DNA of 64,000 bases from Chloroflexota bacterium (GTDB lineage Bacteria > Chloroflexota > Anaerolineae > Anaerolineales > Anaerolineaceae), in NCBI GenBank assembly GCA_029548365.1, contig JAKPNN010000044.1, positions 1 to 64,000 on the forward strand. Direction: 5' to 3'. Numbering within the stretch: the first letter of the stretch is position 1; each line of letters starts with the position of its first letter. Under the pieces are notes generated by a model that was not told the DNA's origin, ran no database searches, and worked only from the letters and a program-made list of their open reading frames with translations. The translations under genes were made by a program, and so were the position numbers. Shown one piece after another: positions 1 to 64,000 of the stretch.

Positions 1-29
1 CTACCGGATGGTCAGCCAATGTCAAATTT

Positions 30-52
30 GACGCCCAAAGGGGCGTCTTTTT
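30..52 (+). terminator. Rho-independent terminator of the gene left of the window
   Basis: A perfect 7-bp stem GACGCCC/GGGCGTC with loop AAAG is followed directly by five T. It lies immediately before mtnA and most likely ends transcription of a gene outside the window. An in-frame ATG at 53 touches its T-tract, one reason to prefer the ATG at 74 for mtnA. Confidence 0.8.
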
Positions 53-73
53 ATGAACATGAGAAATGAGATT

Positions 74-1117
74 ATGCGAACAATTGCCTGGAATGACGAT
101 CAAAATACGGTCGAAATGATTGACCAGCGAATTCTCCCACGGGAATTTAAAACCCTTGCTTATGCGGATTACCGCGATGTGGCTGATGCGATTCGAACCA
201 TGGTCATACGGGGCGCCCCGGCGATCGGTGCAGCAGCAGCATTTGGGATGGCTTTAGCAGCCCATCAATCGGGTGCAAAATCAATCGAAAGATTGCTGAC
301 AGACTTAGATTCCGCCGGAGAGGTTCTCAACCAATCTCGACCAACTGCGGTGAACCTTTCCTGGGCTGTCCGGCGCATGTTGGATGCAGCCAGGGCTTAT
401 AAGGGCGCCCCCGATGAATTGCGAGCGGATTTATTGAAGTTAGCCAAAGAAATCGCCGACGAAGATGTTGAAATCAACAAACGTCTGGCAGCTTATGGGG
501 CAGAGTTGATTGAAGACGGCGATCACATCATCCATCACTGCAATACCGGGGCATTGGCAACGGTCGATTGGGGTACTGCCCTCGGCGTGATTCGAATGGC
601 GCACGAACAGGGAAAGCGCATTCATGTGTTTGTCGATGAGACTCGCCCACGTTTGCAGGGTGCACGCCTGACAGCCTGGGAACTAGAGCAATATGGTATC
701 CCTTATGACATCATTACCGATAGTTCGTCTGGGTACCTGATGCGCAGGGGATTGGTGCAAAAGGTTTTCTTTGGCGCCGATCGCGTTGCAGCGAATGGCG
801 ATGTGGCTAATAAAATCGGCACGTATATGTTGGCCCTGGCTGCGTACGATAATGGAATTCCTGCATATAGCGTTTTCCCTGTTTCAACCGTGGATCTTGA
901 CCTGGCACGCGGCGATCTGATACCGATTGAAGAGCGCGACCAGGCAGAAGTGCTGGGATTAACCCTGATGGGTGAACCCGTTGCACCTGAAGGGGCAACA
1001 GCACGCAATTTTGCTTTTGATGTGACACCCAACCGCTTAATTTCGGGTTGGGTGACAGAATATGGCTTAATTTACCCCCCATTTCAGACAAACTTTCAAG
1101 CTGAGATGAAAGCATAA
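74..1117 (+). CDS. mtnA: S-methyl-5-thioribose-1-phosphate isomerase
   Basis: Cytosolic enzyme of the methionine salvage pathway; it converts methylthioribose-1-phosphate to methylthioribulose-1-phosphate. The 347-residue length is normal for MtnA. Family motifs are visible: RGAPAIGAAAAFG near residue 46, HHCNTGALAT with the catalytic Cys near 156, ETRPRLQGARLTAWE, and FFGADRVAANGD with the catalytic Asp near 236. An in-frame ATG at 53 exists, but it abuts a terminator, and family members start MRTIxW as the ATG at 74 does. The next gene, a PfkB kinase, begins 10 nt downstream and ahcY follows, so the three look like a unit handling the thio- and adenosine by-products of S-adenosylmethionine. 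eIF2B-like paralogues share the fold, but the motifs fit MtnA. Confidence 0.93.
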   Translation: MRTIAWNDDQNTVEMIDQRILPREFKTLAYADYRDVADAIRTMVIRGAPAIGAAAAFGMALAAHQSGAKSIERLLTDLDSAGEVLNQSRPTAVNLSWAVRRMLDAARAYKGAPDELRADLLKLAKEIADEDVEINKRLAAYGAELIEDGDHIIHHCNTGALATVDWGTALGVIRMAHEQGKRIHVFVDETRPRLQGARLTAWELEQYGIPYDIITDSSSGYLMRRGLVQKVFFGADRVAANGDVANKIGTYMLALAAYDNGIPAYSVFPVSTVDLDLARGDLIPIEERDQAEVLGLTLMGEPVAPEGATARNFAFDVTPNRLISGWVTEYGLIYPPFQTNFQAEMKA

Positions 1118-1127
1118 GGATTTATTC

Positions 1128-2087
1128 ATGAGTATCTACCTGACTGGCTCAATCGCCTTTGATTATTTGATGTCCTTCCCGGGATATTTTAAAGACCATA
1201 TCCTCCCGGAGCACCTGGAATCGATCAGCCTGTCATTTTTGGTCGATGATATGGTGCGCCGTCCTGGTGGTGTGGCTGCCAATATCGCGTACACCCTCGG
1301 GCTGCTGTGCGAATATCCCAAACTTGTGGCGACAGCAGGTGTGGATTTTACGGAATACAGGCAAACGCTGGAGGGTGCTGGCGTGGACACCTCCGGAGTC
1401 AGGATCATTGAAGACAAATTCACAGCGTCGTTCTTTGTGAACACCGATCGGTCAAACGCGCAGATTGCCAGTTTTTATGCCGGAGCAATGGCAGACGCGG
1501 CGATTATTTCAATGCATGACCTGGGTTTGACGGCTGATGATATCGTGGTCATCTCGCCCAATGCACCGGACGCAATGGTTAAATATGCACAGGAGTGCCA
1601 GGAGCTGAACGTGCCCTATATATTTGACCCCAGTCAGCAAATTATACGCTTGGATGAAAAAGATTTGGTGCAGGGTATCTCCGGTGCGCATGCATTGTTT
1701 GTGAACGAATATGAGTTTGAACTCCTGCAAAAGCACTCCAAATTGAGTGCTGAGGAGATAATAAACCAGTTATCCTTTGTTGTGATTACCCTGAGTGAAC
1801 AGGGCTCGCGCGTGATCAAGGACGGAAAATTCCTGAGTAATGTACCGGCTTTTCCGCCAAAGCAAATTCTCGATCCGACGGGTGTAGGGGATGCTTTCAG
1901 GGCTGGTTTTTTGAAGGGGTATGTACATGGGTTAAATCTGGTGCTGTGTGCCCAAATGGGTTCGCTGGCAGCAACTTATTCTTTGGAAGAGATGGGGCCT
2001 CAAACCCAATGTTACCTGGTGGACGAGTTTGTTAACCGCTTCCGGACATGCTTCGATGATCAGGGTGCGTTGGATGTGTTTCAATAA
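1128..2087 (+). CDS. PfkB-family carbohydrate/nucleoside kinase (adenosine kinase-like)
   Basis: A 319-residue ribokinase/PfkB-fold kinase. The N-terminal substrate-binding motif PGGVAANIAYTLG is near residue 46, and the C-terminal PfkB signature DPTGVGDAFRAGFLKG, with the catalytic Asp, is near residue 243. The start ATG has AAGGA upstream. Its position between mtnA and ahcY suggests that the substrate is adenosine, released by SAH hydrolysis, or a related nucleoside or thio-sugar. That assignment is inference, since PfkB sequence alone does not fix the substrate. Phosphorylating adenosine would pull the reversible AhcY reaction forward. Methylthioribose is a less likely substrate because MtnK belongs to another kinase family. 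Confidence 0.82.
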   Translation: MSIYLTGSIAFDYLMSFPGYFKDHILPEHLESISLSFLVDDMVRRPGGVAANIAYTLGLLCEYPKLVATAGVDFTEYRQTLEGAGVDTSGVRIIEDKFTASFFVNTDRSNAQIASFYAGAMADAAIISMHDLGLTADDIVVISPNAPDAMVKYAQECQELNVPYIFDPSQQIIRLDEKDLVQGISGAHALFVNEYEFELLQKHSKLSAEEIINQLSFVVITLSEQGSRVIKDGKFLSNVPAFPPKQILDPTGVGDAFRAGFLKGYVHGLNLVLCAQMGSLAATYSLEEMGPQTQCYLVDEFVNRFRTCFDDQGALDVFQ

Positions 2088-3398
<1,311 letters not shown>

Positions 3399-3424
3399 AG
3401 TCTCTCCTTGTTAACAAGCGTAAA

Positions 3425-3460
3425 CAACAGGTCACCCCGATAACCCGGGGTGGCCTGTTG
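3425..3460. terminator. Long hairpin between convergent ahcY and recA
   Basis: A 14-bp stem (CAACAGGTCACCCC with GGGGTGGCCTGTTG, one G-T wobble) encloses an 8-nt loop. It lies between the stop codons of two convergent genes. There is no clean T-tract on either strand, so its use as a bidirectional terminator is an inference from position and stability. Confidence 0.6.
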
Positions 3461-3558
3461 TGTGTTAAACCATCGGCGCTGACAAGGTTTTGTTAAAGCG
3501 AAGGAAACAATTCCCAATTCAGTGTAGGAGGTGCGATCTTTGCTGATTTCCAATCGTT

Positions 3559-4599
3559 TTACACGTCATCGCTGTAATCATCATCTGATTCAGACCAGGG
3601 GGATACCGCACCCTCGGACATGCCCTGTTCTCGGATAGCTTTCTCGATTTCATTGGCCAGCTCTTCATTTTGGCGCAGGAATTCTTTGGAATTTTCGCGT
3701 CCCTGACCAAGGCGGACATCGCCATAGGAGTACCAGGAACCGTGCTTGTTGACGATATCCAATTCTGTGCCCAGGTCGAGAATGTCGCCAACTTTTGAGA
3801 TGCCTTCGTTGTACATAATATCAAATTCAGCTGTCCGGAAGGGCGCGGCGACCTTGTTTTTTACCACGCGCACCCTGACCCGGTTACCGATGATCTCTGC
3901 GCCGGATTTGATTGATTGAATGCGGCGGATATCCAAACGGACCGAAGCATAGAATTTCAGGGCGTTACCACCGGTGGTGGTTTCAGGGTTGCCGAACATC
4001 ACACCGATTTTGTGCCGCAATTGATTGGTGAAGACCACAGACGTGCGGGTCTGGCTGATGGCGCCGGAGAGTTTGCGCATGGCTTGCGACATCAGCCGGG
4101 CCTGGGTGCCCATGGTTGGATCGCCCATATCGCCTTCAATCTCTGAACGGGGCACCAGGGCGGCGACGGAATCGACCACGACGATATCCACAGCACCAGA
4201 ACGCACCAGGGCTTCAGTGATCTCAAGGGCTTGTTCGCCTGTATCCGGCTGCGAAATCAAGAGCTCGTCAATATTAACGCCACATTTGGCAGCATAGACC
4301 GGATCCAGAGCGTGTTCCATATCAATAAAGGCAGCGGTTCCACCCAACTTCTGGGCTTCAGCGACGATATGCTGGCAGATCGTCGTCTTGCCTGAAGCTT
4401 CCGGCCCGAAGATCTCGCTGATGCGCGCCCGGGGAATGCCGCCCACGCCCAGGGCAATATCCAGGGACAGAGAACCGGTGGGGATGGCGTCAACGGCGAG
4501 GTGTTTCGCCTCCCCAAGTTTCATGATCGAGCCTTCACCGTAACGTTTAACAATATCCTTCAACGCCTTCTCCAGCACTGATTTCTTTGCATCATCCAT
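3559..4599 (-). CDS. recA: Recombinase RecA
   Basis: DNA strand-exchange protein and SOS co-protease. The 346-residue product has the Walker A motif GPEASGKTT at residues 65-73, the [11 protein letters not shown] Walker B region, the DNA-binding-loop region [15 protein letters not shown], and the usual acidic C-terminal tail. An AGGA Shine-Dalgarno lies 7 nt before the ATG. It is expressed alone, divergent from nothing and convergent with ahcY, with its own promoter at 4710-4737. That promoter carries a LexA-like half-perfect palindrome in the spacer. Confidence 0.98.
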
Positions 4600-4709
4600 G
4601 GCTTCATCCTTTTCTAAGGGTCCTCATGCTGAGGATTCTTTTGCATGTATTTCGTATTTATGTTTTTATGGATTAATTATAATCCAATGATTGTTTTTCA
4701 TTCGAATAT

Positions 4710-4737
4710 ATTTTAGCACATATGTTCAGTCTGTCAA
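4710..4737 (-). promoter_or_regulatory. recA promoter, sigma-70 type
   Basis: On the minus strand a consensus -35 TTGACA (4737-4732) is separated by 16 nt from a -10 TAAAAT (4715-4710). The predicted start lies near 4703, giving a leader of about 100 nt to recA. Confidence 0.75.
4716..4727 (-). promoter_or_regulatory. Putative LexA (SOS) operator in recA promoter
   Basis: The minus-strand sequence GAACATATGTGC matches the Gram-positive type SOS box GAAC-N4-GTTC with one mismatch. It fills the spacer between the -35 and -10 of the recA promoter, where a repressor would block polymerase. No lexA gene is in the window. The regulator is inferred from the site and the gene. Confidence 0.55.
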
Positions 4738-4741
4738 GTGA

Positions 4742-5578
4742 TCAGTCCAGGGCATCCAGCAAAATGAACGGGTCAAATAGCTGGTAATGCCCGCTCATCC
4801 GCCACAGGCAGTAATTGCCCATCTGCTGTGGGGTGTAGATCTCATAATGTGCCATGGATTCGAAATCCGCCCCGGCCGGTCCCAGGCGGGTCTCTAAATG
4901 GAGATGAGGACTGCTGGAATAGCCTGTATTTCCAACCGTGCCAAGAAGGTGCCCACAGCGAATTGGATCTCCAAATTCTAATGTAGACGGGCTTTCCATA
5001 TGAGCATACAGATGGTAAACAGAAAAATCTCCAGTGATTGTTGGGAGATCAACTTCGGGGCAATACAGCCGATAGTGAGGGTCTTCAGGTACAGGCAGGT
5101 AACCGGCCAGGAGTTGTTCCTGAAGCGACTCGGGCAAGTCAACAAGCGGAGTCTCGATCATGATCCCATAACCGTACGGAAGATCATCTGCCGGGAAAGA
5201 AAATACGGTCCGCCCGGACATGATTGCGTAGATTTCAATGCCTTCTATGGATTCCCGGTCTCCGCGCCGATAATAGGCAAAATCAACGCCGTGATGGCCG
5301 GTATCCTGTCCGAAGTGGGGTGGGATATCCAGGGGGTTAGCCAGGATCAACGGCAAGCTAGCGAAGGTTTCGTCTTCCAGGGGCGAACACAACTGGAAAA
5401 CGGGTGTCGAAGTGAGGCTGGGCGCTGTTGTAGGTGTGATTTTGCTGGTGGCTGTCTCGGTTGGTAAGGCGGTTTGTGATGGCCTGGGCGGTGTCGGGGT
5501 AAAAGTGGGAATGCTTGCCAGATGATTCGTCTGGCAAGCAGTGAGGAAGCAGACAAGCACCAGCAAAATTAACTTCAT
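4742..5578 (-). CDS. M23-family metallopeptidase lipoprotein
   Basis: A secreted lipoprotein of 278 residues starting MKLILLVLVCFLTAC, with a lipobox cysteine at residue 15. A Thr/Pro-rich linker follows to about residue 60. The C-terminal part has LytM-type zinc ligands: HHGVDFA (His95 and Asp99) and the HLHLE motif near residue 236. M23 enzymes cut peptidoglycan cross-bridges or serve as activators of amidases; which applies is not decidable here. The ATG overlaps the TGA of the DUF1015 gene by the four bases ATGA, so the two are co-transcribed. An earlier in-frame start at 5602 would put extra residues before the signal peptide and is rejected. Confidence 0.82.
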   Translation of the reverse strand: MKLILLVLVCFLTACQTNHLASIPTFTPTPPRPSQTALPTETATSKITPTTAPSLTSTPVFQLCSPLEDETFASLPLILANPLDIPPHFGQDTGHHGVDFAYYRRGDRESIEGIEIYAIMSGRTVFSFPADDLPYGYGIMIETPLVDLPESLQEQLLAGYLPVPEDPHYRLYCPEVDLPTITGDFSVYHLYAHMESPSTLEFGDPIRCGHLLGTVGNTGYSSSPHLHLETRLGPAGADFESMAHYEIYTPQQMGNYCLWRMSGHYQLFDPFILLDALD

Positions 5579-6903
5579 GATGCAGGTTGAATACGACGGC
5601 ATTCCATGTAGAACCGCTTTGTTTTTGCTGAACCCATGGAGAACGTCTTGCGCGGTAGGGCGCCATCGAGGATCATCGTTTTGAAAAGGTCTGATTTGTC
5701 CATACCGGGGATATAAAAACCGACGTTTCCTTCGACCGTTCCCATTTCAAACAGCACGTCTTCGCCATGGATGTAGTCAATTTTTTCAGCCCCTTGATTT
5801 GTCATGAACTCATCCAGGAAGTGTTGCAGCGTTCCCACGGGCAAGTTTTCTTTGGCATCGTGAATGGTGATTAATTTCAGCCCATCAGAGGTGATCATAC
5901 CAACTTTATGAGCAGCCCCCCGGGCAGCATCAACGGCTGAAATCAATTCTTCAGGTGTGTTGACCTCCTCAACCAGCAGGCTATCACCCCAATAGGCGTG
6001 CATCTCTTGCAGGATACTGGTGTTCAGATCAAACAAGACGCGATAGATGGGTTCAAAGGTTAACGCGGCGTCGTGAACATTCTCAATCTCAACCAGGGCA
6101 TATCGAGCCGGATGATCGCTGCCAACGGTTGGTTTGATCTCTTCCCAAATGGCTTTTGCGGTTGCCAGCGAGTGATTTCCATCGCCCATGCCAAACAACA
6201 AAGGCTGGTGTTTCCCCGGTTCAAGGGCGTATTTATTAGCAAAAGTTTCCGGGTCGATGAGTTGTTCTAATGCTGTAAGAATACCTTGCTGGATTGCATC
6301 GTTATTGATGGCATAACCTTCCAAATGACCGCTGCCGAGCATGAGATCAAAGTCGTACAATTTTTCAAATGTCTCCAATTGATCTTCAAGGGGCCCAAAA
6401 ACGGTATCCAGGGGATCATCAAACAGGACCAGAATGTGGGGCGTTTCCAGCACAGCCTGTTTGCGGATGCGAATGCGGGGCGGCAGGCGATCAATAATGG
6501 TGCCTTCTGAAGCCCGGATCAAGGTTTGCGCGCCCGGGGTGTAATCATAGTGCTCTAAATCAAGGCAAACCATCAATCCCCGCCGTGTTTGACCGTTTAA
6601 CTTGCGGTGCACGTAAATAAATCCTTCCATGGATGTGAAAATGCCCGACTGGAGGTAATTTTGCATTGCGATATTGGCGTTTTTAATGCGTTCTTCCTCC
6701 TGCGGAGTTTCCAGGAACACTTCCGGGAGAATCATATGGTATGTGGAAGGCGCATCACCGACGATGTCTTCAACCTCTTGCCAGTACTCCGGTTGAGCTG
6801 TAAATTGATCGCAGGCAATCACAGCCCATTTCTGTAGATCGATGTTTTTTTGAGGAAGGAGAATGTGGGGGTTTCGGATGCCGATTTTTTGATACTTGTG
6901 CAT
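5575..6903 (-). CDS. DUF1015 family protein
   Basis: The 442-residue protein matches the DUF1015/COG4198 family by its opening RNPHILLPQKN, the AVIACDQFTAQPEYW segment and MGDGNHSLATAKAIWE near residue 230. It has no signal peptide or membrane segment, so it should be cytosolic. The function of the family is not established; it often lies near serine or phosphonate metabolism genes in other genomes, but nothing here supports that. It is the first gene of a two-gene unit with the M23 lipoprotein, joined by a 4-bp overlap. The ATG is preceded by AAGGAAAATCAA on the coding strand. Confidence 0.85.
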   Translation of the reverse strand: MHKYQKIGIRNPHILLPQKNIDLQKWAVIACDQFTAQPEYWQEVEDIVGDAPSTYHMILPEVFLETPQEEERIKNANIAMQNYLQSGIFTSMEGFIYVHRKLNGQTRRGLMVCLDLEHYDYTPGAQTLIRASEGTIIDRLPPRIRIRKQAVLETPHILVLFDDPLDTVFGPLEDQLETFEKLYDFDLMLGSGHLEGYAINNDAIQQGILTALEQLIDPETFANKYALEPGKHQPLLFGMGDGNHSLATAKAIWEEIKPTVGSDHPARYALVEIENVHDAALTFEPIYRVLFDLNTSILQEMHAYWGDSLLVEEVNTPEELISAVDAARGAAHKVGMITSDGLKLITIHDAKENLPVGTLQHFLDEFMTNQGAEKIDYIHGEDVLFEMGTVEGNVGFYIPGMDKSDLFKTMILDGALPRKTFSMGSAKTKRFYMECRRIQPAS

Positions 6904-7069
6904 TTGATTTTCCTTTACTGGCTCGTGATTTTGTTCTTATTTTAACTGAAATTTAAAAAATGTGGTTTCGCAACCCTGTTTTCCGAAGATTGCAATTTTA
7001 TACAAAATATTCAATATATCAAATCATTCTATGGCTTTCGTGGTTGTTGTTGCTGTAAAATAATAAAAT

Positions 7070-7095
7070 AAGGCAGCCAAGGTTTCAGCTGCCTT
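7070..7095 (-). terminator. Rho-independent terminator of degV
   Basis: On the minus strand AAGGCAGC and GCTGCCTT form an 8-bp stem with a 10-nt loop, followed by a T-rich run (7069 down to 7056). It stands about 30 nt after the degV stop. Confidence 0.8.
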
Positions 7096-7125
7096 GATAT
7101 TACTCTTTTTGAAAGAGAAAGCCGA

Positions 7126-7998
7126 TTAGGCTTTGACCTGTTGGTGATTTACGCCGGCAACATAGGCGATGCCGATTGTGCCAGGACCTGTATGGGTGCC
7201 CAGTACCGGGCTGAGGGTCGCGAACATGAGCTCATCGGGTTCAAATTTTTGTTCAATGACTTTGAGCAGTTCCTGGGCTGTTTCTTCAGCAGCGGCGTGT
7301 ACAACGCCCAGAAAATTAATCGGAGATTTGTTGCTGACCTCAGCTTCAACCAGCTCAATCAAACGTTCATGGGCACGCTTGCTTGTGCGCACTTTCTCAA
7401 GGGCTTCAATTTTGCCATCTTCGAGAATCAGAATAGGTTTAAGCTTCAGGGCAGTGCCTAAAAAACGAGAAGCGCCACCAATTCGACCGCCACGGTGAAG
7501 AAATTCCAGGGTGTCTAGCGCAAAGAAGACCTGGGTATGATCGCGCACGGTTTCAACCACTTTCACACATTCTTCTAAGGGCATACCGGTTTTGGCTGCT
7601 CGGGCAGCGGCCAAAACCATAAATGCCATAGGAAGGGAAGTGGACTGCGAATCAACCAGCGCGATGTTTGCGTCTGGAAGCATCTTTTTTGCCTGGAAAG
7701 CGGAATCCAGCGTCCCGGAAAGCGCCGATGAAATCACGATCGTCAGGATGTCATACCCTTCGGCGTGTAATTTCTTGAAGACATCGTAAAAAGCCAGAAT
7801 CGTCGGTTGTGATGTGGATGGCATCTGTTTTGCAGTGGAAAGGCGTTTATAAAACTCTTCTGGGCCCATCTCAACATTGTCAAGGAACGTCTCTTCGCCC
7901 CATATTACAACCAGGGGCACAACATTGATATGATATGTAGAAATAATTTCTTCTGGCAAATAAGCTGTGGAATCGGTTACTATCGCAATTTTTGACAT
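7126..7998 (-). CDS. DegV family fatty-acid-binding protein
   Basis: The 290-residue protein begins KIAIVTDSTAYLPEE, the classic DegV signature, followed by MPSTSQPT near residue 58, the ISSALSGTLDSA loop, and FLHRGGRIGGASRF near residue 165. DegV (FakB-type) proteins bind a fatty acid and, in Firmicutes, present it to the kinase FakA. No fakA-like DAK-domain gene is in the window, so the partner is unknown. An AAAGGA ribosome site lies upstream of the ATG. The gene is transcribed alone, divergent from ffh. Confidence 0.92.
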   Translation of the reverse strand: MSKIAIVTDSTAYLPEEIISTYHINVVPLVVIWGEETFLDNVEMGPEEFYKRLSTAKQMPSTSQPTILAFYDVFKKLHAEGYDILTIVISSALSGTLDSAFQAKKMLPDANIALVDSQSTSLPMAFMVLAAARAAKTGMPLEECVKVVETVRDHTQVFFALDTLEFLHRGGRIGGASRFLGTALKLKPILILEDGKIEALEKVRTSKRAHERLIELVEAEVSNKSPINFLGVVHAAAEETAQELLKVIEQKFEPDELMFATLSPVLGTHTGPGTIGIAYVAGVNHQQVKA

Positions 7999-8156
7999 CG
8001 ATTTTCCTTTCGTAAAACGAATTTCATTTTTATTATTTCTTGCTCTGCCAATGATATTAACTCATGTTGGTGTTTTCAGTTGCGTCACGGCTTTTCTCAG
8101 GAGAACCAATCTTCGTTGATTTTGATGAAAATAATGCCGTCAGCAAGAAGATCCAC

Positions 8157-8185
8157 TTGACCTGAAGGTGGATACATACTAAAAT
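8157..8185 (+). promoter_or_regulatory. ffh operon promoter
   Basis: TTGACC (8157-8162), a 17-nt spacer and TAAAAT (8180-8185) form a good sigma-70 promoter 46 nt before ffh. The -35 lies inside an imperfect inverted repeat (ATCCAC at 8151-8156 and GTGGAT at 8168-8173), a possible operator. Confidence 0.65.
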
Positions 8186-8230
8186 CACCATTTGGTAATT
8201 TGACGAAAAGAAAAACATTGCTGGTTAATT

Positions 8231-9553
8231 GTGTTTGAAAATCTGACCGAACGCTTATCAGGGATATTTGAAAATTTACGCCGTCGGGGACGCCTGTCTG
8301 ATGCGGATGTCGATGCTGCCATGCGCGAAGTCCGCCTGGCTTTACTGGAAGCGGACGTTCATTATGGCGTTGTTAAGCAGTTCACCAACCGGGTTAAAGA
8401 ACGCGCCGTTGGTCATGATATCTCCAGGGCACTGAACCCTGCCCAACAGGTCATCAAGATCGTCAATGAAGAATTGATTCAAACCCTAGGACCTCCAAGT
8501 TCGCTGAACCTGAAGGGCGAACGACCGTATGTGATTGTGCTGGTGGGTCTGCAGGGTTCGGGTAAGACAACCGCAGCCGCAAAGCTGGCCAAGCGGTTGA
8601 GGGCCATGGGTGAACGCACCTTGCTGGTCGCCGCGGACCCATATCGTCCTGCAGCAGTGACCCAATTACAAACCCTGGCTGAGCAAATAGGGGTACCGGT
8701 TTTCCATGATGCCGACCTTACACCGCCAAAATTAGCTGAAAAAGCATATCAAACCGCTCTTAAAGGCGGGGTCAGTGTGGTCATTCTTGATACCGCTGGC
8801 CGGTCGCAGATGGACCAGGAATTAATGGATGAGCTGCGTGCCATCGAGAAAAAAGTGCCCGTGACCGAAACCATCCTGGTTGTTGATGCTATGATTGGCC
8901 AGGAGGCGCTAAATGTTGCCCAGGGATTCCGCCAGGCGCTGCCTTTATCGGGCTTATTTTTAACCAAAATTGATGGTGATGCACGCGGCGGAGCAGCCAT
9001 TTCGATCAGGGAAGTGACCGGCATTCCTATTAAATTCCTGGGCGTTGGTGAGTCTATCGATGCGATTGAGGAGTATAATCCAGACAGGCTGGCCTCCCGA
9101 ATTTTGGGAATGGGCGACTTGCTTGGTTTAATCGAGAAGGCCGAATCCGCCTTCGACCAGCAAGAAGCGGAAGAGCAAGCTGAAAAATTGATGCGCGGCG
9201 AGTTCACGCTGGAAGATTTTGCCAGGCAATTGAAACAAATGCGCAAAATGGGTCCTCTGGCACAGGTGATGGAGATGTTGCCCGGGCAGATGGGCCAGGT
9301 CGCCAGGCAGGTTGACCCGCGTGAAGCTGAGGATCAACTGAAACAGATCGAAGCGGTGATCAACTCGATGACAGTCGCAGAGCGCCGCAGTCCGAAAATA
9401 TTAAATGCCAGCCGCAGGCGCAGAATTGCGCGTGGGTCCGGATTGGAGGTGCAAGTGGTCAACCAGGTCATGAAACGCTTCCGAGAGACACAGCGGCTGA
9501 TTAGCACCCTGCAAAAATCAGGCGGTAAAGGCTTAGGACGCTTGATGGGGTAG
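8231..9553 (+). CDS. ffh: Signal recognition particle protein Ffh (SRP54)
   Basis: GTPase that with 4.5S RNA targets nascent membrane proteins to FtsY and SecYEG. It has an N domain (residues 1-90), the G domain with the P-loop GLQGSGKTTAAAKLA (106-120), DTAGRSQMD and TKIDGDARGG, and a Met-rich M domain from about residue 325 (MLPGQMGQV). The 440-residue length is normal. The start is a GTG at 8231 giving MFENLTERLSG, with no clear Shine-Dalgarno. It heads a plus-strand run with rpsP, khpA and rimM, as in many bacteria. Confidence 0.97.
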   Translation: MFENLTERLSGIFENLRRRGRLSDADVDAAMREVRLALLEADVHYGVVKQFTNRVKERAVGHDISRALNPAQQVIKIVNEELIQTLGPPSSLNLKGERPYVIVLVGLQGSGKTTAAAKLAKRLRAMGERTLLVAADPYRPAAVTQLQTLAEQIGVPVFHDADLTPPKLAEKAYQTALKGGVSVVILDTAGRSQMDQELMDELRAIEKKVPVTETILVVDAMIGQEALNVAQGFRQALPLSGLFLTKIDGDARGGAAISIREVTGIPIKFLGVGESIDAIEEYNPDRLASRILGMGDLLGLIEKAESAFDQQEAEEQAEKLMRGEFTLEDFARQLKQMRKMGPLAQVMEMLPGQMGQVARQVDPREAEDQLKQIEAVINSMTVAERRSPKILNASRRRRIARGSGLEVQVVNQVMKRFRETQRLISTLQKSGGKGLGRLMG

Positions 9554-9659
9554 CCTGAAGATGAGAAAGGCGCGCGTTCCCTTCAACGCTCCCTCGACCC
9601 TTTCAATAGAATCGGGCAATGTATAGAATGAATAAACAGACAAGAGGAGCATAAATTCG

Positions 9660-10013
9660 ATGGTACGAATTCGATTACGCCGGGTTGGTCCCCGGAATCA
9701 GGCAAGTTATCGGGTGATCGTCGCCGATAAGGAAAGTCCACGAGATGGGCGGTTTATTGAAAATGTTGGGCATTACAACCCACGTACACACCCTTCTACG
9801 ATTGTTTTGAACGACGAGCGCGTCATCTATTGGTTGGGGGTTGGCGCACAGCCCACAGAAGCGGTGGATGGTCTGTTCAGACAAGTTGGTCTGTGGGAGC
9901 GTTACGAGCGCTTTAAAGCCGGAGAGGAGCTTGAAGCTCTGGTTGCAGAAGCTGAAAAGATTTACAAAACACGGGTGATTGATCCGCGCACCAACCCACC
10001 ACAGACCCATTAA
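9660..10013 (+). CDS. rpsP: 30S ribosomal protein S16
   Basis: Small-subunit assembly protein. The core is typical: MVRIRLRRVGPRNQASYRVIVAD, the DGRFIENVGHYNPRT loop, and a C-terminal half with GAQPTEAV. At 117 residues it is about 30 longer than usual; the extra part is a charged helix (YERFKAGEELEAL...) with a Pro-rich end, as seen in several Chloroflexi and Actinobacteria. A strong AGAGGAG site precedes the ATG. It follows ffh by 106 nt and precedes khpA by 25 nt. Confidence 0.96.
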   Translation: MVRIRLRRVGPRNQASYRVIVADKESPRDGRFIENVGHYNPRTHPSTIVLNDERVIYWLGVGAQPTEAVDGLFRQVGLWERYERFKAGEELEALVAEAEKIYKTRVIDPRTNPPQTH

Positions 10014-10038
10014 CGCCAGAGAGAATACCGAGGTAGAT

Positions 10039-10290
10039 ATGAAAGGCGAGAACTTGCAAGGATTGGTTGAGTTTATCGCTCGATCACTGGTCGATGACCC
10101 GAGTGAGGTTAAGGTTAACAAATACCAGCGTGGTTCCACCATTCAACTGGAATTGAATGTTTCAAAAGAGGATATGGGCCGTGTGATCGGAAAATCCGGC
10201 CAGGTCGCCAATGCCATTCGAACATTGCTGAAGGTTGCTGCAGCACGAGAAGGTCAACAAGTCAATTTGGATATTGTTGAACCCTATTAA
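10039..10290 (+). CDS. khpA: KH-domain RNA-binding protein KhpA
   Basis: An 83-residue single KH domain protein, normally encoded between rpsP and rimM. The type-II KH signature DMGRVIGKSGQVANAIRTLL with the GxxG loop (GKSG) is near residue 50. KhpA binds RNA and, with KhpB/Jag, affects translation and cell division in Gram-positive bacteria. The ATG at 10039, with a GAGGT-like site upstream, is chosen over an upstream in-frame start at 9979 that would overlap rpsP. Confidence 0.93.
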   Translation: MKGENLQGLVEFIARSLVDDPSEVKVNKYQRGSTIQLELNVSKEDMGRVIGKSGQVANAIRTLLKVAAAREGQQVNLDIVEPY

Positions 10291-10306
10291 AGGCAATTGG
10301 GTGAAA

Positions 10307-10861
10307 ATGCCTCTTAAAAATGGAAATGATGCAGGCTCACGCAGGAATGCTGAGCCTGCCTTTCTTGTCTTAGGAAAGTTGCGGCGCGCTCACGGGATTT
10401 CAGGAGAAATTGCCCTGGAGATTTATTCGCGCATCCGTGAATTATTAAGTGTTGATCGAACAGTTTTTATTGGGGAGTCTTACCAACCGTTTACCATCCA
10501 ATCCACGCGCCCCAAGGGTAAACTCTTATTATTGAAGTTTTTCAACATTGACGATCGCTTGAATGCGTCGGAGTTGACGAACCAGCTTGTTTATACCAGG
10601 TCTGATCACCTGCCAGGATTACCTGAGGGAGAGTTTTTTTTCCATGAACTTATGGGTCTGGATGTCTATGACACTGATGACAATTACCTGGGCGTGTTGA
10701 CAGAAATTCTTGAGACCGGTGCTAACGATGTTTACCTGGTGAGAGACCACGCGGGGGTTGAAGTTCTAATCGCTGCGGTCGAAGAAAATATCCTGGAGAT
10801 TGACCTGGAGCAGGGGCGGATGACCGTTGCCATCATCCATTGGTATGGTGAGGGGGATTGA
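10307..10861 (+). CDS. rimM: Ribosome maturation factor RimM
   Basis: A 184-residue 16S rRNA-processing factor that binds S19 during 30S head assembly. The RimM N-domain (LGKLRRAHGISGEIALEIYS) and the PRC-barrel C-domain (FFHELMGLDVYDTDDNYLGVLTEILETGANDVYLV) are clear. In-frame starts lie at 10301 (GTG) and 10307 (ATG); an earlier one at 10235 would run far into khpA and is rejected. The stop codon overlaps the dprA start (TGATG). Confidence 0.93.
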   Translation: MPLKNGNDAGSRRNAEPAFLVLGKLRRAHGISGEIALEIYSRIRELLSVDRTVFIGESYQPFTIQSTRPKGKLLLLKFFNIDDRLNASELTNQLVYTRSDHLPGLPEGEFFFHELMGLDVYDTDDNYLGVLTEILETGANDVYLVRDHAGVEVLIAAVEENILEIDLEQGRMTVAIIHWYGEGD

Positions 10862-11961
10862 TGTCCGATGAGAAGAAATACTGGATTGGCTTCAACCGGG
10901 TTAAGGGCATAGGGTCAGTCCGATTCAAACAAATTCAGGCACACTTTGGGGATCTATCGACCGCCTGGCACGCGCCAATTGAAATATTTCGGGAAATTGG
11001 TTTACCAGACAAGGTTGTGACGAATATCTTTGAATTGCGGAGATCGCTTGATCTCGACCGTTATTATGAACAGGTCTTGCAGGGCGATGCCCATGTGTTA
11101 ACATTGTTGGATCAGGATTATCCAAGATTGTTGAAAGAAATTGATCAGGCGCCGCCCGTGATTTACGTCAGGGGCAGTCTGCTGCCGGCAGATGAGTTCG
11201 CTGTGGCGATGGTCGGCACCCGCCGGGTGACGGCTTACGGTCAGCAGGTAACTCGAGATACCAGTACTTACCTGGCCGGGCATGGGCTGACGATTGTCAG
11301 CGGGTTGGCGCGCGGGGTGGATGCCCTGGCGCATCAGCACGCTCTGCAGGCGGGCGGCCGAACAATTGCCGTGTTGGGGTGTGGCGTGGATGTGATCTAC
11401 CCACCAGAACACCGCCAGCTGGCGGAAGCAATTGTGGAAAACGGCGCGTTGATCAGTGACTACCCGCTGGGAACCCAACCCGAAGGGAGCAACTTCCCGC
11501 CCAGGAATCGGGTTATATCGGGGCTTTCCCTGGCGACAATTGTTGTCGAAGCGGGCGAGCGCAGCGGGGCATTAATTACGGCTGATTTTGCGGTTGAACA
11601 GGGCCGGGACGTGTTTGCTGTGCCTGGGAACGTTTTTTCGCCGGCAAGTCGGGGTACAAATCGCCTGATCCAGAAGGGAGCGTATGTACTGGTTTCGCCA
11701 CAGGATGTGTTGGACCTGCTTGACTTATCCCAGGTAGAAGATTATAAAGACGCACGGCAGGTTTTGCCGGCAGATACCACTGAGGCGAAAATACTGCAGG
11801 TGATGGACTATGAGCCCATTCATATTGATGAGCTTTGTAACAAGACGGGATTGCCCGTAGAAAATGTCTCAGCGTCCCTGACCATGATGGAGTTGAAGGG
11901 GATGGTTCAGCATGTGGGCGGGATGAGATATGCAGCAATCCGTGATATGAGCGGAAAGTGA
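10861..11961 (+). CDS. dprA: DNA processing protein DprA/Smf
   Basis: A RecA-loading, single-strand-DNA-binding protein needed in natural transformation, present in most bacteria. The 366-residue product has an N-terminal helix-hairpin-helix-like domain (FNRVKGIGSVRFKQIQ), the Rossmann-like DprA core (MVGTRRVTAYGQQVTR, VSGLARGVDALAHQHAL, VLGCGVDVIYPPEH, SGALITADFAVEQGRDVFAVPGN in parts), and a C-terminal winged helix (residues 300-366). The ATG overlaps the rimM TGA by one base. In many genomes trmD would follow rimM; here dprA takes that place. Confidence 0.94.
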   Translation: MSDEKKYWIGFNRVKGIGSVRFKQIQAHFGDLSTAWHAPIEIFREIGLPDKVVTNIFELRRSLDLDRYYEQVLQGDAHVLTLLDQDYPRLLKEIDQAPPVIYVRGSLLPADEFAVAMVGTRRVTAYGQQVTRDTSTYLAGHGLTIVSGLARGVDALAHQHALQAGGRTIAVLGCGVDVIYPPEHRQLAEAIVENGALISDYPLGTQPEGSNFPPRNRVISGLSLATIVVEAGERSGALITADFAVEQGRDVFAVPGNVFSPASRGTNRLIQKGAYVLVSPQDVLDLLDLSQVEDYKDARQVLPADTTEAKILQVMDYEPIHIDELCNKTGLPVENVSASLTMMELKGMVQHVGGMRYAAIRDMSGK

Positions 11962-11968
11962 GGTCAGG

Positions 11969-13063
11969 ATGAATTACGATCGATATTATGCAGTGATCAT
12001 GGCAGGCGGTAGCGGGACGCGTCTCTGGCCGCTTTCGCGAAAGGGTCACCCCAAACAGACCCTGACTTTGACAGGAAAGCGCTCACTGTTCCAATGTGCG
12101 GTAGATCGATTGCAGGGTTTATTCCCCTTTGAAAGAATTTTGGTTGTGACGATTGCCGACCAGGTTGAATTGCTCAATCGGGAATGCCCAGAAATTCCGC
12201 TTGAAAACTTTATTATTGAACCGATGCCGCGCGGCACAGCCTCGGTGGTTGGTTTAGCCGCGGTTGCGCTTAACGCCAGGCAGCCTGGTGCGACCATGGC
12301 CATCCTTACGGCTGACCACTTGATGAAGAATGCTGAGCACCTGAGGCAGTTGCTGCGTTCTGCCTTTGCTGTCGCTCAGCAAAATTCCCTGGTGACCCTG
12401 GGAATCACGCCTGGTTACCCGGCAACGGGATATGGCTATATTCAAAAAGGGATGCAAGTCGGCACCTTTGAAGGACTGAACGTCTTTGAGGTAAAAAAGT
12501 TCAAAGAGAAACCTCACGAAGATCAGGCCAGGTTGATGATTGCTGATGGTGAACATGTGTGGAATTCAGGAATGTTCATCTGGCAGGTGGATACGGTGAT
12601 GGGCGAAATCAAACGCCAGATGCCCGATTTGCATCAAAGGCTGGGCGTAATTGCTGAACACTGGACCCAACCGACCAGAGAACAAACGCTTGAAAAAGTT
12701 TGGCCAACGATCCAACCGCAGTCAATCGACTATGGCATTATGGAAAACGCCCAAAATGTTGCCGTGATCCCTTCGATCGACCTGGGCTGGAACGATGTCG
12801 GAAGCTGGGAATCGCTGTTTGATTCCATCAAGAGTGACGATGCGGGCAATATTGTCCTGAGGGGCGATCCTATCCTGCTTGACACACAGGGTACACTCGT
12901 TTGTGATGATTCATCCAAAGGCCTGATCGTCACGCTTGGTGTCGAAGACCTGATCATCATTGATTCCGGCGATGCGATTTTGATCTGCGACCGGAAACAA
13001 TCACAACGGGTGCGCGAAGTTGTTGATTACCTGAAAGCCCATGGCTACGAGGATTATTTGTAG
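11969..13063 (+). CDS. manC: Mannose-1-phosphate guanylyltransferase
   Basis: Makes GDP-mannose from GTP and mannose-1-phosphate for envelope glycans. The 364-residue product carries the nucleotidyltransferase signature MAGGSGTRLWPLSRKGHPKQ (from residue 11), the FIIEPMPRGTAS segment, FKEKP near residue 177 and VWNSGMFIW. The C-terminal cupin isomerase domain of bifunctional ManC/AlgA is absent, so this is the monofunctional type. It sits 7 nt after dprA and 12 nt before topA. GDP-mannose would feed the glycosyltransferases further right in the window. Confidence 0.93.
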   Translation: MNYDRYYAVIMAGGSGTRLWPLSRKGHPKQTLTLTGKRSLFQCAVDRLQGLFPFERILVVTIADQVELLNRECPEIPLENFIIEPMPRGTASVVGLAAVALNARQPGATMAILTADHLMKNAEHLRQLLRSAFAVAQQNSLVTLGITPGYPATGYGYIQKGMQVGTFEGLNVFEVKKFKEKPHEDQARLMIADGEHVWNSGMFIWQVDTVMGEIKRQMPDLHQRLGVIAEHWTQPTREQTLEKVWPTIQPQSIDYGIMENAQNVAVIPSIDLGWNDVGSWESLFDSIKSDDAGNIVLRGDPILLDTQGTLVCDDSSKGLIVTLGVEDLIIIDSGDAILICDRKQSQRVREVVDYLKAHGYEDYL

Positions 13064-13075
13064 GAGTTTTATAAA

Positions 13076-15397
13076 TTGGAAACTTATTGTGTAAAATGCC
13101 GCCAAAAGCGAGAATTAATTGAACCTGTCGCTGGTTTTAATGCTGCAGGTGCCCCGATGACCAGGGGCACCTGTGCTGATTGCGGCACTAAAATGGTGCG
13201 TATGGGTAGAACAGAGGCACATGAGGGCTTACCACAGCCTGAAGTTAAACGGAAAAAAGAGATTGTGCGCAAAGGCAATCTGGTAATTGTGGAATCGCCT
13301 GCCAAGGCAAAAACGGTCAACCGGTTCCTGGGTAAGGGCTATACGGTGCGCGCATCTGTTGGTCATGTGCGCGATCTTCTGCGTTCGAAATTATCTGTGG
13401 ATATCGACAATGATTTTACACCCCAGTACCGGGTGCCGAATGAAAAGCGGGAAGTCGTTAAGGAAATTAAGGAGTTGGCGCAAAAAGCCGAGTCGATTTA
13501 CCTGGCAACCGATCCTGACCGCGAAGGCGAAGCGATTGCCTGGCATCTGATGGAAGCCGCAGAAATCGACGCCGAGCGCACCCACCGGGTGATTTTCCAC
13601 GAGATCACGGAAGACGCTGTTAAGCACGCCTTTGCCAACCCGCGGGAAATCGACATGGACCTGGTTGATGCACAGCAAACCCGTCGTATTCTGGATCGTT
13701 TGGTTGGATACGGGATCAGCCCGATATTGTGGAAGAAAGTGCGCAGTCGACTTTCTGCCGGCCGGGTTCAATCCGTCGCCTTGCGGTTGGTTGTTGAACG
13801 TGAGCGTGAGATCGATGCCTTTGACCCGGTTGAATACTGGTCAATCGACGCGGATTTATTGCCTGAGGGCGGGCAGGTTGTCTATCGCGCCAGGCTTGCC
13901 AAAATCAATGGTGAAGATCCGCAACTGGGCAATCAAGCGCTTGTGGAGCCCATTCTGGCTGACATGCGCTCGGCAGTATATACGGTTGATGCCATCAAGC
14001 ACGGAAAACGCAAACGGAACCCACCGCCGCCTTTTATCACCAGCACATTACAACAGGATGCCTCTCGAAAACTGGGATTCACTGCCCGCAAGACCATGGC
14101 GGTTGCACAACAATTGTATGAGGGCATTGAGCTGGACGGACTGGGAACTACGGGCTTGATCACCTATATGCGTACCGATTCGACCAATATCTCGAAAATT
14201 GCCTCTGATGAGGTGCGGAAATATATCAGGGCACAATATGGCGATGCGTTCTTACCGGAAAAACCGCCAGTGCATAAGACCCGCGCCCAATCCGCTCAGG
14301 AAGCGCATGAAGCTGTGCGTCCGACATCTATTCACCGGACCCCTAAAACGATCAGGATGTACCTGACGCGTGATCAATTTAAGCTTTACCAGTTGATCTG
14401 GCAGCGGTTTATTGCTTCCCAGATGACGCCAGCAATCTATAAAACTCTGTCCGTCGATGTGCGAGGAGAGGGCGATCAGAGCCTGTATTTATTGCGAGCT
14501 TCCGGAAGCCAGCTTGAATTTCAGGGGTTTCTGTATATTTATGAAGAGGGAAAGGATGAAGACGATCCGGAAGAGGATGAAGGCGCCAGTGATCGCATCC
14601 CCATCGATGATATTAAAGAAGGGCAACCACAAATTCTGCAGGAACTCTATCCTGAACAGCACTTTACCCAACCCCCGCCGCGTTTTACTGAGGCTTCCCT
14701 GGTCCAGGCGCTTGAGGAGAATGGCATCGGGCGCCCTTCGACCTATGCACCTATCCTGACCACGATTCAAAATCGTGGTTATGTTCTCAGAAAGGATAAA
14801 CGCCTTGTTCCGACTGAAATAGGTTACCTGGTGAACGATCTGGTGGTGGAGTTCTTCCCCAATGTCGTAGACATTGGTTTTACTTCGAGTCTTGAAAATC
14901 AACTGGATATGATTGCACGGGGTGATACCGCCTGGGTGGACGTGATCCGAGAATTTTATGCGACCTTCGGCGATCTCCTGGCGCATGCTGAGGCAGCGAT
15001 GCCAGAAAAGAAGGCTGAACCGGAGCGGGTGGGACGATCTTGCCCGGAGTGCGGTCATGATTTGATTCTGCGTTGGGGTCGCTACGGCAGGTTCATCAGT
15101 TGCAGTAACTTCCCTGAATGCCGTTATACTGAGCCCTATCTCGAGAAAATTGGCATGACATGCCCGGTGTGTGCACAGGGCGATGTGGTCAGGCGGAAGA
15201 CAAAACGCGGTCGAACGTTTTATGGATGTTCCCGCTTCCCGGATTGTGATTTTACTTCGTGGAAACAACCCATTCCACAGCCATGTCCAAACTGCCAGGG
15301 CACCCTGGCTTTATCCAATGAGCGCCTTGTGGAATGTATGCAATGCAAAGCCACTTTCCCGCGCGATGAAATTATTGATGATCGTGAAATGGCATAA
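13076..15397 (+). CDS. topA: DNA topoisomerase I with N-terminal DUF5679 zinc ribbon
   Basis: Type IA topoisomerase that relaxes negative supercoils. Residues 1-45 form a zinc ribbon with CVKC (5-8) and CADC (33-36), matching DUF5679, before the TOPRIM domain that starts at NLVIVESPAKAKTV (about 68). ATDPDREGEAIAWHL holds the acidic metal ligands, and the catalytic Tyr is in GLITYMRTDS (about 364). Three C-terminal zinc-finger repeats (CPECG, CPVCA, CPNCQ) end the 773-residue protein. Translation starts at TTG 13076, nine nt after AGGAG; no better start includes the intact ribbon. The N-terminal ribbon is a feature I associate with Chloroflexi TopA. Confidence 0.96.
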   Translation: METYCVKCRQKRELIEPVAGFNAAGAPMTRGTCADCGTKMVRMGRTEAHEGLPQPEVKRKKEIVRKGNLVIVESPAKAKTVNRFLGKGYTVRASVGHVRDLLRSKLSVDIDNDFTPQYRVPNEKREVVKEIKELAQKAESIYLATDPDREGEAIAWHLMEAAEIDAERTHRVIFHEITEDAVKHAFANPREIDMDLVDAQQTRRILDRLVGYGISPILWKKVRSRLSAGRVQSVALRLVVEREREIDAFDPVEYWSIDADLLPEGGQVVYRARLAKINGEDPQLGNQALVEPILADMRSAVYTVDAIKHGKRKRNPPPPFITSTLQQDASRKLGFTARKTMAVAQQLYEGIELDGLGTTGLITYMRTDSTNISKIASDEVRKYIRAQYGDAFLPEKPPVHKTRAQSAQEAHEAVRPTSIHRTPKTIRMYLTRDQFKLYQLIWQRFIASQMTPAIYKTLSVDVRGEGDQSLYLLRASGSQLEFQGFLYIYEEGKDEDDPEEDEGASDRIPIDDIKEGQPQILQELYPEQHFTQPPPRFTEASLVQALEENGIGRPSTYAPILTTIQNRGYVLRKDKRLVPTEIGYLVNDLVVEFFPNVVDIGFTSSLENQLDMIARGDTAWVDVIREFYATFGDLLAHAEAAMPEKKAEPERVGRSCPECGHDLILRWGRYGRFISCSNFPECRYTEPYLEKIGMTCPVCAQGDVVRRKTKRGRTFYGCSRFPDCDFTSWKQPIPQPCPNCQGTLALSNERLVECMQCKATFPRDEIIDDREMA

Positions 15398-15427
15398 AGC
15401 TTGCACAGGTTAATCTGAGTTTCGTGC

Positions 15428-15456
15428 TTGCGCGAAATGATCGTTTATTCTAAAAT
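15428..15456 (+). promoter_or_regulatory. Putative promoter of the 15500 membrane protein gene
   Basis: TTGCGC (15428-15433), 17-nt spacer, TAAAAT (15451-15456). The predicted start is about 37 nt before the ATG. It makes the downstream gene independent of topA. Confidence 0.5.
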
Positions 15457-15499
15457 TGTAACAAAGCTTGTTCTTTAATTAAAAGGAAAGGAGCTAACG

Positions 15500-16570
15500 A
15501 TGAACTCGGAGAAGCTAAAAAAGGTTCTTGAAGATTTCCGCATCATGCTGGCGGTTGGAGCAGTGATTGGATTGGTTCTGGGCCTGGTGATCGGATGGGG
15601 CATCTGGCCTGTGCAATGGACAGACCTGGCGCCTTATCACTTACGCCCTGATTTGAGAGAAGATTATTTGCGGATGTCGATTTATACGTCAACCTCCGTA
15701 GGCAATGTGGCGATTGCGCAAAAGGCCTGGTCTGAACTGGGCGATACAGCAGAGGAAACCATGGCTGAGGTTCGGAATCAGCCTGACTATCTTTCAGATA
15801 TACAAATTTCCAGTTTTCTAGCTGCCGTAGGGGCAGAAAAGGTCGAGGTTCTCCCTGAGATTGAAGAAACTGCCCCTGAGTTAAGCCCCGAAATTGAGGG
15901 CAGCGGTCCAAACTGGCTGTTGTTAGGAGGTCTGTGTATTGCCCTGGTGGCAGTGATTGGCGGTGTAGTTGTGTTTTTGTACATGCGATCAAAAAGAACC
16001 CTGGCAGAAAAGCCGGAAGTTCTCGATCAACATGGCATGCCTGCTGAAGCAGGATTCGATCAAGGCCCACTGCGTCACGCCCCTGAGCACGAATCTCTTT
16101 ACATGCCAGCATTTCCCGCCGAACACACCGAGCCCGTGGCTCAATTTATGACAACCTACATGCTTGGTGATGACTTTTACGATGATTCCTTCAGCATTGA
16201 CGCGCCAACAGGAGCATTTTTGGGGGAGTGTGGTGTTGGGATTTCGGAAACGGTTGGTGTGGGTGAACCCAAACGTGTGACTGCATTTGAAATTTGGTTG
16301 TTTGACAAGGATGATATTCAAACCGTCACCAAAGTGATCATGAGTGGTTATGCCTATAAAGACGATAAACTCCGACTGCGTTTAGAATCTAAGGGAGAGC
16401 TGGTTTTAGCTGAACCCGGGAAGAAGGTTTTATTAGAAACCGCAACCCTGCAGCTTGAAGCCCGCATCATTGATATGGAATACGGCGAGAGTGCTGCACC
16501 CGATTTGAGCTTCTTTGATCGGCTGACTTTGGAGCTGGCTGTTTGGCCTAAGGTAGCTGCTTTATCTTAG
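15500..16570 (+). CDS. Two-transmembrane protein of unknown function
   Basis: I do not recognise a named family. The 356-residue product has a first membrane helix at about residues 15-37 (AVGAVIGLVLGLVIGWGIW) and an external stretch of about 100 residues with YLRMSIYTSTSVGNV and an acidic linker (EIEETAPELSPEIEG). A second membrane helix lies at about 138-160, followed by a cytosolic C-terminal beta-rich domain (residues 210-356) that resembles nothing I can name. AAAGGAGC lies before the ATG, and a strong terminator follows the stop. Similar proteins may be conserved in Anaerolineae, but I cannot check that. The gene is monocistronic. Confidence 0.75.
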   Translation: MNSEKLKKVLEDFRIMLAVGAVIGLVLGLVIGWGIWPVQWTDLAPYHLRPDLREDYLRMSIYTSTSVGNVAIAQKAWSELGDTAEETMAEVRNQPDYLSDIQISSFLAAVGAEKVEVLPEIEETAPELSPEIEGSGPNWLLLGGLCIALVAVIGGVVVFLYMRSKRTLAEKPEVLDQHGMPAEAGFDQGPLRHAPEHESLYMPAFPAEHTEPVAQFMTTYMLGDDFYDDSFSIDAPTGAFLGECGVGISETVGVGEPKRVTAFEIWLFDKDDIQTVTKVIMSGYAYKDDKLRLRLESKGELVLAEPGKKVLLETATLQLEARIIDMEYGESAAPDLSFFDRLTLELAVWPKVAALS

Positions 16571-16597
16571 AAAGCAATTTTATTTACTAAAAAATGT

Positions 16598-16628
16598 GAG
16601 GCTGCCTTTTAAGGTAGCCTCTTTTTTT
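16598..16628. terminator. Bidirectional terminator between the 15500 gene and greA
   Basis: GAGGCTGCC (16598-16606) and GGTAGCCTC (16613-16621) form a 9-bp stem with one G-T wobble, followed by seven T on the plus strand. On the minus strand the same stem is followed by ACATTTTTT, so it can end greA as well. Confidence 0.88.
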
Positions 16629-17097
16629 ACTCGATGTTCAGGATTTCAAGCTCAATGATTTCTTGATTGGGTAAAACGACTTTAACACGATCCCCCACTT
16701 GATGTCCCACCAGCGCACTGCCAATGGGAGATTGGTAGGATATTTTCCTCTCGCTGAGGTTGACTTCATTGCTGCCCACCAGCGTGTAGCTTTGAGGGGG
16801 ATCGTCAGCCGCTTTGACGGTAACTTTAGCGCCGATAGCAACCTCATGGTAATTGACCTGGGCTTCAATCACTTCTGCATGCAATAAAATGGCTTCTATT
16901 TCCTGGATACGGCCCTCCAGGAAACCCTGATCTTCCTTGGCTTTATGGTAATCAGCATTTTCTGAAAGGTCGCCCATAGAGATGGCTTGCTTTAGAAGTT
17001 CTGAAATTTTCTTGCGCCCATTTTCTTTCAGGTGTTTAAGCTCGGCTACGAGTTTTTCTTTTCCCTCAGGAGTCAGATAGTGTGTGTTGTCGTTCAT
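16627..17097 (-). CDS. greA: Transcription elongation factor GreA
   Basis: Rescues backtracked RNA polymerase by stimulating transcript cleavage. The 156-residue protein has the N-terminal coiled coil (YLTPEGKEKLVAELKHLKE, then SEMs-like GDLSENADYHKAKEDQGFLEGRIQEIE, with the acidic tip) and the FKBP-like C-domain (SPIGSALVGHQVGDRV). Length and motifs are standard. It follows dgt by 24 nt on the same strand and probably shares its transcript. The stop lies inside the shared terminator region. Confidence 0.96.
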   Translation of the reverse strand: MNDNTHYLTPEGKEKLVAELKHLKENGRKKISELLKQAISMGDLSENADYHKAKEDQGFLEGRIQEIEAILLHAEVIEAQVNYHEVAIGAKVTVKAADDPPQSYTLVGSNEVNLSERKISYQSPIGSALVGHQVGDRVKVVLPNQEIIELEILNIE

Positions 17098-17121
17098 CGT
17101 TCCTTAAATAAGAATGTTTAA

Positions 17122-18276
17122 TCAGGGAATAGTTTTGGGATCGAATAATTTCTGATACTCGCCGATGGCACACCCATCAGTCATCCCGGCAATGTACTCG
17201 CATACGGTGTGTTCAAGCCCGATTTCATCAATCATCTTTTGGTAATGCGGTGTTAAGGTGGCAGGCTCAGCGATAAAGGTATTGAATAAAGCTTCGATAA
17301 TTCTTTCAGCCTTGACAGCCATACGCGTCACCCGAAAATGTTTATAAAGATTTTTATACAGGAAGTCCTTTAATTCTCGGTTTCGACGGTGCATATCTTC
17401 GCTGAATCCGGCTACATTATAGGGTAGTTTTTGCAGTTCTTCGACCGTGCGGATGCCGCTGCGCCGAATCATGCGGTCAATGGATTGGATCAAATCAGTG
17501 ATCTCGATGCTGATTAATCGGCGGATCAGTTGATGGCGTGCCAGGTCGTCCAGATCTTCGCTGCGGCGGCGTCCAACGCTCTCATTGACAACCTCCCACA
17601 GGGAGATACCCGCCAGTTGACCCGCTGTGATCATTCCAGAGCGCAGTCCATCGTCCAGGTCGTCTGCGGTACAGGCCAATTCATCAGCAGCATTGGTGAT
17701 TTGCGCTTCGAGGTGTCCGCGCAATTTGGGGTCAAAATCCTGATTAATCAAGGGGGCGTGTTCGCTTTCGCGCTTAACAATGCCCTCCACAACCTCCCGG
17801 GTGAGATTGAGTCCGCCAAACTCAGGGTAACGGTTCTCAATTTTGGTTACGATGTGAAACGCATGCCGGACATGGTTGAAACCCCCGTGGTCAACCATCA
17901 GGCGAGCCAGAGCGCGTTCACCAGCAGAGCCCAGGGGTGGGTGACCCAGGTCGACCGCAAGTGAAATGGTTTCTACCAGGTCTTCATTGGCGCCCAGGGC
18001 GCGTGCAATGCTGCGCCCGATCTGAGCTACTTCGAGGGTGTGGGTCAGGCGGGTGCGAAAGTGGTCGCCTTCGTCATTGATGAAGACACGGGCTTTATAT
18101 TCCAGGCGCCGAAACGCGTTTGTGTGCAGGATGCGGTCCCGGTCGCGCTGAAAAACCGTGCGATAATCCGGTTCATCTTCTGGATGCTTTCGGCCTTTGC
18201 TGTCCTTGCTGCGGATGGCATAAGGTGCCAGGAATTGCTCTTCTAATTCTTCGAGTTGGTGACGCGTGAATATCAT
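17122..18276 (-). CDS. dgt: Deoxyguanosinetriphosphate triphosphohydrolase-like HD protein
   Basis: A 384-residue HD-domain phosphohydrolase of the dGTPase family, which cuts dNTPs to nucleoside and triphosphate. Visible motifs: FRTRLTHTLEVAQIGRSIARAL with the first His, DLGHPPLGSAGERAL, a second metal-site His in FNHVRHAF, and the family start IRSKDSKGRKHPEDEPDYRTVFQRDRDRI in short runs. Which dNTP is cut cannot be told from sequence. A GGAGA site precedes the ATG. A minus-strand TATAAT at 18316-18311 suggests its own promoter after ipk. Confidence 0.9.
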   Translation of the reverse strand: MIFTRHQLEELEEQFLAPYAIRSKDSKGRKHPEDEPDYRTVFQRDRDRILHTNAFRRLEYKARVFINDEGDHFRTRLTHTLEVAQIGRSIARALGANEDLVETISLAVDLGHPPLGSAGERALARLMVDHGGFNHVRHAFHIVTKIENRYPEFGGLNLTREVVEGIVKRESEHAPLINQDFDPKLRGHLEAQITNAADELACTADDLDDGLRSGMITAGQLAGISLWEVVNESVGRRRSEDLDDLARHQLIRRLISIEITDLIQSIDRMIRRSGIRTVEELQKLPYNVAGFSEDMHRRNRELKDFLYKNLYKHFRVTRMAVKAERIIEALFNTFIAEPATLTPHYQKMIDEIGLEHTVCEYIAGMTDGCAIGEYQKLFDPKTIP

Positions 18277-18310
18277 TTCGTAGTCTCTCCGAAATTAAAC
18301 CTAAAAGATG

Positions 18311-18338
18311 ATTATACCGGATAAACAGGCTTGTTCAG
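18311..18338 (-). promoter_or_regulatory. Putative dgt-greA promoter
   Basis: A perfect minus-strand -10 TATAAT (18316-18311) lies 35 nt before the dgt ATG; the best -35 is a weak CTGAAC (18338-18333 on the minus strand) at 16-nt spacing. The site sits in the gap after ipk. Confidence 0.45.
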
Positions 18339-18349
18339 CCGGATTGATT

Positions 18350-19162
18350 CTATTGATGAGCGATCAATGTTCCAATTCGTGTGCATGGCTGGGAGAGCAG
18401 TTCCTGCAGATTTCCAGTCTTCAAGCCGGAAAAAATGGTTACTTTGAGAGCCGGGTTTTCTTGTACCAGTTTGACCATTGCTTTAACTTTAGACAACATG
18501 CCGCCGGTGACATCCACAGCCCGGGATGGCGCGAGGGCGGGTTGGATTTGCTCAAAGTTTCCAGGTGTAATTTGCGCGATGGTTTCCCCCGGCTTTTGCG
18601 GATCGCTATAGACCCCGGCATCCTGGCCTGCAATCAGGATCTGCTGGGGACATAATGGCTCAACCAGGCTCTGAAACAAGTCTTCTGTTGAGAGGATTGT
18701 GCCGCCTAATTCAAGATCGAAGACCACATCGCCATACACCACCGGGATCAGGCCGTGCTCGAGAGCGAGTTTGATCGGTTGAGTGTCCCAGGCGTGAACA
18801 CAACGGTTCTTTGCTGTGACCACGGCTGAGGGCGGGAAGACGACAACGGGTAGACCAGACCGGGTTAACGCCTCAACAACCAGCAGGTTCAAGGCGCGTG
18901 CGGCTTGCCACACCTCGTAAAAGCCCTGCCAGTATGCCGCGCCTTCTCCCCCGGAATGTGTCTGGTAGCGATTGGCGACATCATGCCCAAAAGAGCCCGA
19001 ACCATGCCCGATTAAAAGGCGCAACTCCGGCGAAGCCTTCAGCGCAGCGGAAATCTCTTCTGCCAGGCGTGCGATGACATCCAGACGGGGAGTCAGGGGC
19101 TGTGTTTTGTCGGTGATTAACGACCCTCCTAATTTCAGAAATACCAGACGGGAGCGATCCAT
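18350..19162 (-). CDS. Isopentenyl phosphate kinase
   Basis: An amino-acid-kinase-fold enzyme that phosphorylates isopentenyl phosphate to isopentenyl diphosphate. It opens FLKLGGSLITDK (residues 8-19) and has IGHGSGSFGH (51-60), whose final His60 corresponds to the catalytic histidine that separates IPK from other family members. DVTGGMLSKVKAM near residue 215 is the nucleotide-site segment. The 270-residue length is typical. It overlaps the mevalonate kinase gene by one base. IPK is the last step of the alternative mevalonate route via isopentenyl phosphate, known from archaea and from Roseiflexus-type Chloroflexi. Confidence 0.93.
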   Translation of the reverse strand: MDRSRLVFLKLGGSLITDKTQPLTPRLDVIARLAEEISAALKASPELRLLIGHGSGSFGHDVANRYQTHSGGEGAAYWQGFYEVWQAARALNLLVVEALTRSGLPVVVFPPSAVVTAKNRCVHAWDTQPIKLALEHGLIPVVYGDVVFDLELGGTILSTEDLFQSLVEPLCPQQILIAGQDAGVYSDPQKPGETIAQITPGNFEQIQPALAPSRAVDVTGGMLSKVKAMVKLVQENPALKVTIFSGLKTGNLQELLSQPCTRIGTLIAHQ

Positions 19163-20115
19163 TATTTTTCACCTTTGCTGAGTGTTGTGGTGATTACCCG
19201 GGTAGCGCCTGCTTCCAACAGGGCAGATTTGATCGACTGTGTATTTTGTGTGGGCGCCAGGGCGATCACGTTGCCGCCGCGCCCGCCGCCGGAAAGCTTA
19301 GCGCCAACCGCACCGGCAGCCAGCGCTGCTGAGATGAGTTCGCCTAATTTCGGACTGCTGACGGTTAATTGCTCAAGGAGGCGTTGATTTTCACCCATTA
19401 ATTGACCCAAGAGATCTGTGTTGCCTGCAATCAAAGCCTGGCGGGCATTAAATGCAATTTGTCCGATCTGTTCAAAGATGGGGTGATAAGTTTCCGGGGC
19501 CAACGCCTGCAGTTTACGAACATCGGCGACGGTGTCTTTTGTAGACGTTTTTTCGCCGGTGTCAGCGATCACCCAATGGGTGGGTAGTTGAATTTCCAGG
19601 TGTTCGATGGGCTTGCCGTGGGTGAAGAAAACCGGTTTTTGGTGGGCGATGACATAATTGTCAATGCCGGAAGGCGTGCCGTGATGAATTTTTTCAACTT
19701 CGAATGCCAGGGAAGAGGTTTCGCCTGCAGTCAGGGGTTTGCCGAGGAAATCCGTTAATGCGCGGATGGTTGCGATGGTGATGGCTGCACTGGATCCCAT
19801 TCCAGCCGCAATGGGGATCGTTGATGAAATCAGCAGGGTGAGGGACGGCAGATGATCGAGGTTGACCGCATTGAGAACCTGCTGGATCGTCACAGCGAAG
19901 GGGTGCTCCCTGTCAAGGTCAGCCAGATCAACATCGAGCTGAATATCCGGGGCTTTGATGTGCACCTGGTTCTTGCGCCCGGTAACTTCCGGAATCACCC
20001 GTGCCGTGGCATAGACTTTGCTGACCGGCATGGCGATTGCAGGCTGAGCATAAACAACAGCATGTTCACCAAAGAGGATGATTTTCCCGGGCGCTTTTGC
20101 ATAAATGGCGGGCAT
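19162..20115 (-). CDS. mvk: Mevalonate kinase
   Basis: A GHMP-family kinase of 317 residues making mevalonate-5-phosphate. Motifs: APGKIILFGEHAVVYAQPAIA (residues 8-28, in two parts), the P-loop-like IAAGMGSSAA (102-111), the GTPSGIDN segment with the catalytic Asp152, and the C-terminal KLSGGGRGGNVIAL. It overlaps ipk downstream and lies 12 nt after the UbiA-type gene. Together with IPK it indicates isoprenoid synthesis by a mevalonate route; the needed phosphomevalonate decarboxylase, HMG-CoA reductase and synthase are not in the window. Confidence 0.95.
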   Translation of the reverse strand: MPAIYAKAPGKIILFGEHAVVYAQPAIAMPVSKVYATARVIPEVTGRKNQVHIKAPDIQLDVDLADLDREHPFAVTIQQVLNAVNLDHLPSLTLLISSTIPIAAGMGSSAAITIATIRALTDFLGKPLTAGETSSLAFEVEKIHHGTPSGIDNYVIAHQKPVFFTHGKPIEHLEIQLPTHWVIADTGEKTSTKDTVADVRKLQALAPETYHPIFEQIGQIAFNARQALIAGNTDLLGQLMGENQRLLEQLTVSSPKLGELISAALAAGAVGAKLSGGGRGGNVIALAPTQNTQSIKSALLEAGATRVITTTLSKGEK

Positions 20116-20127
20116 ATTTAATCCAGG

Positions 20128-21084
20128 TCAGAGCCAGTACAGGATCACCACAACGGTAATACCCCACAGGAGGATCGCAGCTTGCATCGGGCGGTCGGAG
20201 ACAACAATATCTTCGGGCGTGCCGCCAGAATTTTCAATCCGAACCAGGTAGAGATAGCGGAAAAGCCCATAGATCACAAAGGGGATGGTGAACATCATGT
20301 GGAAGCTGTCGGGTGTGTTTGTCGTTGAAAAGGTATACAGACAATAGGTCATCAGTGTGGTAGAGAGGACGATGGTTAATAACTGATCCAGGAGTTCGAG
20401 TGTGTAACCGTCTAGAACGCGCCGGTGCGAAGGTGCCTTTGTATTGAGGAGTTCAATCTCAGACCGGCGCTTTCCCAGGCCGATGAATAAAGCCAGAAAT
20501 ACTGTGGCGACAAACAGCCAGGGAGAAAAGCGCTCGGTTTCAATGATTATTACACCAGCAGCGACACGCAAGACAAAACCCGCCGCAATGATCATGACGT
20601 CAATCAGGGCGATATGCTTTAACCACAGTGAGTAAGCAAGCATGAGGATGAAATAGGCTGCAATAATCCATCCCAAAGCAGTGTTCAGGAAAAATGCTGC
20701 GGGAAAGGTGAGCAAACCCAGCACGACCAGCGCGATGACTGCAGAACGCCGTGAGAGCGCTCCGGAGGCCAGCGGGCGATGCTTTTTTACCGGATGCTGC
20801 CGGTCGAATTTGATATCGACAAGGTCATTGATGATGTAAATCATGCTGGATACCAGGCAAAATAAAAAAGCCGCCGCCAGGGTGATGAGAAATGATGCCG
20901 AAGAGAGAAGCTGACGGTCAAAAACCAGACCTGCAAACACAAACACGTTTTTAAGCCATTGTTTTGGCCGCATGGTTTTGATGATGTTGTGCAGTTGATT
21001 GCTCATTTGCCAGTTTCCACACAGAGGGTTTTTCGTTAAGAACTTCTTCGATCGTGTTATTGGGTCTGTTGATGGTTCCTTCAT
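20128..21084 (-). CDS. UbiA-family prenyltransferase, decaprenyl-phosphate phosphoribosyltransferase-like
   Basis: An integral membrane enzyme with about eight helices. NDLVDIKFDRQHPVKKHRPLAS contains the UbiA NDxxDxxxD metal-binding motif. The start MRPKQWLKNVFVFAGLVF and GLGKRRSEI near residue 190 resemble decaprenyl-phosphate phosphoribosyltransferase (Rv3806c type), which transfers phosphoribose to a polyprenyl phosphate. The substrate is inferred. The far start at 21084 has AGGAG only two bases before the ATG; the alternative ATG at 21006 begins MSNQLHNI and fits the family better but has a poor ribosome site. Downstream mvk and ipk would supply precursors for the lipid carrier. Confidence 0.82.
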   Translation of the reverse strand: MKEPSTDPITRSKKFLTKNPLCGNWQMSNQLHNIIKTMRPKQWLKNVFVFAGLVFDRQLLSSASFLITLAAAFLFCLVSSMIYIINDLVDIKFDRQHPVKKHRPLASGALSRRSAVIALVVLGLLTFPAAFFLNTALGWIIAAYFILMLAYSLWLKHIALIDVMIIAAGFVLRVAAGVIIIETERFSPWLFVATVFLALFIGLGKRRSEIELLNTKAPSHRRVLDGYTLELLDQLLTIVLSTTLMTYCLYTFSTTNTPDSFHMMFTIPFVIYGLFRYLYLVRIENSGGTPEDIVVSDRPMQAAILLWGITVVVILYWL

Positions 21085-21297
21085 GTCTCCTGCAGGAATA
21101 TGCGCAATTCAAGCGTGTCGAGATTAGCCACGAGCTTCTGGATGCCAGAACGCGCAGGAAACGTTTGTGAAAAATGTTTTACCCGCAGCAGAAACACTCA
21201 TGAACATCATGGTACATTAAAATTATACCAAATGCGAACCAAATAATGCCAGAATTCACTTTAGGCTGGGGATGATTTTCCTTTCGGCATTTCGAGA

Positions 21298-21303
21298 TAC
21301 AAT
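21298..21303 (+). promoter_or_regulatory. Putative -10 of tlyA, leaderless
   Basis: TACAAT ends 6 nt before the tlyA ATG at 21310, and no Shine-Dalgarno is present, so the transcript would begin at or next to the start codon. No convincing -35 is visible. The sense is from spacing only. Confidence 0.35.
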
Positions 21304-21309
21304 TAATTG

Positions 21310-22113
21310 ATGAAAAAGATGCGGATTGATCAATTGCTGGTTGAACGCGGCCTGGCGGAAAGTCGAAACCGGGCACAGCGCCTGGTGATGGCTGGTGAGG
21401 TGTGTGTTGCGGGCGAGCTGGTTGATAAACCCTCAATGCAGGTTGCGTTTGACGCGCAGATCACGTTAAAAGCACGACCGAAATACGTCTCGCGCGGCGG
21501 AGAAAAATTGGCAGCAGCACTGCTGTTCTTTTCCGTGAAGACGGAAGGCCAGGTGTGTGCTGATGTGGGCGCGTCGACGGGCGGATTTACCGATTGTTTG
21601 CTGCAAAATGGCGCAGACAAAGTGTATGCCATTGATGTGGGATACGGCGTGTTGCACTGGAAGCTTCGCCAGGATCCGCGGGTGGTGGTGATGGAGCGGA
21701 CCAATGCGCGTTATCTTGATCGATTGCCCGAAGCGGTAGACCTGGTCACAATTGATGCGTCTTTTATCTCGTTAACGTTGCTTCTTCCAGCTGTAAAGGG
21801 CTGGTTTGACGGCTCGAGCGGGCAGGTGATCGCGTTGATCAAACCCCAATTTGAGGCTGGCCGGAAACAGGCTGCAGTTCATGCCGGGGTAATCAAAGAT
21901 CGGGCGGTGCATGCACAGGTTCTGAACAAAACCCTGGCGGAAGCCTCCGCTTTAGGGTTTTATCCACGGGGTTTGATCCCTTCGCCCATCCGCGGCCCTA
22001 AAGGCAATATTGAATTCCTGGTCGATCTACGATTGATGCCTGAGGATCCGATTGACCTTCAGAAGATGATCGACGATGCACTGGAGCATGCGGCCCATCT
22101 GGCCCAGGAATAA
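21310..22113 (+). CDS. tlyA: TlyA family rRNA (cytidine-2'-O)-methyltransferase
   Basis: A 267-residue protein with an S4 RNA-binding domain (RIDQLLVERGLAESRNRAQRLVMAG, in parts, residues 3-30) and an FtsJ-like Rossmann methyltransferase domain with the SAM motif ADVGASTGGFTDCLL near residue 78. LIKPQFEAGR near 180 is the conserved catalytic-region lysine segment. TlyA 2'-O-methylates 16S and sometimes 23S rRNA; the old name hemolysin A is misleading. An in-frame TTG at 21307 precedes the ATG directly and is not favoured. The gene is monocistronic and followed by a MITE-like element. Confidence 0.92.
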   Translation: MKKMRIDQLLVERGLAESRNRAQRLVMAGEVCVAGELVDKPSMQVAFDAQITLKARPKYVSRGGEKLAAALLFFSVKTEGQVCADVGASTGGFTDCLLQNGADKVYAIDVGYGVLHWKLRQDPRVVVMERTNARYLDRLPEAVDLVTIDASFISLTLLLPAVKGWFDGSSGQVIALIKPQFEAGRKQAAVHAGVIKDRAVHAQVLNKTLAEASALGFYPRGLIPSPIRGPKGNIEFLVDLRLMPEDPIDLQKMIDDALEHAAHLAQE

Positions 22114-22244
22114 TGGTTTCACGGAACAGAGGTTTCGCATAGTATTATCACTTATAATTTAATTTTGATGATGGGTCATACCAGGCGTGTGGATAAATTT
22201 TCTTTGTGGGTTGTTTGTGGTTGCTTTAGAAAGTGAATATTTCG

Positions 22245-22589
22245 GGATCTGAGAGTGTTGAAAATTGGTTAGTTCTTATTTCAGATATTTGTAGGGGCGG
22301 ACCTTCGCGTAGCGCTCCCTGTGACCTGTGAGGGTATTGAGCTGTGGTTGACCCGGTCATCCGTAGGGGCAACCCTTCGCGCAGCACTCCCTGTGCCATG
22401 CAAGGGTATCGAGCCGTGGTTGACCCGGTCACCCGTAGGGGCAACCCTCCGTGGTTGCCCTAGGCGGACATGGAAGTCCGCCCCTACGAATTATGATAAT
22501 ATTCACAATATTTATAAATGCTAAAAATGATTATGTTCATTTTTAAACCGATTATTAAATACCATTTGTGTTTCAACACTCTCGGATCT
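22245..22589. mobile_element. MITE-like non-coding element, copy 1, with target duplication
   Basis: The element body runs from 22251 to 22583 (333 bp). It has 13-bp perfect terminal inverted repeats, GAGAGTGTTGAAA on the left and TTTCAACACTCTC on the right. GGATCT stands directly outside both ends (22245-22250 and 22584-22589), a perfect 6-bp duplication. Because GATC is itself palindromic, the inverted repeat can also be read four or five bases longer with one mismatch. The body holds two 72-bp tandem units and an inverted GTAGGGGCGGAC/GTCCGCCCCTAC pair. No coding potential for a transposase is present, so mobilisation would need an enzyme elsewhere. The flanking parts of this 575-bp gap (22114-22244 and 22590-22660) show nothing I can name. 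Confidence 0.72.
22291..22487. repeat. Tandem 72-bp GTAGGGGC units inside MITE copy 1
   Basis: Unit 1 is 22291-22362 and unit 2 is 22363-22434, both starting GTAGGGGC and ending in TTGACCCGGTCA plus two or three C. A third, shorter unit (22435-22487) ends with GTCCGCCCCTAC, the reverse complement of the start of unit 1. The units are imperfect copies. The whole block is therefore bounded by a 12-bp inverted repeat and could fold into a long hairpin. Confidence 0.75.
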
Positions 22590-22674
22590 TTAATTTGACT
22601 AACCTGAGTCGATTGTACCTACAAAGCGCATCCCAAACCGGTGTGTCTTCCTAAATAATTATTTCGAATTCGGT

Positions 22675-22680
22675 TATACT
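22675..22680 (+). promoter_or_regulatory. Putative -10 of lepA, leaderless
   Basis: TATACT ends 8 nt before the lepA ATG, and the 20 nt before the ATG contain no Shine-Dalgarno. A start of transcription at or near the ATG is implied. No clear -35 is seen. Confidence 0.4.
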
Positions 22681-22688
22681 CAGTATCT

Positions 22689-24485
22689 ATGAAAGATAAT
22701 GTAAGAAATTTCTGCATCATTGCCCATGTTGACCATGGAAAATCAACCCTGGCTGATCGTATGCTGCAAATGACCGGTACGATCGCGGATCGGGATATGA
22801 CCGAACAGGTTTTGGACAGCATGGACCTGGAACGGGAAAAGGGGGTCACGATCAAGGCTTCGGCAGTGCGGATGACGTATCAAGGCACTGACGGGCAGCC
22901 CTATGAATTGAATCTGATCGACACCCCTGGTCATGTGGATTTCAATTATGAGGTCAGTCGGGCTTTGGCTGCCTGTGAAGGGGCGCTGCTGGTCGTGGAT
23001 GCAACGCAAGGCATTGAAGCACAAACCCTGGCGAACCTTTACCTGGCATTGGAATCGAACCTGGTCATCATCCCCATAATCAACAAAATTGATTTGGCTT
23101 CCGCTCAGACGGATGCTGTCGCCGAAGACCTGCAAAACCTTTTAGGAACGCCATTAGATGAGATCATCCACATTTCAGCCAAGCAGGGCTTGAATATCGA
23201 CCAGGTGCTGCAGGCGATTGTTGAACGCATCCCACCACCGACCGGTCAGGATGATCAGCCCCTGGAGGCGTTAATCTTCGATTCGCATTATGATTCTTAC
23301 AAGGGTGTGGTGACCTATGTGCGGATCTTTAACGGCACGGTTACCCGGAATAATCAACTGTTGATGATGTCGACCAAAGTGAAGACCTCGCCGGTGGAGA
23401 TCGGTGTATTTTCGCCTGATCTCAAGCCAGTTGACCTGTTGAAAGCAGGCGATGTTGGTTATATCGCCACTGGTTTGAAGACGGTTTCGGAATGCCGGGT
23501 TGGGGATACGATTACCTTTGCTTCCGGAGGTGTTCCACAACCGCTACCAGGATATCAACAGGCCAAGCCAATGGTGTATGCTGGCGTTTACCCCACAGAA
23601 GGCGAGGACTATTCGGATTTACGCGATGCACTGGATAAATTACAGCTCAATGATGCATCGTTGACCTTTGAGCCGGAGACCTCAGAAGCGCTCAACTTCG
23701 GGTTCCGCTGCGGCTTTTTGGGACTGTTTCACATGGAGATTATCCAGGAACGGCTTGAGCGAGAATACGATATGGATGTCGTATTTACCGCGCCCACCGT
23801 TGAATACCGGGTTAAGCTCAATAACGGTGAACTGGTGAAGGTTTCTTCTCCTGCTGAATTACCTGATGAAAGTTTGATTGATCAAATCTTTGAACCCTGG
23901 ATGGACCTGACCATCTTCACACCGACTGAGTACTATGGCGTCGTGATGGACCTGGTCAGAAGCAAGCGTGGGATTTTTGCCTCCCAGGAATACCCCTCAC
24001 CAACACGGGTACAGATCTTATGTGAGATTCCTCTTTCTGAACTGATTATTGATTTCTTTGACCTGCTCAAATCCGGTACACGCGGCTATGCTTCCATGGA
24101 TTATTACTTCAATGAATATCGCCCAGAAAACCTGGTTAAGGTGGAGATCCTTGTCAATGGGGAGCCTGTTGATGCGTTGACCGCCATTGTGCATAAAAAT
24201 GACGCCTATCATAAGGGTCAGGCACTGGTTTCACGGCTTAAAGGGCTGATTCCACGGCAGCTCTTTACGATTCCCATTCAGGCTTACTCTCAGGGAAGGG
24301 TGATCTCGCGAGCAAACGTCAAGGCGTTACGCAAGGACGTCATTGCTAAGTGTTATGGCGGCGATATCACGCGGAAAAAGAAGTTGCTCGAAAAGCAGAA
24401 AAAAGGTAAACGGCGGATGAAGATGGTGGGCAACGTGGAAATTCCGCAGGAAGCCTTCATGGCAATTCTCCGACTGGATAAATAA
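22689..24485 (+). CDS. lepA: Elongation factor 4 (LepA), ribosome back-translocase
   Basis: A translational GTPase of 598 residues, the usual LepA length. G1 is AHVDHGKST (residues 12-20), DTPGHVDF is G3, NKID is G4, and the LepA-specific C-terminal domain ends KKKLLEKQKKGKRRMKMVG (in parts). It binds the ribosome and helps biogenesis or back-translocation. Its TAA overlaps the ATG of the flippase-like gene by one base, so the envelope-glycan block downstream may be co-transcribed from here. Confidence 0.97.
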   Translation: MKDNVRNFCIIAHVDHGKSTLADRMLQMTGTIADRDMTEQVLDSMDLEREKGVTIKASAVRMTYQGTDGQPYELNLIDTPGHVDFNYEVSRALAACEGALLVVDATQGIEAQTLANLYLALESNLVIIPIINKIDLASAQTDAVAEDLQNLLGTPLDEIIHISAKQGLNIDQVLQAIVERIPPPTGQDDQPLEALIFDSHYDSYKGVVTYVRIFNGTVTRNNQLLMMSTKVKTSPVEIGVFSPDLKPVDLLKAGDVGYIATGLKTVSECRVGDTITFASGGVPQPLPGYQQAKPMVYAGVYPTEGEDYSDLRDALDKLQLNDASLTFEPETSEALNFGFRCGFLGLFHMEIIQERLEREYDMDVVFTAPTVEYRVKLNNGELVKVSSPAELPDESLIDQIFEPWMDLTIFTPTEYYGVVMDLVRSKRGIFASQEYPSPTRVQILCEIPLSELIIDFFDLLKSGTRGYASMDYYFNEYRPENLVKVEILVNGEPVDALTAIVHKNDAYHKGQALVSRLKGLIPRQLFTIPIQAYSQGRVISRANVKALRKDVIAKCYGGDITRKKKLLEKQKKGKRRMKMVGNVEIPQEAFMAILRLDK

Positions 24486-25507
24486 TGGCGAAGAAGCGTG
24501 TCATCGCCGGGTTACTGCGCTGGCTGATACCATTATTGATCAGCGCTCTGGTGATCTGGCTGGTATTGCGAGCGATCGACTTCCAAACGTTTGTTTCGAA
24601 TTTAGGGCAGATACGCTGGCAAACGCTGTTTTATGCCAGTATTGTCTTTTTCCTCAGCTATTTTTTGCGTGTATTCTGCTGGTATATCCTCCTGAGACGA
24701 AAAGCCCCCTATTGGGATGCTTTTTTCACCATGGGTGTTGGCTATTTGTTGAATAATATCCTGCCCTTTCGACTGGGTGAAATTGCCCGTGCGGTCATGC
24801 TGGACCAATCAGGGCGGATTTCACCGTTAGAAGTCTTTTCCAGCGTGATCGTCGAGCGAATTTTTGATGTATTTTTGGCAGCGATATTCATCTTAAGTGT
24901 TATTCCGAGGATTTTAAGCAGCAGTTTTGATTTGCGCCTGATTTTTGTTGTCTTCCTCCTGGCGATGATGGGGTTGATCGGGTTATTCCTGGTAGCAAAA
25001 TATCGAGATCGGGTATCCGCCTGGTTTTCTCGACGGGGAGAACGCTCGCGGTTTATCAGAGACTGGTTGGCGCCAAAAATTGCCCACGCCCTGGAGGGTT
25101 TTGCCGTTTTGACAGATCTAAAAGCGTTCACGATCGCCTTTGGCAGCCTGGTGTTGAGCTGGTGGCTGGCATTTGGCCAAAGCATGATCATTTTCAAAAA
25201 CCTTTATCTGAACCCCCCATTTTGGTGGATGATCTTTGTGCTCAGCGCGGGTGCATTTGCTGCTGCACTTCCCTCTGCACCGGCGGGATTGGGCGTCTAT
25301 GAAGGCGCCGTGGTGGCAGCCTTTGCTGTGTTGGGTGTGGATATGGAAACTGCCTTAACATACGCAATTGTGACTCATGCCATGAGTATTTTATTTACCA
25401 CGCTCATCGGTCTGGTTGGCTTAAAAATGCGCGATGAGGTGCTGATCTCCTTTGTTCAGCGCGTGCTGGAACGTTCGCCCCGGGATCAGGAAATTGGGAG
25501 TGCGTGA
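24485..25507 (+). CDS. Lysylphosphatidylglycerol-synthase-type (UPF0104) membrane protein, flippase-like
   Basis: A 340-residue polytopic membrane protein of the LPG_synthase_TM/UPF0104 family with about eight helices. Family cues are FLSYFLRVFCWYILLRRKAP near residue 60, LNNILPFRLGEIARAVML near residue 97 with the conserved R-x-G-E, SSVIVERIFDV, and the late ALPSAPAGLGVYEGA. Relatives flip lipids or act in glycolipid export; the catalytic lysyl-transfer domain of MprF is absent. Adjacent GT4 and methyltransferase genes suggest a role in moving a glycolipid. It starts one base inside the lepA stop and shares an overlap with the GT gene. Confidence 0.83.
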   Translation: MAKKRVIAGLLRWLIPLLISALVIWLVLRAIDFQTFVSNLGQIRWQTLFYASIVFFLSYFLRVFCWYILLRRKAPYWDAFFTMGVGYLLNNILPFRLGEIARAVMLDQSGRISPLEVFSSVIVERIFDVFLAAIFILSVIPRILSSSFDLRLIFVVFLLAMMGLIGLFLVAKYRDRVSAWFSRRGERSRFIRDWLAPKIAHALEGFAVLTDLKAFTIAFGSLVLSWWLAFGQSMIIFKNLYLNPPFWWMIFVLSAGAFAAALPSAPAGLGVYEGAVVAAFAVLGVDMETALTYAIVTHAMSILFTTLIGLVGLKMRDEVLISFVQRVLERSPRDQEIGSA

Positions 25508-26667
25508 TGAAGGTCTTGATTATCCTGACGTATTTCCAGCCGCATAAATCAGGACTGACCGTGTATGCAGTGCGCCAGGCTCGTGCCCTGGCAGCAATGG
25601 GACATGCAGTCACTGTGCTGACATCGCAATATGACGGCTCGCTTCCTGAGCGGGAGCTTACGGGTGGCGTTGAGGTGATCCGGGTGCCTGTTGCGTTTCG
25701 TCTTTCCAAGGGCGTGATCATGCCGCGCATGCCACTCACCGCGTGGCAGTTGATCGGGGAGGCTGATGTGGTCAACCTGCATGTGCCCCAGGTGGATGCA
25801 GCATTAATCGCCATCCTCGCCAAATTGCAGGGGAAACCCGTGGTGCTGACCTATCATTGCGATTTGCACATGCCCGCTGGCTGGCTCTCCCAGCTTGCAG
25901 GAGGTGCTGCCATTCTGGCAAACCGCATTTCTGCCCGCTTTGCGGACGTGATTGTTCACAACACCCGTGACTTTGCGGAACAGTCGCCCTTCTTGAAACG
26001 GTTTTTGGACAAACTGACCGTGATCCCGCCGCCCATTATCGGTGAGCCGGTATCTGCTGAGGAGATCAACGCTTTCCAGGCGAAATTCGATATTAATCCC
26101 AACCGGCGGATCATCGGAATGGTGGCGCGTTTGGCATCAGAAAAAGGCGTTGAGTACCTGGTCCAGGCGATGCCGGCGGTGCTGCAGGCACAATCTGATG
26201 CACAGGTGATTTTTGTCGGCGAGTATCAACATGTGATTGGAGAACAAGCCTATCGCGAAAAATTACTGCCGCTTATTGAAGCGCTTGGTGACCACTGGAC
26301 TTTTTTGGGCCTGGTCACCGAGGAAGAAAAAGCTGCTTTTTACCATGTTTGTGACGTACTGGTTCTGCCCAGTATCAACAGCACAGAATCCTTTGGGATG
26401 GTGCAGGTGGAAGCGCTGATTAGCGGCACGCCTGTGGTTGCTACTGATCTGCCCGGCGTCCGGCAGCCCGTCTTAACAACCGGTATGGGGAAAATTGTGC
26501 CCGTAATGGATTCTGCAGCCCTGGCGCGTGGTATCCTCGCGGTGCTGGAATCAGGCATGCGGGTTGAACCCGGTCAGATCAAACAGATCGCCGCGCATTA
26601 CTCACCGCAGACGGTAGCCGAAGCTTACGAAACCCTTTTCGAACAACTGGTTAGTGACCATGGATAG
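25507..26667 (+). CDS. GT4-family glycosyltransferase
   Basis: A GT-B fold retaining glycosyltransferase of 386 residues. The N-terminal domain opens MKVLIILTYFQPHKSGLTVYAVRQA, read in two parts, and the C-terminal domain has GMVARLASEKGVEYLVQA and the E-x7-E motif ESFGMVQVE near residue 300. It uses a nucleotide-activated sugar, possibly GDP-mannose from the manC product in this window (inference). The ATG overlaps the stop of the preceding gene (TGATG), and the next gene starts before this one ends. Confidence 0.9.
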   Translation: MKVLIILTYFQPHKSGLTVYAVRQARALAAMGHAVTVLTSQYDGSLPERELTGGVEVIRVPVAFRLSKGVIMPRMPLTAWQLIGEADVVNLHVPQVDAALIAILAKLQGKPVVLTYHCDLHMPAGWLSQLAGGAAILANRISARFADVIVHNTRDFAEQSPFLKRFLDKLTVIPPPIIGEPVSAEEINAFQAKFDINPNRRIIGMVARLASEKGVEYLVQAMPAVLQAQSDAQVIFVGEYQHVIGEQAYREKLLPLIEALGDHWTFLGLVTEEEKAAFYHVCDVLVLPSINSTESFGMVQVEALISGTPVVATDLPGVRQPVLTTGMGKIVPVMDSAALARGILAVLESGMRVEPGQIKQIAAHYSPQTVAEAYETLFEQLVSDHG

Positions 26668-27457
26668 CCAGGAACTGGATGAAATTCTCTGGCGGCACTT
26701 ATCCAGCCTGCCTTATTTTCGGGGGTTTTTGCGCGCGATTGAAGACCGATTTTTCCAGGAGATCACGGTAGAGGCACCGGTACTGGACCTGGGTTCAGGC
26801 GATGGTCACTTTGCGGCTGCTGCTTTTAAAGAAAAATTGGATGTTGGAATGGACCCCTGGGTTGCGCCAACATTGGAGGCGCGCCGCAGGCAAGCTTACC
26901 GCTCCCTGGTTTTGGCTGAAGGTGGTCACATCCCGTTCAGAAGCCAATCCTTCAACACGGTGACGAGTGTATCGGTTATGGAGCATATTCACGACGTGGA
27001 ACCTGTGCTGGAAGAGGTGGCGCGAGTATTGACTCCCGGCGGAAGGTTTGTGTTCTGTGTTCCCAACCATCGTTTTCCACAAGCTCTGAGCGGGCGAAAA
27101 TTCCTGACCAAAATCGGCTTACCAGGTCTGGGCAGGGCTTACAGTCGCTTTTTCAACCGCATTGCACGCCATGTGCATACAGATACTCCGGAAATATGGA
27201 AAGACCGGCTGACCCGGGCGGGTTTTGTGCTTGAACAGAGCTGGGATTACTTCCCTCCTGATGCCCTGCGCGTCCTGGAATGGGGCCACCCCCTGGGACT
27301 GCCGTCCTTATTCTCTAAAAAGCTGTTTGGACGCTGGGTTCTGATCCCAACACGCTGGAACCTGGCTGTCCCTTGGCATTGGACTCGTAAATTTATGGAT
27401 AATCCCCGATCTGCAGAAGGTGTGTGTTCATTTTTCATTGCGCAGAGGCCTGCATGA
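26660..27457 (+). CDS. Class I SAM-dependent methyltransferase
   Basis: The 265-residue product has SAM-binding motif I APVLDLGSGDGHFAAAAF near residue 38 and later VTSVSVMEHIHDVEPVLEE and LTPGGRFVFCVPNHRF typical of Methyltransf_11 proteins. A GTG at 26654, two codons earlier, is the other possible start. The gene overlaps the GT4 gene upstream by 8 bases and the FkbM gene downstream by 4. Substrate unknown; its place in a glycan cluster suggests sugar or lipid methylation. Confidence 0.88.
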   Translation: MDSQELDEILWRHLSSLPYFRGFLRAIEDRFFQEITVEAPVLDLGSGDGHFAAAAFKEKLDVGMDPWVAPTLEARRRQAYRSLVLAEGGHIPFRSQSFNTVTSVSVMEHIHDVEPVLEEVARVLTPGGRFVFCVPNHRFPQALSGRKFLTKIGLPGLGRAYSRFFNRIARHVHTDTPEIWKDRLTRAGFVLEQSWDYFPPDALRVLEWGHPLGLPSLFSKKLFGRWVLIPTRWNLAVPWHWTRKFMDNPRSAEGVCSFFIAQRPA

Positions 27458-28257
27458 GGAGCCTGAGCGCATGGCTGTATTACGCCAAATCTTTGTTGGA
27501 AATCCTGGTTTGGTTTAAAAATTGGCCGTCGTTAACCCCATTTTTTTTGTGCAGATCAAAGACCAGCATCAAGAAATTAAAATTGCGCCGTCCGGCGCTG
27601 GAAATCATGGTGCGCAGTGCGATGGATGTTTGGTCTGTAAAAGAAACCTTTGTGGACCAGTTCTACACCCGTTATGGCGCACCGGTTCAGGAGGGGTGGA
27701 CCGTGGTGGATATCGGCGCAGGAATCGGCGATTACAGCCTTTATGCAGCGCATGGGAATCGGGCAGGCGCCATCTATGCCTATGAACCTTTTCATGAGTC
27801 TTACACGCTATTAAAACGTAACCTGGCTCTGAACGGCATTGAGAATGTACACACTCGCCAGCAGGCTGTTTGGGGAGCAGCTGGAGAGGTACAACTGGAC
27901 CTTTCGAGCGGAGAGCCGCTGCAGATCAGCAGCAGCGAGAGGGTTGATAGGAACAGCAATGCGGGGAAAACTTGCGTCGATGCGGTGACTTTGCCGCATC
28001 TGCTGTGCGAGGAAAGAATAGAAAAGATTGATCTGCTCAAGCTGGATTGCGAAGGGGCTGAATATGAGATCTTTTTCAAAGCCCCGGCGGATGTGTTTGG
28101 CAAAATCGAGCGGGTGATCATGGAATACCACGATTTGGATGAAACGCGCAATCACAGGGCGTTAATCAGGTTTTTCAAGGAACAGGGGTATGCTGTCATA
28201 CGCCATCCGAATGTCGTGCACGGGGAAATCGGCTATTTATTTGCTTTCCGCTCATAA
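27454..28257 (+). CDS. FkbM-family methyltransferase
   Basis: A 267-residue SAM-dependent methyltransferase of the FkbM type. The SAM motif is TVVDIGAGIGDYSLYAA near residue 82; IDLLKLDCEGAEYEIF near 195 is the FkbM catalytic/acceptor segment, followed by EYHDLDE. FkbM members O-methylate sugars or polyketides. The first 30 residues are hydrophobic-rich. The ATG overlaps the upstream TGA (ATGA). An in-frame start at 27424 would overlap the previous gene and is not needed. Confidence 0.88.
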   Translation: MRSLSAWLYYAKSLLEILVWFKNWPSLTPFFLCRSKTSIKKLKLRRPALEIMVRSAMDVWSVKETFVDQFYTRYGAPVQEGWTVVDIGAGIGDYSLYAAHGNRAGAIYAYEPFHESYTLLKRNLALNGIENVHTRQQAVWGAAGEVQLDLSSGEPLQISSSERVDRNSNAGKTCVDAVTLPHLLCEERIEKIDLLKLDCEGAEYEIFFKAPADVFGKIERVIMEYHDLDETRNHRALIRFFKEQGYAVIRHPNVVHGEIGYLFAFRS

Positions 28258-28329
28258 TGCCCTGCAATGCCTGCTTGATTGACCCTTTTTGCCAGAACGG
28301 TTTTATCTACCGATTGAAATACTCCACAG

Positions 28330-28358
28330 TTGTCAGGATATGGTCGGTAGGGTATCAT
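28330..28358 (+). promoter_or_regulatory. Promoter of the GT-C gene at 28420
   Basis: TTGTCA (28330-28335), 17-nt spacer, TATCAT (28353-28358). It stands 61 nt before the ATG, in a 162-bp gap after the FkbM gene, and makes the giant membrane proteins a separate unit. Confidence 0.55.
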
Positions 28359-28419
28359 ATTTTCCAGATTAAGAAATTAATTACCATACGCTGAAAATGG
28401 CGCATTGTTGAGATATTCT

Positions 28420-30537
28420 ATGGTTGATCAATCCAGCCCCACCCCCCCGGCAGAGCCCAGCGTTTGGGACTACCTCGCTGATCAAATTAAATCCTGGTTT
28501 AATCCCCGACCTGTTGAACAGCAAGTCACAGCAGATGAAGACGTGGCGCCAAAGCAATCATTCCCCTGGTTGATCGTTGCTGCAGTGCTGCTGGCTCTGA
28601 TCGCTCAGCTTTCATTGGAACCCTCGCCAGGGCGAACGGCCTGGCCGGGGGTGATCCTGTATGGCGGGGCGCTCGCCTGCACGGTACTGGCGGTTTTCCG
28701 CGGGGAATGGAAGCTCCCGCGCCACAAACCGCCTGTTGAAGAGCCCTTTAAAATTTCTATAAAAATAGAAAATCTTCTGGTTAGCCTTACTTTGGGGATT
28801 CTGGCATTTCTTGCTTTTGGCAGCGGACGCTTTGCGCCATTAAACATGCTGCTTTGGATTCTGAGCATTTCATTCTTCTTTTTGGCATTTTGGCCGATTA
28901 AGGCTGGTTTCGGTTCTCGACTCAAAATAGCCTGGCAGCAAATCGGTAATCGGGAGTGGCAGGTGCGACTATCGCGCGGGTCCATCATCGTGCTGGCTGT
29001 GATCGCTGTGATCTTATTCTTTAATTTCTACCGCCTGGATTCGGTGCCGCCTGAAATGCTCTCAGACCAGGCAGAGAAATTGTTGGATGTCAACGATATT
29101 CTCAACGGGTACAGACCGGTGTATTTTCCTCGCAATACCGGCAGAGAGGCGCTGCACTTCTACGCATCGGCTGCGTTTATGAGTCTTTTCAACCTCAACG
29201 TTTCGTTTCTTAATTTGAAGATTGTAGCTGTTATTGCCAACCTGCTGACCCTATTTTTTATTTATTTACTGGGCAAGGAGTGGGGCGATCGCTGGGTGGG
29301 TCTGATCTCAGCTCTTTTTGCAGGGATGGCTTACTGGCCGCTGTTGTTCACCCGGCTGGCGCTGCGCATTCCATATTATCCACTGTTTGTGGCACCCGTA
29401 ATGTACTTTATGGTTCGGGGCCTACGCCGTCAGCACCTGCCCGATCTCTTGTGGGCAGGGCTATTTCTCGGGTTGGGTTTGCATGGCTACACCCCTTTCC
29501 GCATCGTGCCGATCCTGGTCGTGATTGGTATTTTGATCTACCTGGTGCATGCCAAGAACAAGAACCTGCGCTGGCGTGCTGTGCTGGGATTGGCTGTGAT
29601 AACAGCCGCATCCCTGCTGGTGTTTATCCCATTGTTGCGTTACTGGCTGGGCAACCCGGAACTGTTCACCTACCGTGCTTTTTCTCGCCTGACGGGTATG
29701 GAGGTTGGTTTTCAAAATTCGCCCCTGGTGATCTTTGTCCAAAACTTCTGGCGTGCGAGTGTGATGTTCTTTTGGAACAATGGTGAAATTTGGGCGCATT
29801 CCATTCCGAGGAGACCAGCGCTTGAAGTGGTTTCAGGGGCGTTTTATTTCCTGGGGATTGCCACTGTCACTCTGCGCTATTTTCGCAAATGGGATTGGCA
29901 CGACCTGTTCATACTAGTCTCAATCCCGGTTTTGATGATGCCCTCGATTTTATCCCTGGCTTATCCAGGAGAAAACCCCAGCCTGAACCGCACTGCCGGG
30001 GCGATTGTGCCCGTATTTATTATAATTGGCACGGCTTTTGTCACCATGGTCCGGGGCATTCAGGCACGCCTTTCCGGGAAATTGGGTCGCTATGTACTGA
30101 TTATGGTAGTCATCCTGCTGCTGGTTTGGTCCGCTGCCAATAATTATGACCTGGTTTTCAACCAGTATTACACACTTTACCGATCTGCAAGCTGGAACAC
30201 ATCAGAGGTGGGCAGGGTGGCAGCCCTATTTATTGAAACCCTGGGGTACCCGGAGACCACTTACGTTGTGGGATATCCGCATTGGATAGATTCGCGCCTG
30301 GTTGCGATCAATGCCGGTTATCCCGGCCTTGATTTTGCCATCTTTCCGGATGAGATCCCTGGCACCCAGGCTGACCCGCGGGCGAAGATGTTCTTCATCA
30401 ATGTTAACGATGAAGAAAACGCCCGGTTTGTCCAGCAGGTTTTTCCGAAAGGCGTTCTGTGGCAGTTTGATTCTGAAGCCCCAAATAAAGAGTTTTTGAT
30501 CTTTTTCGTTCCGCCATCAGAGGGGGTAATGCCCTGA
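28420..30537 (+). CDS. GT-C fold membrane glycosyltransferase-like protein (GT39/ArnT-like)
   Basis: A polytopic protein of 705 residues with about 12 membrane helices. The cytosolic N-terminus (residues 1-50) is followed by helices, then the loop YRLDSVPPEMLSDQAEKLLDVNDIL near residue 210, which carries the acidic residues typical of the first external loop of GT-C enzymes. PRNTGREALHFYASAAF follows, as in ArnT/PMT-type proteins, which use a lipid-linked sugar donor on the outside of the membrane. The C-terminus is an extracytoplasmic domain of about 120 residues. Translation could also start at TTG 28405. Its TGA overlaps the next ATG. Confidence 0.8.
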   Translation: MVDQSSPTPPAEPSVWDYLADQIKSWFNPRPVEQQVTADEDVAPKQSFPWLIVAAVLLALIAQLSLEPSPGRTAWPGVILYGGALACTVLAVFRGEWKLPRHKPPVEEPFKISIKIENLLVSLTLGILAFLAFGSGRFAPLNMLLWILSISFFFLAFWPIKAGFGSRLKIAWQQIGNREWQVRLSRGSIIVLAVIAVILFFNFYRLDSVPPEMLSDQAEKLLDVNDILNGYRPVYFPRNTGREALHFYASAAFMSLFNLNVSFLNLKIVAVIANLLTLFFIYLLGKEWGDRWVGLISALFAGMAYWPLLFTRLALRIPYYPLFVAPVMYFMVRGLRRQHLPDLLWAGLFLGLGLHGYTPFRIVPILVVIGILIYLVHAKNKNLRWRAVLGLAVITAASLLVFIPLLRYWLGNPELFTYRAFSRLTGMEVGFQNSPLVIFVQNFWRASVMFFWNNGEIWAHSIPRRPALEVVSGAFYFLGIATVTLRYFRKWDWHDLFILVSIPVLMMPSILSLAYPGENPSLNRTAGAIVPVFIIIGTAFVTMVRGIQARLSGKLGRYVLIMVVILLLVWSAANNYDLVFNQYYTLYRSASWNTSEVGRVAALFIETLGYPETTYVVGYPHWIDSRLVAINAGYPGLDFAIFPDEIPGTQADPRAKMFFINVNDEENARFVQQVFPKGVLWQFDSEAPNKEFLIFFVPPSEGVMP

Positions 30538-33500
30538 TGAATGACCTTAACACAGCCGAATACACTTCGCATAATCGCAAACGCTGGTCCGATATTTTAT
30601 TGATAGCGGCTCTGCTGCTGACCGTGGTTGCGGGCACCTATCTGCGACTGGCTGGGGTCAATTGGGATGAAGACCAGCACATGCACCCGGACGAACGTTT
30701 TCTCAGCCTGGTCCAGGCGTCGATTTCCCCCGTGGACAGCCTGGGTGAATACTTTGATACTGAAAATTCAAGTTTGAACCCGGCAAACCGGGGATATACC
30801 TTTTTTGTTTACGGTACATTACCGATTTTTATTGTTCGATACGCCGGCGACGCTCTCGGTCAAACCGATTATCATGCCATTACCATCCTGGGCAGGCAGC
30901 TCTCAGCGGTTTTCGACCTGCTCACGATTTTACTGGTTTTTGACATGGGCAGGCGTCTCTACAATCGCTGGGCTGGGTTGCTGGGAGCGGTATTTTACAC
31001 CCTGGCGGTGTTGCCGATTCAACTTTCACATTATGCCACAGTGGATTCAGCCACCAACACCTGTGCCGCGTTGACGATGGTTGCCGCCGTTTGGGCGCTG
31101 ACCCGGTCTAAAACGCACGGGCGTGATAAGGATCAACCGGAAGCAACTGGCGCAGACCAGGTCGGGGCAGTCAAAAACGATACAGCCAACTGGAATGGCG
31201 CCCGGGCGATCAGCTTAATTAACGAACTGGCTCCCTACATATTATTTGGTGTGGCTTTAGGGGCGGCAACAGCCTCAAAGATCAACGCGGTCGTGCTGGC
31301 GTTACTCCTGCCACTGGTTGAGGGCATGCGCTACCTTGGAATGAACTCGGATGAACGCCGTGGCGCCCTTTTAAAGATTATTCGCAACCTGGTCCTGGCT
31401 GCAGTGCTCAGCTTTGTCACCTTTCGCATCGGGCAGCCGTATGCATTTAACGGTCCCGGCTTTTTTAATTTCGGGATTAACCAGACGTGGTGGTCCGGTT
31501 TACAGAGCTTGCGTGTGCAGGCTTCCGGCGTAGTCGATTTTCCGCCAGCGCTGCAATGGGCGCGGCGACCGATCACGTTTTCTGGAAGCAACCTGGTCGC
31601 TTGGGGGCTGGGCTGGCCGTTGGGCATTTTTACCGGGCTGGCATATTTGGGCATGGGGGTCTCAATCCTGCGGAAAGATGAATGGCGAAAGCATTTACCT
31701 TTTTGGGTATTCACCGGGTTATATTTTGCCTGGCAATCGATTTCCTGGGTGCGGACGATGCGTTACCAGGTGTTGATTTACCCCTTACTGACCCTGATCG
31801 CCGGGTGGGGTTTATACCGGTTGTTGTCAGCACGCTGTGACATCAGGTTAGGACGATACAATATTAAATCCAGGCTCATCCAGATTGTGGGCATCGTCCT
31901 GACAGTGGTGATCATCCTGGGTACTGCAGTATGGGCGTTTTCATTTTCCCAGATTTACACCCGACCGCACACCCGGGCAGAAGCCAGCCGTTGGATTTAC
32001 CAGAACCTCCCGGGTGCTCTGACCCTGCATATCGATACCAACGATGGTACTTCTATGCAGCCTTTGCCCTACCGCGCCGGTGATACGCTGGCATCAAATG
32101 CGCCTTTCTCCCAGCCCTTCATCAGCCCGGCAGATGGGTTGATCTCCGCGGTTCAGTTTGAGCACATTTTAGACCGGTCGGCGATAGGCGGGATGAAAAC
32201 CGTGCTCCTGTCGATTGTTTCTGCTGATAACCCGGGGGCAGTCCTGGCTGCCGTATCAATGGAAAGCGAATTCCTGGCGACTGACGACCACCCGCGCGGC
32301 ATGGCTTATGAATTCATCTTCGATACGCCATTGCGGGTGATTAAAAATAAGCTGTATTTTTTGCGCCTCTCACTGCCTGAAGAAAACTTGAGCCTGACGA
32401 TAACCGGCTCACCTTCAGTGACGATGATGACCGATGACGGCATGGTACTCAACAGTGCGTTGCCGCGCATTCAACAGAGCGCTCGGGTTGATCAGCCATA
32501 CCAAATGAGCGTTCGAATGGTCACAGGTGGGAGCATCACTGCGGTCAGCGCGCCTTTTATTGTGGATCAGGCGGGTTCGCCGGGTGAAAAAACCCTGACA
32601 CTCAACCTGGCGCTGACCGACCAGGGCGGATTATCGCAATTCAGCAGCATTCGCGCTGATTTCTCAGTGCAAGAGAATGTCAGGGGTGGTCCGTTTACCT
32701 TTGCTCTTCCTGAGCCTTTGCAGGTGGAAGCGGGGCAAACACTGGCGGTATCCCTATCAACGCAGGAAAGCGGTGCTCAGCTGGTATTGCATGCGCTTGC
32801 ACCTGCCCATGAAAGCAGTTGGGACGATGCCATTCCTTACCCGGTAGATGGCTTCAGCCCGTACAGTGAAGACGGCGGAATTTACACGGGCAACCTGAAT
32901 TTTGAGATGTACTGGCCGGATGATCACAGCAAATTGGAGCGATTTGAATCCATTCTCGACCAGGCAGATTACATCTTCATCACGTCGAACCGCCAGTGGG
33001 GCACGACAACTCGCGTGCCTGAACGCTACCCGCTGACAACCTTCTATTATCGTCACCTGATGGGATGCCCGGCGGACCGGGGTGTCCTGTGGTGTTACAG
33101 CGTAGCCGAGCCCGGATCCTTTACCGGCGAGCTGGGATTTGAGCTGGTGGAAGTTTTCCATTCCAATCCCGAGCTGGGTCCCTTTGAATTCAATACCCAG
33201 TTTGCAGAAGAAGCCTTCACGGTTTATGACCATCCCAAGGTTTTGATCTTCAAAAAAACTGCGGAGTACGACCCGATCGCGGTGCGGAACTTATTGCGCT
33301 CGGTTGATTTGAGCAAAGTGGTGTACTTTACGCCTGGCGAGGCTGCCAGCTATCGGGGCCCTGATCCGGGGGAATCGGATAAGCCGCAGCATAACCTGAT
33401 GCTTCCCGCTGATCGGTTGGCTGCGTTGCGTGCTGGCGGCACCTGGTCGGAATTGTTTGATCGTGACAGCCTGGTCAACCGTTCACAAGTTGCAGCCACA

Positions 33501-35924
33501 GCAGTGTTTTATGCTTTTGTTCTGGTTTTAGGCTGGATCAGCTATCCGATTGTGCGTCTGGCTTTCCCTGGAATGAGCGATCGCGGTTATCCGTTTAGTA
33601 AGCTGGTCGGTTTGCTGCTGATGGCGTTTTTTGTGTGGATTTTTGGTTCCTTCGGTATACCGGTCACCCGGCAGATGATCTGCTGGGTTTTGTTGGGGAT
33701 CGTCGTCCTGAGCGGCATCCTGGCTTTTTTGCAGCGGAAAACGCTCTGGCAGGCGGTAAAACAGGAATGGCGTTATTACCTGACCATCGAAGTCCTGGGG
33801 TTAATTGCCTTTTTGCTGTTTTTGTGGGTGCGAACAGGCAACCCGGATTTGTGGCATCCTTACAAAGGCGGCGAAAAGCCAATGGACTTTTCGTACCTGA
33901 ACGCGGTGATCAAGAGCGTAACCTTTCCGCCGTTTGATCCGTGGTTCGCTGGCGGGTACATTAATTACTATTATTATGGTTTTGTCATCGTTGGCATGCC
34001 AATCAAATTGCTGGGAATTATCCCGGCTGTGGCGTATAACCTGGTTTTGCCGCTGTGGTTCAGCTTGATGGCATTGGGCGCCTTTTCCGTGGGTTGGAAC
34101 CTGTACCAGGGCATTCCGCGCCCGCTGGCATTGCGTGCAGGCGAAAAGAAGAGCAAACGCCCGCTGGGAACGGCTTTTGCAGCCGGCATGATGACGGTTG
34201 TGCTGCTGGTGGTGCTGGGCAACCTGGGGACGGTCAGGTTGTTGCTCAACGGTCTCCAGCGGATTGCATCTGGCGGTCTCGCGATTGAAGAGGCATCGAT
34301 CATTCAGCAAATTAGCTGGACATTCCAGGGCTTTTTCCAGCTCATCAAAGGGGCGCGCCTGCCATTTTATCCTGGGGATTGGTACTGGTATCCTAGTCGA
34401 GTGATCCCGGGCGAGGCAATCACGGAGTTCCCGTATTTCACATTCCTTTACGCCGACCTACACGCCCACCTGATCGCCTTCCCGATTACGGTGATGGCTG
34501 CTGGCTGGGGTTTGTCGGTGGTGTTGAGTAAAGCGCGCTGGGGTGAAGAGGACCGCCGCTTGAAGATTCTCGGGACCGTGATTGGTTTTGCTCTTGGCGG
34601 AATGGTGATCGGGGCGCTGCGTCCAACCAATACCTGGGACTTCTACACCTATCTGGTGCTGGCCTGTGCGGCATTAGCTTACAGCGTGTTTAGAAACTAC
34701 CAGCCGCGATTAAAGCTAAATTTCCGGGGCAGCCAATCGGTTGAGAAGGCGGCTGTAGCGTTAATTGCCATCATGGTTCTGGCAGCGCTGGCTTTGTTCT
34801 TCTACCAACCCTTCTCAGATTGGTTTAGCCAGGGATATACACAGATTGGCCTTTGGGAGGGCGACAGAACGCCGCTGGATTCGTATTTCACGCATTGGGG
34901 ATTGATGCTGTTTATTATCGTGAGCTGGATGACCTGGGAAACCTACCACTGGATGAAGACAACGCCTTCATCAGCATTGTCTGCGCTAACGCCTTACCGG
35001 GGTTGGATCGCCATGATCCTGGTTCTATTCCTGATCCTGATGATCCTCTTTTTAGTGATGGGCGTTCCTGTCGGTTTGATCGTCCTGCCTCTCGGGCTGT
35101 GGGTGGTGGTGCTGATGCTTCGACCAGGTCGGTCGGACGCCGGGCGGTTTCACTTGTTTATGATCGGTACAGCGCTGACTCTGACCCTGGCTGTGGAACT
35201 GGTGTATCTGCATGGCGATATTGGCCGAATGAACAGCGTATTTAAATTTTATCTTCAGGCCTGGATTTTATTTGCGCTCTCCGCGGGCGTGTGTTTTGTG
35301 TGGCTGCTGAAATCACTGCGCTACTGGCAAAAACACCTGGGCTTGGTCTGGAAAATATCCTTGCTCGTGCTGTTTTTCTCTGCGGCTATGTTCACTGTGA
35401 TGGGTACGAAGGATAAAATCAACGATCGTATTGCACCGGAAGCTCCCCAAGGGCTGGATGGAATGGCATACATGGCTTATTCCACCTATTATGATATGGG
35501 TTTAAACATGCAATTGGTGGAGGATGATTATGCCATCCGCTGGATGCAGGATCACATTGAAGGTTCCCCTGTGATCCTGGAGGGACAGGCCTATGAATAC
35601 CGTTGGGGTGCCCGTTATACGATCTATACGGGGTTGTCGGGTGTGGTTGGATGGAACTGGCATCAACGCCAGCAGCGGGCTGTTTTGCGCAACTCCGTTG
35701 TTCAGGAGCGGGTTAACCGGGTGGACACTTTCTTTTCAACCGAAGATATTCAATATGCGGTTGATTTTATCCAGGCGTATGATGTTACGTACATTGTGGT
35801 TGGGCAACTTGAACAGGCATTCTACCCACCGGCTGGTCTGGCGAAATTCAGCAGCTATGATGGTCAGCTATGGGACGCGGTTTACCGTGTTGGCAGCACA
35901 ACCATCTACCAGGTCCGAAAATAA
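30537..35924 (+). CDS. Giant DUF2298 ('Chlor_Arch_YYY') membrane protein with N-terminal GT39-like module
   Basis: A 1795-residue protein that appears to hold two GT-C-like membrane modules. The first (about residues 20-480) has the acidic-loop sequence NWDEDQHMHPDERF near residue 43. A beta-rich external region follows (about 490-980). A second polytopic module (about 1000-1795) carries GGYINYYYYGF near residue 1140, the triple-tyrosine that names the YYY family of Chloroflexi and methanogens, and YADLHAHLIAFP near residue 1305. DUF2298 has no proven function to my knowledge. Overlap with the upstream gene (TGATG) shows co-transcription. The most natural job is glycan or glycolipid transfer at the outer membrane face, by inference from fold and neighbours. 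Confidence 0.88.
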   Translation: MNDLNTAEYTSHNRKRWSDILLIAALLLTVVAGTYLRLAGVNWDEDQHMHPDERFLSLVQASISPVDSLGEYFDTENSSLNPANRGYTFFVYGTLPIFIVRYAGDALGQTDYHAITILGRQLSAVFDLLTILLVFDMGRRLYNRWAGLLGAVFYTLAVLPIQLSHYATVDSATNTCAALTMVAAVWALTRSKTHGRDKDQPEATGADQVGAVKNDTANWNGARAISLINELAPYILFGVALGAATASKINAVVLALLLPLVEGMRYLGMNSDERRGALLKIIRNLVLAAVLSFVTFRIGQPYAFNGPGFFNFGINQTWWSGLQSLRVQASGVVDFPPALQWARRPITFSGSNLVAWGLGWPLGIFTGLAYLGMGVSILRKDEWRKHLPFWVFTGLYFAWQSISWVRTMRYQVLIYPLLTLIAGWGLYRLLSARCDIRLGRYNIKSRLIQIVGIVLTVVIILGTAVWAFSFSQIYTRPHTRAEASRWIYQNLPGALTLHIDTNDGTSMQPLPYRAGDTLASNAPFSQPFISPADGLISAVQFEHILDRSAIGGMKTVLLSIVSADNPGAVLAAVSMESEFLATDDHPRGMAYEFIFDTPLRVIKNKLYFLRLSLPEENLSLTITGSPSVTMMTDDGMVLNSALPRIQQSARVDQPYQMSVRMVTGGSITAVSAPFIVDQAGSPGEKTLTLNLALTDQGGLSQFSSIRADFSVQENVRGGPFTFALPEPLQVEAGQTLAVSLSTQESGAQLVLHALAPAHESSWDDAIPYPVDGFSPYSEDGGIYTGNLNFEMYWPDDHSKLERFESILDQADYIFITSNRQWGTTTRVPERYPLTTFYYRHLMGCPADRGVLWCYSVAEPGSFTGELGFELVEVFHSNPELGPFEFNTQFAEEAFTVYDHPKVLIFKKTAEYDPIAVRNLLRSVDLSKVVYFTPGEAASYRGPDPGESDKPQHNLMLPADRLAALRAGGTWSELFDRDSLVNRSQVAATAVFYAFVLVLGWISYPIVRLAFPGMSDRGYPFSKLVGLLLMAFFVWIFGSFGIPVTRQMICWVLLGIVVLSGILAFLQRKTLWQAVKQEWRYYLTIEVLGLIAFLLFLWVRTGNPDLWHPYKGGEKPMDFSYLNAVIKSVTFPPFDPWFAGGYINYYYYGFVIVGMPIKLLGIIPAVAYNLVLPLWFSLMALGAFSVGWNLYQGIPRPLALRAGEKKSKRPLGTAFAAGMMTVVLLVVLGNLGTVRLLLNGLQRIASGGLAIEEASIIQQISWTFQGFFQLIKGARLPFYPGDWYWYPSRVIPGEAITEFPYFTFLYADLHAHLIAFPITVMAAGWGLSVVLSKARWGEEDRRLKILGTVIGFALGGMVIGALRPTNTWDFYTYLVLACAALAYSVFRNYQPRLKLNFRGSQSVEKAAVALIAIMVLAALALFFYQPFSDWFSQGYTQIGLWEGDRTPLDSYFTHWGLMLFIIVSWMTWETYHWMKTTPSSALSALTPYRGWIAMILVLFLILMILFLVMGVPVGLIVLPLGLWVVVLMLRPGRSDAGRFHLFMIGTALTLTLAVELVYLHGDIGRMNSVFKFYLQAWILFALSAGVCFVWLLKSLRYWQKHLGLVWKISLLVLFFSAAMFTVMGTKDKINDRIAPEAPQGLDGMAYMAYSTYYDMGLNMQLVEDDYAIRWMQDHIEGSPVILEGQAYEYRWGARYTIYTGLSGVVGWNWHQRQQRAVLRNSVVQERVNRVDTFFSTEDIQYAVDFIQAYDVTYIVVGQLEQAFYPPAGLAKFSSYDGQLWDAVYRVGSTTIYQVRK

Positions 35925-36124
35925 GATCGCGATAATTCTCAAATGGTCCGCACAAGCGATGGTGGACAAGTATAATACTGAAAGAACAGTTAATAATCAG
36001 ATTATTGGCACATGCCTGGCTTGCTGAATGGATTAATGCTCAAATAATCCCGGCGTTAAATGCCTGTTAAGTAAGTTCAATCGACTTTACAGTCATTCAG
36101 GTCAGGAGAACACGGTCGAAAAAC

Positions 36125-37840
36125 ATGGAACGGATAGAAAATCAAAGGCGCGAATCCACATATACGCTCTTAATTCTTGGGGCATTTGTCCTCGCCCTGG
36201 CTTTTCGCTTAATTCAGTTGGGAGCGGTATCGCTGAATGATTCGGAAGCCCAGCTTGCATTGCAAGCGTTGGCGGTCGCCAGGGGTGAACAAACGGTGTT
36301 CGGGGGCCTTCATGCTTACGTGGGTTTGACCGGTTTGCCGTTCTTTTTATTCTCAGAATCGAACTTCATGGCGCGCCTCTGGCCGGCAATCACCGGCGCA
36401 TTGATTGTGTTCATTCCGGTATTGTTTTCGAAATATATTGGACGTTGGCCTGCTCTTATGGCGGCTTTTGCTCTGGCGCTATCTCCTGAAATGGTCGGCC
36501 TTTCCCGGATAATTGGCTCCCCGATGATGGCGCTGGTATTCACACTGCTGGCTGCAGGTTTCTGGTTAAAACGTAAACCTGTCCCCGCCGGAATCAGCCT
36601 GGGTTTGGCATTGATGAGCGGATCGAGTTTCTGGGTGGGTGTGGTGATCCAGGGACTCAGCTTGCTCATTTCGCAGCAGTTATTTGATTTGCTGGCAACC
36701 TTCAGGGCTGAACCCGGCGCTGACGGTCCGCGCTCGCTGTGGGCCAGGTTTGGGATCTCAATGGGATTGACGCTGTTTGTGATTGGGAGTGGATTTTTTC
36801 TGGCTCCAGGCGGGATAAGCGGCATTTTTTCCGGGTTGTTTGATTTTATCCAGGGGTTTGGACAGGCGCGTGCAGTTCCGTGGGGATGGGCACTTTTAGC
36901 GCTCCTTGTATACAGCACCGGAGCTTTGGTCTTTGGGCTGTGGGGCGGTATCCGTGGCTTGTTGATTAAAAGCAAGCTGGATATGTTTCTGTTTTTATGG
37001 GCTGGGATTGGAGTGGTTTTTATCACCCTTTACCCCGCAACCACAGCGGGCGAGGTTATCTGGGTTGCCTTCCCATTATGGATTTTAACCAGCCGCGTGG
37101 TTATCTTTGCATGGCGAAAGCCTGAATCATCAAAACTGGTTCTGGGCATCACGACAGGAATGGTGATTGTGATCGCTGCTTTCATCGCCCTGGCGATGCG
37201 CACCTTGGTCTCCCCATCGTTGAACCCATCTGAACAGTTAAGTTACTTAATTGCGCTGGCTGGCGGCGTTGTTTTGTTAGTCGCGATTATCTTAATGGTT
37301 AATTATGGCTGGTCAGAGGATGTTGCCCGGTCGGGATTTCTGCTGGGTCTGGGGTTGGTGTTTGTGACCGGGATGATTTCTTTGAGCGTAAATTCGACCG
37401 GGATCGGAACGAACACGCCCTTTGAGCTGTGGCACCCTGATGAAGCGGTTGTGCTGCCTGGTTGGATGCAGGTTACCATCGATCGCACCATGGTTTGGAA
37501 CGCTCGTGAGTATGAACCGGTTGATATACTTGTGTCTGCGATGGACACACCTGGTCTGCGGTGGGCGCTGCGCTCATATGCCCCGCTGAATTTTGAATGC
37601 TTTGTACCGGCGCAATCAGCACCGGGGATATTAATCACACCGATTGGAGAAATCCCAGAGATTGCCCACGGCTACCAGGGACAAAGCCTGGTTTGGCAGC
37701 GAACCGTCCCCTGGCGTGAATTAATGTCCCGACAGTACCTGGTCTGGCTAGTGGCGGGTGAGGTGCCATCTGTGGATCAGAAATTAATTCTCTGGGTGCG
37801 CACCGACTTGATGCCAGGCGGTCAGATTGTAGATGAATAG
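36125..37840 (+). CDS. Polytopic GT-C-like membrane protein
   Basis: A 571-residue protein with around 11 membrane helices. Residues 15-60 (LAFRLIQLGAVSLNDSEAQLALQALAVARGE, read in parts) resemble the first helix and acidic loop of GT39/PMT-like enzymes, with Asp-Ser-Glu where DE is usual. The C-terminal 120 residues lie outside the membrane, with FECFVPAQSAPGILITP. I cannot assign a substrate. GGAGAA precedes the ATG. The 200-nt gap upstream has a TATAAT at 35971-35976 without a clear -35. Its stop overlaps the region before cmk. Confidence 0.7.
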   Translation: MERIENQRRESTYTLLILGAFVLALAFRLIQLGAVSLNDSEAQLALQALAVARGEQTVFGGLHAYVGLTGLPFFLFSESNFMARLWPAITGALIVFIPVLFSKYIGRWPALMAAFALALSPEMVGLSRIIGSPMMALVFTLLAAGFWLKRKPVPAGISLGLALMSGSSFWVGVVIQGLSLLISQQLFDLLATFRAEPGADGPRSLWARFGISMGLTLFVIGSGFFLAPGGISGIFSGLFDFIQGFGQARAVPWGWALLALLVYSTGALVFGLWGGIRGLLIKSKLDMFLFLWAGIGVVFITLYPATTAGEVIWVAFPLWILTSRVVIFAWRKPESSKLVLGITTGMVIVIAAFIALAMRTLVSPSLNPSEQLSYLIALAGGVVLLVAIILMVNYGWSEDVARSGFLLGLGLVFVTGMISLSVNSTGIGTNTPFELWHPDEAVVLPGWMQVTIDRTMVWNAREYEPVDILVSAMDTPGLRWALRSYAPLNFECFVPAQSAPGILITPIGEIPEIAHGYQGQSLVWQRTVPWRELMSRQYLVWLVAGEVPSVDQKLILWVRTDLMPGGQIVDE

Positions 37841-37853
37841 AATGAGGATATTA

Positions 37854-38534
37854 ATGGGTTTACCAACCATAATTGCAATTGACGGGCCAGCAGGATCCGG
37901 CAAATCGACCCTGGGGCTTCTGCTGGCAAAGGAGTTGGGTTACCTGCTTTTTGATACGGGTATCATGTATCGGACGTTGACCCTGGCAGCACTACAGAGG
38001 GGATTGAATATCCAGGATGAAGCTGCGATCGGTGCATTAGCAGAGATGGTTCATATTGATATCGAGCCGCCCAGCATTGATGACGGCCGGGATTGTGATG
38101 TTCTGCTGGATGGACAGGATGTGACCTGGGCGATCCGCTCAGATGAGGTCAATGCCTATGTGTCGGATGTCTCGATTTATGCAGCGGTCAGGAAAGCCAT
38201 GACCGATCAGCAGCGGCGCGTTGCATCGGTTAACAAGGTGGTGGTAGTCGGGCGTGATATTGGCACCGTGGTGATACCGAATGCAGACCTGAAGATATAT
38301 TTGGATGCTTCAGTTGAAGTCAGGGCACAGCGGCGGTTCAGGGAGATGATCAACCGGGGGGAGGAGGCTGATTTTGATGAGGTGCTGCGCTCATTGACAA
38401 ACCGGGATCGAATTGATTCCACCAGGGAGATTGCACCATTAAAAGCAGCGGAAGATGCCGTTGTGATCAATTCTGACGGCTTGAGCATTAAGGAAGTTTT
38501 AGCAAAAGCAAAGGAGCTTGTTTACCATGTGTGA
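37854..38534 (+). CDS. cmk: Cytidylate kinase
   Basis: Phosphorylates CMP and dCMP. The P-loop is IDGPAGSGKST (about residues 9-19), followed by YLLFDTGIMYRTLTLAAL, the CMP-binding VVGRDIGTVVIPNADLKIYLDAS segment, and RDRIDSTREIAPLKAA with the LID arginines. The ATG at 37854 has GAGG six bases upstream and gives the normal 226-residue length; earlier in-frame ATGs at 37833 and 37842 overlap the previous gene or destroy that site. The stop overlaps the start of the secernin-like gene by 8 bases. Confidence 0.95.
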   Translation: MGLPTIIAIDGPAGSGKSTLGLLLAKELGYLLFDTGIMYRTLTLAALQRGLNIQDEAAIGALAEMVHIDIEPPSIDDGRDCDVLLDGQDVTWAIRSDEVNAYVSDVSIYAAVRKAMTDQQRRVASVNKVVVVGRDIGTVVIPNADLKIYLDASVEVRAQRRFREMINRGEEADFDEVLRSLTNRDRIDSTREIAPLKAAEDAVVINSDGLSIKEVLAKAKELVYHV

Positions 38535-39870
38535 TACATTTGTTGCCCTTGGAAATGCTACCAAAGACGGTTCGGTGATCTTTGGAAAAAACAGCGATCG
38601 ACATCCAAATGAAGCACATATGATTCAAATCATCCCACGTGCACATCATCCAGAAGGGGCGCAGGTGAAATGTACGTATATCCGTGTGCCGCAAGTACGA
38701 GAAACGAATGCGGTCTTGCTGTCCAGACCTTTTTGGATCTGGGGAGCGGAAATGGGCGCAAACGAACACGGCCTGGTGATTGGCAATGAAGCCGTTTTCA
38801 CTAAAGTGCCTTACGATAAAGAGCCCGGTTTGATCGGCATGGATTTTATTCGCCTGGCGCTTGAACGGACTGCCACAGCCAATGAAGCCTTGGATTTGAT
38901 GATCACGCTCCTGGAAGACTATGGGCAGGGCGGAAATTCAACCTGCTTTGGAGAGTTTTATTATCATAACAGTTTTTTGATTGCGGACACCCAGGAGGCG
39001 TGGATATTTGAAACAGCCGGGAAACACTGGGCGGCTGAAAAAGTGCGAGATATCCGGACGATCTCAAATATCATCAGTATTGGTGATCATTGGGATCGGG
39101 CTTCATCCGACCTGGTTTCATATGCGGTTTCCAAGGGTTGGTGTAAAAGTGCGGACTCCTTTAATTTCAGCAAATGTTATAGTGACCTGATCTTCACAAA
39201 CTTTGGCGCCGGAAAACATCGCTCGTGTCGGACTGGCGAACTTCTGAAAGCAAAACTGGGCGAGATCGACGTCCCCTATGCAATGATGGTGCTCCGTGAT
39301 CATGGGCCAGAAGCAGATCAAAATTGGCAGCCGGGTCGAGGGATTCTGGGCGTTGAGGTGTGTATGCATGCCAGTTTTGGCCCGGCAAGGGGCAACCAGG
39401 CAACCGGTGCCATGATCTCTCACCTGACACCAAAACAGCACACTCATTGGCTGACGGCGACATCGGCAACCTGCACCTCCGTCTTCAAACCGGTGTGGAT
39501 CGATGCAGGCTTGCCAGACTTGGGTCCAGACCCGACAGGAACTTATGATTCAGCAACTTTGTGGTGGCGGCATGAAAATCTTCATCGCGAAATATTGCGT
39601 GATTACGCCACACGAATCAGGCTGATTGAAACTGAGCGGGAGAACCTTGAAGCTGATTTCCTGAGCCGAGCGGATGGCATGCAAGCTGAACCCCAGGCAG
39701 CGCGGGCTGCATTGACGCAAACATGCTTTCGAGAGGTCGATACAGTTGAAACAGAGTGGCTGGCGAAGGTAATTGAGCAGCCTGTAATGGATCGGCGGTC
39801 CGTGCTGGATCGGATTGCCTGGAGCGGTTTTGACCGCAAAGTGAATCGTCCAAGCATACCCCGGTCGTAG
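38527..39870 (+). CDS. Secernin-like peptidase C69 family protein
   Basis: An Ntn-hydrolase of 447 residues. The protein begins MCDTFVALGNATKDGSVIFG, where Cys2 is the expected N-terminal nucleophile once Met1 is removed, followed by KNSDRHPNEAH. The length and GGNSTCFGEFYYHNSFLIADTQEAW segment near residue 138 fit secernin/C69 proteins, which include dipeptidases, although several have unknown substrates. The ATG at 38527 with AAAGGAG upstream is chosen because it exposes Cys2; an in-frame TTG at 38518 would bury it. No signal peptide, so cytosolic. Confidence 0.88.
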   Translation: MCDTFVALGNATKDGSVIFGKNSDRHPNEAHMIQIIPRAHHPEGAQVKCTYIRVPQVRETNAVLLSRPFWIWGAEMGANEHGLVIGNEAVFTKVPYDKEPGLIGMDFIRLALERTATANEALDLMITLLEDYGQGGNSTCFGEFYYHNSFLIADTQEAWIFETAGKHWAAEKVRDIRTISNIISIGDHWDRASSDLVSYAVSKGWCKSADSFNFSKCYSDLIFTNFGAGKHRSCRTGELLKAKLGEIDVPYAMMVLRDHGPEADQNWQPGRGILGVEVCMHASFGPARGNQATGAMISHLTPKQHTHWLTATSATCTSVFKPVWIDAGLPDLGPDPTGTYDSATLWWRHENLHREILRDYATRIRLIETERENLEADFLSRADGMQAEPQAARAALTQTCFREVDTVETEWLAKVIEQPVMDRRSVLDRIAWSGFDRKVNRPSIPRS

Positions 39871-39926
39871 ATTGACGAATATCCGCACTGGCTTGAATGA
39901 AAATGTGGGCAGTGCTGTAGAGATGT

Positions 39927-39932
39927 TATAAT
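39927..39932 (+). promoter_or_regulatory. -10 element of the sensor kinase gene
   Basis: A perfect TATAAT stands 28 nt before the ATG at 39961. No good -35 is visible at 16-18 nt, so confidence is limited. Confidence 0.4.
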
Positions 39933-39960
39933 GATTAAAATCATCACCAGACTCTGAAAA

Positions 39961-42900
39961 ATGGCAGACATCCTTGTACCATTGACACCAGGATATACGT
40001 TGATTATGCCGGATCACCCGGGCATCTTGATCGCCTGGGTGATTGGTTTGATCGCGCTTGTGATTCTGGTTGTTTTATTGCGCGATCGAACCTTCAAATT
40101 GAATCGTGCCAGCTTGAGTTGGTTTGCTGGATTGAGTCTTCTGATTTTAATTTTGACTCCCTTCATGGGTATTTTTCCTCGCATGAGCCCAATCATAGCA
40201 CCTGGGGAGGCGCCATTTCAGCATTTGATGTTTTTTGCTGCCATCCCCTGGATGGTTGGGGCTGGTGTACTGGGTCTTGCTCCGGCGGCTTTCCTGGCAG
40301 GAATTTCTGGACTTTTGTTGGCGTATTCAGACACGCACAACATCTTCACGCCGCTGGTGATGATGATTGCAGCAATTGTTTATAGCTGGTGCATTCGACA
40401 GCGATATCGAACGAATTTTTATACATGGCTGCGCCACCCAATCATTGCAGCAATTGCCAGTATGCTGGCATCGGCCCCCTCGGTTTTTCTTGTGCTGACC
40501 TTATGCGCCTCCGGGCCAACCGGGGCCAGGCTTGGGATAGCAATAACACGTTTCCCGGTGGTGATGTTCACCCTGGGGGGAATGCTGCTCATTGGCGGGG
40601 CGACCTGTATGATCGTTCAAGCCCTCGCAGCAAAATATTGGGCACATAAAACACCTCTGAAACCTGCCCCTGGCGAGGTTCATTTCAGGTATCGCTTGTT
40701 GGGTTACGCTACACCGATATTTATGATTGTGCTCGTCGGGGTTCTGCTAACCACCTGGTCACTGGGTCAAAGCCACGCCAGGAAGCAAATCCTCAAACAG
40801 CTGACCGGAACAACCGCGATTGCTGCGGAAAGTTTGGGCGTTTTCTTGAACACAGGCGATCAAATACTGGATACCCTGGCGGCTAATCCTCAGATGAGTT
40901 CTGGGTCTGATGAACAAATTTCAGCATTTCTTCAAGAAGCACAAAGCTCTTCAAATTTCTTCGAGTGGTTGGCTGCGTTTGATGCTGAAGGGCACCTGGT
41001 TGCAGGCAATCCCCCGGGTTTGTCGCCAGATATCCTGCTGGATGACGATCTTTTCCAACTGATAACCGTTAATAATGAGCGGAGGCCTGCGCATTTCTTC
41101 GTGGCTGGGATGGGGGATGAGAATTACGGTTTGATGTGCTTTGTCACCAGTGTTGAACGCCAGCCCGAAGCGCAACAACAGTTTTTATGGGGTCTGACGA
41201 AGATTGACGAGAACCGCGTCGCGCAACCCCTGGTAATTGCCAAAAACGCGTTGGAGGACCAGGGTGGCGCCATCTCTATTATGGATGCTGGCGGACGCGT
41301 TATTTACCATTGGAATAGTGAAGACCGGGTTGAAGAAATACCAACGGCAAATCTTACAACTGCCACTTTTTTCCAGGGTGCATCAAGAGATGGTCGATTG
41401 ATGTTGAACTATTATCAACCTGCGGTTGGCACTGATTGGGGTTTGACTGCAAACCTGCCTGCTCAGGTCATCCAGGAAATGGCCTGGGAACTCACCCGGA
41501 CCAACCTGTTGATTGCTGGCGGTGTGATGATTTTTATTTTCATTGTGGCGTGGATTGGGTTGACTCCGATTGTCAATGAATTAGAAACCATGTCTCTGGC
41601 TATTAATGCAGTTCTTGCAGGCGGATATGATTCTGACCCATTAAAGAAGCGTGCTTATCCTGATAGGGGTTATTTGAAAACTGCTTTTCGGAACATGATC
41701 ACAATTCAACAGAAACGCATGAACCAGCATGAAAAGCTATTATCTGCAAGTGTTAAGGTTGCCGAACGCCAGAACCTCGCTGAAACGCTGCATCTGATTC
41801 TGGCTGCAGCGCTTGTGGATGGCGTTTGTGCTGCCAGGGTTGTGATGGTCAATTCTGATTTAACCGCGGAATCACTGCTTTCTGAGCATCGATTTGGGAT
41901 TGGCTCGCATGCAAACGTGCTGGCAGCATGGGACCAGGCTGTGGCAGGCCTGGTTCTGAAGAGCGGGGCGCAGACTCTGAACCATGATGAGATATTAAGA
42001 CAACTGCCCCTGATTGAGAATCGTCCAGAAATTGCTTCAGTGACCATGTTGCCTTTGAAATGGGAAGCTTCACATTTGGGCGTTATGTGGGTCGCCTTTA
42101 CCGATAATGATGACCCTGATGAAGCCATTATGCCCTATCTAAAACAATTGGCACACATCACCAGTTTGGCGATCATCAATGCGCGCACCTATCGAGATTC
42201 TCAACTCTCGACGGCATTAATAATGACATTATTCGATTTATTGCCAGATGCAGTTGTAATCACAGATCGACACAATCAGGTGCTGCTGCACAATAAAAAA
42301 GCAAGACAATTGTTTTTTGATCGCGATGGACGTTTTGAAGGCGAACTTATCAATGATTTCTTATCGCAGCATGACCTTTCGAAGCCAAATTTAAATGTGG
42401 ATCAAATGGTTAAGTCAAAGGAGGTACAATTACATGATGGGAATCTTTATGACCTGATTTACAGTCCGATCCAAATTGAGGGGAACCAGCATCCAAACGC
42501 GATAATAATCAAGGATTTATCATCGCAGAGAGAAGCTGACGCGTTAAAAACTGATTTTGTTACCATGGTCAGCCATGAGCTGCGGTCTCCATTGACATTG
42601 ATTCTCGGATACGCTAAGATTCTGCGCTTGACCGGTAATTTGAATGAGCAACAGGACAGCTATATCAGCAATATTATTAATGGCGTGGAAGGGATGAAAG
42701 AGCTGGTGCAAAAGTTGCTCGATATTGGTCGTTTAGAAAGTGGAGATCCGCTTGAGATTCACCCGATGACTGCTGAACAAATCATTAACCGGGTGGTGGA
42801 GAGCCTGAAAGCAAAGGCGAAGCAAAAACAAATTTCTCTGCAGATTGATTTGCCTGAATCCCCGATTACGATCGTAGGAGATCAGATGTTTCTTACACAG

Positions 42901-43224
42901 GCATTGAGAAATCTGGTTGATAATGGGATAAAATTTTCAAAAATGGGCGGTGAGGTTATTGTCTCTGTCACCGAGAGGGATGAGCGCGTGGTTTTTGTGG
43001 TTCAGGATAAAGGGATTGGAATTGCCCCCCTGGATCAGCGAAAATTGTTTAAGAAATTTTCTCGAATCACCACAAATGCTGAAGCTGATGATGAAGGTAG
43101 TGGGTTGGGTTTGGCGATTGTGAAAAACATTGCAGAACGGCATGGTGGAGAGGTTCGAATGGAAAGCCAGTTAGGTAAAGGGAGTACTTTTTACTTTGAA
43201 ATTCCACGAAAATACTCAGCATAA
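39961..43224 (+). CDS. Orphan multidomain sensor histidine kinase
   Basis: A 1087-residue membrane sensor. An N-terminal block of about seven helices (residues 20-265) is followed by an external Cache-like domain (about 270-515) and another helix (LLIAGGVMIFIFIVAWIGL). A GAF-like region (about 590-745), a PAS domain (about 755-855), HisKA with VSHELRSPLTL (phospho-accepting His about 872) and HATPase_c with NLVDNGIKFS, DKGIGI and GSGLGLAIVKN complete it. The two sensing zones suggest one external and one or two internal signals. No response regulator gene is adjacent, so the partner is unknown. The ATG has no strong Shine-Dalgarno. Confidence 0.92.
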   Translation: MADILVPLTPGYTLIMPDHPGILIAWVIGLIALVILVVLLRDRTFKLNRASLSWFAGLSLLILILTPFMGIFPRMSPIIAPGEAPFQHLMFFAAIPWMVGAGVLGLAPAAFLAGISGLLLAYSDTHNIFTPLVMMIAAIVYSWCIRQRYRTNFYTWLRHPIIAAIASMLASAPSVFLVLTLCASGPTGARLGIAITRFPVVMFTLGGMLLIGGATCMIVQALAAKYWAHKTPLKPAPGEVHFRYRLLGYATPIFMIVLVGVLLTTWSLGQSHARKQILKQLTGTTAIAAESLGVFLNTGDQILDTLAANPQMSSGSDEQISAFLQEAQSSSNFFEWLAAFDAEGHLVAGNPPGLSPDILLDDDLFQLITVNNERRPAHFFVAGMGDENYGLMCFVTSVERQPEAQQQFLWGLTKIDENRVAQPLVIAKNALEDQGGAISIMDAGGRVIYHWNSEDRVEEIPTANLTTATFFQGASRDGRLMLNYYQPAVGTDWGLTANLPAQVIQEMAWELTRTNLLIAGGVMIFIFIVAWIGLTPIVNELETMSLAINAVLAGGYDSDPLKKRAYPDRGYLKTAFRNMITIQQKRMNQHEKLLSASVKVAERQNLAETLHLILAAALVDGVCAARVVMVNSDLTAESLLSEHRFGIGSHANVLAAWDQAVAGLVLKSGAQTLNHDEILRQLPLIENRPEIASVTMLPLKWEASHLGVMWVAFTDNDDPDEAIMPYLKQLAHITSLAIINARTYRDSQLSTALIMTLFDLLPDAVVITDRHNQVLLHNKKARQLFFDRDGRFEGELINDFLSQHDLSKPNLNVDQMVKSKEVQLHDGNLYDLIYSPIQIEGNQHPNAIIIKDLSSQREADALKTDFVTMVSHELRSPLTLILGYAKILRLTGNLNEQQDSYISNIINGVEGMKELVQKLLDIGRLESGDPLEIHPMTAEQIINRVVESLKAKAKQKQISLQIDLPESPITIVGDQMFLTQALRNLVDNGIKFSKMGGEVIVSVTERDERVVFVVQDKGIGIAPLDQRKLFKKFSRITTNAEADDEGSGLGLAIVKNIAERHGGEVRMESQLGKGSTFYFEIPRKYSA

Positions 43225-43421
43225 TCACAGCGAGAATTTATAGCACTCGTAAAGAAAAAATCGTTGTGTGGGCAGAAACAAAGAATCCTTCCAACAATCA
43301 AGCAAAATATTAAGATATATAGAAATTATCAATATTATATTTAAGAATCAAAGCATTTCTCGCCTTTACGTAGCCATTATCTACGAATTTGGTGTTAATT
43401 TCAATATTCTCAAGGAAAAGT

Positions 43422-43451
43422 TTGACAAACTGCATATTAATTGGCTATAAT
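43422..43451 (+). promoter_or_regulatory. rpoC promoter
   Basis: Consensus TTGACA (43422-43427) and TATAAT (43446-43451) with an 18-nt spacer. The predicted start is near 43459, leaving a leader of about 118 nt. It is one of the strongest promoters in the window. The rest of the 352-bp gap to its left (43225-43421) is AT-rich and shows nothing further. Confidence 0.85.
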
Positions 43452-43498
43452 TAAAGTTTGCATGTATCGAACTGATATTAAATGGATTAAGTAGAATG

Positions 43499-43529
43499 CC
43501 TGAGAAGTGCTGAATTTCTCGAGGTTTTT
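43499..43529 (+). promoter_or_regulatory. Terminator-like hairpin in the rpoC leader
   Basis: CCT-GAGAA (43499-43506) pairs with TTCTC-G-AGG (43516-43524), eight pairs with one bulged G, followed by TTTTT (43525-43529). It lies between the rpoC promoter and the start codon, so if it terminates it would attenuate rpoC. A second small hairpin CGAG/CTCG (43520-43533) is mutually exclusive with it. Confidence 0.4.
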
Positions 43530-43576
43530 CTCGCGTTAATCATGGTATTTCTTCTAATGGTTATAGGAGGTTCTTA

Positions 43577-46500
43577 GTGGAAACAAAGGGATTAAAAACA
43601 CTGCGGATTGGACTTGCATCTCCTGAGGTGATTCGCAAATGGTCTTATGGCGAGGTTCTGAAGCCAGAGACCATCAATTATCGTAAATTGCGCCCTGAAA
43701 AAGACGGTTTGTTTTGTGAAGCCATCTTTGGACCCACACGTGACTTTCACTGTTATTGTGGAAAATATAAGAACAGTCGCAAAAAGGGGATTACTTGCGA
43801 TATGTGTAATGTTGAAATCACGCGTTCTTCTGTCAGGCGTGAACGAATGGGTCATATCGATCTGGCAGCGCCCGTGGCACACATCTGGTACACTCGCCGC
43901 ATCCCTTCATACTTAGGATTGATATTAAATATCTCACGCAGGAACCTGGATCGCGTGTTGTATTTTGCACAATACATCGTGACCTACGTCAATGAAGACG
44001 CTCGGCAAAAAGCCCTTAAACGCTTGGATGATGAAATCAGCCTTTCTGAAAGAGACCTGGGTGACAAAATCAACGCGCAGATTGTCGAAGAGAAAAAAGC
44101 TCGGGACAGAGCCCTGAAAGAAAATGAATCGGAGCGAGTTCGGCTTCAGGAAAGCTACGATGAACAAGTCGGTAATCGGATTGACCCGGTGATCAAGGAA
44201 GGTCAACGCCTGGAAAGCGAAATCCAGACCCGGATGGGAAAGAAAATCCGCAAGGCGATCGTTTTCAATGTGCTGGATAAAGAAGAATTGATTGTTGATG
44301 TCGGCGGGGAGGTGATGCCTGCACATCTCAGCCAGGTGCAGAAGATTGTCAAGGAAATGATTGAGGTGCTGGAAGCAGACCTGAAAGAACAACGCGATCA
44401 TGAATTGGAACACCTGTCCTTGCAGAAGGAAGAGATCAGGGCGGCTTCCGAGTTAAAAATGGAAGAACTGCGCAATATGCTGGTTGATCAGGCAGAGGAG
44501 AGCCAAACAGAATCAGCTCGTTCGCGCGACGAGTTATATGAGCTGGAACCCTTTACGTTTCTCAGTGAAGCACGCTATCGCGATTTAAAATCCCGTTGGG
44601 GGCAGGTCTTTCGGGCGGATATGGGGGCAGAAGCATTTTATGATATTCTCAAACGAATCGATCTGGATGCAATGGCTGAAGAGCTATGGGAAGAGATTAA
44701 CACCACCCGCAGCAAACAAAAACGGAAAAAAGCCACCCGTCGGTTGAGTGTGATCGAGGCTTTTCGCCGCTCGAATAATAAACCAGAATGGATCATTATG
44801 ACCGTGTTGCCGGTCATCCCTCCTGATTTGCGCCCGATGGTACAGCTTGATGGTGGGCGTTTTGCAACCTCAGATTTGAACGACTTGTATCGCCGTGTAA
44901 TTAACCGCAATAATCGCTTGAAACGGTTGTTAGAACTGGGCGCACCTGATGTGATTGTTCGCAATGAAAAGCGTATGTTGCAGGAAGCAGTTGACTCGCT
45001 AATTGATAATTCTCAACGTGGTAAAGCGCTTTCACGTCGTGGACGGCGAGAATTACGTTCCTTGAGTGATATGCTCAAAGGGAAGAAGGGCCGTTTCCGT
45101 CGGAATCTTTTAGGGAAGCGAGTGGATTTTTCCGGTCGATCTGTAATCGTTGTTGGGCCGTATTTAAAATTGCATCAATGTGGTTTACCCAAGTCTATGG
45201 CTTTAGAATTGTATCGACCCTTCGTGTATTCTCAGTTAATGGAGCAGGAATATGCGGGAAATATCAAAAGTGCCAAACGTTTAATTGAGCGCGGCCGGCC
45301 GGAAGTTTGGGAAATCCTGGAAGAGGTGATCAAAGATCGGCCGGTGCTGTTGAATCGAGCGCCCACACTGCACAGGTTAGGGATCCAGGCTTTCGAGCCG
45401 ATTCTGATCGAAGGTAATGCGATTCAATTGCATCCTTTGGTGACGACTGCTTTTAATGCAGACTTCGATGGTGATCAGATGGCGGTTCATGTGCCATTAT
45501 CGGATAAGGCTGTTACCGAAGCTCGCGAGTTAATGCTGGCGACAAAGAACTTGCTCAAACCAGCTAATGGTGAACCGATCATCAGCCCATCAAAAGATAT
45601 GGTTCTGGGTGTGTATTACCTCACCATGGAAGTAGATGAAAAACAGGAAGGCGATCCCCGCGCGTTTTCCAGTATTGATGAAGTGGTGATGGCCTACTCT
45701 ATGGGACTGGTCCATGTGCATGAGAGAATTAAATTGCTGACTGAAACCTGGTACGATCAGGACAATACTCGAATGGAGAATTCGGCTACCAGGATCATTG
45801 ATACCACGGTTGGCCGCACGATTTTCAACAATGCCCTGACTGAGCGCATGCGCTTTTACAACCATGAACTGGATAAGAATGGTGTGAGAGACCTGGTCGC
45901 AGAGGTCTATGATATCTGCGGACAGGAAGAAACCTGCATCATCGCTGATCAAATTAAAGATATCGGTTTTCAATATGCAACCCGCTCGGGAGTAACGATT
46001 GCTATTGCTGATATTACTGTGCCTGCCAGTAAAGCAGGGATATTACAGGCTGCGCAAGAAAAAGTGGATGAAATCAATCAAAGTTGGAATCTTGGACTTT
46101 CGACCGTCGATGAGCGGGACAAAATGATCAATGATACTTGGATGGAAAGCAATGATCAGGTCACGCATGAGGTAGAGAAAGCGCTTGATCCAATGGGGGA
46201 TTTGGCAACCATGGCGAGAAGCGGCGCAAGCAAAGGTGGTTTCAACACGATTTCCCAGTTGGCGGGCATGAAAGGATTGGTATCCGATCCAAGCGGGCGC
46301 GTCATCAGCATGCCAATTCGCTCGAATTTTCGTGAAGGTATGACCCCGTTTGAGTATTATATTTCAACGCATGGTGCTCGTAAAGGCTTGGCTGATACCG
46401 CGTTAAAGACCGCCGATGCAGGCTACCTTACCCGGCGTCTGGTGGATGTTGCCCAGGACGTTATTGTAAATGAAGAAGATTGCGGCACGTATCAGGGCAT

Positions 46501-47935
46501 TTGGATCAACGCAGATGATAACATCGCTGGGCAGTCTTTAGAGAAGCGTTTATATGGTCGGGTTCTCGCGGATCGAGTCATCGACCCAGAAACTGGCGAG
46601 ATTGTTTTCAATCGTAACGATCTTTTAACCCATGATCGAGTGAAATTAATCAAAGATCTTGGAATTTCTGCTGTTAATGTGCGCTCTCCGCTGACCTGTG
46701 AGATGATTCACGGTATTTGCGCCAATTGTTATGGTATGGATCTCGCTCGGGGAGAGATGGTAAAACTGGGATCAACGGTGGGGATCATCGCTGCCCAGTC
46801 GATTGGTGAGCCAGGAACGCAATTGACATTACGGACCTTCCACACCGGCGGTGTGGTTGCTGGTGGTGACATTACCTCCGGCCTTCCCCGTGTTGAAGAG
46901 TTGTTTGAAGCCCGTAAAGAGCCCAAGGGAGAAGCAGTGATTTCCAGAATTGCTGGCACAGCTCACCTCTTTGGGTTTGAGAAAGATTCAGACAAAAGAT
47001 TTGTGCGGATTGATCACAGTGAAATGGTTTCGGATATCTATGATATTCCAGAAGACTGGTCAATCGCTGTCAGCGAGGAAGATGAAATTGTCATGGGAGC
47101 GACGCTGGCATCCCAGGACGAAGCGATTATTACCGCCCAGAATAATGGGCGTGTGCGAATCGAAGACCATAAGGTGATTGTTTCTTATGAAGTGAAGGAA
47201 TCGGAAGAATATGACATTCCGACGACAGCTAAACTGACCATTAAAGAAGGTGAAAAAGTAGAACCGGGCCAAGCGATAACAAGTGGATCATTAAACCCCC
47301 ACACCGTCCTGAGAATTAATGGGCGTGATGCATGTCAGCGATATTTGTTGCGTGAGATCCAGGAGATCTATGTTAACCAGGGGCAGGATATCAACGACAA
47401 GCATTTCGAAGTGATTATCAACAAGATGCTTGGTAAAGTGCAGATCACTCGATCGGGTGATACGGCTTATTTACCCCAGGACCTGGTCAATCGGCTGGAG
47501 ATCAGGCGTGTCAACGAAGAATTGGTTGAACAGGGAAAACAGCCAGCAAGATCTCTTGAAGTATTGCTGGGCGTTAGCAAGGCAGCCCTGGAAACGGATT
47601 CCTTCCTTTCCGCTTCTTCATTTCAGCACACAATAAAAGTGCTTTCAGCTGCAGCGATTTCATCACGCGAAGATCCGTTGTTTGGCTTGAAAGAAAATAT
47701 TATGATCGGTAAATTGATCCCTGCTGGCACAGGTTTTGTTCCCGGGCAATTTTCAGATGAAGCCCAGGGCGATGATGTCTACGATGAGGTTGGGGAGGGG
47801 CGTTTGCTCACCCTGTTTGATGATTTGCAAACGGATGAAGCCGATGCTGATCATAACGGTGATAAGACGGATATGGATGTTGCTGGTTTGGTTGGAGAGG
47901 ATTCCGATTTAAAGGAAACTGAAATCGGCGAATAG
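43577..47935 (+). CDS. rpoC: DNA-directed RNA polymerase subunit beta'
   Basis: The 1452-residue catalytic subunit. The N-terminal zinc ribbon has C59, C61, C74 and C77; the Mg-binding catalytic loop NADFDGDQM is near residue 628; GEPGTQLTLRTFHTGG in the trigger-loop region is near residue 1078. A coiled-coil-rich insertion of about 150-190 residues lies at about 135-325, between YFAQYIV and FLSEARYRDLKSRWG, much longer than in Bacillus. It starts at GTG 43577 after AGGAGG. Unusually, rpoB is not adjacent: the gene upstream is a sensor kinase, and rpoC has its own consensus promoter. The C-terminus has an acidic tail. Confidence 0.98.
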   Translation: METKGLKTLRIGLASPEVIRKWSYGEVLKPETINYRKLRPEKDGLFCEAIFGPTRDFHCYCGKYKNSRKKGITCDMCNVEITRSSVRRERMGHIDLAAPVAHIWYTRRIPSYLGLILNISRRNLDRVLYFAQYIVTYVNEDARQKALKRLDDEISLSERDLGDKINAQIVEEKKARDRALKENESERVRLQESYDEQVGNRIDPVIKEGQRLESEIQTRMGKKIRKAIVFNVLDKEELIVDVGGEVMPAHLSQVQKIVKEMIEVLEADLKEQRDHELEHLSLQKEEIRAASELKMEELRNMLVDQAEESQTESARSRDELYELEPFTFLSEARYRDLKSRWGQVFRADMGAEAFYDILKRIDLDAMAEELWEEINTTRSKQKRKKATRRLSVIEAFRRSNNKPEWIIMTVLPVIPPDLRPMVQLDGGRFATSDLNDLYRRVINRNNRLKRLLELGAPDVIVRNEKRMLQEAVDSLIDNSQRGKALSRRGRRELRSLSDMLKGKKGRFRRNLLGKRVDFSGRSVIVVGPYLKLHQCGLPKSMALELYRPFVYSQLMEQEYAGNIKSAKRLIERGRPEVWEILEEVIKDRPVLLNRAPTLHRLGIQAFEPILIEGNAIQLHPLVTTAFNADFDGDQMAVHVPLSDKAVTEARELMLATKNLLKPANGEPIISPSKDMVLGVYYLTMEVDEKQEGDPRAFSSIDEVVMAYSMGLVHVHERIKLLTETWYDQDNTRMENSATRIIDTTVGRTIFNNALTERMRFYNHELDKNGVRDLVAEVYDICGQEETCIIADQIKDIGFQYATRSGVTIAIADITVPASKAGILQAAQEKVDEINQSWNLGLSTVDERDKMINDTWMESNDQVTHEVEKALDPMGDLATMARSGASKGGFNTISQLAGMKGLVSDPSGRVISMPIRSNFREGMTPFEYYISTHGARKGLADTALKTADAGYLTRRLVDVAQDVIVNEEDCGTYQGIWINADDNIAGQSLEKRLYGRVLADRVIDPETGEIVFNRNDLLTHDRVKLIKDLGISAVNVRSPLTCEMIHGICANCYGMDLARGEMVKLGSTVGIIAAQSIGEPGTQLTLRTFHTGGVVAGGDITSGLPRVEELFEARKEPKGEAVISRIAGTAHLFGFEKDSDKRFVRIDHSEMVSDIYDIPEDWSIAVSEEDEIVMGATLASQDEAIITAQNNGRVRIEDHKVIVSYEVKESEEYDIPTTAKLTIKEGEKVEPGQAITSGSLNPHTVLRINGRDACQRYLLREIQEIYVNQGQDINDKHFEVIINKMLGKVQITRSGDTAYLPQDLVNRLEIRRVNEELVEQGKQPARSLEVLLGVSKAALETDSFLSASSFQHTIKVLSAAAISSREDPLFGLKENIMIGKLIPAGTGFVPGQFSDEAQGDDVYDEVGEGRLLTLFDDLQTDEADADHNGDKTDMDVAGLVGEDSDLKETEIGE

Positions 47936-47970
47936 AAAATAAAATTCAGCTCGGTTTTCTGATAAAATAA

Positions 47971-47999
47971 AAATCCCGGTGACGTGTCCGGGATTTTTA
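47971..47999 (+). terminator. rpoC terminator
   Basis: AAATCCCGG (47971-47979) and CCGGGATTT (47988-47996) form a 9-bp stem with loop TGACGTGT, followed by further T. The loop also holds the -35 of the gyrA promoter. Confidence 0.88.
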
Positions 48000-48008
48000 T
48001 GCTATAAT
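47979..48008 (+). promoter_or_regulatory. gyrA promoter, overlapping the rpoC terminator
   Basis: A perfect TATAAT (48003-48008) is preceded at 18-nt spacing by GTGACG (47979-47984), which matches TTGACA at four positions. The -35 sits in the loop and stem of the rpoC terminator. Confidence 0.55.
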
Positions 48009-48082
48009 GAAACAAATGTTCTTTATACGCTGCCCAAATTATTAACAGGATTTTGGCATAGGTGTTATCAAAAGGAGCGATT

Positions 48083-50524
48083 ATGGATTTAGGAACGGTA
48101 CGCTCAATAAATATTAATGAGGAAATGCAACAATCTTATCTCGATTATGCAATGAGTGTGATTGTTTCCAGGGCTTTGCCCGATGCCAGGGATGGTCTTA
48201 AACCCGTTCAGCGAAGAATTCTTTATGCCATGTTCGAAATGGGCTTGCGATCGGGTTCTGCGCACAAGAAATCTGCCAGGATCGTTGGAGAGGTTTTGGG
48301 AAAGTATCACCCGCACGGTGATATGGCAGTTTATGACGCCATGGCAAGGCTGGCTCAAGACTTTTCTCAGCGGTACAGGTTGGTAGAAGGACAGGGGAAT
48401 TTTGGGAGTATTGATGGCGATCCTCCGGCGGCTATGCGCTATACGGAAGCGCGATTAACTGAGATATCGATGGATATTCTCCAGCAATTAGGGATGGATA
48501 CGGTTGATTTTCTGGACAACTTTGACGGGACTTTACAGGAACCGGAGGTGTTGCCATCTTCTATCCCGAATTTGCTGGTCAACGGCGCCTCTGGCATCGC
48601 TGTGGCTATGGCAACCAATATCCCACCGCATAACCTGGGTGAGGTGGTGGATGCTCTGGTGATGATGTTTGAAAATTGGACAAAAATCGACGATATCGGC
48701 GTTGAAGATTTAATGAAATATATTAAAGGCCCTGATTTCCCCACCGGCGGGTTGATTATCACAGATGACCGCACGGAAACCCTGGCTCAGGCTTATGGGA
48801 GTGGAAAGGGTCGTGTGCGTATGCGCGCTCGGGTGCTTCTGGAAGAGATGAGCAGGGGGAGAAAACGGATCATCGTGACCGAATTGCCCTACATGACCAA
48901 TAAAGCGACGTTGATTGAGAAAATTGCTGAATTTGTGCGCGATGGTTCTTTAGAAGGAGTGAGCGATCTACGTGATGAATCCGACCGGCTGGGTATGCGG
49001 ATCGTGATTGAATTGAGTAAATCTGCTAACCCCGATGAAGTATTGAAGACACTGTATAAGCGGACCGCAATGCAAGGCACCTTTGGGATTAATATTTTAG
49101 CTTTGGTCAAAGGTCAGCCACAGAACCTGAACCTGAAACAGGCTCTAAAAGTCTTTGCAGATCATCGCCTGGAGGTTGTCAGGCGTCGCAGTGAATATGA
49201 ATTGAAGAAATCAGAGGAACGCATCCATATTCTAAATGCTTACCTGATTGCGCTGGAGAACCTGGATGAAGTGATTGACACCATTCGACGGTCACACCGG
49301 GTTGAAACTGCCAGAAACAACTTGATGCGCAAATTTAACCTTGATGAAATTCAGGCCCAGGCAATTCTGGATATGCCGCTCCGTCGATTGGCGGCTTTAG
49401 AGCGTAAGAAAATTGAGGATGAGCACAAGGAAGTCGAAAAGCGGATTAAGGAATTGAAAGCTTTGCTGCGCTCCCCCAAGATGATGCGCGAGGTTGTCAT
49501 CAATGAATTGAAGGAGGTGCGCACGCGTTATGCTGATGCACGCCGAACGCAGATTATCCAGATGCAAGAAGGTGAGACAGCCATTGACCGGCTGACGACC
49601 AGGGATATGATGCCAGAAAAGTGCGTGTGGGTCGCTGTGTCGAAGAGCAACAAAATTGCCCGTACCGATGGCGATAAAAGCTTCAGGCAGTGGGGGCTTG
49701 GTGCTCCGGGCATGGTTTTGCGCACAACGACGCATCACACGTTGTATCTTGTTACTGAGACCGGTGAGGCAGCAGCACTGGCGGTGCAATCGCTGCCCGT
49801 TGCTGATGATCCTGATTCAGGCATCTCGGTGACGGCGTTATCACCGCTGAGCAGCAAACACGAGCTGAAGTTGATCTTCTCTGCGCCGTCAGACCTTGAA
49901 GAAGGCGATGGGTACGTGGTCAGTGTGAGCAAGATGGGCATGGTTAAACGCTCTGCACTGAGCGAACTGCCAGGTCCTTCTGCGCATTTGTTCACCTTGG
50001 TAAAAATTAATAACGGTGACGCCCTTAAATTCCTATTATTTACCAAAGGCGACCAGACGATCTTCCTGGCGACCAAATTGGGAATGGGAATCCGCTTCAA
50101 CGAGGAGGAAGCGCGACCCATGGGACTGGTCGCCGCCGGGGTGAATGGCTTAAAACTTCGCAAAGGCGATGAGGTTGTTGGCGGGGGTAATGCCTCACTG
50201 CGCGGTGAAATTTTGTTGGTGACCAATCGTGGCAAAGCAAAACGGATGGAACCGTCTCAATTTCCACTCCAGGGGCGCTATGGGTTGGGGGTGATTGCCT
50301 GGAGGTTGCCAGACGATGAGCATGTTGCCGGGTCAATGATCGGAATACTCACATCTAACGGTGTGGCGCATTTTAAAGAGGCAGCCAGCCGCCTGCTGCG
50401 GGTGACGGATGCCCCCAGCCGCACCCGGACACAAAAAGGTGAGGTTGTAATCGATGTGAAAAAGGGTGATGAGATCCTGGAAATGACAGTTCCGCTGGAT
50501 GCGGTATCACTGGTTGGTAAATAA
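48083..50524 (+). CDS. gyrA: DNA gyrase subunit A homologue lacking a canonical GyrA box
   Basis: A type IIA topoisomerase breakage-reunion subunit of 813 residues. The catalytic Tyr120 lies in [10 protein letters not shown] and [20 protein letters not shown] covers the quinolone-determining region. The residue aligned with E. coli Ser83 is Met81, while Asp85 matches Asp87. The C-terminal beta-pinwheel (from about 510) is present, but where the GyrA box QRRGGKG should stand there is [11 protein letters not shown]; a weak relative QGRYGLG occurs in a late blade. It might therefore be a ParC/topoisomerase IV-like subunit. No gyrB or parE is nearby. ATG 48083 follows AAAGGAG; the start at 48062 is too early. 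Confidence 0.9.
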
Positions 50525-50549
50525 GCGCTGACGATCAGAAAAGCCTGGG

Positions 50550-51647
50550 TTAAGGCTGCTGGATAATCGAATAATGAAATCGGATGGTGTTGTCGATCAC
50601 GCCCATCGTGTCGCGCCCTTCAGTCACCCCGCCATTTGGCTTTTGCACCTGCCAGCGAAAATTATGGATGTGGCGATCGACTTTTTCCTGAAGAAGGATG
50701 AATTTTTGTCCTGCATATTCTTCCATCAGGTTGGCAACCCACTCCCGGATTGCCGGCTTTCCGACGATGGCACTTCCAGAGCGAATATGAACCGCATTGC
50801 TGTTATAAAACTTAAGGACTTTATCCGGGTTGTTGCTATTCAAGGCTGCAAAGTACTGACTGATAAAATCATTGCCTGCTGTGGGGTTTTCATAACTATA
50901 ATTACGAACGAGATCCCAAAATTTTGGTAAATCACGCCGACAACCTTCCCAATACCAGAAATTGACAGCCGGAAGGTTTAATCTTTGGGCGACCTGCAGG
51001 AACTCGATCACATCGTTCTCTTGCGGTTTCCAGCCATGTTCTTTGAAAGTCGGACCGGTAGGGATAATCGGTCGGAAGGGCCTGATCTGGTTGTATTCAT
51101 TGATACAGCGTTGCAATTGTGCGCCACCTGTATTGATTGATTTCATCCAGTAAACCTGGGGCATGTTGTAATTACACCGTTCAAGAAAATTACTAAAGGG
51201 AAAATCAGGATGATATGAAGGGAAGCGATATGAGCTGAGTGCTATTGGCAGACTGCCTAAATTATTGCGCAGGATGTTCATATAACGGCTGGCGGCTGCA
51301 GCCTTTTTGGGTTGTTTGAACTCATGTTCTGCATTGACCACATAACCATCAACACCCAGCTCAATTGAGCGTTTGACCGCAATTTGTGCTTCTTGATCGG
51401 GGTGATTTCCATAGATGTACTGCCATCCCCAAACTGCGATATTGTGGGATTGGAGCTTTTTAATCACAGGGCGGACGTAATCAAAACCGCTTTCAAGGTC
51501 AACGTTGTAAGGGAAGGCGCCATCAGCTATTTTGATTAACACATGTGATAATTTGGCTTCGCGCGCCAGGCCGACGATGCGATCGGGGTTGCCCTTTTCG
51601 CAATTTTTCAGCATCCAAATATAATAACCTTTGCCTTTAAGCTCCAT
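50550..51647 (-). CDS. TIM-barrel-like protein fused to a SnoaL/NTF2-like domain
   Basis: I cannot name a characterised family. Residues 1-245 look like a TIM barrel of glycoside hydrolase type: KGYYIWMLKNCEKGNPDRIV, LSHVLIKIADGAFPYN, AVWGWQYIYGNHPDQEAQ, GVDGYVVNAEHEFK, IALSSYRFPSYHPDF and PAVNFWYWEGC, with acidic residues near strand ends. Residues 255-365 (FISQYFAALNSNNPDKVLKF, IVGKPAIREWVANLM) are a SnoaL/DUF4440-type cone domain that can bind or isomerise small molecules. No signal peptide is present, so a secreted hydrolase is unlikely. AGGAC lies upstream of the ATG. It is the last gene of a minus-strand run from lipM. Confidence 0.75.
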   Translation of the reverse strand: MELKGKGYYIWMLKNCEKGNPDRIVGLAREAKLSHVLIKIADGAFPYNVDLESGFDYVRPVIKKLQSHNIAVWGWQYIYGNHPDQEAQIAVKRSIELGVDGYVVNAEHEFKQPKKAAAASRYMNILRNNLGSLPIALSSYRFPSYHPDFPFSNFLERCNYNMPQVYWMKSINTGGAQLQRCINEYNQIRPFRPIIPTGPTFKEHGWKPQENDVIEFLQVAQRLNLPAVNFWYWEGCRRDLPKFWDLVRNYSYENPTAGNDFISQYFAALNSNNPDKVLKFYNSNAVHIRSGSAIVGKPAIREWVANLMEEYAGQKFILLQEKVDRHIHNFRWQVQKPNGGVTEGRDTMGVIDNTIRFHYSIIQQP

Positions 51648-51661
51648 GGTATTTGTCCTGA

Positions 51662-52234
51662 TTAATGATCTTGTGGCGTCCCTGCAAGGCCGAGTTCTTC
51701 AGCAATGCTGTTCATTGCTTCAATCACGTTGGCGACATGTTCCCAGAGATCGATTCCTAACTCTGCAGCGCCCAGCTCAATTTCTTCCCGATTAGCGCCC
51801 GCAGCAAAGGATTTGTCTTTCCACTTGTTTTTGACAGATTTTGGTTTGAGATCATATATGGCTTTTGAAGGCCTGACCAGGGCAACGGCAGTGATTAAGC
51901 CGGTCACCTCATCACAGGCGAACAGGGCTTTTTCCATATGCGTCTCTCGAGGGATACCCGTGTGAGTCGCATGACTGAGGACTGCCCTGATGATATCTTC
52001 TGGAACCTTATGCTCCCGCAAAATGGATTCACCAGCCAGGGGATGTTCTTCTAGGGTGGGATGAATTTCCCAATCAAAGTCGTGCATTAATGCGGTCACT
52101 GCCCATTTTTCCTCATCTTCGCCAAATTTGCGGGCATAAAAACGCATAGCAGCTTCAACAGCCAGCATATGTTTGATAAGGTTAGGGCTCTTGACGTATT
52201 GATGCAAAATGGTTAATGCTTGATCTCTGTTCAT
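51662..52234 (-). CDS. HD-domain hydrolase
   Basis: A 190-residue cytosolic HD protein. Metal ligands are His22 (NLIKHMLAVEAAM), His51-Asp52 (LMHDFDWE) and His64 (EEHPLAGES), then LSHATHTGIPRETHMEKALFACDEVTG. Such small HDIG proteins are putative phosphohydrolases; the substrate is unknown. The ATG at 52234 is chosen because the upstream in-frame stretch overlaps the SanA-like gene and lacks the family's start. It is 14 nt upstream of the TIM-barrel gene on the same strand. Confidence 0.85.
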   Translation of the reverse strand: MNRDQALTILHQYVKSPNLIKHMLAVEAAMRFYARKFGEDEEKWAVTALMHDFDWEIHPTLEEHPLAGESILREHKVPEDIIRAVLSHATHTGIPRETHMEKALFACDEVTGLITAVALVRPSKAIYDLKPKSVKNKWKDKSFAAGANREEIELGAAELGIDLWEHVANVIEAMNSIAEELGLAGTPQDH

Positions 52235-52305
52235 GGTTAGCTCTTTTATTGCAATATTGATGCCAGAATTGGTTATTATTAATGGTGATTGAAAAAAAGT
52301 CAGAT

Positions 52306-52962
52306 TCAGGGGAAGATGGGTTCGGGTTGACCGGGTAATGGTGTGGGCTGGGCAAAGAACACGTCCCAAATCGCCGCGCTGGAAGCAGGTATTTCCCGTG
52401 CCCACCAGAAGATATACCCGCGACGGTTGTAATTGGCATCGTCCGCGGTGACGCCATAAGCTTCGATATTCAAAGCGTTGCAAATGAATAAAGCTCGGGG
52501 TAAGTGAAAAGACTGGGTAACGATGATCAGTTGGTTGACGCCAAAAATATCTCGGGCGCGGTAACAGCTGTCATACGTCCTTATTCCCGCTGGGTCCAGA
52601 ACGATATCTTCACCAGGGACGCCCAATGACAGGGCGTACTCAAACATGGCTCCGGGTTCGTTGTAATATTGCGATATGTTGTCACCGCTCATTAAAAGCT
52701 TTTCAACTTTCCCAGAAAAATAAAGCTCCGCTGCTGTTTCAACCCGGTCGCGTAGAACAACGCCGGGCGATCCATCCCGGTTGAGACCGGCGCCCAGAAC
52801 CAGGGCGACAGGGGCTTCAGGGACATCCTCTGGTAAAAAGGTCTTTGGTCGGCTGTGAACCAGGATCCCCGTTCGGAGCAAGCCAACAAGGAAGAAGGCG
52901 CCGATGCAGATATACAGGATGCTGTGAAATACGATCAGAAGAAAGCGGCGGAGGTAATTCAT
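52306..52962 (-). CDS. SanA/YdcF-like DUF218 membrane protein
   Basis: A 218-residue protein with an N-terminal membrane anchor (about residues 8-30) and a DUF218 domain: VALVLGAGLNRDGSPGVVLRDRV, AAELYFSGKVEKLLMSGD, GVPGEDIVLDPAGIRTYDSCYRA and IVTQSFHLPRALFICN. DUF218 proteins such as SanA and ElyC act in envelope integrity. The start overlaps the stop of the PhnD-like gene by four bases. Confidence 0.9.
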   Translation of the reverse strand: MNYLRRFLLIVFHSILYICIGAFFLVGLLRTGILVHSRPKTFLPEDVPEAPVALVLGAGLNRDGSPGVVLRDRVETAAELYFSGKVEKLLMSGDNISQYYNEPGAMFEYALSLGVPGEDIVLDPAGIRTYDSCYRARDIFGVNQLIIVTQSFHLPRALFICNALNIEAYGVTADDANYNRRGYIFWWAREIPASSAAIWDVFFAQPTPLPGQPEPIFP

Positions 52963-54050
52963 TGTTGCGGTGCGGCGTGAGTGAGAGCTTGCAGATCCAA
53001 TGCCAGGGGATAAACAACCGAACGGAACCCATTGTAGAAATTGTCTTCTACTGAGCGAAGTGCTTCAACCTGATAATCCAGAGCGGAACTGATGATATAT
53101 AACCCGTCCGCGCTGTCTGCAATGCGCAGCATGGCTTCCTCGATTCGAAAACGCATAAAAACAGGCAAGTTAGGGGACGCAGATAAGCCGACATTGGGAA
53201 TCAGTCCTTCCGATCTCCAGACGACAAAAACCTGGTTCTGGGCATCGGGAAGGTTGAACATGATATCGCTGGAGGTCAGCGGATCGCCCGTGAGCGCATA
53301 GGTGACGCCAAAATCGCAGATGCCTTGAATATAAATTGCCCGAATGATCGCATTGTAGCTGTAAACGAAGACGGGATCCTGGGTTGGCGTACTGGTAATC
53401 GCTAACAATCCCATGGGAACATAATAACCGGGGGTTGAATTGGGATCCAGGAAGCAGGGGCGAGTGCCCGCAAATTGCTGCAAGGCGGGCAGAATATCAG
53501 CGGTATTTTCGCTGGTTTCGGGGTCGAAAAAGTGCTCAAACCCACGGTAGATATTGGCGATGAACTGAACCCCGTAAGAAAAGACACCCTGGTGATTTGT
53601 CATCAGCATGACCTCGGCAAACCCCTGTTCATTCAGGTACAGGTATTCCAGCGGATTAACCCAGAATAAATCAACTTCGGCTTGCACAATTGCTGTTGAC
53701 AGCGATTCAAAATCCGGATAGAGCAGCACCTCAATAGCATATCCAGTTTCACTACTTAACAGGTTGGTGAGGTCTTCTGCGGCAATATCTGCATTGGCAA
53801 GTTGAGGAAGGACGAAGCCAAAGGTCACGGGGTTGCCCGCTTCGCCCAAAGGCGGCAGGGTTGGTGTAGCTGTTGGACGAGGTGTGATAGTTGGGTTGGG
53901 CGTAGCGGTTTGGTCTGCCGTCCAGGTCGGAGAGGGTGTTGGAGTGGAGGCCGCCTCCTTGGGTGTGCAGGCTGTCAACAGCACAAGGACAACGATCAGC
54001 ATTGTGATCAACACCCGTAGACGGCAGCTCTGACAAAATAATTTTGGCAT
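52959..54050 (-). CDS. PhnD-like substrate-binding lipoprotein
   Basis: A lipoprotein of 363 residues with a signal peptide ending LLTAC (Cys28) and a TPTPSPT-type linker to about residue 70. A PhnD/Phosphonate-bd domain follows: GNPVTFGFVLPQLANADIAAEDL, LYPDFESLSTAIVQAEVDLFWVNP and the ligand-zone PCFLDPNSTPGYYVPMGLL. Relatives bind phosphonate, phosphite or other oxyanions for ABC import. No permease or ATPase gene is nearby, so it is an orphan binding protein or a sensor. It lies 6 nt after lipM. Confidence 0.85.
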   Translation of the reverse strand: MPKLFCQSCRLRVLITMLIVVLVLLTACTPKEAASTPTPSPTWTADQTATPNPTITPRPTATPTLPPLGEAGNPVTFGFVLPQLANADIAAEDLTNLLSSETGYAIEVLLYPDFESLSTAIVQAEVDLFWVNPLEYLYLNEQGFAEVMLMTNHQGVFSYGVQFIANIYRGFEHFFDPETSENTADILPALQQFAGTRPCFLDPNSTPGYYVPMGLLAITSTPTQDPVFVYSYNAIIRAIYIQGICDFGVTYALTGDPLTSSDIMFNLPDAQNQVFVVWRSEGLIPNVGLSASPNLPVFMRFRIEEAMLRIADSADGLYIISSALDYQVEALRSVEDNFYNGFRSVVYPLALDLQALTHAAPQQ

Positions 54051-54056
54051 CAGGAA

Positions 54057-54884
54057 TTAGATCCGTTCCGTCCATGCTGGATGGGCATATTTTTCATTGA
54101 CAAGCTCCTTGGCTCGTGCCAATTCCTTTTCGGTGAGTTCAGCCGGTTCCAGGTCCAGATTCAGGACCTGTGTGAAGGCATCTTGAAATGCCTGGCTGGC
54201 TTGCTCCCATGACATTGCAGCTCCTAATTCGCTCTCAACCGTGGTTGCATGGGCTAATAACCGTTCTTTTGCTTTTTCCACTGCAGCCGGGTCAGGGAAG
54301 TTCAGCGCGTTGATAATGCGCGTCAGGTCTCCATGCAGGGGCAGCGCCCCATGCTGAAGGAGACCGTCTTTCCGGCGGGCTTGAGCGGACCCGATCAGTT
54401 TTTTTCCATTGACTGTAATTTCGTAATTGGAAGGAACCTCAAAACAAACCGGGTTAGGCGTTTTTGAATTTTGGCTCGAAGACTGTTGATTGGCTTGTGG
54501 ATTTAAACCCAGCAGACGCAGCGCCTGGAGCAGCGCTTCTGAAAGCCGCAGATAACTTTCCAGCACGCCACCCCTGACTCGAGGTTCGGATAAGGGCGCG
54601 ATCACAGAATAGGTCAGCTCATCCACATGCAGGATCGCCCGGCCGCCGGTTGGGCGACGAACAATGTCCCAACCATTGGATTCCGTTTGATCGGTGTTGA
54701 CCTCAGTAAAAGGCTGGGCATGTCCCAATGACAGGCAGGCAGGCTTCCAGGCGTAAAGCCGCAATGTTGGCAAAGCTTCTCCGGTAAAGATCGCTTCCAG
54801 GATGGCTTCATCCACGGCCATATTCCAGGAACCCTTTGCCGGTGGATGTATGATCAATCGCCAGGTTGATTTAAGATAATCCAT
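54057..54884 (-). CDS. lipM: Octanoyltransferase LipM / lipoate-protein ligase family
   Basis: Moves an octanoyl group to a lipoyl domain, or attaches lipoate. The 275-residue protein has RRPTGGRAILHVDELTYSVIAP (from about residue 76) and NYEITVNGKKLIGSAQARRKDGLLQHGALPL in short runs, with the family lysine in GKKLIGSAQ. Cys147 in PVCFEVPS aligns with the catalytic Cys of Bacillus LipM (Cys150), which favours octanoyltransferase over ATP-dependent ligase. The pairing with lipA 550 bp away supports de novo lipoate synthesis. It is divergent from pspC and heads a minus-strand run. Confidence 0.85.
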   Translation of the reverse strand: MDYLKSTWRLIIHPPAKGSWNMAVDEAILEAIFTGEALPTLRLYAWKPACLSLGHAQPFTEVNTDQTESNGWDIVRRPTGGRAILHVDELTYSVIAPLSEPRVRGGVLESYLRLSEALLQALRLLGLNPQANQQSSSQNSKTPNPVCFEVPSNYEITVNGKKLIGSAQARRKDGLLQHGALPLHGDLTRIINALNFPDPAAVEKAKERLLAHATTVESELGAAMSWEQASQAFQDAFTQVLNLDLEPAELTEKELARAKELVNEKYAHPAWTERI

Positions 54885-55070
54885 CGTGTGTATCTCTTTT
54901 GGTCAATAATTCCAACCTTATTTTATACCACTTCTGAGATATACTGGGTATGATTAATTATAAAGAGGCGATCCAGACCTGATTATTTCAACTGGATGTA
55001 AAGTTATTTACAGAAAATAAATGGATAATGGAAAACAGAACCAGAGAGCAATCTTGAAAGGCTGGATGGC

Positions 55071-55292
55071 ATGGAAGTTAAGAAATTATATCGAATTCCG
55101 TCTGAAGGCAGCCTTGCAGGCGTTTGCGCCGGACTTGGAAAGTACCTGTCGATTGACCCTGTAATCTTGCGGGCGTTGTTTGCCGCCTTATCCTTACCTG
55201 GCGGATTTGGCATTCTGCTTTACCTGGCTATGTGGCTGATTGTTCCGATTGAGCCACCGGACGAAGAAACTCCGAATAAAGAAGCGGATTAA
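55071..55292 (+). CDS. PspC-domain small membrane protein
   Basis: A 73-residue PspC-domain protein: KKLYRIPSEGSLAGVCAGLGKYLSIDP leading into a membrane helix (about 30-60, LRALFAALSLPGGFGILLYLAMWLIVP in parts). PspC domains sense envelope stress in some bacteria; stand-alone copies are common. An AAAGG site lies upstream. No other psp gene is nearby. Confidence 0.88.
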   Translation: MEVKKLYRIPSEGSLAGVCAGLGKYLSIDPVILRALFAALSLPGGFGILLYLAMWLIVPIEPPDEETPNKEAD

Positions 55293-55432
55293 TCTAAAAA
55301 TTTTGATCGGGTCAGGTCACTGACAACCCGCGCGAACCGCCGGATGAAAAAACTACCAGCATATTTTTGGGATTCGCCTTGCCTTGTTTCTGTAACCGGG
55401 GCATGGGAGTATAATTTTGGGTGGAGGTACAA

Positions 55433-56365
55433 ATGTCGACAAATCCGACCAGAAATCGCATAGATCCAAAGGTGATTGATACCACACCTGTTCGGCGCCC
55501 AGACTGGATCAGGGTGCGTGCGCCCAATGGGGAGAATTATCAAGACCTGCAGCGCCTGATGCGCAGCAAGGCATTGCATACGGTCTGTGAGGAGGCTGGC
55601 TGTCCAAATATCGGTGAATGCTGGGGCAGCGGGACCGCCACTTTTTTGATTTTGGGCGATGTGTGTACGCGCACCTGCGGGTTTTGTGATATTAAACATG
55701 GGCGTCCTGAATTCATAGATTGGGAAGAGCCTGAACGTGTAGCCCAGGCTGTGAAGCAAATGGATCTCAGGCACGCCGTGATCACCAGCGTCAACCGCGA
55801 TGAACGCCGGGACGGGGGCGCACCAATTTTTGCCATGATCATCCAGCGCATTCGGCAATTATTACCAAAATGTTCCGTTGAGGTATTGATCCCCGATTTC
55901 AAAGGCAGTGTCGAAGCTTTGCGGATCGTGATGGCTGCCCGACCAGAAATCCTTAACCATAATGTTGAAACAGTTCCGCGTTTATTCAAAAGTGTACAAC
56001 CCCAGGATCGTTATGCATGGTCACAGGCTATTCATACCGCTGCCAAACACTTAGACCCGGATGTGCTGACCAAATCCGGCATTATGGTGGGACTGGGCGA
56101 GACCTTTGAAGAAGTTCAAGAAACGATGCGCGATTTACGTAACTGGGATGTGGATATCCTCACCATTGGGCAATATTTACAGCCAAGCCGGAAGCACCTT
56201 CCCATTGCGCGTTATTACACCCCTGATGAATTCGAGGCATTAAAGAACTTTGGGCTGGAGATCGGGTTTCAGTGGGTTGAAAGCGCCCCCCTGGTCAGGT
56301 CTTCCTACCATGCCCTGGAACAGGTGCGTGCACTTTCTGGGGTGCACAAAGATTTAAATGCGTAA
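55433..56365 (+). CDS. lipA: Lipoyl synthase
   Basis: Radical SAM enzyme that inserts two sulfurs into octanoyl groups. The 310-residue protein has the auxiliary cluster C52-x4-C57-x5-C63 ([12 protein letters not shown]) and the radical SAM CxxxCxxC at 78-85 (CTRTCGFC). Later [19 protein letters not shown] and [19 protein letters not shown] are typical. ATG 55433 with GGAGG six bases before it is preferred to the GTG at 55421, which overlaps that ribosome site. A TATAAT at 55410-55415 is a likely -10. A terminator follows at 56394. Confidence 0.97.
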
Positions 56366-56393
56366 AATAAATACCAGTTGTTAATCCGATTAA

Positions 56394-56419
56394 GGCATCC
56401 ACATCGGGATGCCTTTTTT
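56394..56419 (+). terminator. lipA terminator
   Basis: GGCATCC (56394-56400) and GGATGCC (56407-56413) with loop ACATCG, followed by six T. It separates lipA from the next gene. Confidence 0.88.
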
Positions 56420-56500
56420 ATTGCTCGTAACTTCCTCAAACAAACCAGGTGATACACGAAATATGTTAAAATTAGCCTACCATCAAAGGAGGTGGCTGTT

Positions 56501-56986
56501 ATGGACGTGAAAAATATCAGGATTGAAAAACCAGAGGAGATCAATTTTATTCTCGGTCAGTCGCATTTTATTAAAACTGTCGAGGATATCCACGAAGCCC
56601 TGGTGTCCAGTGTGCCGGAGATTAAATTTGGACTGGCGTTTTGTGAAGCATCGGGTAAGTGCCTGGTCCGCTGGAGCGGCACCGATGAAGCCATGATTGA
56701 ACTGGCTAAACAAAATGCCTTTGAGCTGCGTGCAGGCCATGCGTTCATCATTTTTTTAGGACAGGGATTTTTCCCGATCAATGTTTTAAACCAGGTCAAA
56801 GCTGTGCCGGAGGTCTGTCATATCTTCTGCGCCACCGCCAATACGACGGACGTGGTGGTGATGGACGTTGGTGAAGGGCGCGCGATATTAGGCGTGGCTG
56901 ATGGAAATCGTTCGTATGGCATTGAAGGTGAAGAAGATATCACCTGGCGAAAAAATTTCTTGCGCATGATTGGCTATAAAAAATAG
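56501..56986 (+). CDS. Adenosine-specific kinase family (DUF355)
   Basis: A 161-residue cytosolic protein matching the DUF355 family, whose structure has been described as an adenosine-specific kinase. Cues are EEINFILGQSHFIKTVEDI, GLAFCEASGKCLVRWSGTD, NAFELRAGHAFIIFL and VCHIFCATANTTDVVVMD. The biochemical role remains weakly established. AAAGGAGG lies just before the ATG; a GTG three codons earlier overlaps that site. The RACo-like gene follows 8 nt later, so both are likely co-transcribed. Confidence 0.86.
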   Translation: MDVKNIRIEKPEEINFILGQSHFIKTVEDIHEALVSSVPEIKFGLAFCEASGKCLVRWSGTDEAMIELAKQNAFELRAGHAFIIFLGQGFFPINVLNQVKAVPEVCHIFCATANTTDVVVMDVGEGRAILGVADGNRSYGIEGEEDITWRKNFLRMIGYKK

Positions 56987-56994
56987 AACACCCG

Positions 56995-58824
56995 ATGCCT
57001 GAATACCGTATTGATTTTCAACCAATTGGCACGCGAGTTTTCACCAACGGTAAAGAAAGCTTGCTCGCCCTGGCGCAAAAGGCAGGCATCTCAATCGCTG
57101 CGTTATGCGGCGGCGGGGGTGTCTGCGGCTCTTGTAAAATTCGCTGCATTGACGGAGAACTGAATCCTGTCCAACCTGAAGAAGAAGATGAATTCAGCCC
57201 TGATCAGATCGCCCAGGGATGGCGCCTGGCTTGTATGACCGTTCCGTGCAGTGACGCCAGAATCGAATTGCCGCCTGAATCGTTAACGACAATGCAACGC
57301 CTGCAAATCGACGGACTTCCGAAAGAGATTGTTCTTACGACAAGCCTTCACCTGGAAGAGTTCTCCCTGCCTGTGCCGGGTCAGGATGATTTGCGCGCAG
57401 ATTGGGAACGATTTAGCGAGTTATTCCCCAATAGCAGTGAGGCATGCCGGGATGTCAGCCTGTCGGTATTAACCCAATTCTCTTTAAAAATGCGCGATCA
57501 AGATTGGTCCGCTGTAGCTGTTTTTAATGCGGCGGGAGAGATTCTTGGATTTTTGAGAGAAGATCAGGACTGTTATGGTGTGGCAGTCGATATTGGCACC
57601 ACAAAAATGGCCGCTTTCCTGGTGAATTTATTCAATGGGAAAATTGAAGCGAAATCAGCATCGATGAACCCGCAAATCAGTTACGGAGAAGATGTAATCA
57701 GCCGAATTGCCCACGCAAACCAGGGAAAAAGCCAGCAAAAAACACTGCAAACCAGCCTGGTCGAGGGAGTCAATCAACTTGTCGGCAGTTTATGCGCATC
57801 TGCCCGAGTGGACCCTGATCAGATCATGGACTTTGTGGTTGTGGGCAACACCGCGGTGCAGCACCTATTTGCCGGGTTGCCTGTCAGGCAGTTGGGCGAG
57901 GCGCCTTATGTTGCAGCCGTTCACCAGGCGCTGAATTTTCCGGCGCGTGAGGTCAACCTGGTTGGAGCTCCTGGCGCGTGTGTATATATGCCGCCGAACA
58001 TTGCCGGGTTTGTTGGGGCGGATCACCTTGCAATGCTGTTGGCCAGCGATATTCTTGGACGGCAGGGAGTAGTCCTGGCACTGGATATTGGCACCAACAC
58101 CGAGGTCAGTTTACTTAAAGACGGGCTGTTGGTGAGCTGCTCGTGTGCATCTGGGCCAGCATTTGAGGGCGCTCATATTCATGCTGGAATGCGAGCTGCA
58201 CCCGGAGCGATTGAGCGTGCCAAGTTTTTTGATGGCGATTGGCACCTGGCAACCATTGACAACCAGCCAGCAGTCGGTTTGTGTGGTTCGGGAATCCTGG
58301 ATGTTGTGGCGGGTTTGCTGGAAAGCGGGCAGATTGATTTAACCGGGAGGTTCACAAAACGCGCGGCGCGCAAGGTTCTTATGCCACAGGGCGACGCGAT
58401 CACCCTGGTTCCTGCAGAAAAATCGGGTACGGGTAATGAGATCCTGGTTACACGCGGAGATATCCGCGAGATCCAATTAGCCAAGGCAGCCATTCGAGCT
58501 GGGATTAACGCCCTGCTGAGGGCAACTGAGACAAAAGCCGAGGAAATCGATCAATTCATCGTGGCAGGGGCATTTGGCACCTATTTAAACCTGGATTCAG
58601 CAGTTAAAATTGGTATGTTTCCCACGCTTCCTGCTCAACGCTTTCAACAGATCGGCAATGCGGCTGGCGCAGGCGCGCTGGAGATGCTGCTTTCTAATGT
58701 CAGCCGCAAGAAAGTAGAAACGATTTTGGCAAAAATATCCTACATTGAACTGACGACCGATCCGGAATTTATGTCATCCTATGTGGATGCGATCGGGTTT
58801 GCAGATTATCGAAAGGTGGTTTAA
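56995..58824 (+). CDS. RACo-like [2Fe-2S] ferredoxin-ASKHA domain protein (DUF4445)
   Basis: A 609-residue protein with an N-terminal plant-type [2Fe-2S] domain (C38, C44, C47 in CGGGGVCGSC and C80) and a C-terminal ASKHA ATPase domain with AVDIGTTKMAAFLVNL near residue 197, VVGNTAVQHLF and LALDIGTNTEVSLL near 360. It resembles the reductive activators of corrinoid proteins (RACo, RamA-like DUF4445 group) that return Co(II) to Co(I) at the cost of ATP. No corrinoid protein or methyltransferase lies in the window. The TAA overlaps the nitroreductase ATG by one base. Confidence 0.86.
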   Translation: MPEYRIDFQPIGTRVFTNGKESLLALAQKAGISIAALCGGGGVCGSCKIRCIDGELNPVQPEEEDEFSPDQIAQGWRLACMTVPCSDARIELPPESLTTMQRLQIDGLPKEIVLTTSLHLEEFSLPVPGQDDLRADWERFSELFPNSSEACRDVSLSVLTQFSLKMRDQDWSAVAVFNAAGEILGFLREDQDCYGVAVDIGTTKMAAFLVNLFNGKIEAKSASMNPQISYGEDVISRIAHANQGKSQQKTLQTSLVEGVNQLVGSLCASARVDPDQIMDFVVVGNTAVQHLFAGLPVRQLGEAPYVAAVHQALNFPAREVNLVGAPGACVYMPPNIAGFVGADHLAMLLASDILGRQGVVLALDIGTNTEVSLLKDGLLVSCSCASGPAFEGAHIHAGMRAAPGAIERAKFFDGDWHLATIDNQPAVGLCGSGILDVVAGLLESGQIDLTGRFTKRAARKVLMPQGDAITLVPAEKSGTGNEILVTRGDIREIQLAKAAIRAGINALLRATETKAEEIDQFIVAGAFGTYLNLDSAVKIGMFPTLPAQRFQQIGNAAGAGALEMLLSNVSRKKVETILAKISYIELTTDPEFMSSYVDAIGFADYRKVV

Positions 58825-59333
58825 TGGACACTTTAGAAGCAATCTTTACTCGCCGCAGTGTGCGCAATTTTAAACACGAGCCGGTTTCTGAAGAGGACCT
58901 GCATGACCTGTTGAGGGCTGGCATGCAGGCGCCCTCAGCGAGGAACGAACAACCCTGGCATTTTATTGTGATTGACGATCGAGCGACATTAGACGCCATC
59001 CCTAAATTTCATCCCTATTCAAAAATGCTCCTGGATGCACCGTTGGCGATCCTGGTGTGCAGCGATCGAAAATTGGAATCAAAACGCGCTTCCTGGCTGC
59101 AAGATTGTTCAGCGGCAACGCAAAATATCTTGCTGGCAGCCCACGCCAAGGGATTGGGCGCGGTTTGGCTGGGGATCTTTCCTGATTCGGTGCGCATGTC
59201 TGGAATGCAATCCCTGCTGGAGGTGCCAAAAGATGTTCGGCCAGTGGCGCTGGTTGCGATTGGGCACCCTGAATCGGTACCTGAACCGGTTGACCGCTTC
59301 AATGCGCAGCGGGTGCATCGAAATAAATGGTAA
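58824..59333 (+). CDS. Nitroreductase family protein
   Basis: A 169-residue FMN-dependent oxidoreductase. FTRRSVRNFKHEPVSEEDL opens the family signature, followed by AGMQAPSARNEQPWHFIV, AATQNILLAAHAKGLGAVWLGIFP and VALVAIGHP. The short length fits the single-domain type. Natural substrate unknown. It starts one base inside the stop of the RACo-like gene and ends 5 nt from the convergent rdgB. Confidence 0.92.
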   Translation: MDTLEAIFTRRSVRNFKHEPVSEEDLHDLLRAGMQAPSARNEQPWHFIVIDDRATLDAIPKFHPYSKMLLDAPLAILVCSDRKLESKRASWLQDCSAATQNILLAAHAKGLGAVWLGIFPDSVRMSGMQSLLEVPKDVRPVALVAIGHPESVPEPVDRFNAQRVHRNKW

Positions 59334-59338
59334 TGCGC

Positions 59339-59953
59339 TTATCTTGAAATGAGCTTTTCTTGGATATGTGGGATCATGGCAGCCAGGGCTCTTGCGCGGT
59401 GGCTGATCTGGTTCTTGATATCGGCTGAGAGTTCAGCCATAGTTGCATTGTATTCAGGGATATAAAATACCGGGTCGTAGCCAAACCCTCTGGAACCGCG
59501 TTCTTCAGGGGCGATCAATCCCTGGCAGCAACCTGTGGTCGTGAAGATTTCGCCATCTGGCAGGGCCAGTATGGTCGTGCAAACGAAACGTGCATTCCAG
59601 GGCTGAGGTTTGGCTACCAATTGTGACAATAAATACCTGCGCCTATCAGAATCCGTAGCCGGTTGCGCAGGTGAAAACCTGGCAGAATGAAGACCTGGCG
59701 CGCCGTTCAGCGCCTCCACTTCCAACCCGGTATCATCAGCCAGCACAGGCAGACCGGTTTCTGCAAGGTAAGCCATAGCTTTTATCCGAGCGTTTTCAAA
59801 GTAGGTTGCTCCTGTTTCCTCGATATCGATACGATTTCCACGGTCTTGAAAGGCGACGATTTCGATATCGAGGTGAGAGAGAATGGCTTTGATTTCGAGG
59901 ATTTTCCCCGAATTTCCAGAGGCGATTACCAGTTTTGCGGTGGTGATGTTCAT
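59339..59953 (-). CDS. rdgB: XTP/dITP diphosphohydrolase
   Basis: House-cleaning enzyme of the RdgB/HAM1 family that removes ITP and XTP. Motifs: LVIASGNSGKILEIKAIL (residues 8-25), ADDTGLEVEALNGAPGLHSARF near 72, GFGYDPVFYIPEY near 155 and SHRARAL near 185. The 204-residue length is normal. It is divergent from yceD, with a MITE-like element in the gap. Confidence 0.94.
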   Translation of the reverse strand: MNITTAKLVIASGNSGKILEIKAILSHLDIEIVAFQDRGNRIDIEETGATYFENARIKAMAYLAETGLPVLADDTGLEVEALNGAPGLHSARFSPAQPATDSDRRRYLLSQLVAKPQPWNARFVCTTILALPDGEIFTTTGCCQGLIAPEERGSRGFGYDPVFYIPEYNATMAELSADIKNQISHRARALAAMIPHIQEKLISR

Positions 59954-59979
59954 TTAAAAAATATCCAGGTTACCATAGT

Positions 59980-60227
59980 GAGCGTGTTGAACATTGGTTC
60001 GTTCTTAATTCAATGTCATTTGTAGGGGCGGACCTTCGCGTAGCACTCCCTGTGCCCTGCAAGGGTATTGAGCCGTGCCCGCCCAACCCGAAGGTGCCCT
60101 ATCGGCAGGGCAACCACAGAGGATTGCCCCTACGAATCAATATAATATTCAAAATAATCGTAAATGCAAAAAATTATTGTGTTCATTCATAAACCGATAA
60201 TTCAATACCATTTGCTTTAACACTCTC
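59980..60227. mobile_element. MITE-like non-coding element, copy 2
   Basis: A 248-bp relative of the element at 22251-22583. The outer flanks align with it base by base over long runs (for example GTTCTTA at 60001 and the right end ATACCATTTG). The terminal repeats are decayed: GAGCGTGTTGAA on the left against CTTTAACACTCTC on the right. Only one GTAGGGGC unit is present, bounded by GTAGGGGC (60022) and GCCCCTAC (60126-60133). No perfect target duplication is seen. It lies between rdgB and yceD in a 357-bp gap, and a sigma-70 promoter begins 11 nt after its right end. Confidence 0.7.
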
Positions 60228-60237
60228 CAAATAATGT

Positions 60238-60266
60238 TTGATGTTTATAGGGCACCGTGTTATAAT
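60238..60266 (+). promoter_or_regulatory. yceD-sigma factor promoter
   Basis: TTGATG (60238-60243), 17-nt spacer, TATAAT (60261-60266). It starts just after the MITE-like copy and probably drives yceD and the sigma factor gene. Confidence 0.7.
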
Positions 60267-60310
60267 TCTGCTGAATTGATTTTACCCAATCGTTTCTTGA
60301 GTGACATCCT

Positions 60311-60814
60311 GTGAACAAAAGCAATAACCTTTTGCGACTGAACGTTGGCCATATGTACAACAAGGCTATTGGCTCCAGCCATGAAGTTCAGGTTGACGTT
60401 GATGAAATCGTTATCGATGACCTTTCCATACAAGCTTTGCGTAGTGTGGTGCGTCTTTCAAGAACTCGCGAAGGAATTCTACTGCAGATCCGGGCAGGGT
60501 CGGAGGTTTTGACCTCGTGTGTGCGCTGCCTGAAAGAAATCTACCTGCCGGTTGAGACTGAACTTGAAGAATTGTACCAGTTTATGACGCGCCATCGAGA
60601 AGAGGAGGATTTAATCCTTCCTAATGATGGGTATCTTGATTTGGGCCCGCTGTTTCGAGAATACTTAATCTTAGCGACGCCCATTAAGCGTTTGTGTGAC
60701 AGCAATTGCCAGGGGCTCTGTGTTGTCTGTGGCGCTGATCTTAACTTAACGACATGCGAACACCAAACCTCGGAAAGCTCCCAATCCGTGACGTTTGATC
60801 AGGAGACGCATTAA
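60311..60814 (+). CDS. yceD: DUF177 (YceD) family protein
   Basis: A 167-residue protein of the YceD family, which is linked to 23S rRNA processing or ribosome assembly in other bacteria. VLTSCVRCLKEIYLPVETELEELY near residue 70 and the CDSNCQGLCVVCGADLN segment near 130 are characteristic, with cysteines that may bind zinc. It begins at GTG 60311. The usual downstream partner rpmF (L32) is not present; the sigma factor gene follows instead. Confidence 0.85.
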   Translation: MNKSNNLLRLNVGHMYNKAIGSSHEVQVDVDEIVIDDLSIQALRSVVRLSRTREGILLQIRAGSEVLTSCVRCLKEIYLPVETELEELYQFMTRHREEEDLILPNDGYLDLGPLFREYLILATPIKRLCDSNCQGLCVVCGADLNLTTCEHQTSESSQSVTFDQETH

Positions 60815-60880
60815 TCACTTGTTCGCGGGTGGGGGTAGGCGTGAATTAACATCAACCACAATCAAGCCGGAGAAGAAGCC

Positions 60881-62044
60881 GTGGTCAACGATCCTCGTAG
60901 GAAGAAAGTTAAGGCAATTATTGATGCCCTGCTTTCACTTGCAGACAAACAGGGTTATGTGGCCATCGACGATTTAATGGTCTTTTTTCCAAATGAAGAT
61001 GATGATCACGAATCAATACGGGCTGTAATTGGTTATTTGCGCAACCAGGGGGTTGATATTATTGATTCCGAAGCATTGCTCGATATCACGGGTGGCACGA
61101 GCAACGATCGGAGCCCATTGTCATCAACCTTTGACGGCACTGAAGATACAATCGGGCTGTATCTCAAAGAAATGTCTCTGGAACCGCTACTTTCAATGCC
61201 AGAAGAGCAATTAATTGCTAAACAAATCGAGCAGGGGCGGTTAGCAAAAATTGAACTGGCAAACATTGATCATGACACTCAACCCGAACGTGCTGCTGAA
61301 TTGCGGTTGTTGATTGCAGAAGGCGAGGATGCCTGGGAGCACCTGATTAAAGCCAATACCCGCCTGGTGGTTTCAATCGCCAAACGTTATATCGGCAGGG
61401 GGATGCCGTTTTTAGATCTGATCCAGGAAGGCAATTTGGGACTGATCAAAGCGGTGGAAAAATTCGATTACAAACGTGGGTTTCGTTTTTCAACTTATGC
61501 CACCTGGTGGATTCGCCAATCGATCACGCGTTCTATTTCCGACCAGGGCAGGACCATCCGTATTCCAGTGCACATGATTGACCGAATCAGGGAGCTGTTC
61601 CGGGTGCATCATGAGTTAGAACAAAGTTTGGGAAGGAAACCACTTGCAAAGGAGATCGCCGAAAAGTTGAACCTCAGTGTGGACAAAGTGCAATGGATCA
61701 TGCGGATCTCCTGGCTCCCGCTATCTTTGGAGACACCCGTTGGCGATGATGAGGAATCTGAACTGGGCATGTTTGTTGAAGATGAAGACAATCCTTCGCC
61801 AATTGATGTGACCTACCAATCAATGATGCATGATAAGATCGATGAGGTTCTGGCGACATTAACCCCGCGAGAAGCCCGCATTTTGCGCATGCGCTTTGGC
61901 CTGGATGGCGGTCGGGCTTATACCCTGGAAGAGGTGGGTTTAAAGTTTGGCTTGACCCGCGAACGCATCCGCCAAATTGAAGGCAAAGCTTTACGACAGC
62001 TCAGACACCCGCATAAAGCCAGGCAGTTGAAAGATTTTTTATAA
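60881..62044 (+). CDS. rpoD: Primary RNA polymerase sigma factor (RpoD/SigA)
   Basis: The 387-residue protein has an N-terminal region 1.1-like domain (residues 5-60), region 1.2 ([21 protein letters not shown]), region 2 with [19 protein letters not shown] and [13 protein letters not shown], region 3, and region 4 ([20 protein letters not shown]). This set marks a housekeeping sigma factor. It begins at GTG 60881 with GGAGAAG upstream. The last 18 codons also carry the -35 of a promoter that reads into metG. Confidence 0.96.
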
Positions 62045-62055
62045 TCCTGTATAAT
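62027..62055 (+). promoter_or_regulatory. metG promoter, overlapping the 3' end of rpoD
   Basis: TTGAAA (62027-62032), 17-nt spacer and a perfect TATAAT (62050-62055). The predicted start is about 62062. It gives metG a leader of about 160 nt. Confidence 0.8.
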
Positions 62056-62064
62056 TCTTCTACG

Positions 62065-62130
62065 ATGATCAACCAATCCTTCATCATGTACATGTTTTGG
62101 TCTCCGATGTTATGCTTACCAGGAGCATAA
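62065..62130 (+). CDS. Possible Met-rich leader peptide, almost leaderless
   Basis: A 21-codon ORF starts about 3 nt after the predicted transcription start and ends with TAA inside the leader's P2 hairpin. Methionine codons stand at positions 1, 8, 10 and 15. There is no Shine-Dalgarno, so it would need leaderless initiation. It could be a control peptide for methionyl-tRNA synthetase, but a simple stalling model gives the wrong sign (see findings), and it may be a chance ORF. Confidence 0.35.
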   Translation: MINQSFIMYMFWSPMLCLPGA

Positions 62131-62182
62131 CACGAGGTGTCACACCACCTCCGGAGAACGGCTGGCTGAGGCCAGCTTTTTT
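62097..62182 (+). promoter_or_regulatory. Structured metG leader: three-way junction with alternative antiterminator
   Basis: Closing stem P1 TCTCCG (62101-62106)/CGGAGA (62152-62157) encloses P2 TGTTATGCT (62108-62116)/AGCATAACA (62124-62132) and P3 GAGGTG (62134-62139)/CACCTC (62146-62151). Almost no unpaired junction bases remain. TTGGTCTC (62097-62104) can instead pair with GAGGCCAG (62168-62175), eight pairs with two G-U, which removes both P1 and the terminator. This P1/antiterminator/terminator exclusion is what terminating riboswitches show. No known class is recognised. Confidence 0.6.
62161..62182 (+). terminator. Intrinsic terminator in the metG leader (attenuator)
   Basis: GCTGGC (62161-62166) and GCCAGC (62171-62176) with loop TGAG, followed by TTTTTT (62177-62182). 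It lies 40 nt before the metG ATG and downstream of the metG promoter, with no room for another promoter, so metG transcription must read through it. Confidence 0.85.
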
Positions 62183-62222
62183 ATTGCTAGCACCGGAATC
62201 AAACCATGAAATGAGGTAAAAA

Positions 62223-64000
62223 ATGACACAACCTGTATTAGTGGCTGTCGCCTGGCCGTATGCCAGCGCCGAAATACATGTCGGAAATATCACCGGCTCG
62301 TATTTACCCGCAGATATCCTCGCTCGCTACCACCGTCTGCGCGGGCGGGATGTATTGATGGTTTCAGGTTCCGATTCACATGGAACACCGGTCACCGTGC
62401 GCGCTGACGAAGATCATGCCACACCTGAGGAAGTTTACAAGCGATATCATGTCGGGTTTATTGAATTGTTTCAAAAGCTAGGGTTGACCTACGATATTTT
62501 CACCAGCACCCATACCCGCACTCATTTTGATGTTGCCAACAAGCTGTTTTTATCGCTGAAAGAAAACGGCTACCTGTATACGGAGGAATCAAAACAGTGG
62601 TATTCTCCAGCACAGGAACGCTTTTTGCCCGATCGTTATGTAGAGGGCACCTGCTATTTTTGTGGAAAGACCGGCGCTCGTTCAGATCAGTGTGATCATT
62701 GCGGTCACCTTTTGGAGGCTGAAAAGCTCATTGATCCAAAGTCCAGAATTGACGGATCGACCCCTGAATTGCGTGAGACAACCCATTTTTACCTTGATCT
62801 GGAAAAATTGGAAGAGCCGGTAACCGAGTTTCTGCGCGAACGGCAATCCTACTGGCGTCCGAATGTGATCCGCCAATCCCTGGGTCAGATTGAAACGAGC
62901 GGATTGCGCGGCCGTCCGATCACCCGTGATCTTTACTGGGGCGTGCCTGTGCCGGTTGAAGGCTGGGAAGGCAAGTGCATGTACGTCTGGTTTGAAGCGG
63001 TAATTGGCTATCTTTCGAGTGTGGTGGAGTGGAGCCGGCTGCATGATGACCCTGAGGCCTGGCACCACTGGTGGACAAACCAAAAATCACGTGCCTATTA
63101 CTGCATCGGGAAGGATAATATCCCCTTCCATGCCATCATCTGGCCGGCAGAGCTGATTGGTGTGGGTGAATCCTTCGACGAGAAGATGGGCGCTGCTGAC
63201 CCGCAACCGCTGGTGCTGCCCTATGATGTGCCCGCGAATGAGTTCATGAACCTGGAAGGAAAAAAACTTTCTGGCAGCCATAATTGGGCAGTATGGGGGC
63301 TGGATTTCCTTGAACGTTATGATCCGGACCCGCTGCGCTATATTTTGACTGTGAACATGCCAGAAACTCGCGATTCCGATTGGGATTGGGAGGAATTCTA
63401 CCAGCGCAACAATAATGAACTGGTGGCTACCTGGGGCAACCTGGTTAATCGGGTGCTGGCGTTTGCCTTCAAACACTGGGATGGCGCTGTGCCGATTCCA
63501 AATGAGCTTCGGGAAGGCGACCTGGCACTCTTGCAGACTATTCGTACTGGCTTTAAAACCGTGGAACGATATTTAGAGGCGGTCAAGCTGCGCGCGGCGC
63601 TTTTGGAAGCGATGCGCCTGGCTGGAGAAGTGAATAAGTTCCTGGACAGTACCGGGCCCTGGTTTGAAATTAAAATGGATAAGGACGCAGCGGCTAAGTC
63701 GATTTACACCGCTATACAGGCGATTGATTGGTTGAAAATGATCTTCGCGCCGTTTTTACCCCACACCTGCGAAAAATTGCATACTTACCTGGGCGGTGCG
63801 CAGCCGATATTTGGGCAGCTGGTGACTCGTGAAATTGAAGATGACCTGGGCACCCACACGGTGATGCTGTATGAGCCGGGTGAATCGCTTTCCGCCGCGG
63901 GAGAAGACCTGTGGCAGCCATTCGAGTTGGTTCCCGGGAAGGCTTTCAAACAGCCTGCGCCGCTGTTTAAAAAGCTCGATGAAAGCATTGTGGCAGAGGA
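62223..64000 (+). CDS. metG: Methionyl-tRNA synthetase, cut by the window edge
   Basis: Class I aminoacyl-tRNA synthetase charging tRNA-Met; about 592 residues are visible and the C-terminus lies outside. The HIGH-like motif is PYASAEIHVGN (residues 12-22), the zinc knuckle is C144-x2-C147 and C157-x2-C160, and the KMSKS loop reads GKKLSGSHNWAV near residue 348, missing the second lysine of the consensus. SDSHGTPVTVRADEDH and YVWFEAVIGYLSS are typical. ATG 62223 follows GAGGTAAAAA. Its leader has a structured attenuator and its own promoter. Confidence 0.96.
   Translation, partial: MTQPVLVAVAWPYASAEIHVGNITGSYLPADILARYHRLRGRDVLMVSGSDSHGTPVTVRADEDHATPEEVYKRYHVGFIELFQKLGLTYDIFTSTHTRTHFDVANKLFLSLKENGYLYTEESKQWYSPAQERFLPDRYVEGTCYFCGKTGARSDQCDHCGHLLEAEKLIDPKSRIDGSTPELRETTHFYLDLEKLEEPVTEFLRERQSYWRPNVIRQSLGQIETSGLRGRPITRDLYWGVPVPVEGWEGKCMYVWFEAVIGYLSSVVEWSRLHDDPEAWHHWWTNQKSRAYYCIGKDNIPFHAIIWPAELIGVGESFDEKMGAADPQPLVLPYDVPANEFMNLEGKKLSGSHNWAVWGLDFLERYDPDPLRYILTVNMPETRDSDWDWEEFYQRNNNELVATWGNLVNRVLAFAFKHWDGAVPIPNELREGDLALLQTIRTGFKTVERYLEAVKLRAALLEAMRLAGEVNKFLDSTGPWFEIKMDKDAAAKSIYTAIQAIDWLKMIFAPFLPHTCEKLHTYLGGAQPIFGQLVTREIEDDLGTHTVMLYEPGESLSAAGEDLWQPFELVPGKAFKQPAPLFKKLDESIVAE

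Follow-up and report, generated by a model that had tools for sequence, protein, structure and literature searches.

A barrel common to phage proteins is fused to an NTF2/SnoaL-like domain in a predicted cell-wall enzyme of Anaerolineales

The two-domain gene and its chromosomal neighbourhood

The DNA analysed here (the window) is a stretch of 64,000 nucleotides from a Chloroflexota bacterium of the Anaerolineaceae. It contains a gene for a protein composed of a barrel, a short linker and an NTF2/SnoaL-like domain (Table 1). An earlier reading made from the letters of the DNA (the sequence-only reading) had placed the ORF at exactly this position without stating its strand, which is minus. Its observation of a two-domain layout in one protein was confirmed, and its interpretation of the protein was partly supported. 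The whole-protein AlphaFold2 model, built with 41 sequences, showed a pLDDT of 91.6 and a pTM of 0.70; because of the latter value, the angle between the barrel and the NTF2 domain is uncertain. Residues 255-259 formed the only run of at least three residues with pLDDT below 50.

Table 1. Features of the locus, in window coordinates
Feature	Position	Strand	Basis or remark
gyrA, convergent downstream neighbour, conserved position	48062..50524	+	ORF call, family search, neighbour comparison
Whole ORF, 365 aa plus stop, ATG start	50550..51647	-	ORF call; orthologues
NTF2/SnoaL-like domain, residues 258-363	50559..50876	-	Pfam, Foldseek, domain modelled alone
Linker, residues 251-257	50877..50897	-	low model confidence at 255-259
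GH18-like (beta/alpha)8 barrel, residues 1-250	50898..51647	-	AlphaFold2 model, fold and profile comparison
End of strand beta4, residues 100-107, with E107 as proposed catalytic acid	51327..51350	-	alignments, model, profile
HD-domain gene, directly upstream, 14 bases before the start codon	51662..52306	-	true start uncertain
SanA/DUF218-like envelope gene, next upstream	52306..52962	-	under NCBIfam cut-off

The protein had been described as cytosolic, which holds only in the sense of leaderless, as judged from the codon room upstream of the start and from hydrophobic stretches in 43 orthologues. In 27 of these, fewer than 15 codons separate the in-frame stop from the start of the match. Among the other 16, 13 have extensions free of any hydrophobic stretch, and three (L019, L020 and L022) do or may have one.

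A scan of 84,980 species genomes, employing six peptide patterns, of which the barrel supplied four and the NTF2 tail two, returned 45 loci, all in Chloroflexota records, and the neighbourhood was compared among them. Neighbour genes were assigned by BLAST to proteins of the window or of L015 and L045, with Pfam confirmation of LytR-CpsA-Psr and LysM genes for the latter two loci only. In 28 of the 45 loci, the adjacent gene is a convergent gyrA, and in 31 gyrA lies no more than two genes away. Upstream, a same-strand HD-domain gene was found in 23 loci (directly in 22, and after one small ORF in L031), and a LytR-CpsA-Psr gene in 12 (directly in 11, and after one ORF in L014); in 7 of these 12, the LytR-CpsA-Psr gene is itself preceded by a gene for a LysM protein. 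Six loci (L012, L013, L019, L029, L032 and L041) showed neither gene, and at four (L002, L022, L043 and L044) the upstream gene could not be judged. A SanA/DUF218-like gene is present within three genes upstream in 18 of the 45 loci. In the window, the HD gene is followed upstream by SanA-like, PhnD-like and lipoate-ligase-like genes. At its longest, the HD frame (window 51662-52483, minus strand) begins with TTG and overlaps the SanA-like gene; its orthologues are mostly about 187-207 residues long, which suggests a later start. As a neighbour, the HD gene says little about walls. Rather than in a lysis or structural region of a phage, where an endolysin gene would be sought, the window gene lies between gyrA and the HD gene, as do many of its orthologues.

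The sequence-only reading knew of no characterised enzyme with exactly this TIM barrel-SnoaL/NTF2 layout, and none was found in the literature searched. A described enzyme of the same architecture was looked for, and none was among the literature matches listed; a search pairing Anaerolineae with SnoaL returned no match, and the combination of NTF2-like with glycoside hydrolase matched only a paper on clustering methods, as far as its accessible part goes (PMC12204192).

Fold, family and conserved residues of the two halves

The N-terminal half showed no match in Pfam, NCBIfam or PHROGs at E<=1. The GH18 family (PF00704) matched neither the protein at E<=1 nor any other sequence of the window's own genome, and a search of PDB sequences with the N-domain profile gave nothing useful (best E 0.56). 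Structure prediction and fold search, proposed earlier as a check, supported the glycoside-hydrolase-like TIM barrel of the sequence-only reading: AlphaFold2 produced a TIM barrel and, using VIA-align with residues 1-258, the best PDB rows were mostly GH18 chitinases, with Z up to 20.7. The individual comparisons were with the GH18 chitinases 3co4 (Z 20.7, rmsd 3.5, 241 aligned) and 2dsk (Z 20.6, rmsd 2.9, 244 aligned), Cwp19 5oq2 (Z 20.5, rmsd 3.2, 248 aligned), hevamine 1hvq (Z 18.9, rmsd 3.1, 232 aligned) and the spore cortex enzyme SleL 4s3j (Z 18.7, rmsd 3.6, 235 aligned). Another TIM barrel, the GH164 mannosidase 6t5o, scored nearly as high (Z 19.5), so the barrel cannot be assigned to a family from its fold only. 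No match of the N-terminal half to a known non-enzymatic family turned up.

We further compared profiles by hhalign. Against five GH18 proteins of related genomes, the barrel gave a probability of 55 (E 1.2e-4), and in this alignment DGYVVNAE fell on the GH18 pattern DG-x-D-x-D-x-E, with Glu on Glu. With 131 barrels in the profile, the probability rose to 79 (E 1.6e-5) and the beta4 motif was shifted by two columns; the register therefore rests on the 55-probability alignment together with the order of the strands. The GH25 (PF01183) set gave probabilities of 1.5 and 2.5, a weak likeness that does not exclude GH25, and the Rv2525c-like set gave 2.3 and 0.9. As nearest family, GH25 and Rv2525c-like (DUF1906) were rejected on these values, far weaker than those for GH18, with reference sets that were small (5 of 10 GH18 loci found, 7 of 10 GH25 loci and 2 of 3 Rv2525c-like loci, L153 being left out).

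The barrel resembles GH18 proteins (chitinases, hevamine, SleL) in its TIM-barrel fold, in its best fold scores and in a Glu at the end of beta4 after DG...(D/N)xE. It differs from them in having no Pfam GH18 match, in a Val for the first Asp of DxDxE and in the low identity (7-15%) of the structural alignments shown. The barrel is best read as a divergent GH18-like module and the protein as a phage-lysin-related one, probably an enzyme, with the NTF2 domain as an accessory.

In GH18 enzymes, the active-site motif on beta4 is DxxDxDxE. The window protein does not fully match this motif: the outer Asp and the Glu (E107) are kept, whereas the first Asp of DxDxE is replaced by Val and the second, residue 105, by Asn. 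With these two replacements, canonical GH18 chemistry cannot be taken for granted. Asn is the natural residue at a like position in GH85 enzymes, so its presence at 105 need not mean inactivity.

E107 is invariant in the 41-sequence alignment A1. Among 97 non-viral rows, some of them copies, Glu was found at position 107 in 91 and another residue in 3, and the column was not reached in the remaining 3. L046-L065 and L163-L169 had been left out of this count as copies; L052, L060, L061, L063 and L064 are not copies, and all the left-out rows keep Glu at 107. Paralogues that have lost E107 carry Ala (L067), Gln (L077) or Gly (L172) instead. At position 105, the 97 rows have 58 Asp and 32 Asn, and the 46 viral rows (see below) have 16 Asp and 30 Asn. 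In the viral loci, the search pattern dictated, wholly or in part, the letters at about 101-107, so that the viral Glu at 107 counts for nothing; K39, E86, R141, H146, Q164 and Y166 were free of this constraint. D/N105, E107, R141, H146, Q164 and Y166 are conserved polar residues at strand ends or in the loops that follow, and K39 lies inside beta2, forming a set on the side of the barrel that holds the active site; this polar set is kept in most viral rows. GH18 enzymes have a Tyr on beta6 and a Trp on beta8 near the acetamido group; Y166 and W233, conserved after the right strands in the alignment and the model, are candidates for these two residues.

The C-terminal half, read earlier as SnoaL/DUF4440-like, proved to be so. 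In Pfam, it matched NTF2 above the cut-off (E 2.1e-5, 25.4 bits; cut-off 21) and SnoaL_2 at 0.2 bits under it (E 8.4e-6, 26.8 bits; cut-off 27), with weak matches to DUF4440 and SnoaL_3. Foldseek found the SnoaL-like chain 7e85 (E 8.7e-9, TM 0.82 over target). Modelled alone, as had also been proposed, the domain reached a pLDDT of 90.3 and adopted the SnoaL/NTF2 fold, with Z 16.5 to 7e85 and 16.6 to the ketosteroid isomerase 6uad. By sequence too, the nearest solved chain was 7e85 (E 8.2e-14), followed by ketosteroid isomerases; these nearest solved relatives are chains of about 120 residues that have no barrel. In 40 C-domains, N270, Y281, G296, W332 and G344 are invariant, and D346 (37), T347 (38), G349 (38) and H358 (36) nearly so; position 357 is Tyr in 36 and Phe in 4, the window protein having Phe. 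Compared to the barrel, the C-terminal half is less conserved (66 vs 83% to the nearest orthologue).

Spread of the fusion and relatives of the barrel

Both halves match in 44 of the 45 loci found in named genome records, and in the remaining one (L044) the barrel alone does; L014 belongs to Candidatus Aquidulcis by its label. The nearest relatives of the 365-aa protein come from records named Chloroflexi bacterium, Anaerolineaceae bacterium and Brevefilum sp. Of 61 related genomes, with that of the window among them, 51 contain a match. Given these matches and those through both halves, the fusion is not an assembly accident; it is real and old. Across the phylum, 69 of 400 genomes showed some match. 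Barrel and NTF2 domain occurred in one frame in 11 of them, all in the window's own order, including L172 with its altered position 107; the rest were mostly NTF2-like stretches or distant barrels. In the full set of loci, in which copies are counted, an NTF2 domain is present in 107 of 171 barrel ORFs. In 4 of 10 comparisons, dN (0.107-0.285) was well below dS (1.4-4.2, saturated), and in the other 6 dS was undefined; for this reason, dN/dS ratios were left unused. One locus, L084 (G001:C54), has the gene in two adjacent copies, 62 and 52% identical to the window protein.

Employing the N-domain alignment, we found 46 loci in IMG/VR (L107-L152), with 26-54% identity in the matched stretch. 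A point missing from the sequence-only reading is that the barrel is a GH18-like module which phage proteins also have. None of the Pfam families recognises the barrel of these 46 phage-contig genes, and an annotated phage collection gave no match to it. The BFVD entry A0A6J5L5X0 shares 24% identity with the barrel (TM 0.87 over target). Around 34 of the 46 loci, 126 neighbouring genes were collected and the 106 on the plus strand scanned; terminase and portal matches were found, as were holin matches in at least three of the 106 genes, among the first 25 of 146 PHROG families listed. In prophage-like L076 (506-4555), a standalone barrel gene lies between genes for the terminase large subunit and the portal, an unusual place for a lysin. 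A further standalone copy, in L068, is near tail and helicase genes, and L069 is 94% identical to L068. Plasmids yielded two weak Rhizobium matches to the barrel.

The co-occurring domains, the remaining check proposed earlier, were those of wall-acting proteins in many of the relatives. SH3_3 was present in 22 of the 46 viral loci, and SH3_4, PG_binding_1 and CHAP in one each, PG_binding and CHAP being in a single contig; further viral loci have tails that look SH3-like by eye, and the NTF2 domain was found in none of the 46. A Calothrix plasmid protein joins the barrel to PG_binding_1 and CHAP, and L176 joins it to LysM. The phage proteins, L076, L068 and A0A6J5L5X0 share the barrel and nearly the same set of conserved residues with the window protein, but differ from it in carrying SH3, PG_binding with CHAP, or short or unclear tails where it has NTF2, and in their neighbourhood, which includes genes for a terminase, portal, holin, tail protein or helicase. 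A barrel common to phage proteins, many of them with SH3, points to peptidoglycan as the substrate.

Not every partner was of this wall-binding or wall-cutting kind, the exceptions being NAGPA (L067), a caspase domain (L078) and tails with no named domain. In L067 (1938-3848), a barrel without the catalytic Glu is joined to a SnoaL-like part and a NAGPA phosphodiester glycosidase domain (Pfam); by eye, L077 has a like layout, its C-terminal stretch resembling the NAGPA end of L067. L197 and L201, from two genomes that gave no barrel-NTF2 match, appear by eye to combine GH25 and SH3 repeats with a NAGPA-like end. L078 (480-2471) encodes a caspase domain (Peptidase_C14), a stretch that looks membrane-like by eye and then a barrel split over two frames. 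L199 and L200, frames of 730 residues, match GH25 weakly and have a GH18-like barrel nearer the C-terminus.

A quick tree was built from 134 barrels, comprising 81 NTF2 fusions, 39 viral and 14 other sequences. L043, L078, L079, L146, L147, L139, L077 and L067 were left out as partial or degenerate, as were the query copies L046 and L163 and identical rows. When the tree was rooted towards L106/L152, the NTF2 fusions fell into a few groups among the viral proteins. The standalone L068/L069 grouped with the fusions L042, L085 and L095 (98, a starred branch), which suggests exchange between host and phage. In this tree, backbone support is weak and the root unsure. Of its 131 inner branches 60 are open, long branches come together, the outgroup does not form one side of a branch, and the NTF2 label needs five changes, two of them forced by starred branches; for these reasons, the tree does not settle the direction of transfer. 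Capture of the barrel from phage is plausible.

Predicted function and competing explanations

Based on these results, we favour, by a slender balance, the explanation that the protein is a cell-wall glycan hydrolase whose GH18-like barrel cleaves peptidoglycan strands and whose NTF2 domain positions the enzyme on the polymer. Its predicted activity is probably to cut or trim the bacterium's own wall. The barrel would most likely cleave the beta-1,4 link of the GlcNAc-MurNAc strands, with E107 as general acid, in a substrate-assisted mechanism in which the N-acetyl group of the substrate would act as nucleophile, held by the Asp or Asn at position 105. At the C-terminus, the NTF2 domain stands where phage relatives carry SH3 (once a peptidoglycan-binding domain), and it would most likely hold or position the enzyme on the polymer by its pocket. 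This comes close to the earlier suggestion that the second domain binds the product; the ligand proposed here is the substrate polymer instead. The leaderless protein might reach the wall upon lysis or by a holin-like or non-classical route, or it might stay inside and work on fragments.

Judged by their gene content, the host organisms appear to make peptidoglycan: MurG matches were found in 15 of 16 genomes of the genus (13 over the cut-off), with a model that also matches all 14 control genomes, archaea included, and exceeds its cut-off in 9 of them, and a PBP transpeptidase was found in 16 of 16.

The accessible parts of two papers describe Pgp2, Csd6 and Bd1075 as LD-carboxypeptidases with a C-terminal NTF2 domain, which in Bd1075 targets the enzyme and in Pgp2 binds peptidoglycan in its pocket (PMC8938487, PMC8038945). 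As far as these parts go, they share with the window protein a catalytic head followed by a C-terminal NTF2 domain, whereas their head cuts peptide and that of the window protein is a TIM barrel of a glycan-cutting type; Bd1075 is predicted to carry a Sec signal and the place of action of Pgp2 is the periplasm, whereas the window protein shows no visible leader. The sequence-only reading did not mention such peptidoglycan-binding or targeting tails. On our best reading, the window NTF2 domain may work like the peptidoglycan-binding tails of Pgp2 and Bd1075. The likeness is one of analogy, since the C-domain is nearest to SnoaL and ketosteroid isomerases by both sequence and fold; no chain of Pgp2, Csd6 or Bd1075 was among the best 50 structural matches listed for it, a result that does not exclude kinship.

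Lacking a visible leader, the protein need not act on the wall. It could instead be a cytosolic enzyme that never meets the intact wall and cuts imported or recycled fragments that contain GlcNAc (muropeptides or other glycans), the NTF2 pocket holding part of the fragment. We consider this unlikely, although it would agree with the missing leader in most orthologues and with a fixed chromosomal gene that is not a lysis gene. Outside the fusions, the barrel family is found with SH3, PG_binding with CHAP, or LysM, wall-binding or wall-cutting modules that suit the polymer rather than fragments, and the barrel-NTF2 gene follows a LytR-CpsA-Psr gene in 12 of the 45 loci.

The NTF2 domain might only dimerise the enzyme and bind no glycan, as the sequence-only reading had also allowed. 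Many NTF2-like proteins are dimers; the invariant or nearly invariant N270, Y281, G296, W332, G344, D346, T347 and H358 may, however, mark a pocket, and we hold a purely dimerising role to be decidedly improbable. A little less probable still is a barrel that no longer hydrolyses glycans and serves in glycan binding or regulation instead. There are inactive lectins of the GH18 fold, the window protein has Val where the GH18 motif has an Asp, as well as Asn at 105, and the loss of E107 does occur in the family (L067, L077 and L172); against this, E107 and the polar set are kept in 91 of the 97 non-viral rows, as is the polar set in most of the viral ones. Very improbable is a bifunctional enzyme with a SnoaL half that is itself catalytic (isomerase, cyclase or hydratase-like), to which SnoaL-like and ketosteroid isomerase chains as nearest solved relatives would point, but its C-terminal half is the less conserved one. 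Family searches, run for a few of the neighbours, also identified none of them as a steroid or polyketide gene, which is a weak argument.

For the favoured cell-wall hydrolase, a fuller history can be offered tentatively, and we would not lean on it. An ancestor of the Anaerolineales may have taken up a phage-lysin module and exchanged its SH3 anchor for NTF2, giving a leaderless, domesticated housekeeping lysin, encoded beside gyrA and wall-assembly genes, for regulated wall remodelling or programmed lysis; the protein would then represent a new GH family with an altered GH18 site (Asp/Asn).

To our knowledge, the wall enzymes of these bacteria have been little studied. The proposed activity offers a testable function for a protein widely conserved in the order and for the 46 genes on phage contigs, whose barrel matches no Pfam family. 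It would extend the idea of NTF2 as the wall-binding part of a hydrolase from the peptide-cutting type (Pgp2, Bd1075) to the glycan-cutting type, and it raises the question of how a living cell uses a leaderless wall enzyme.
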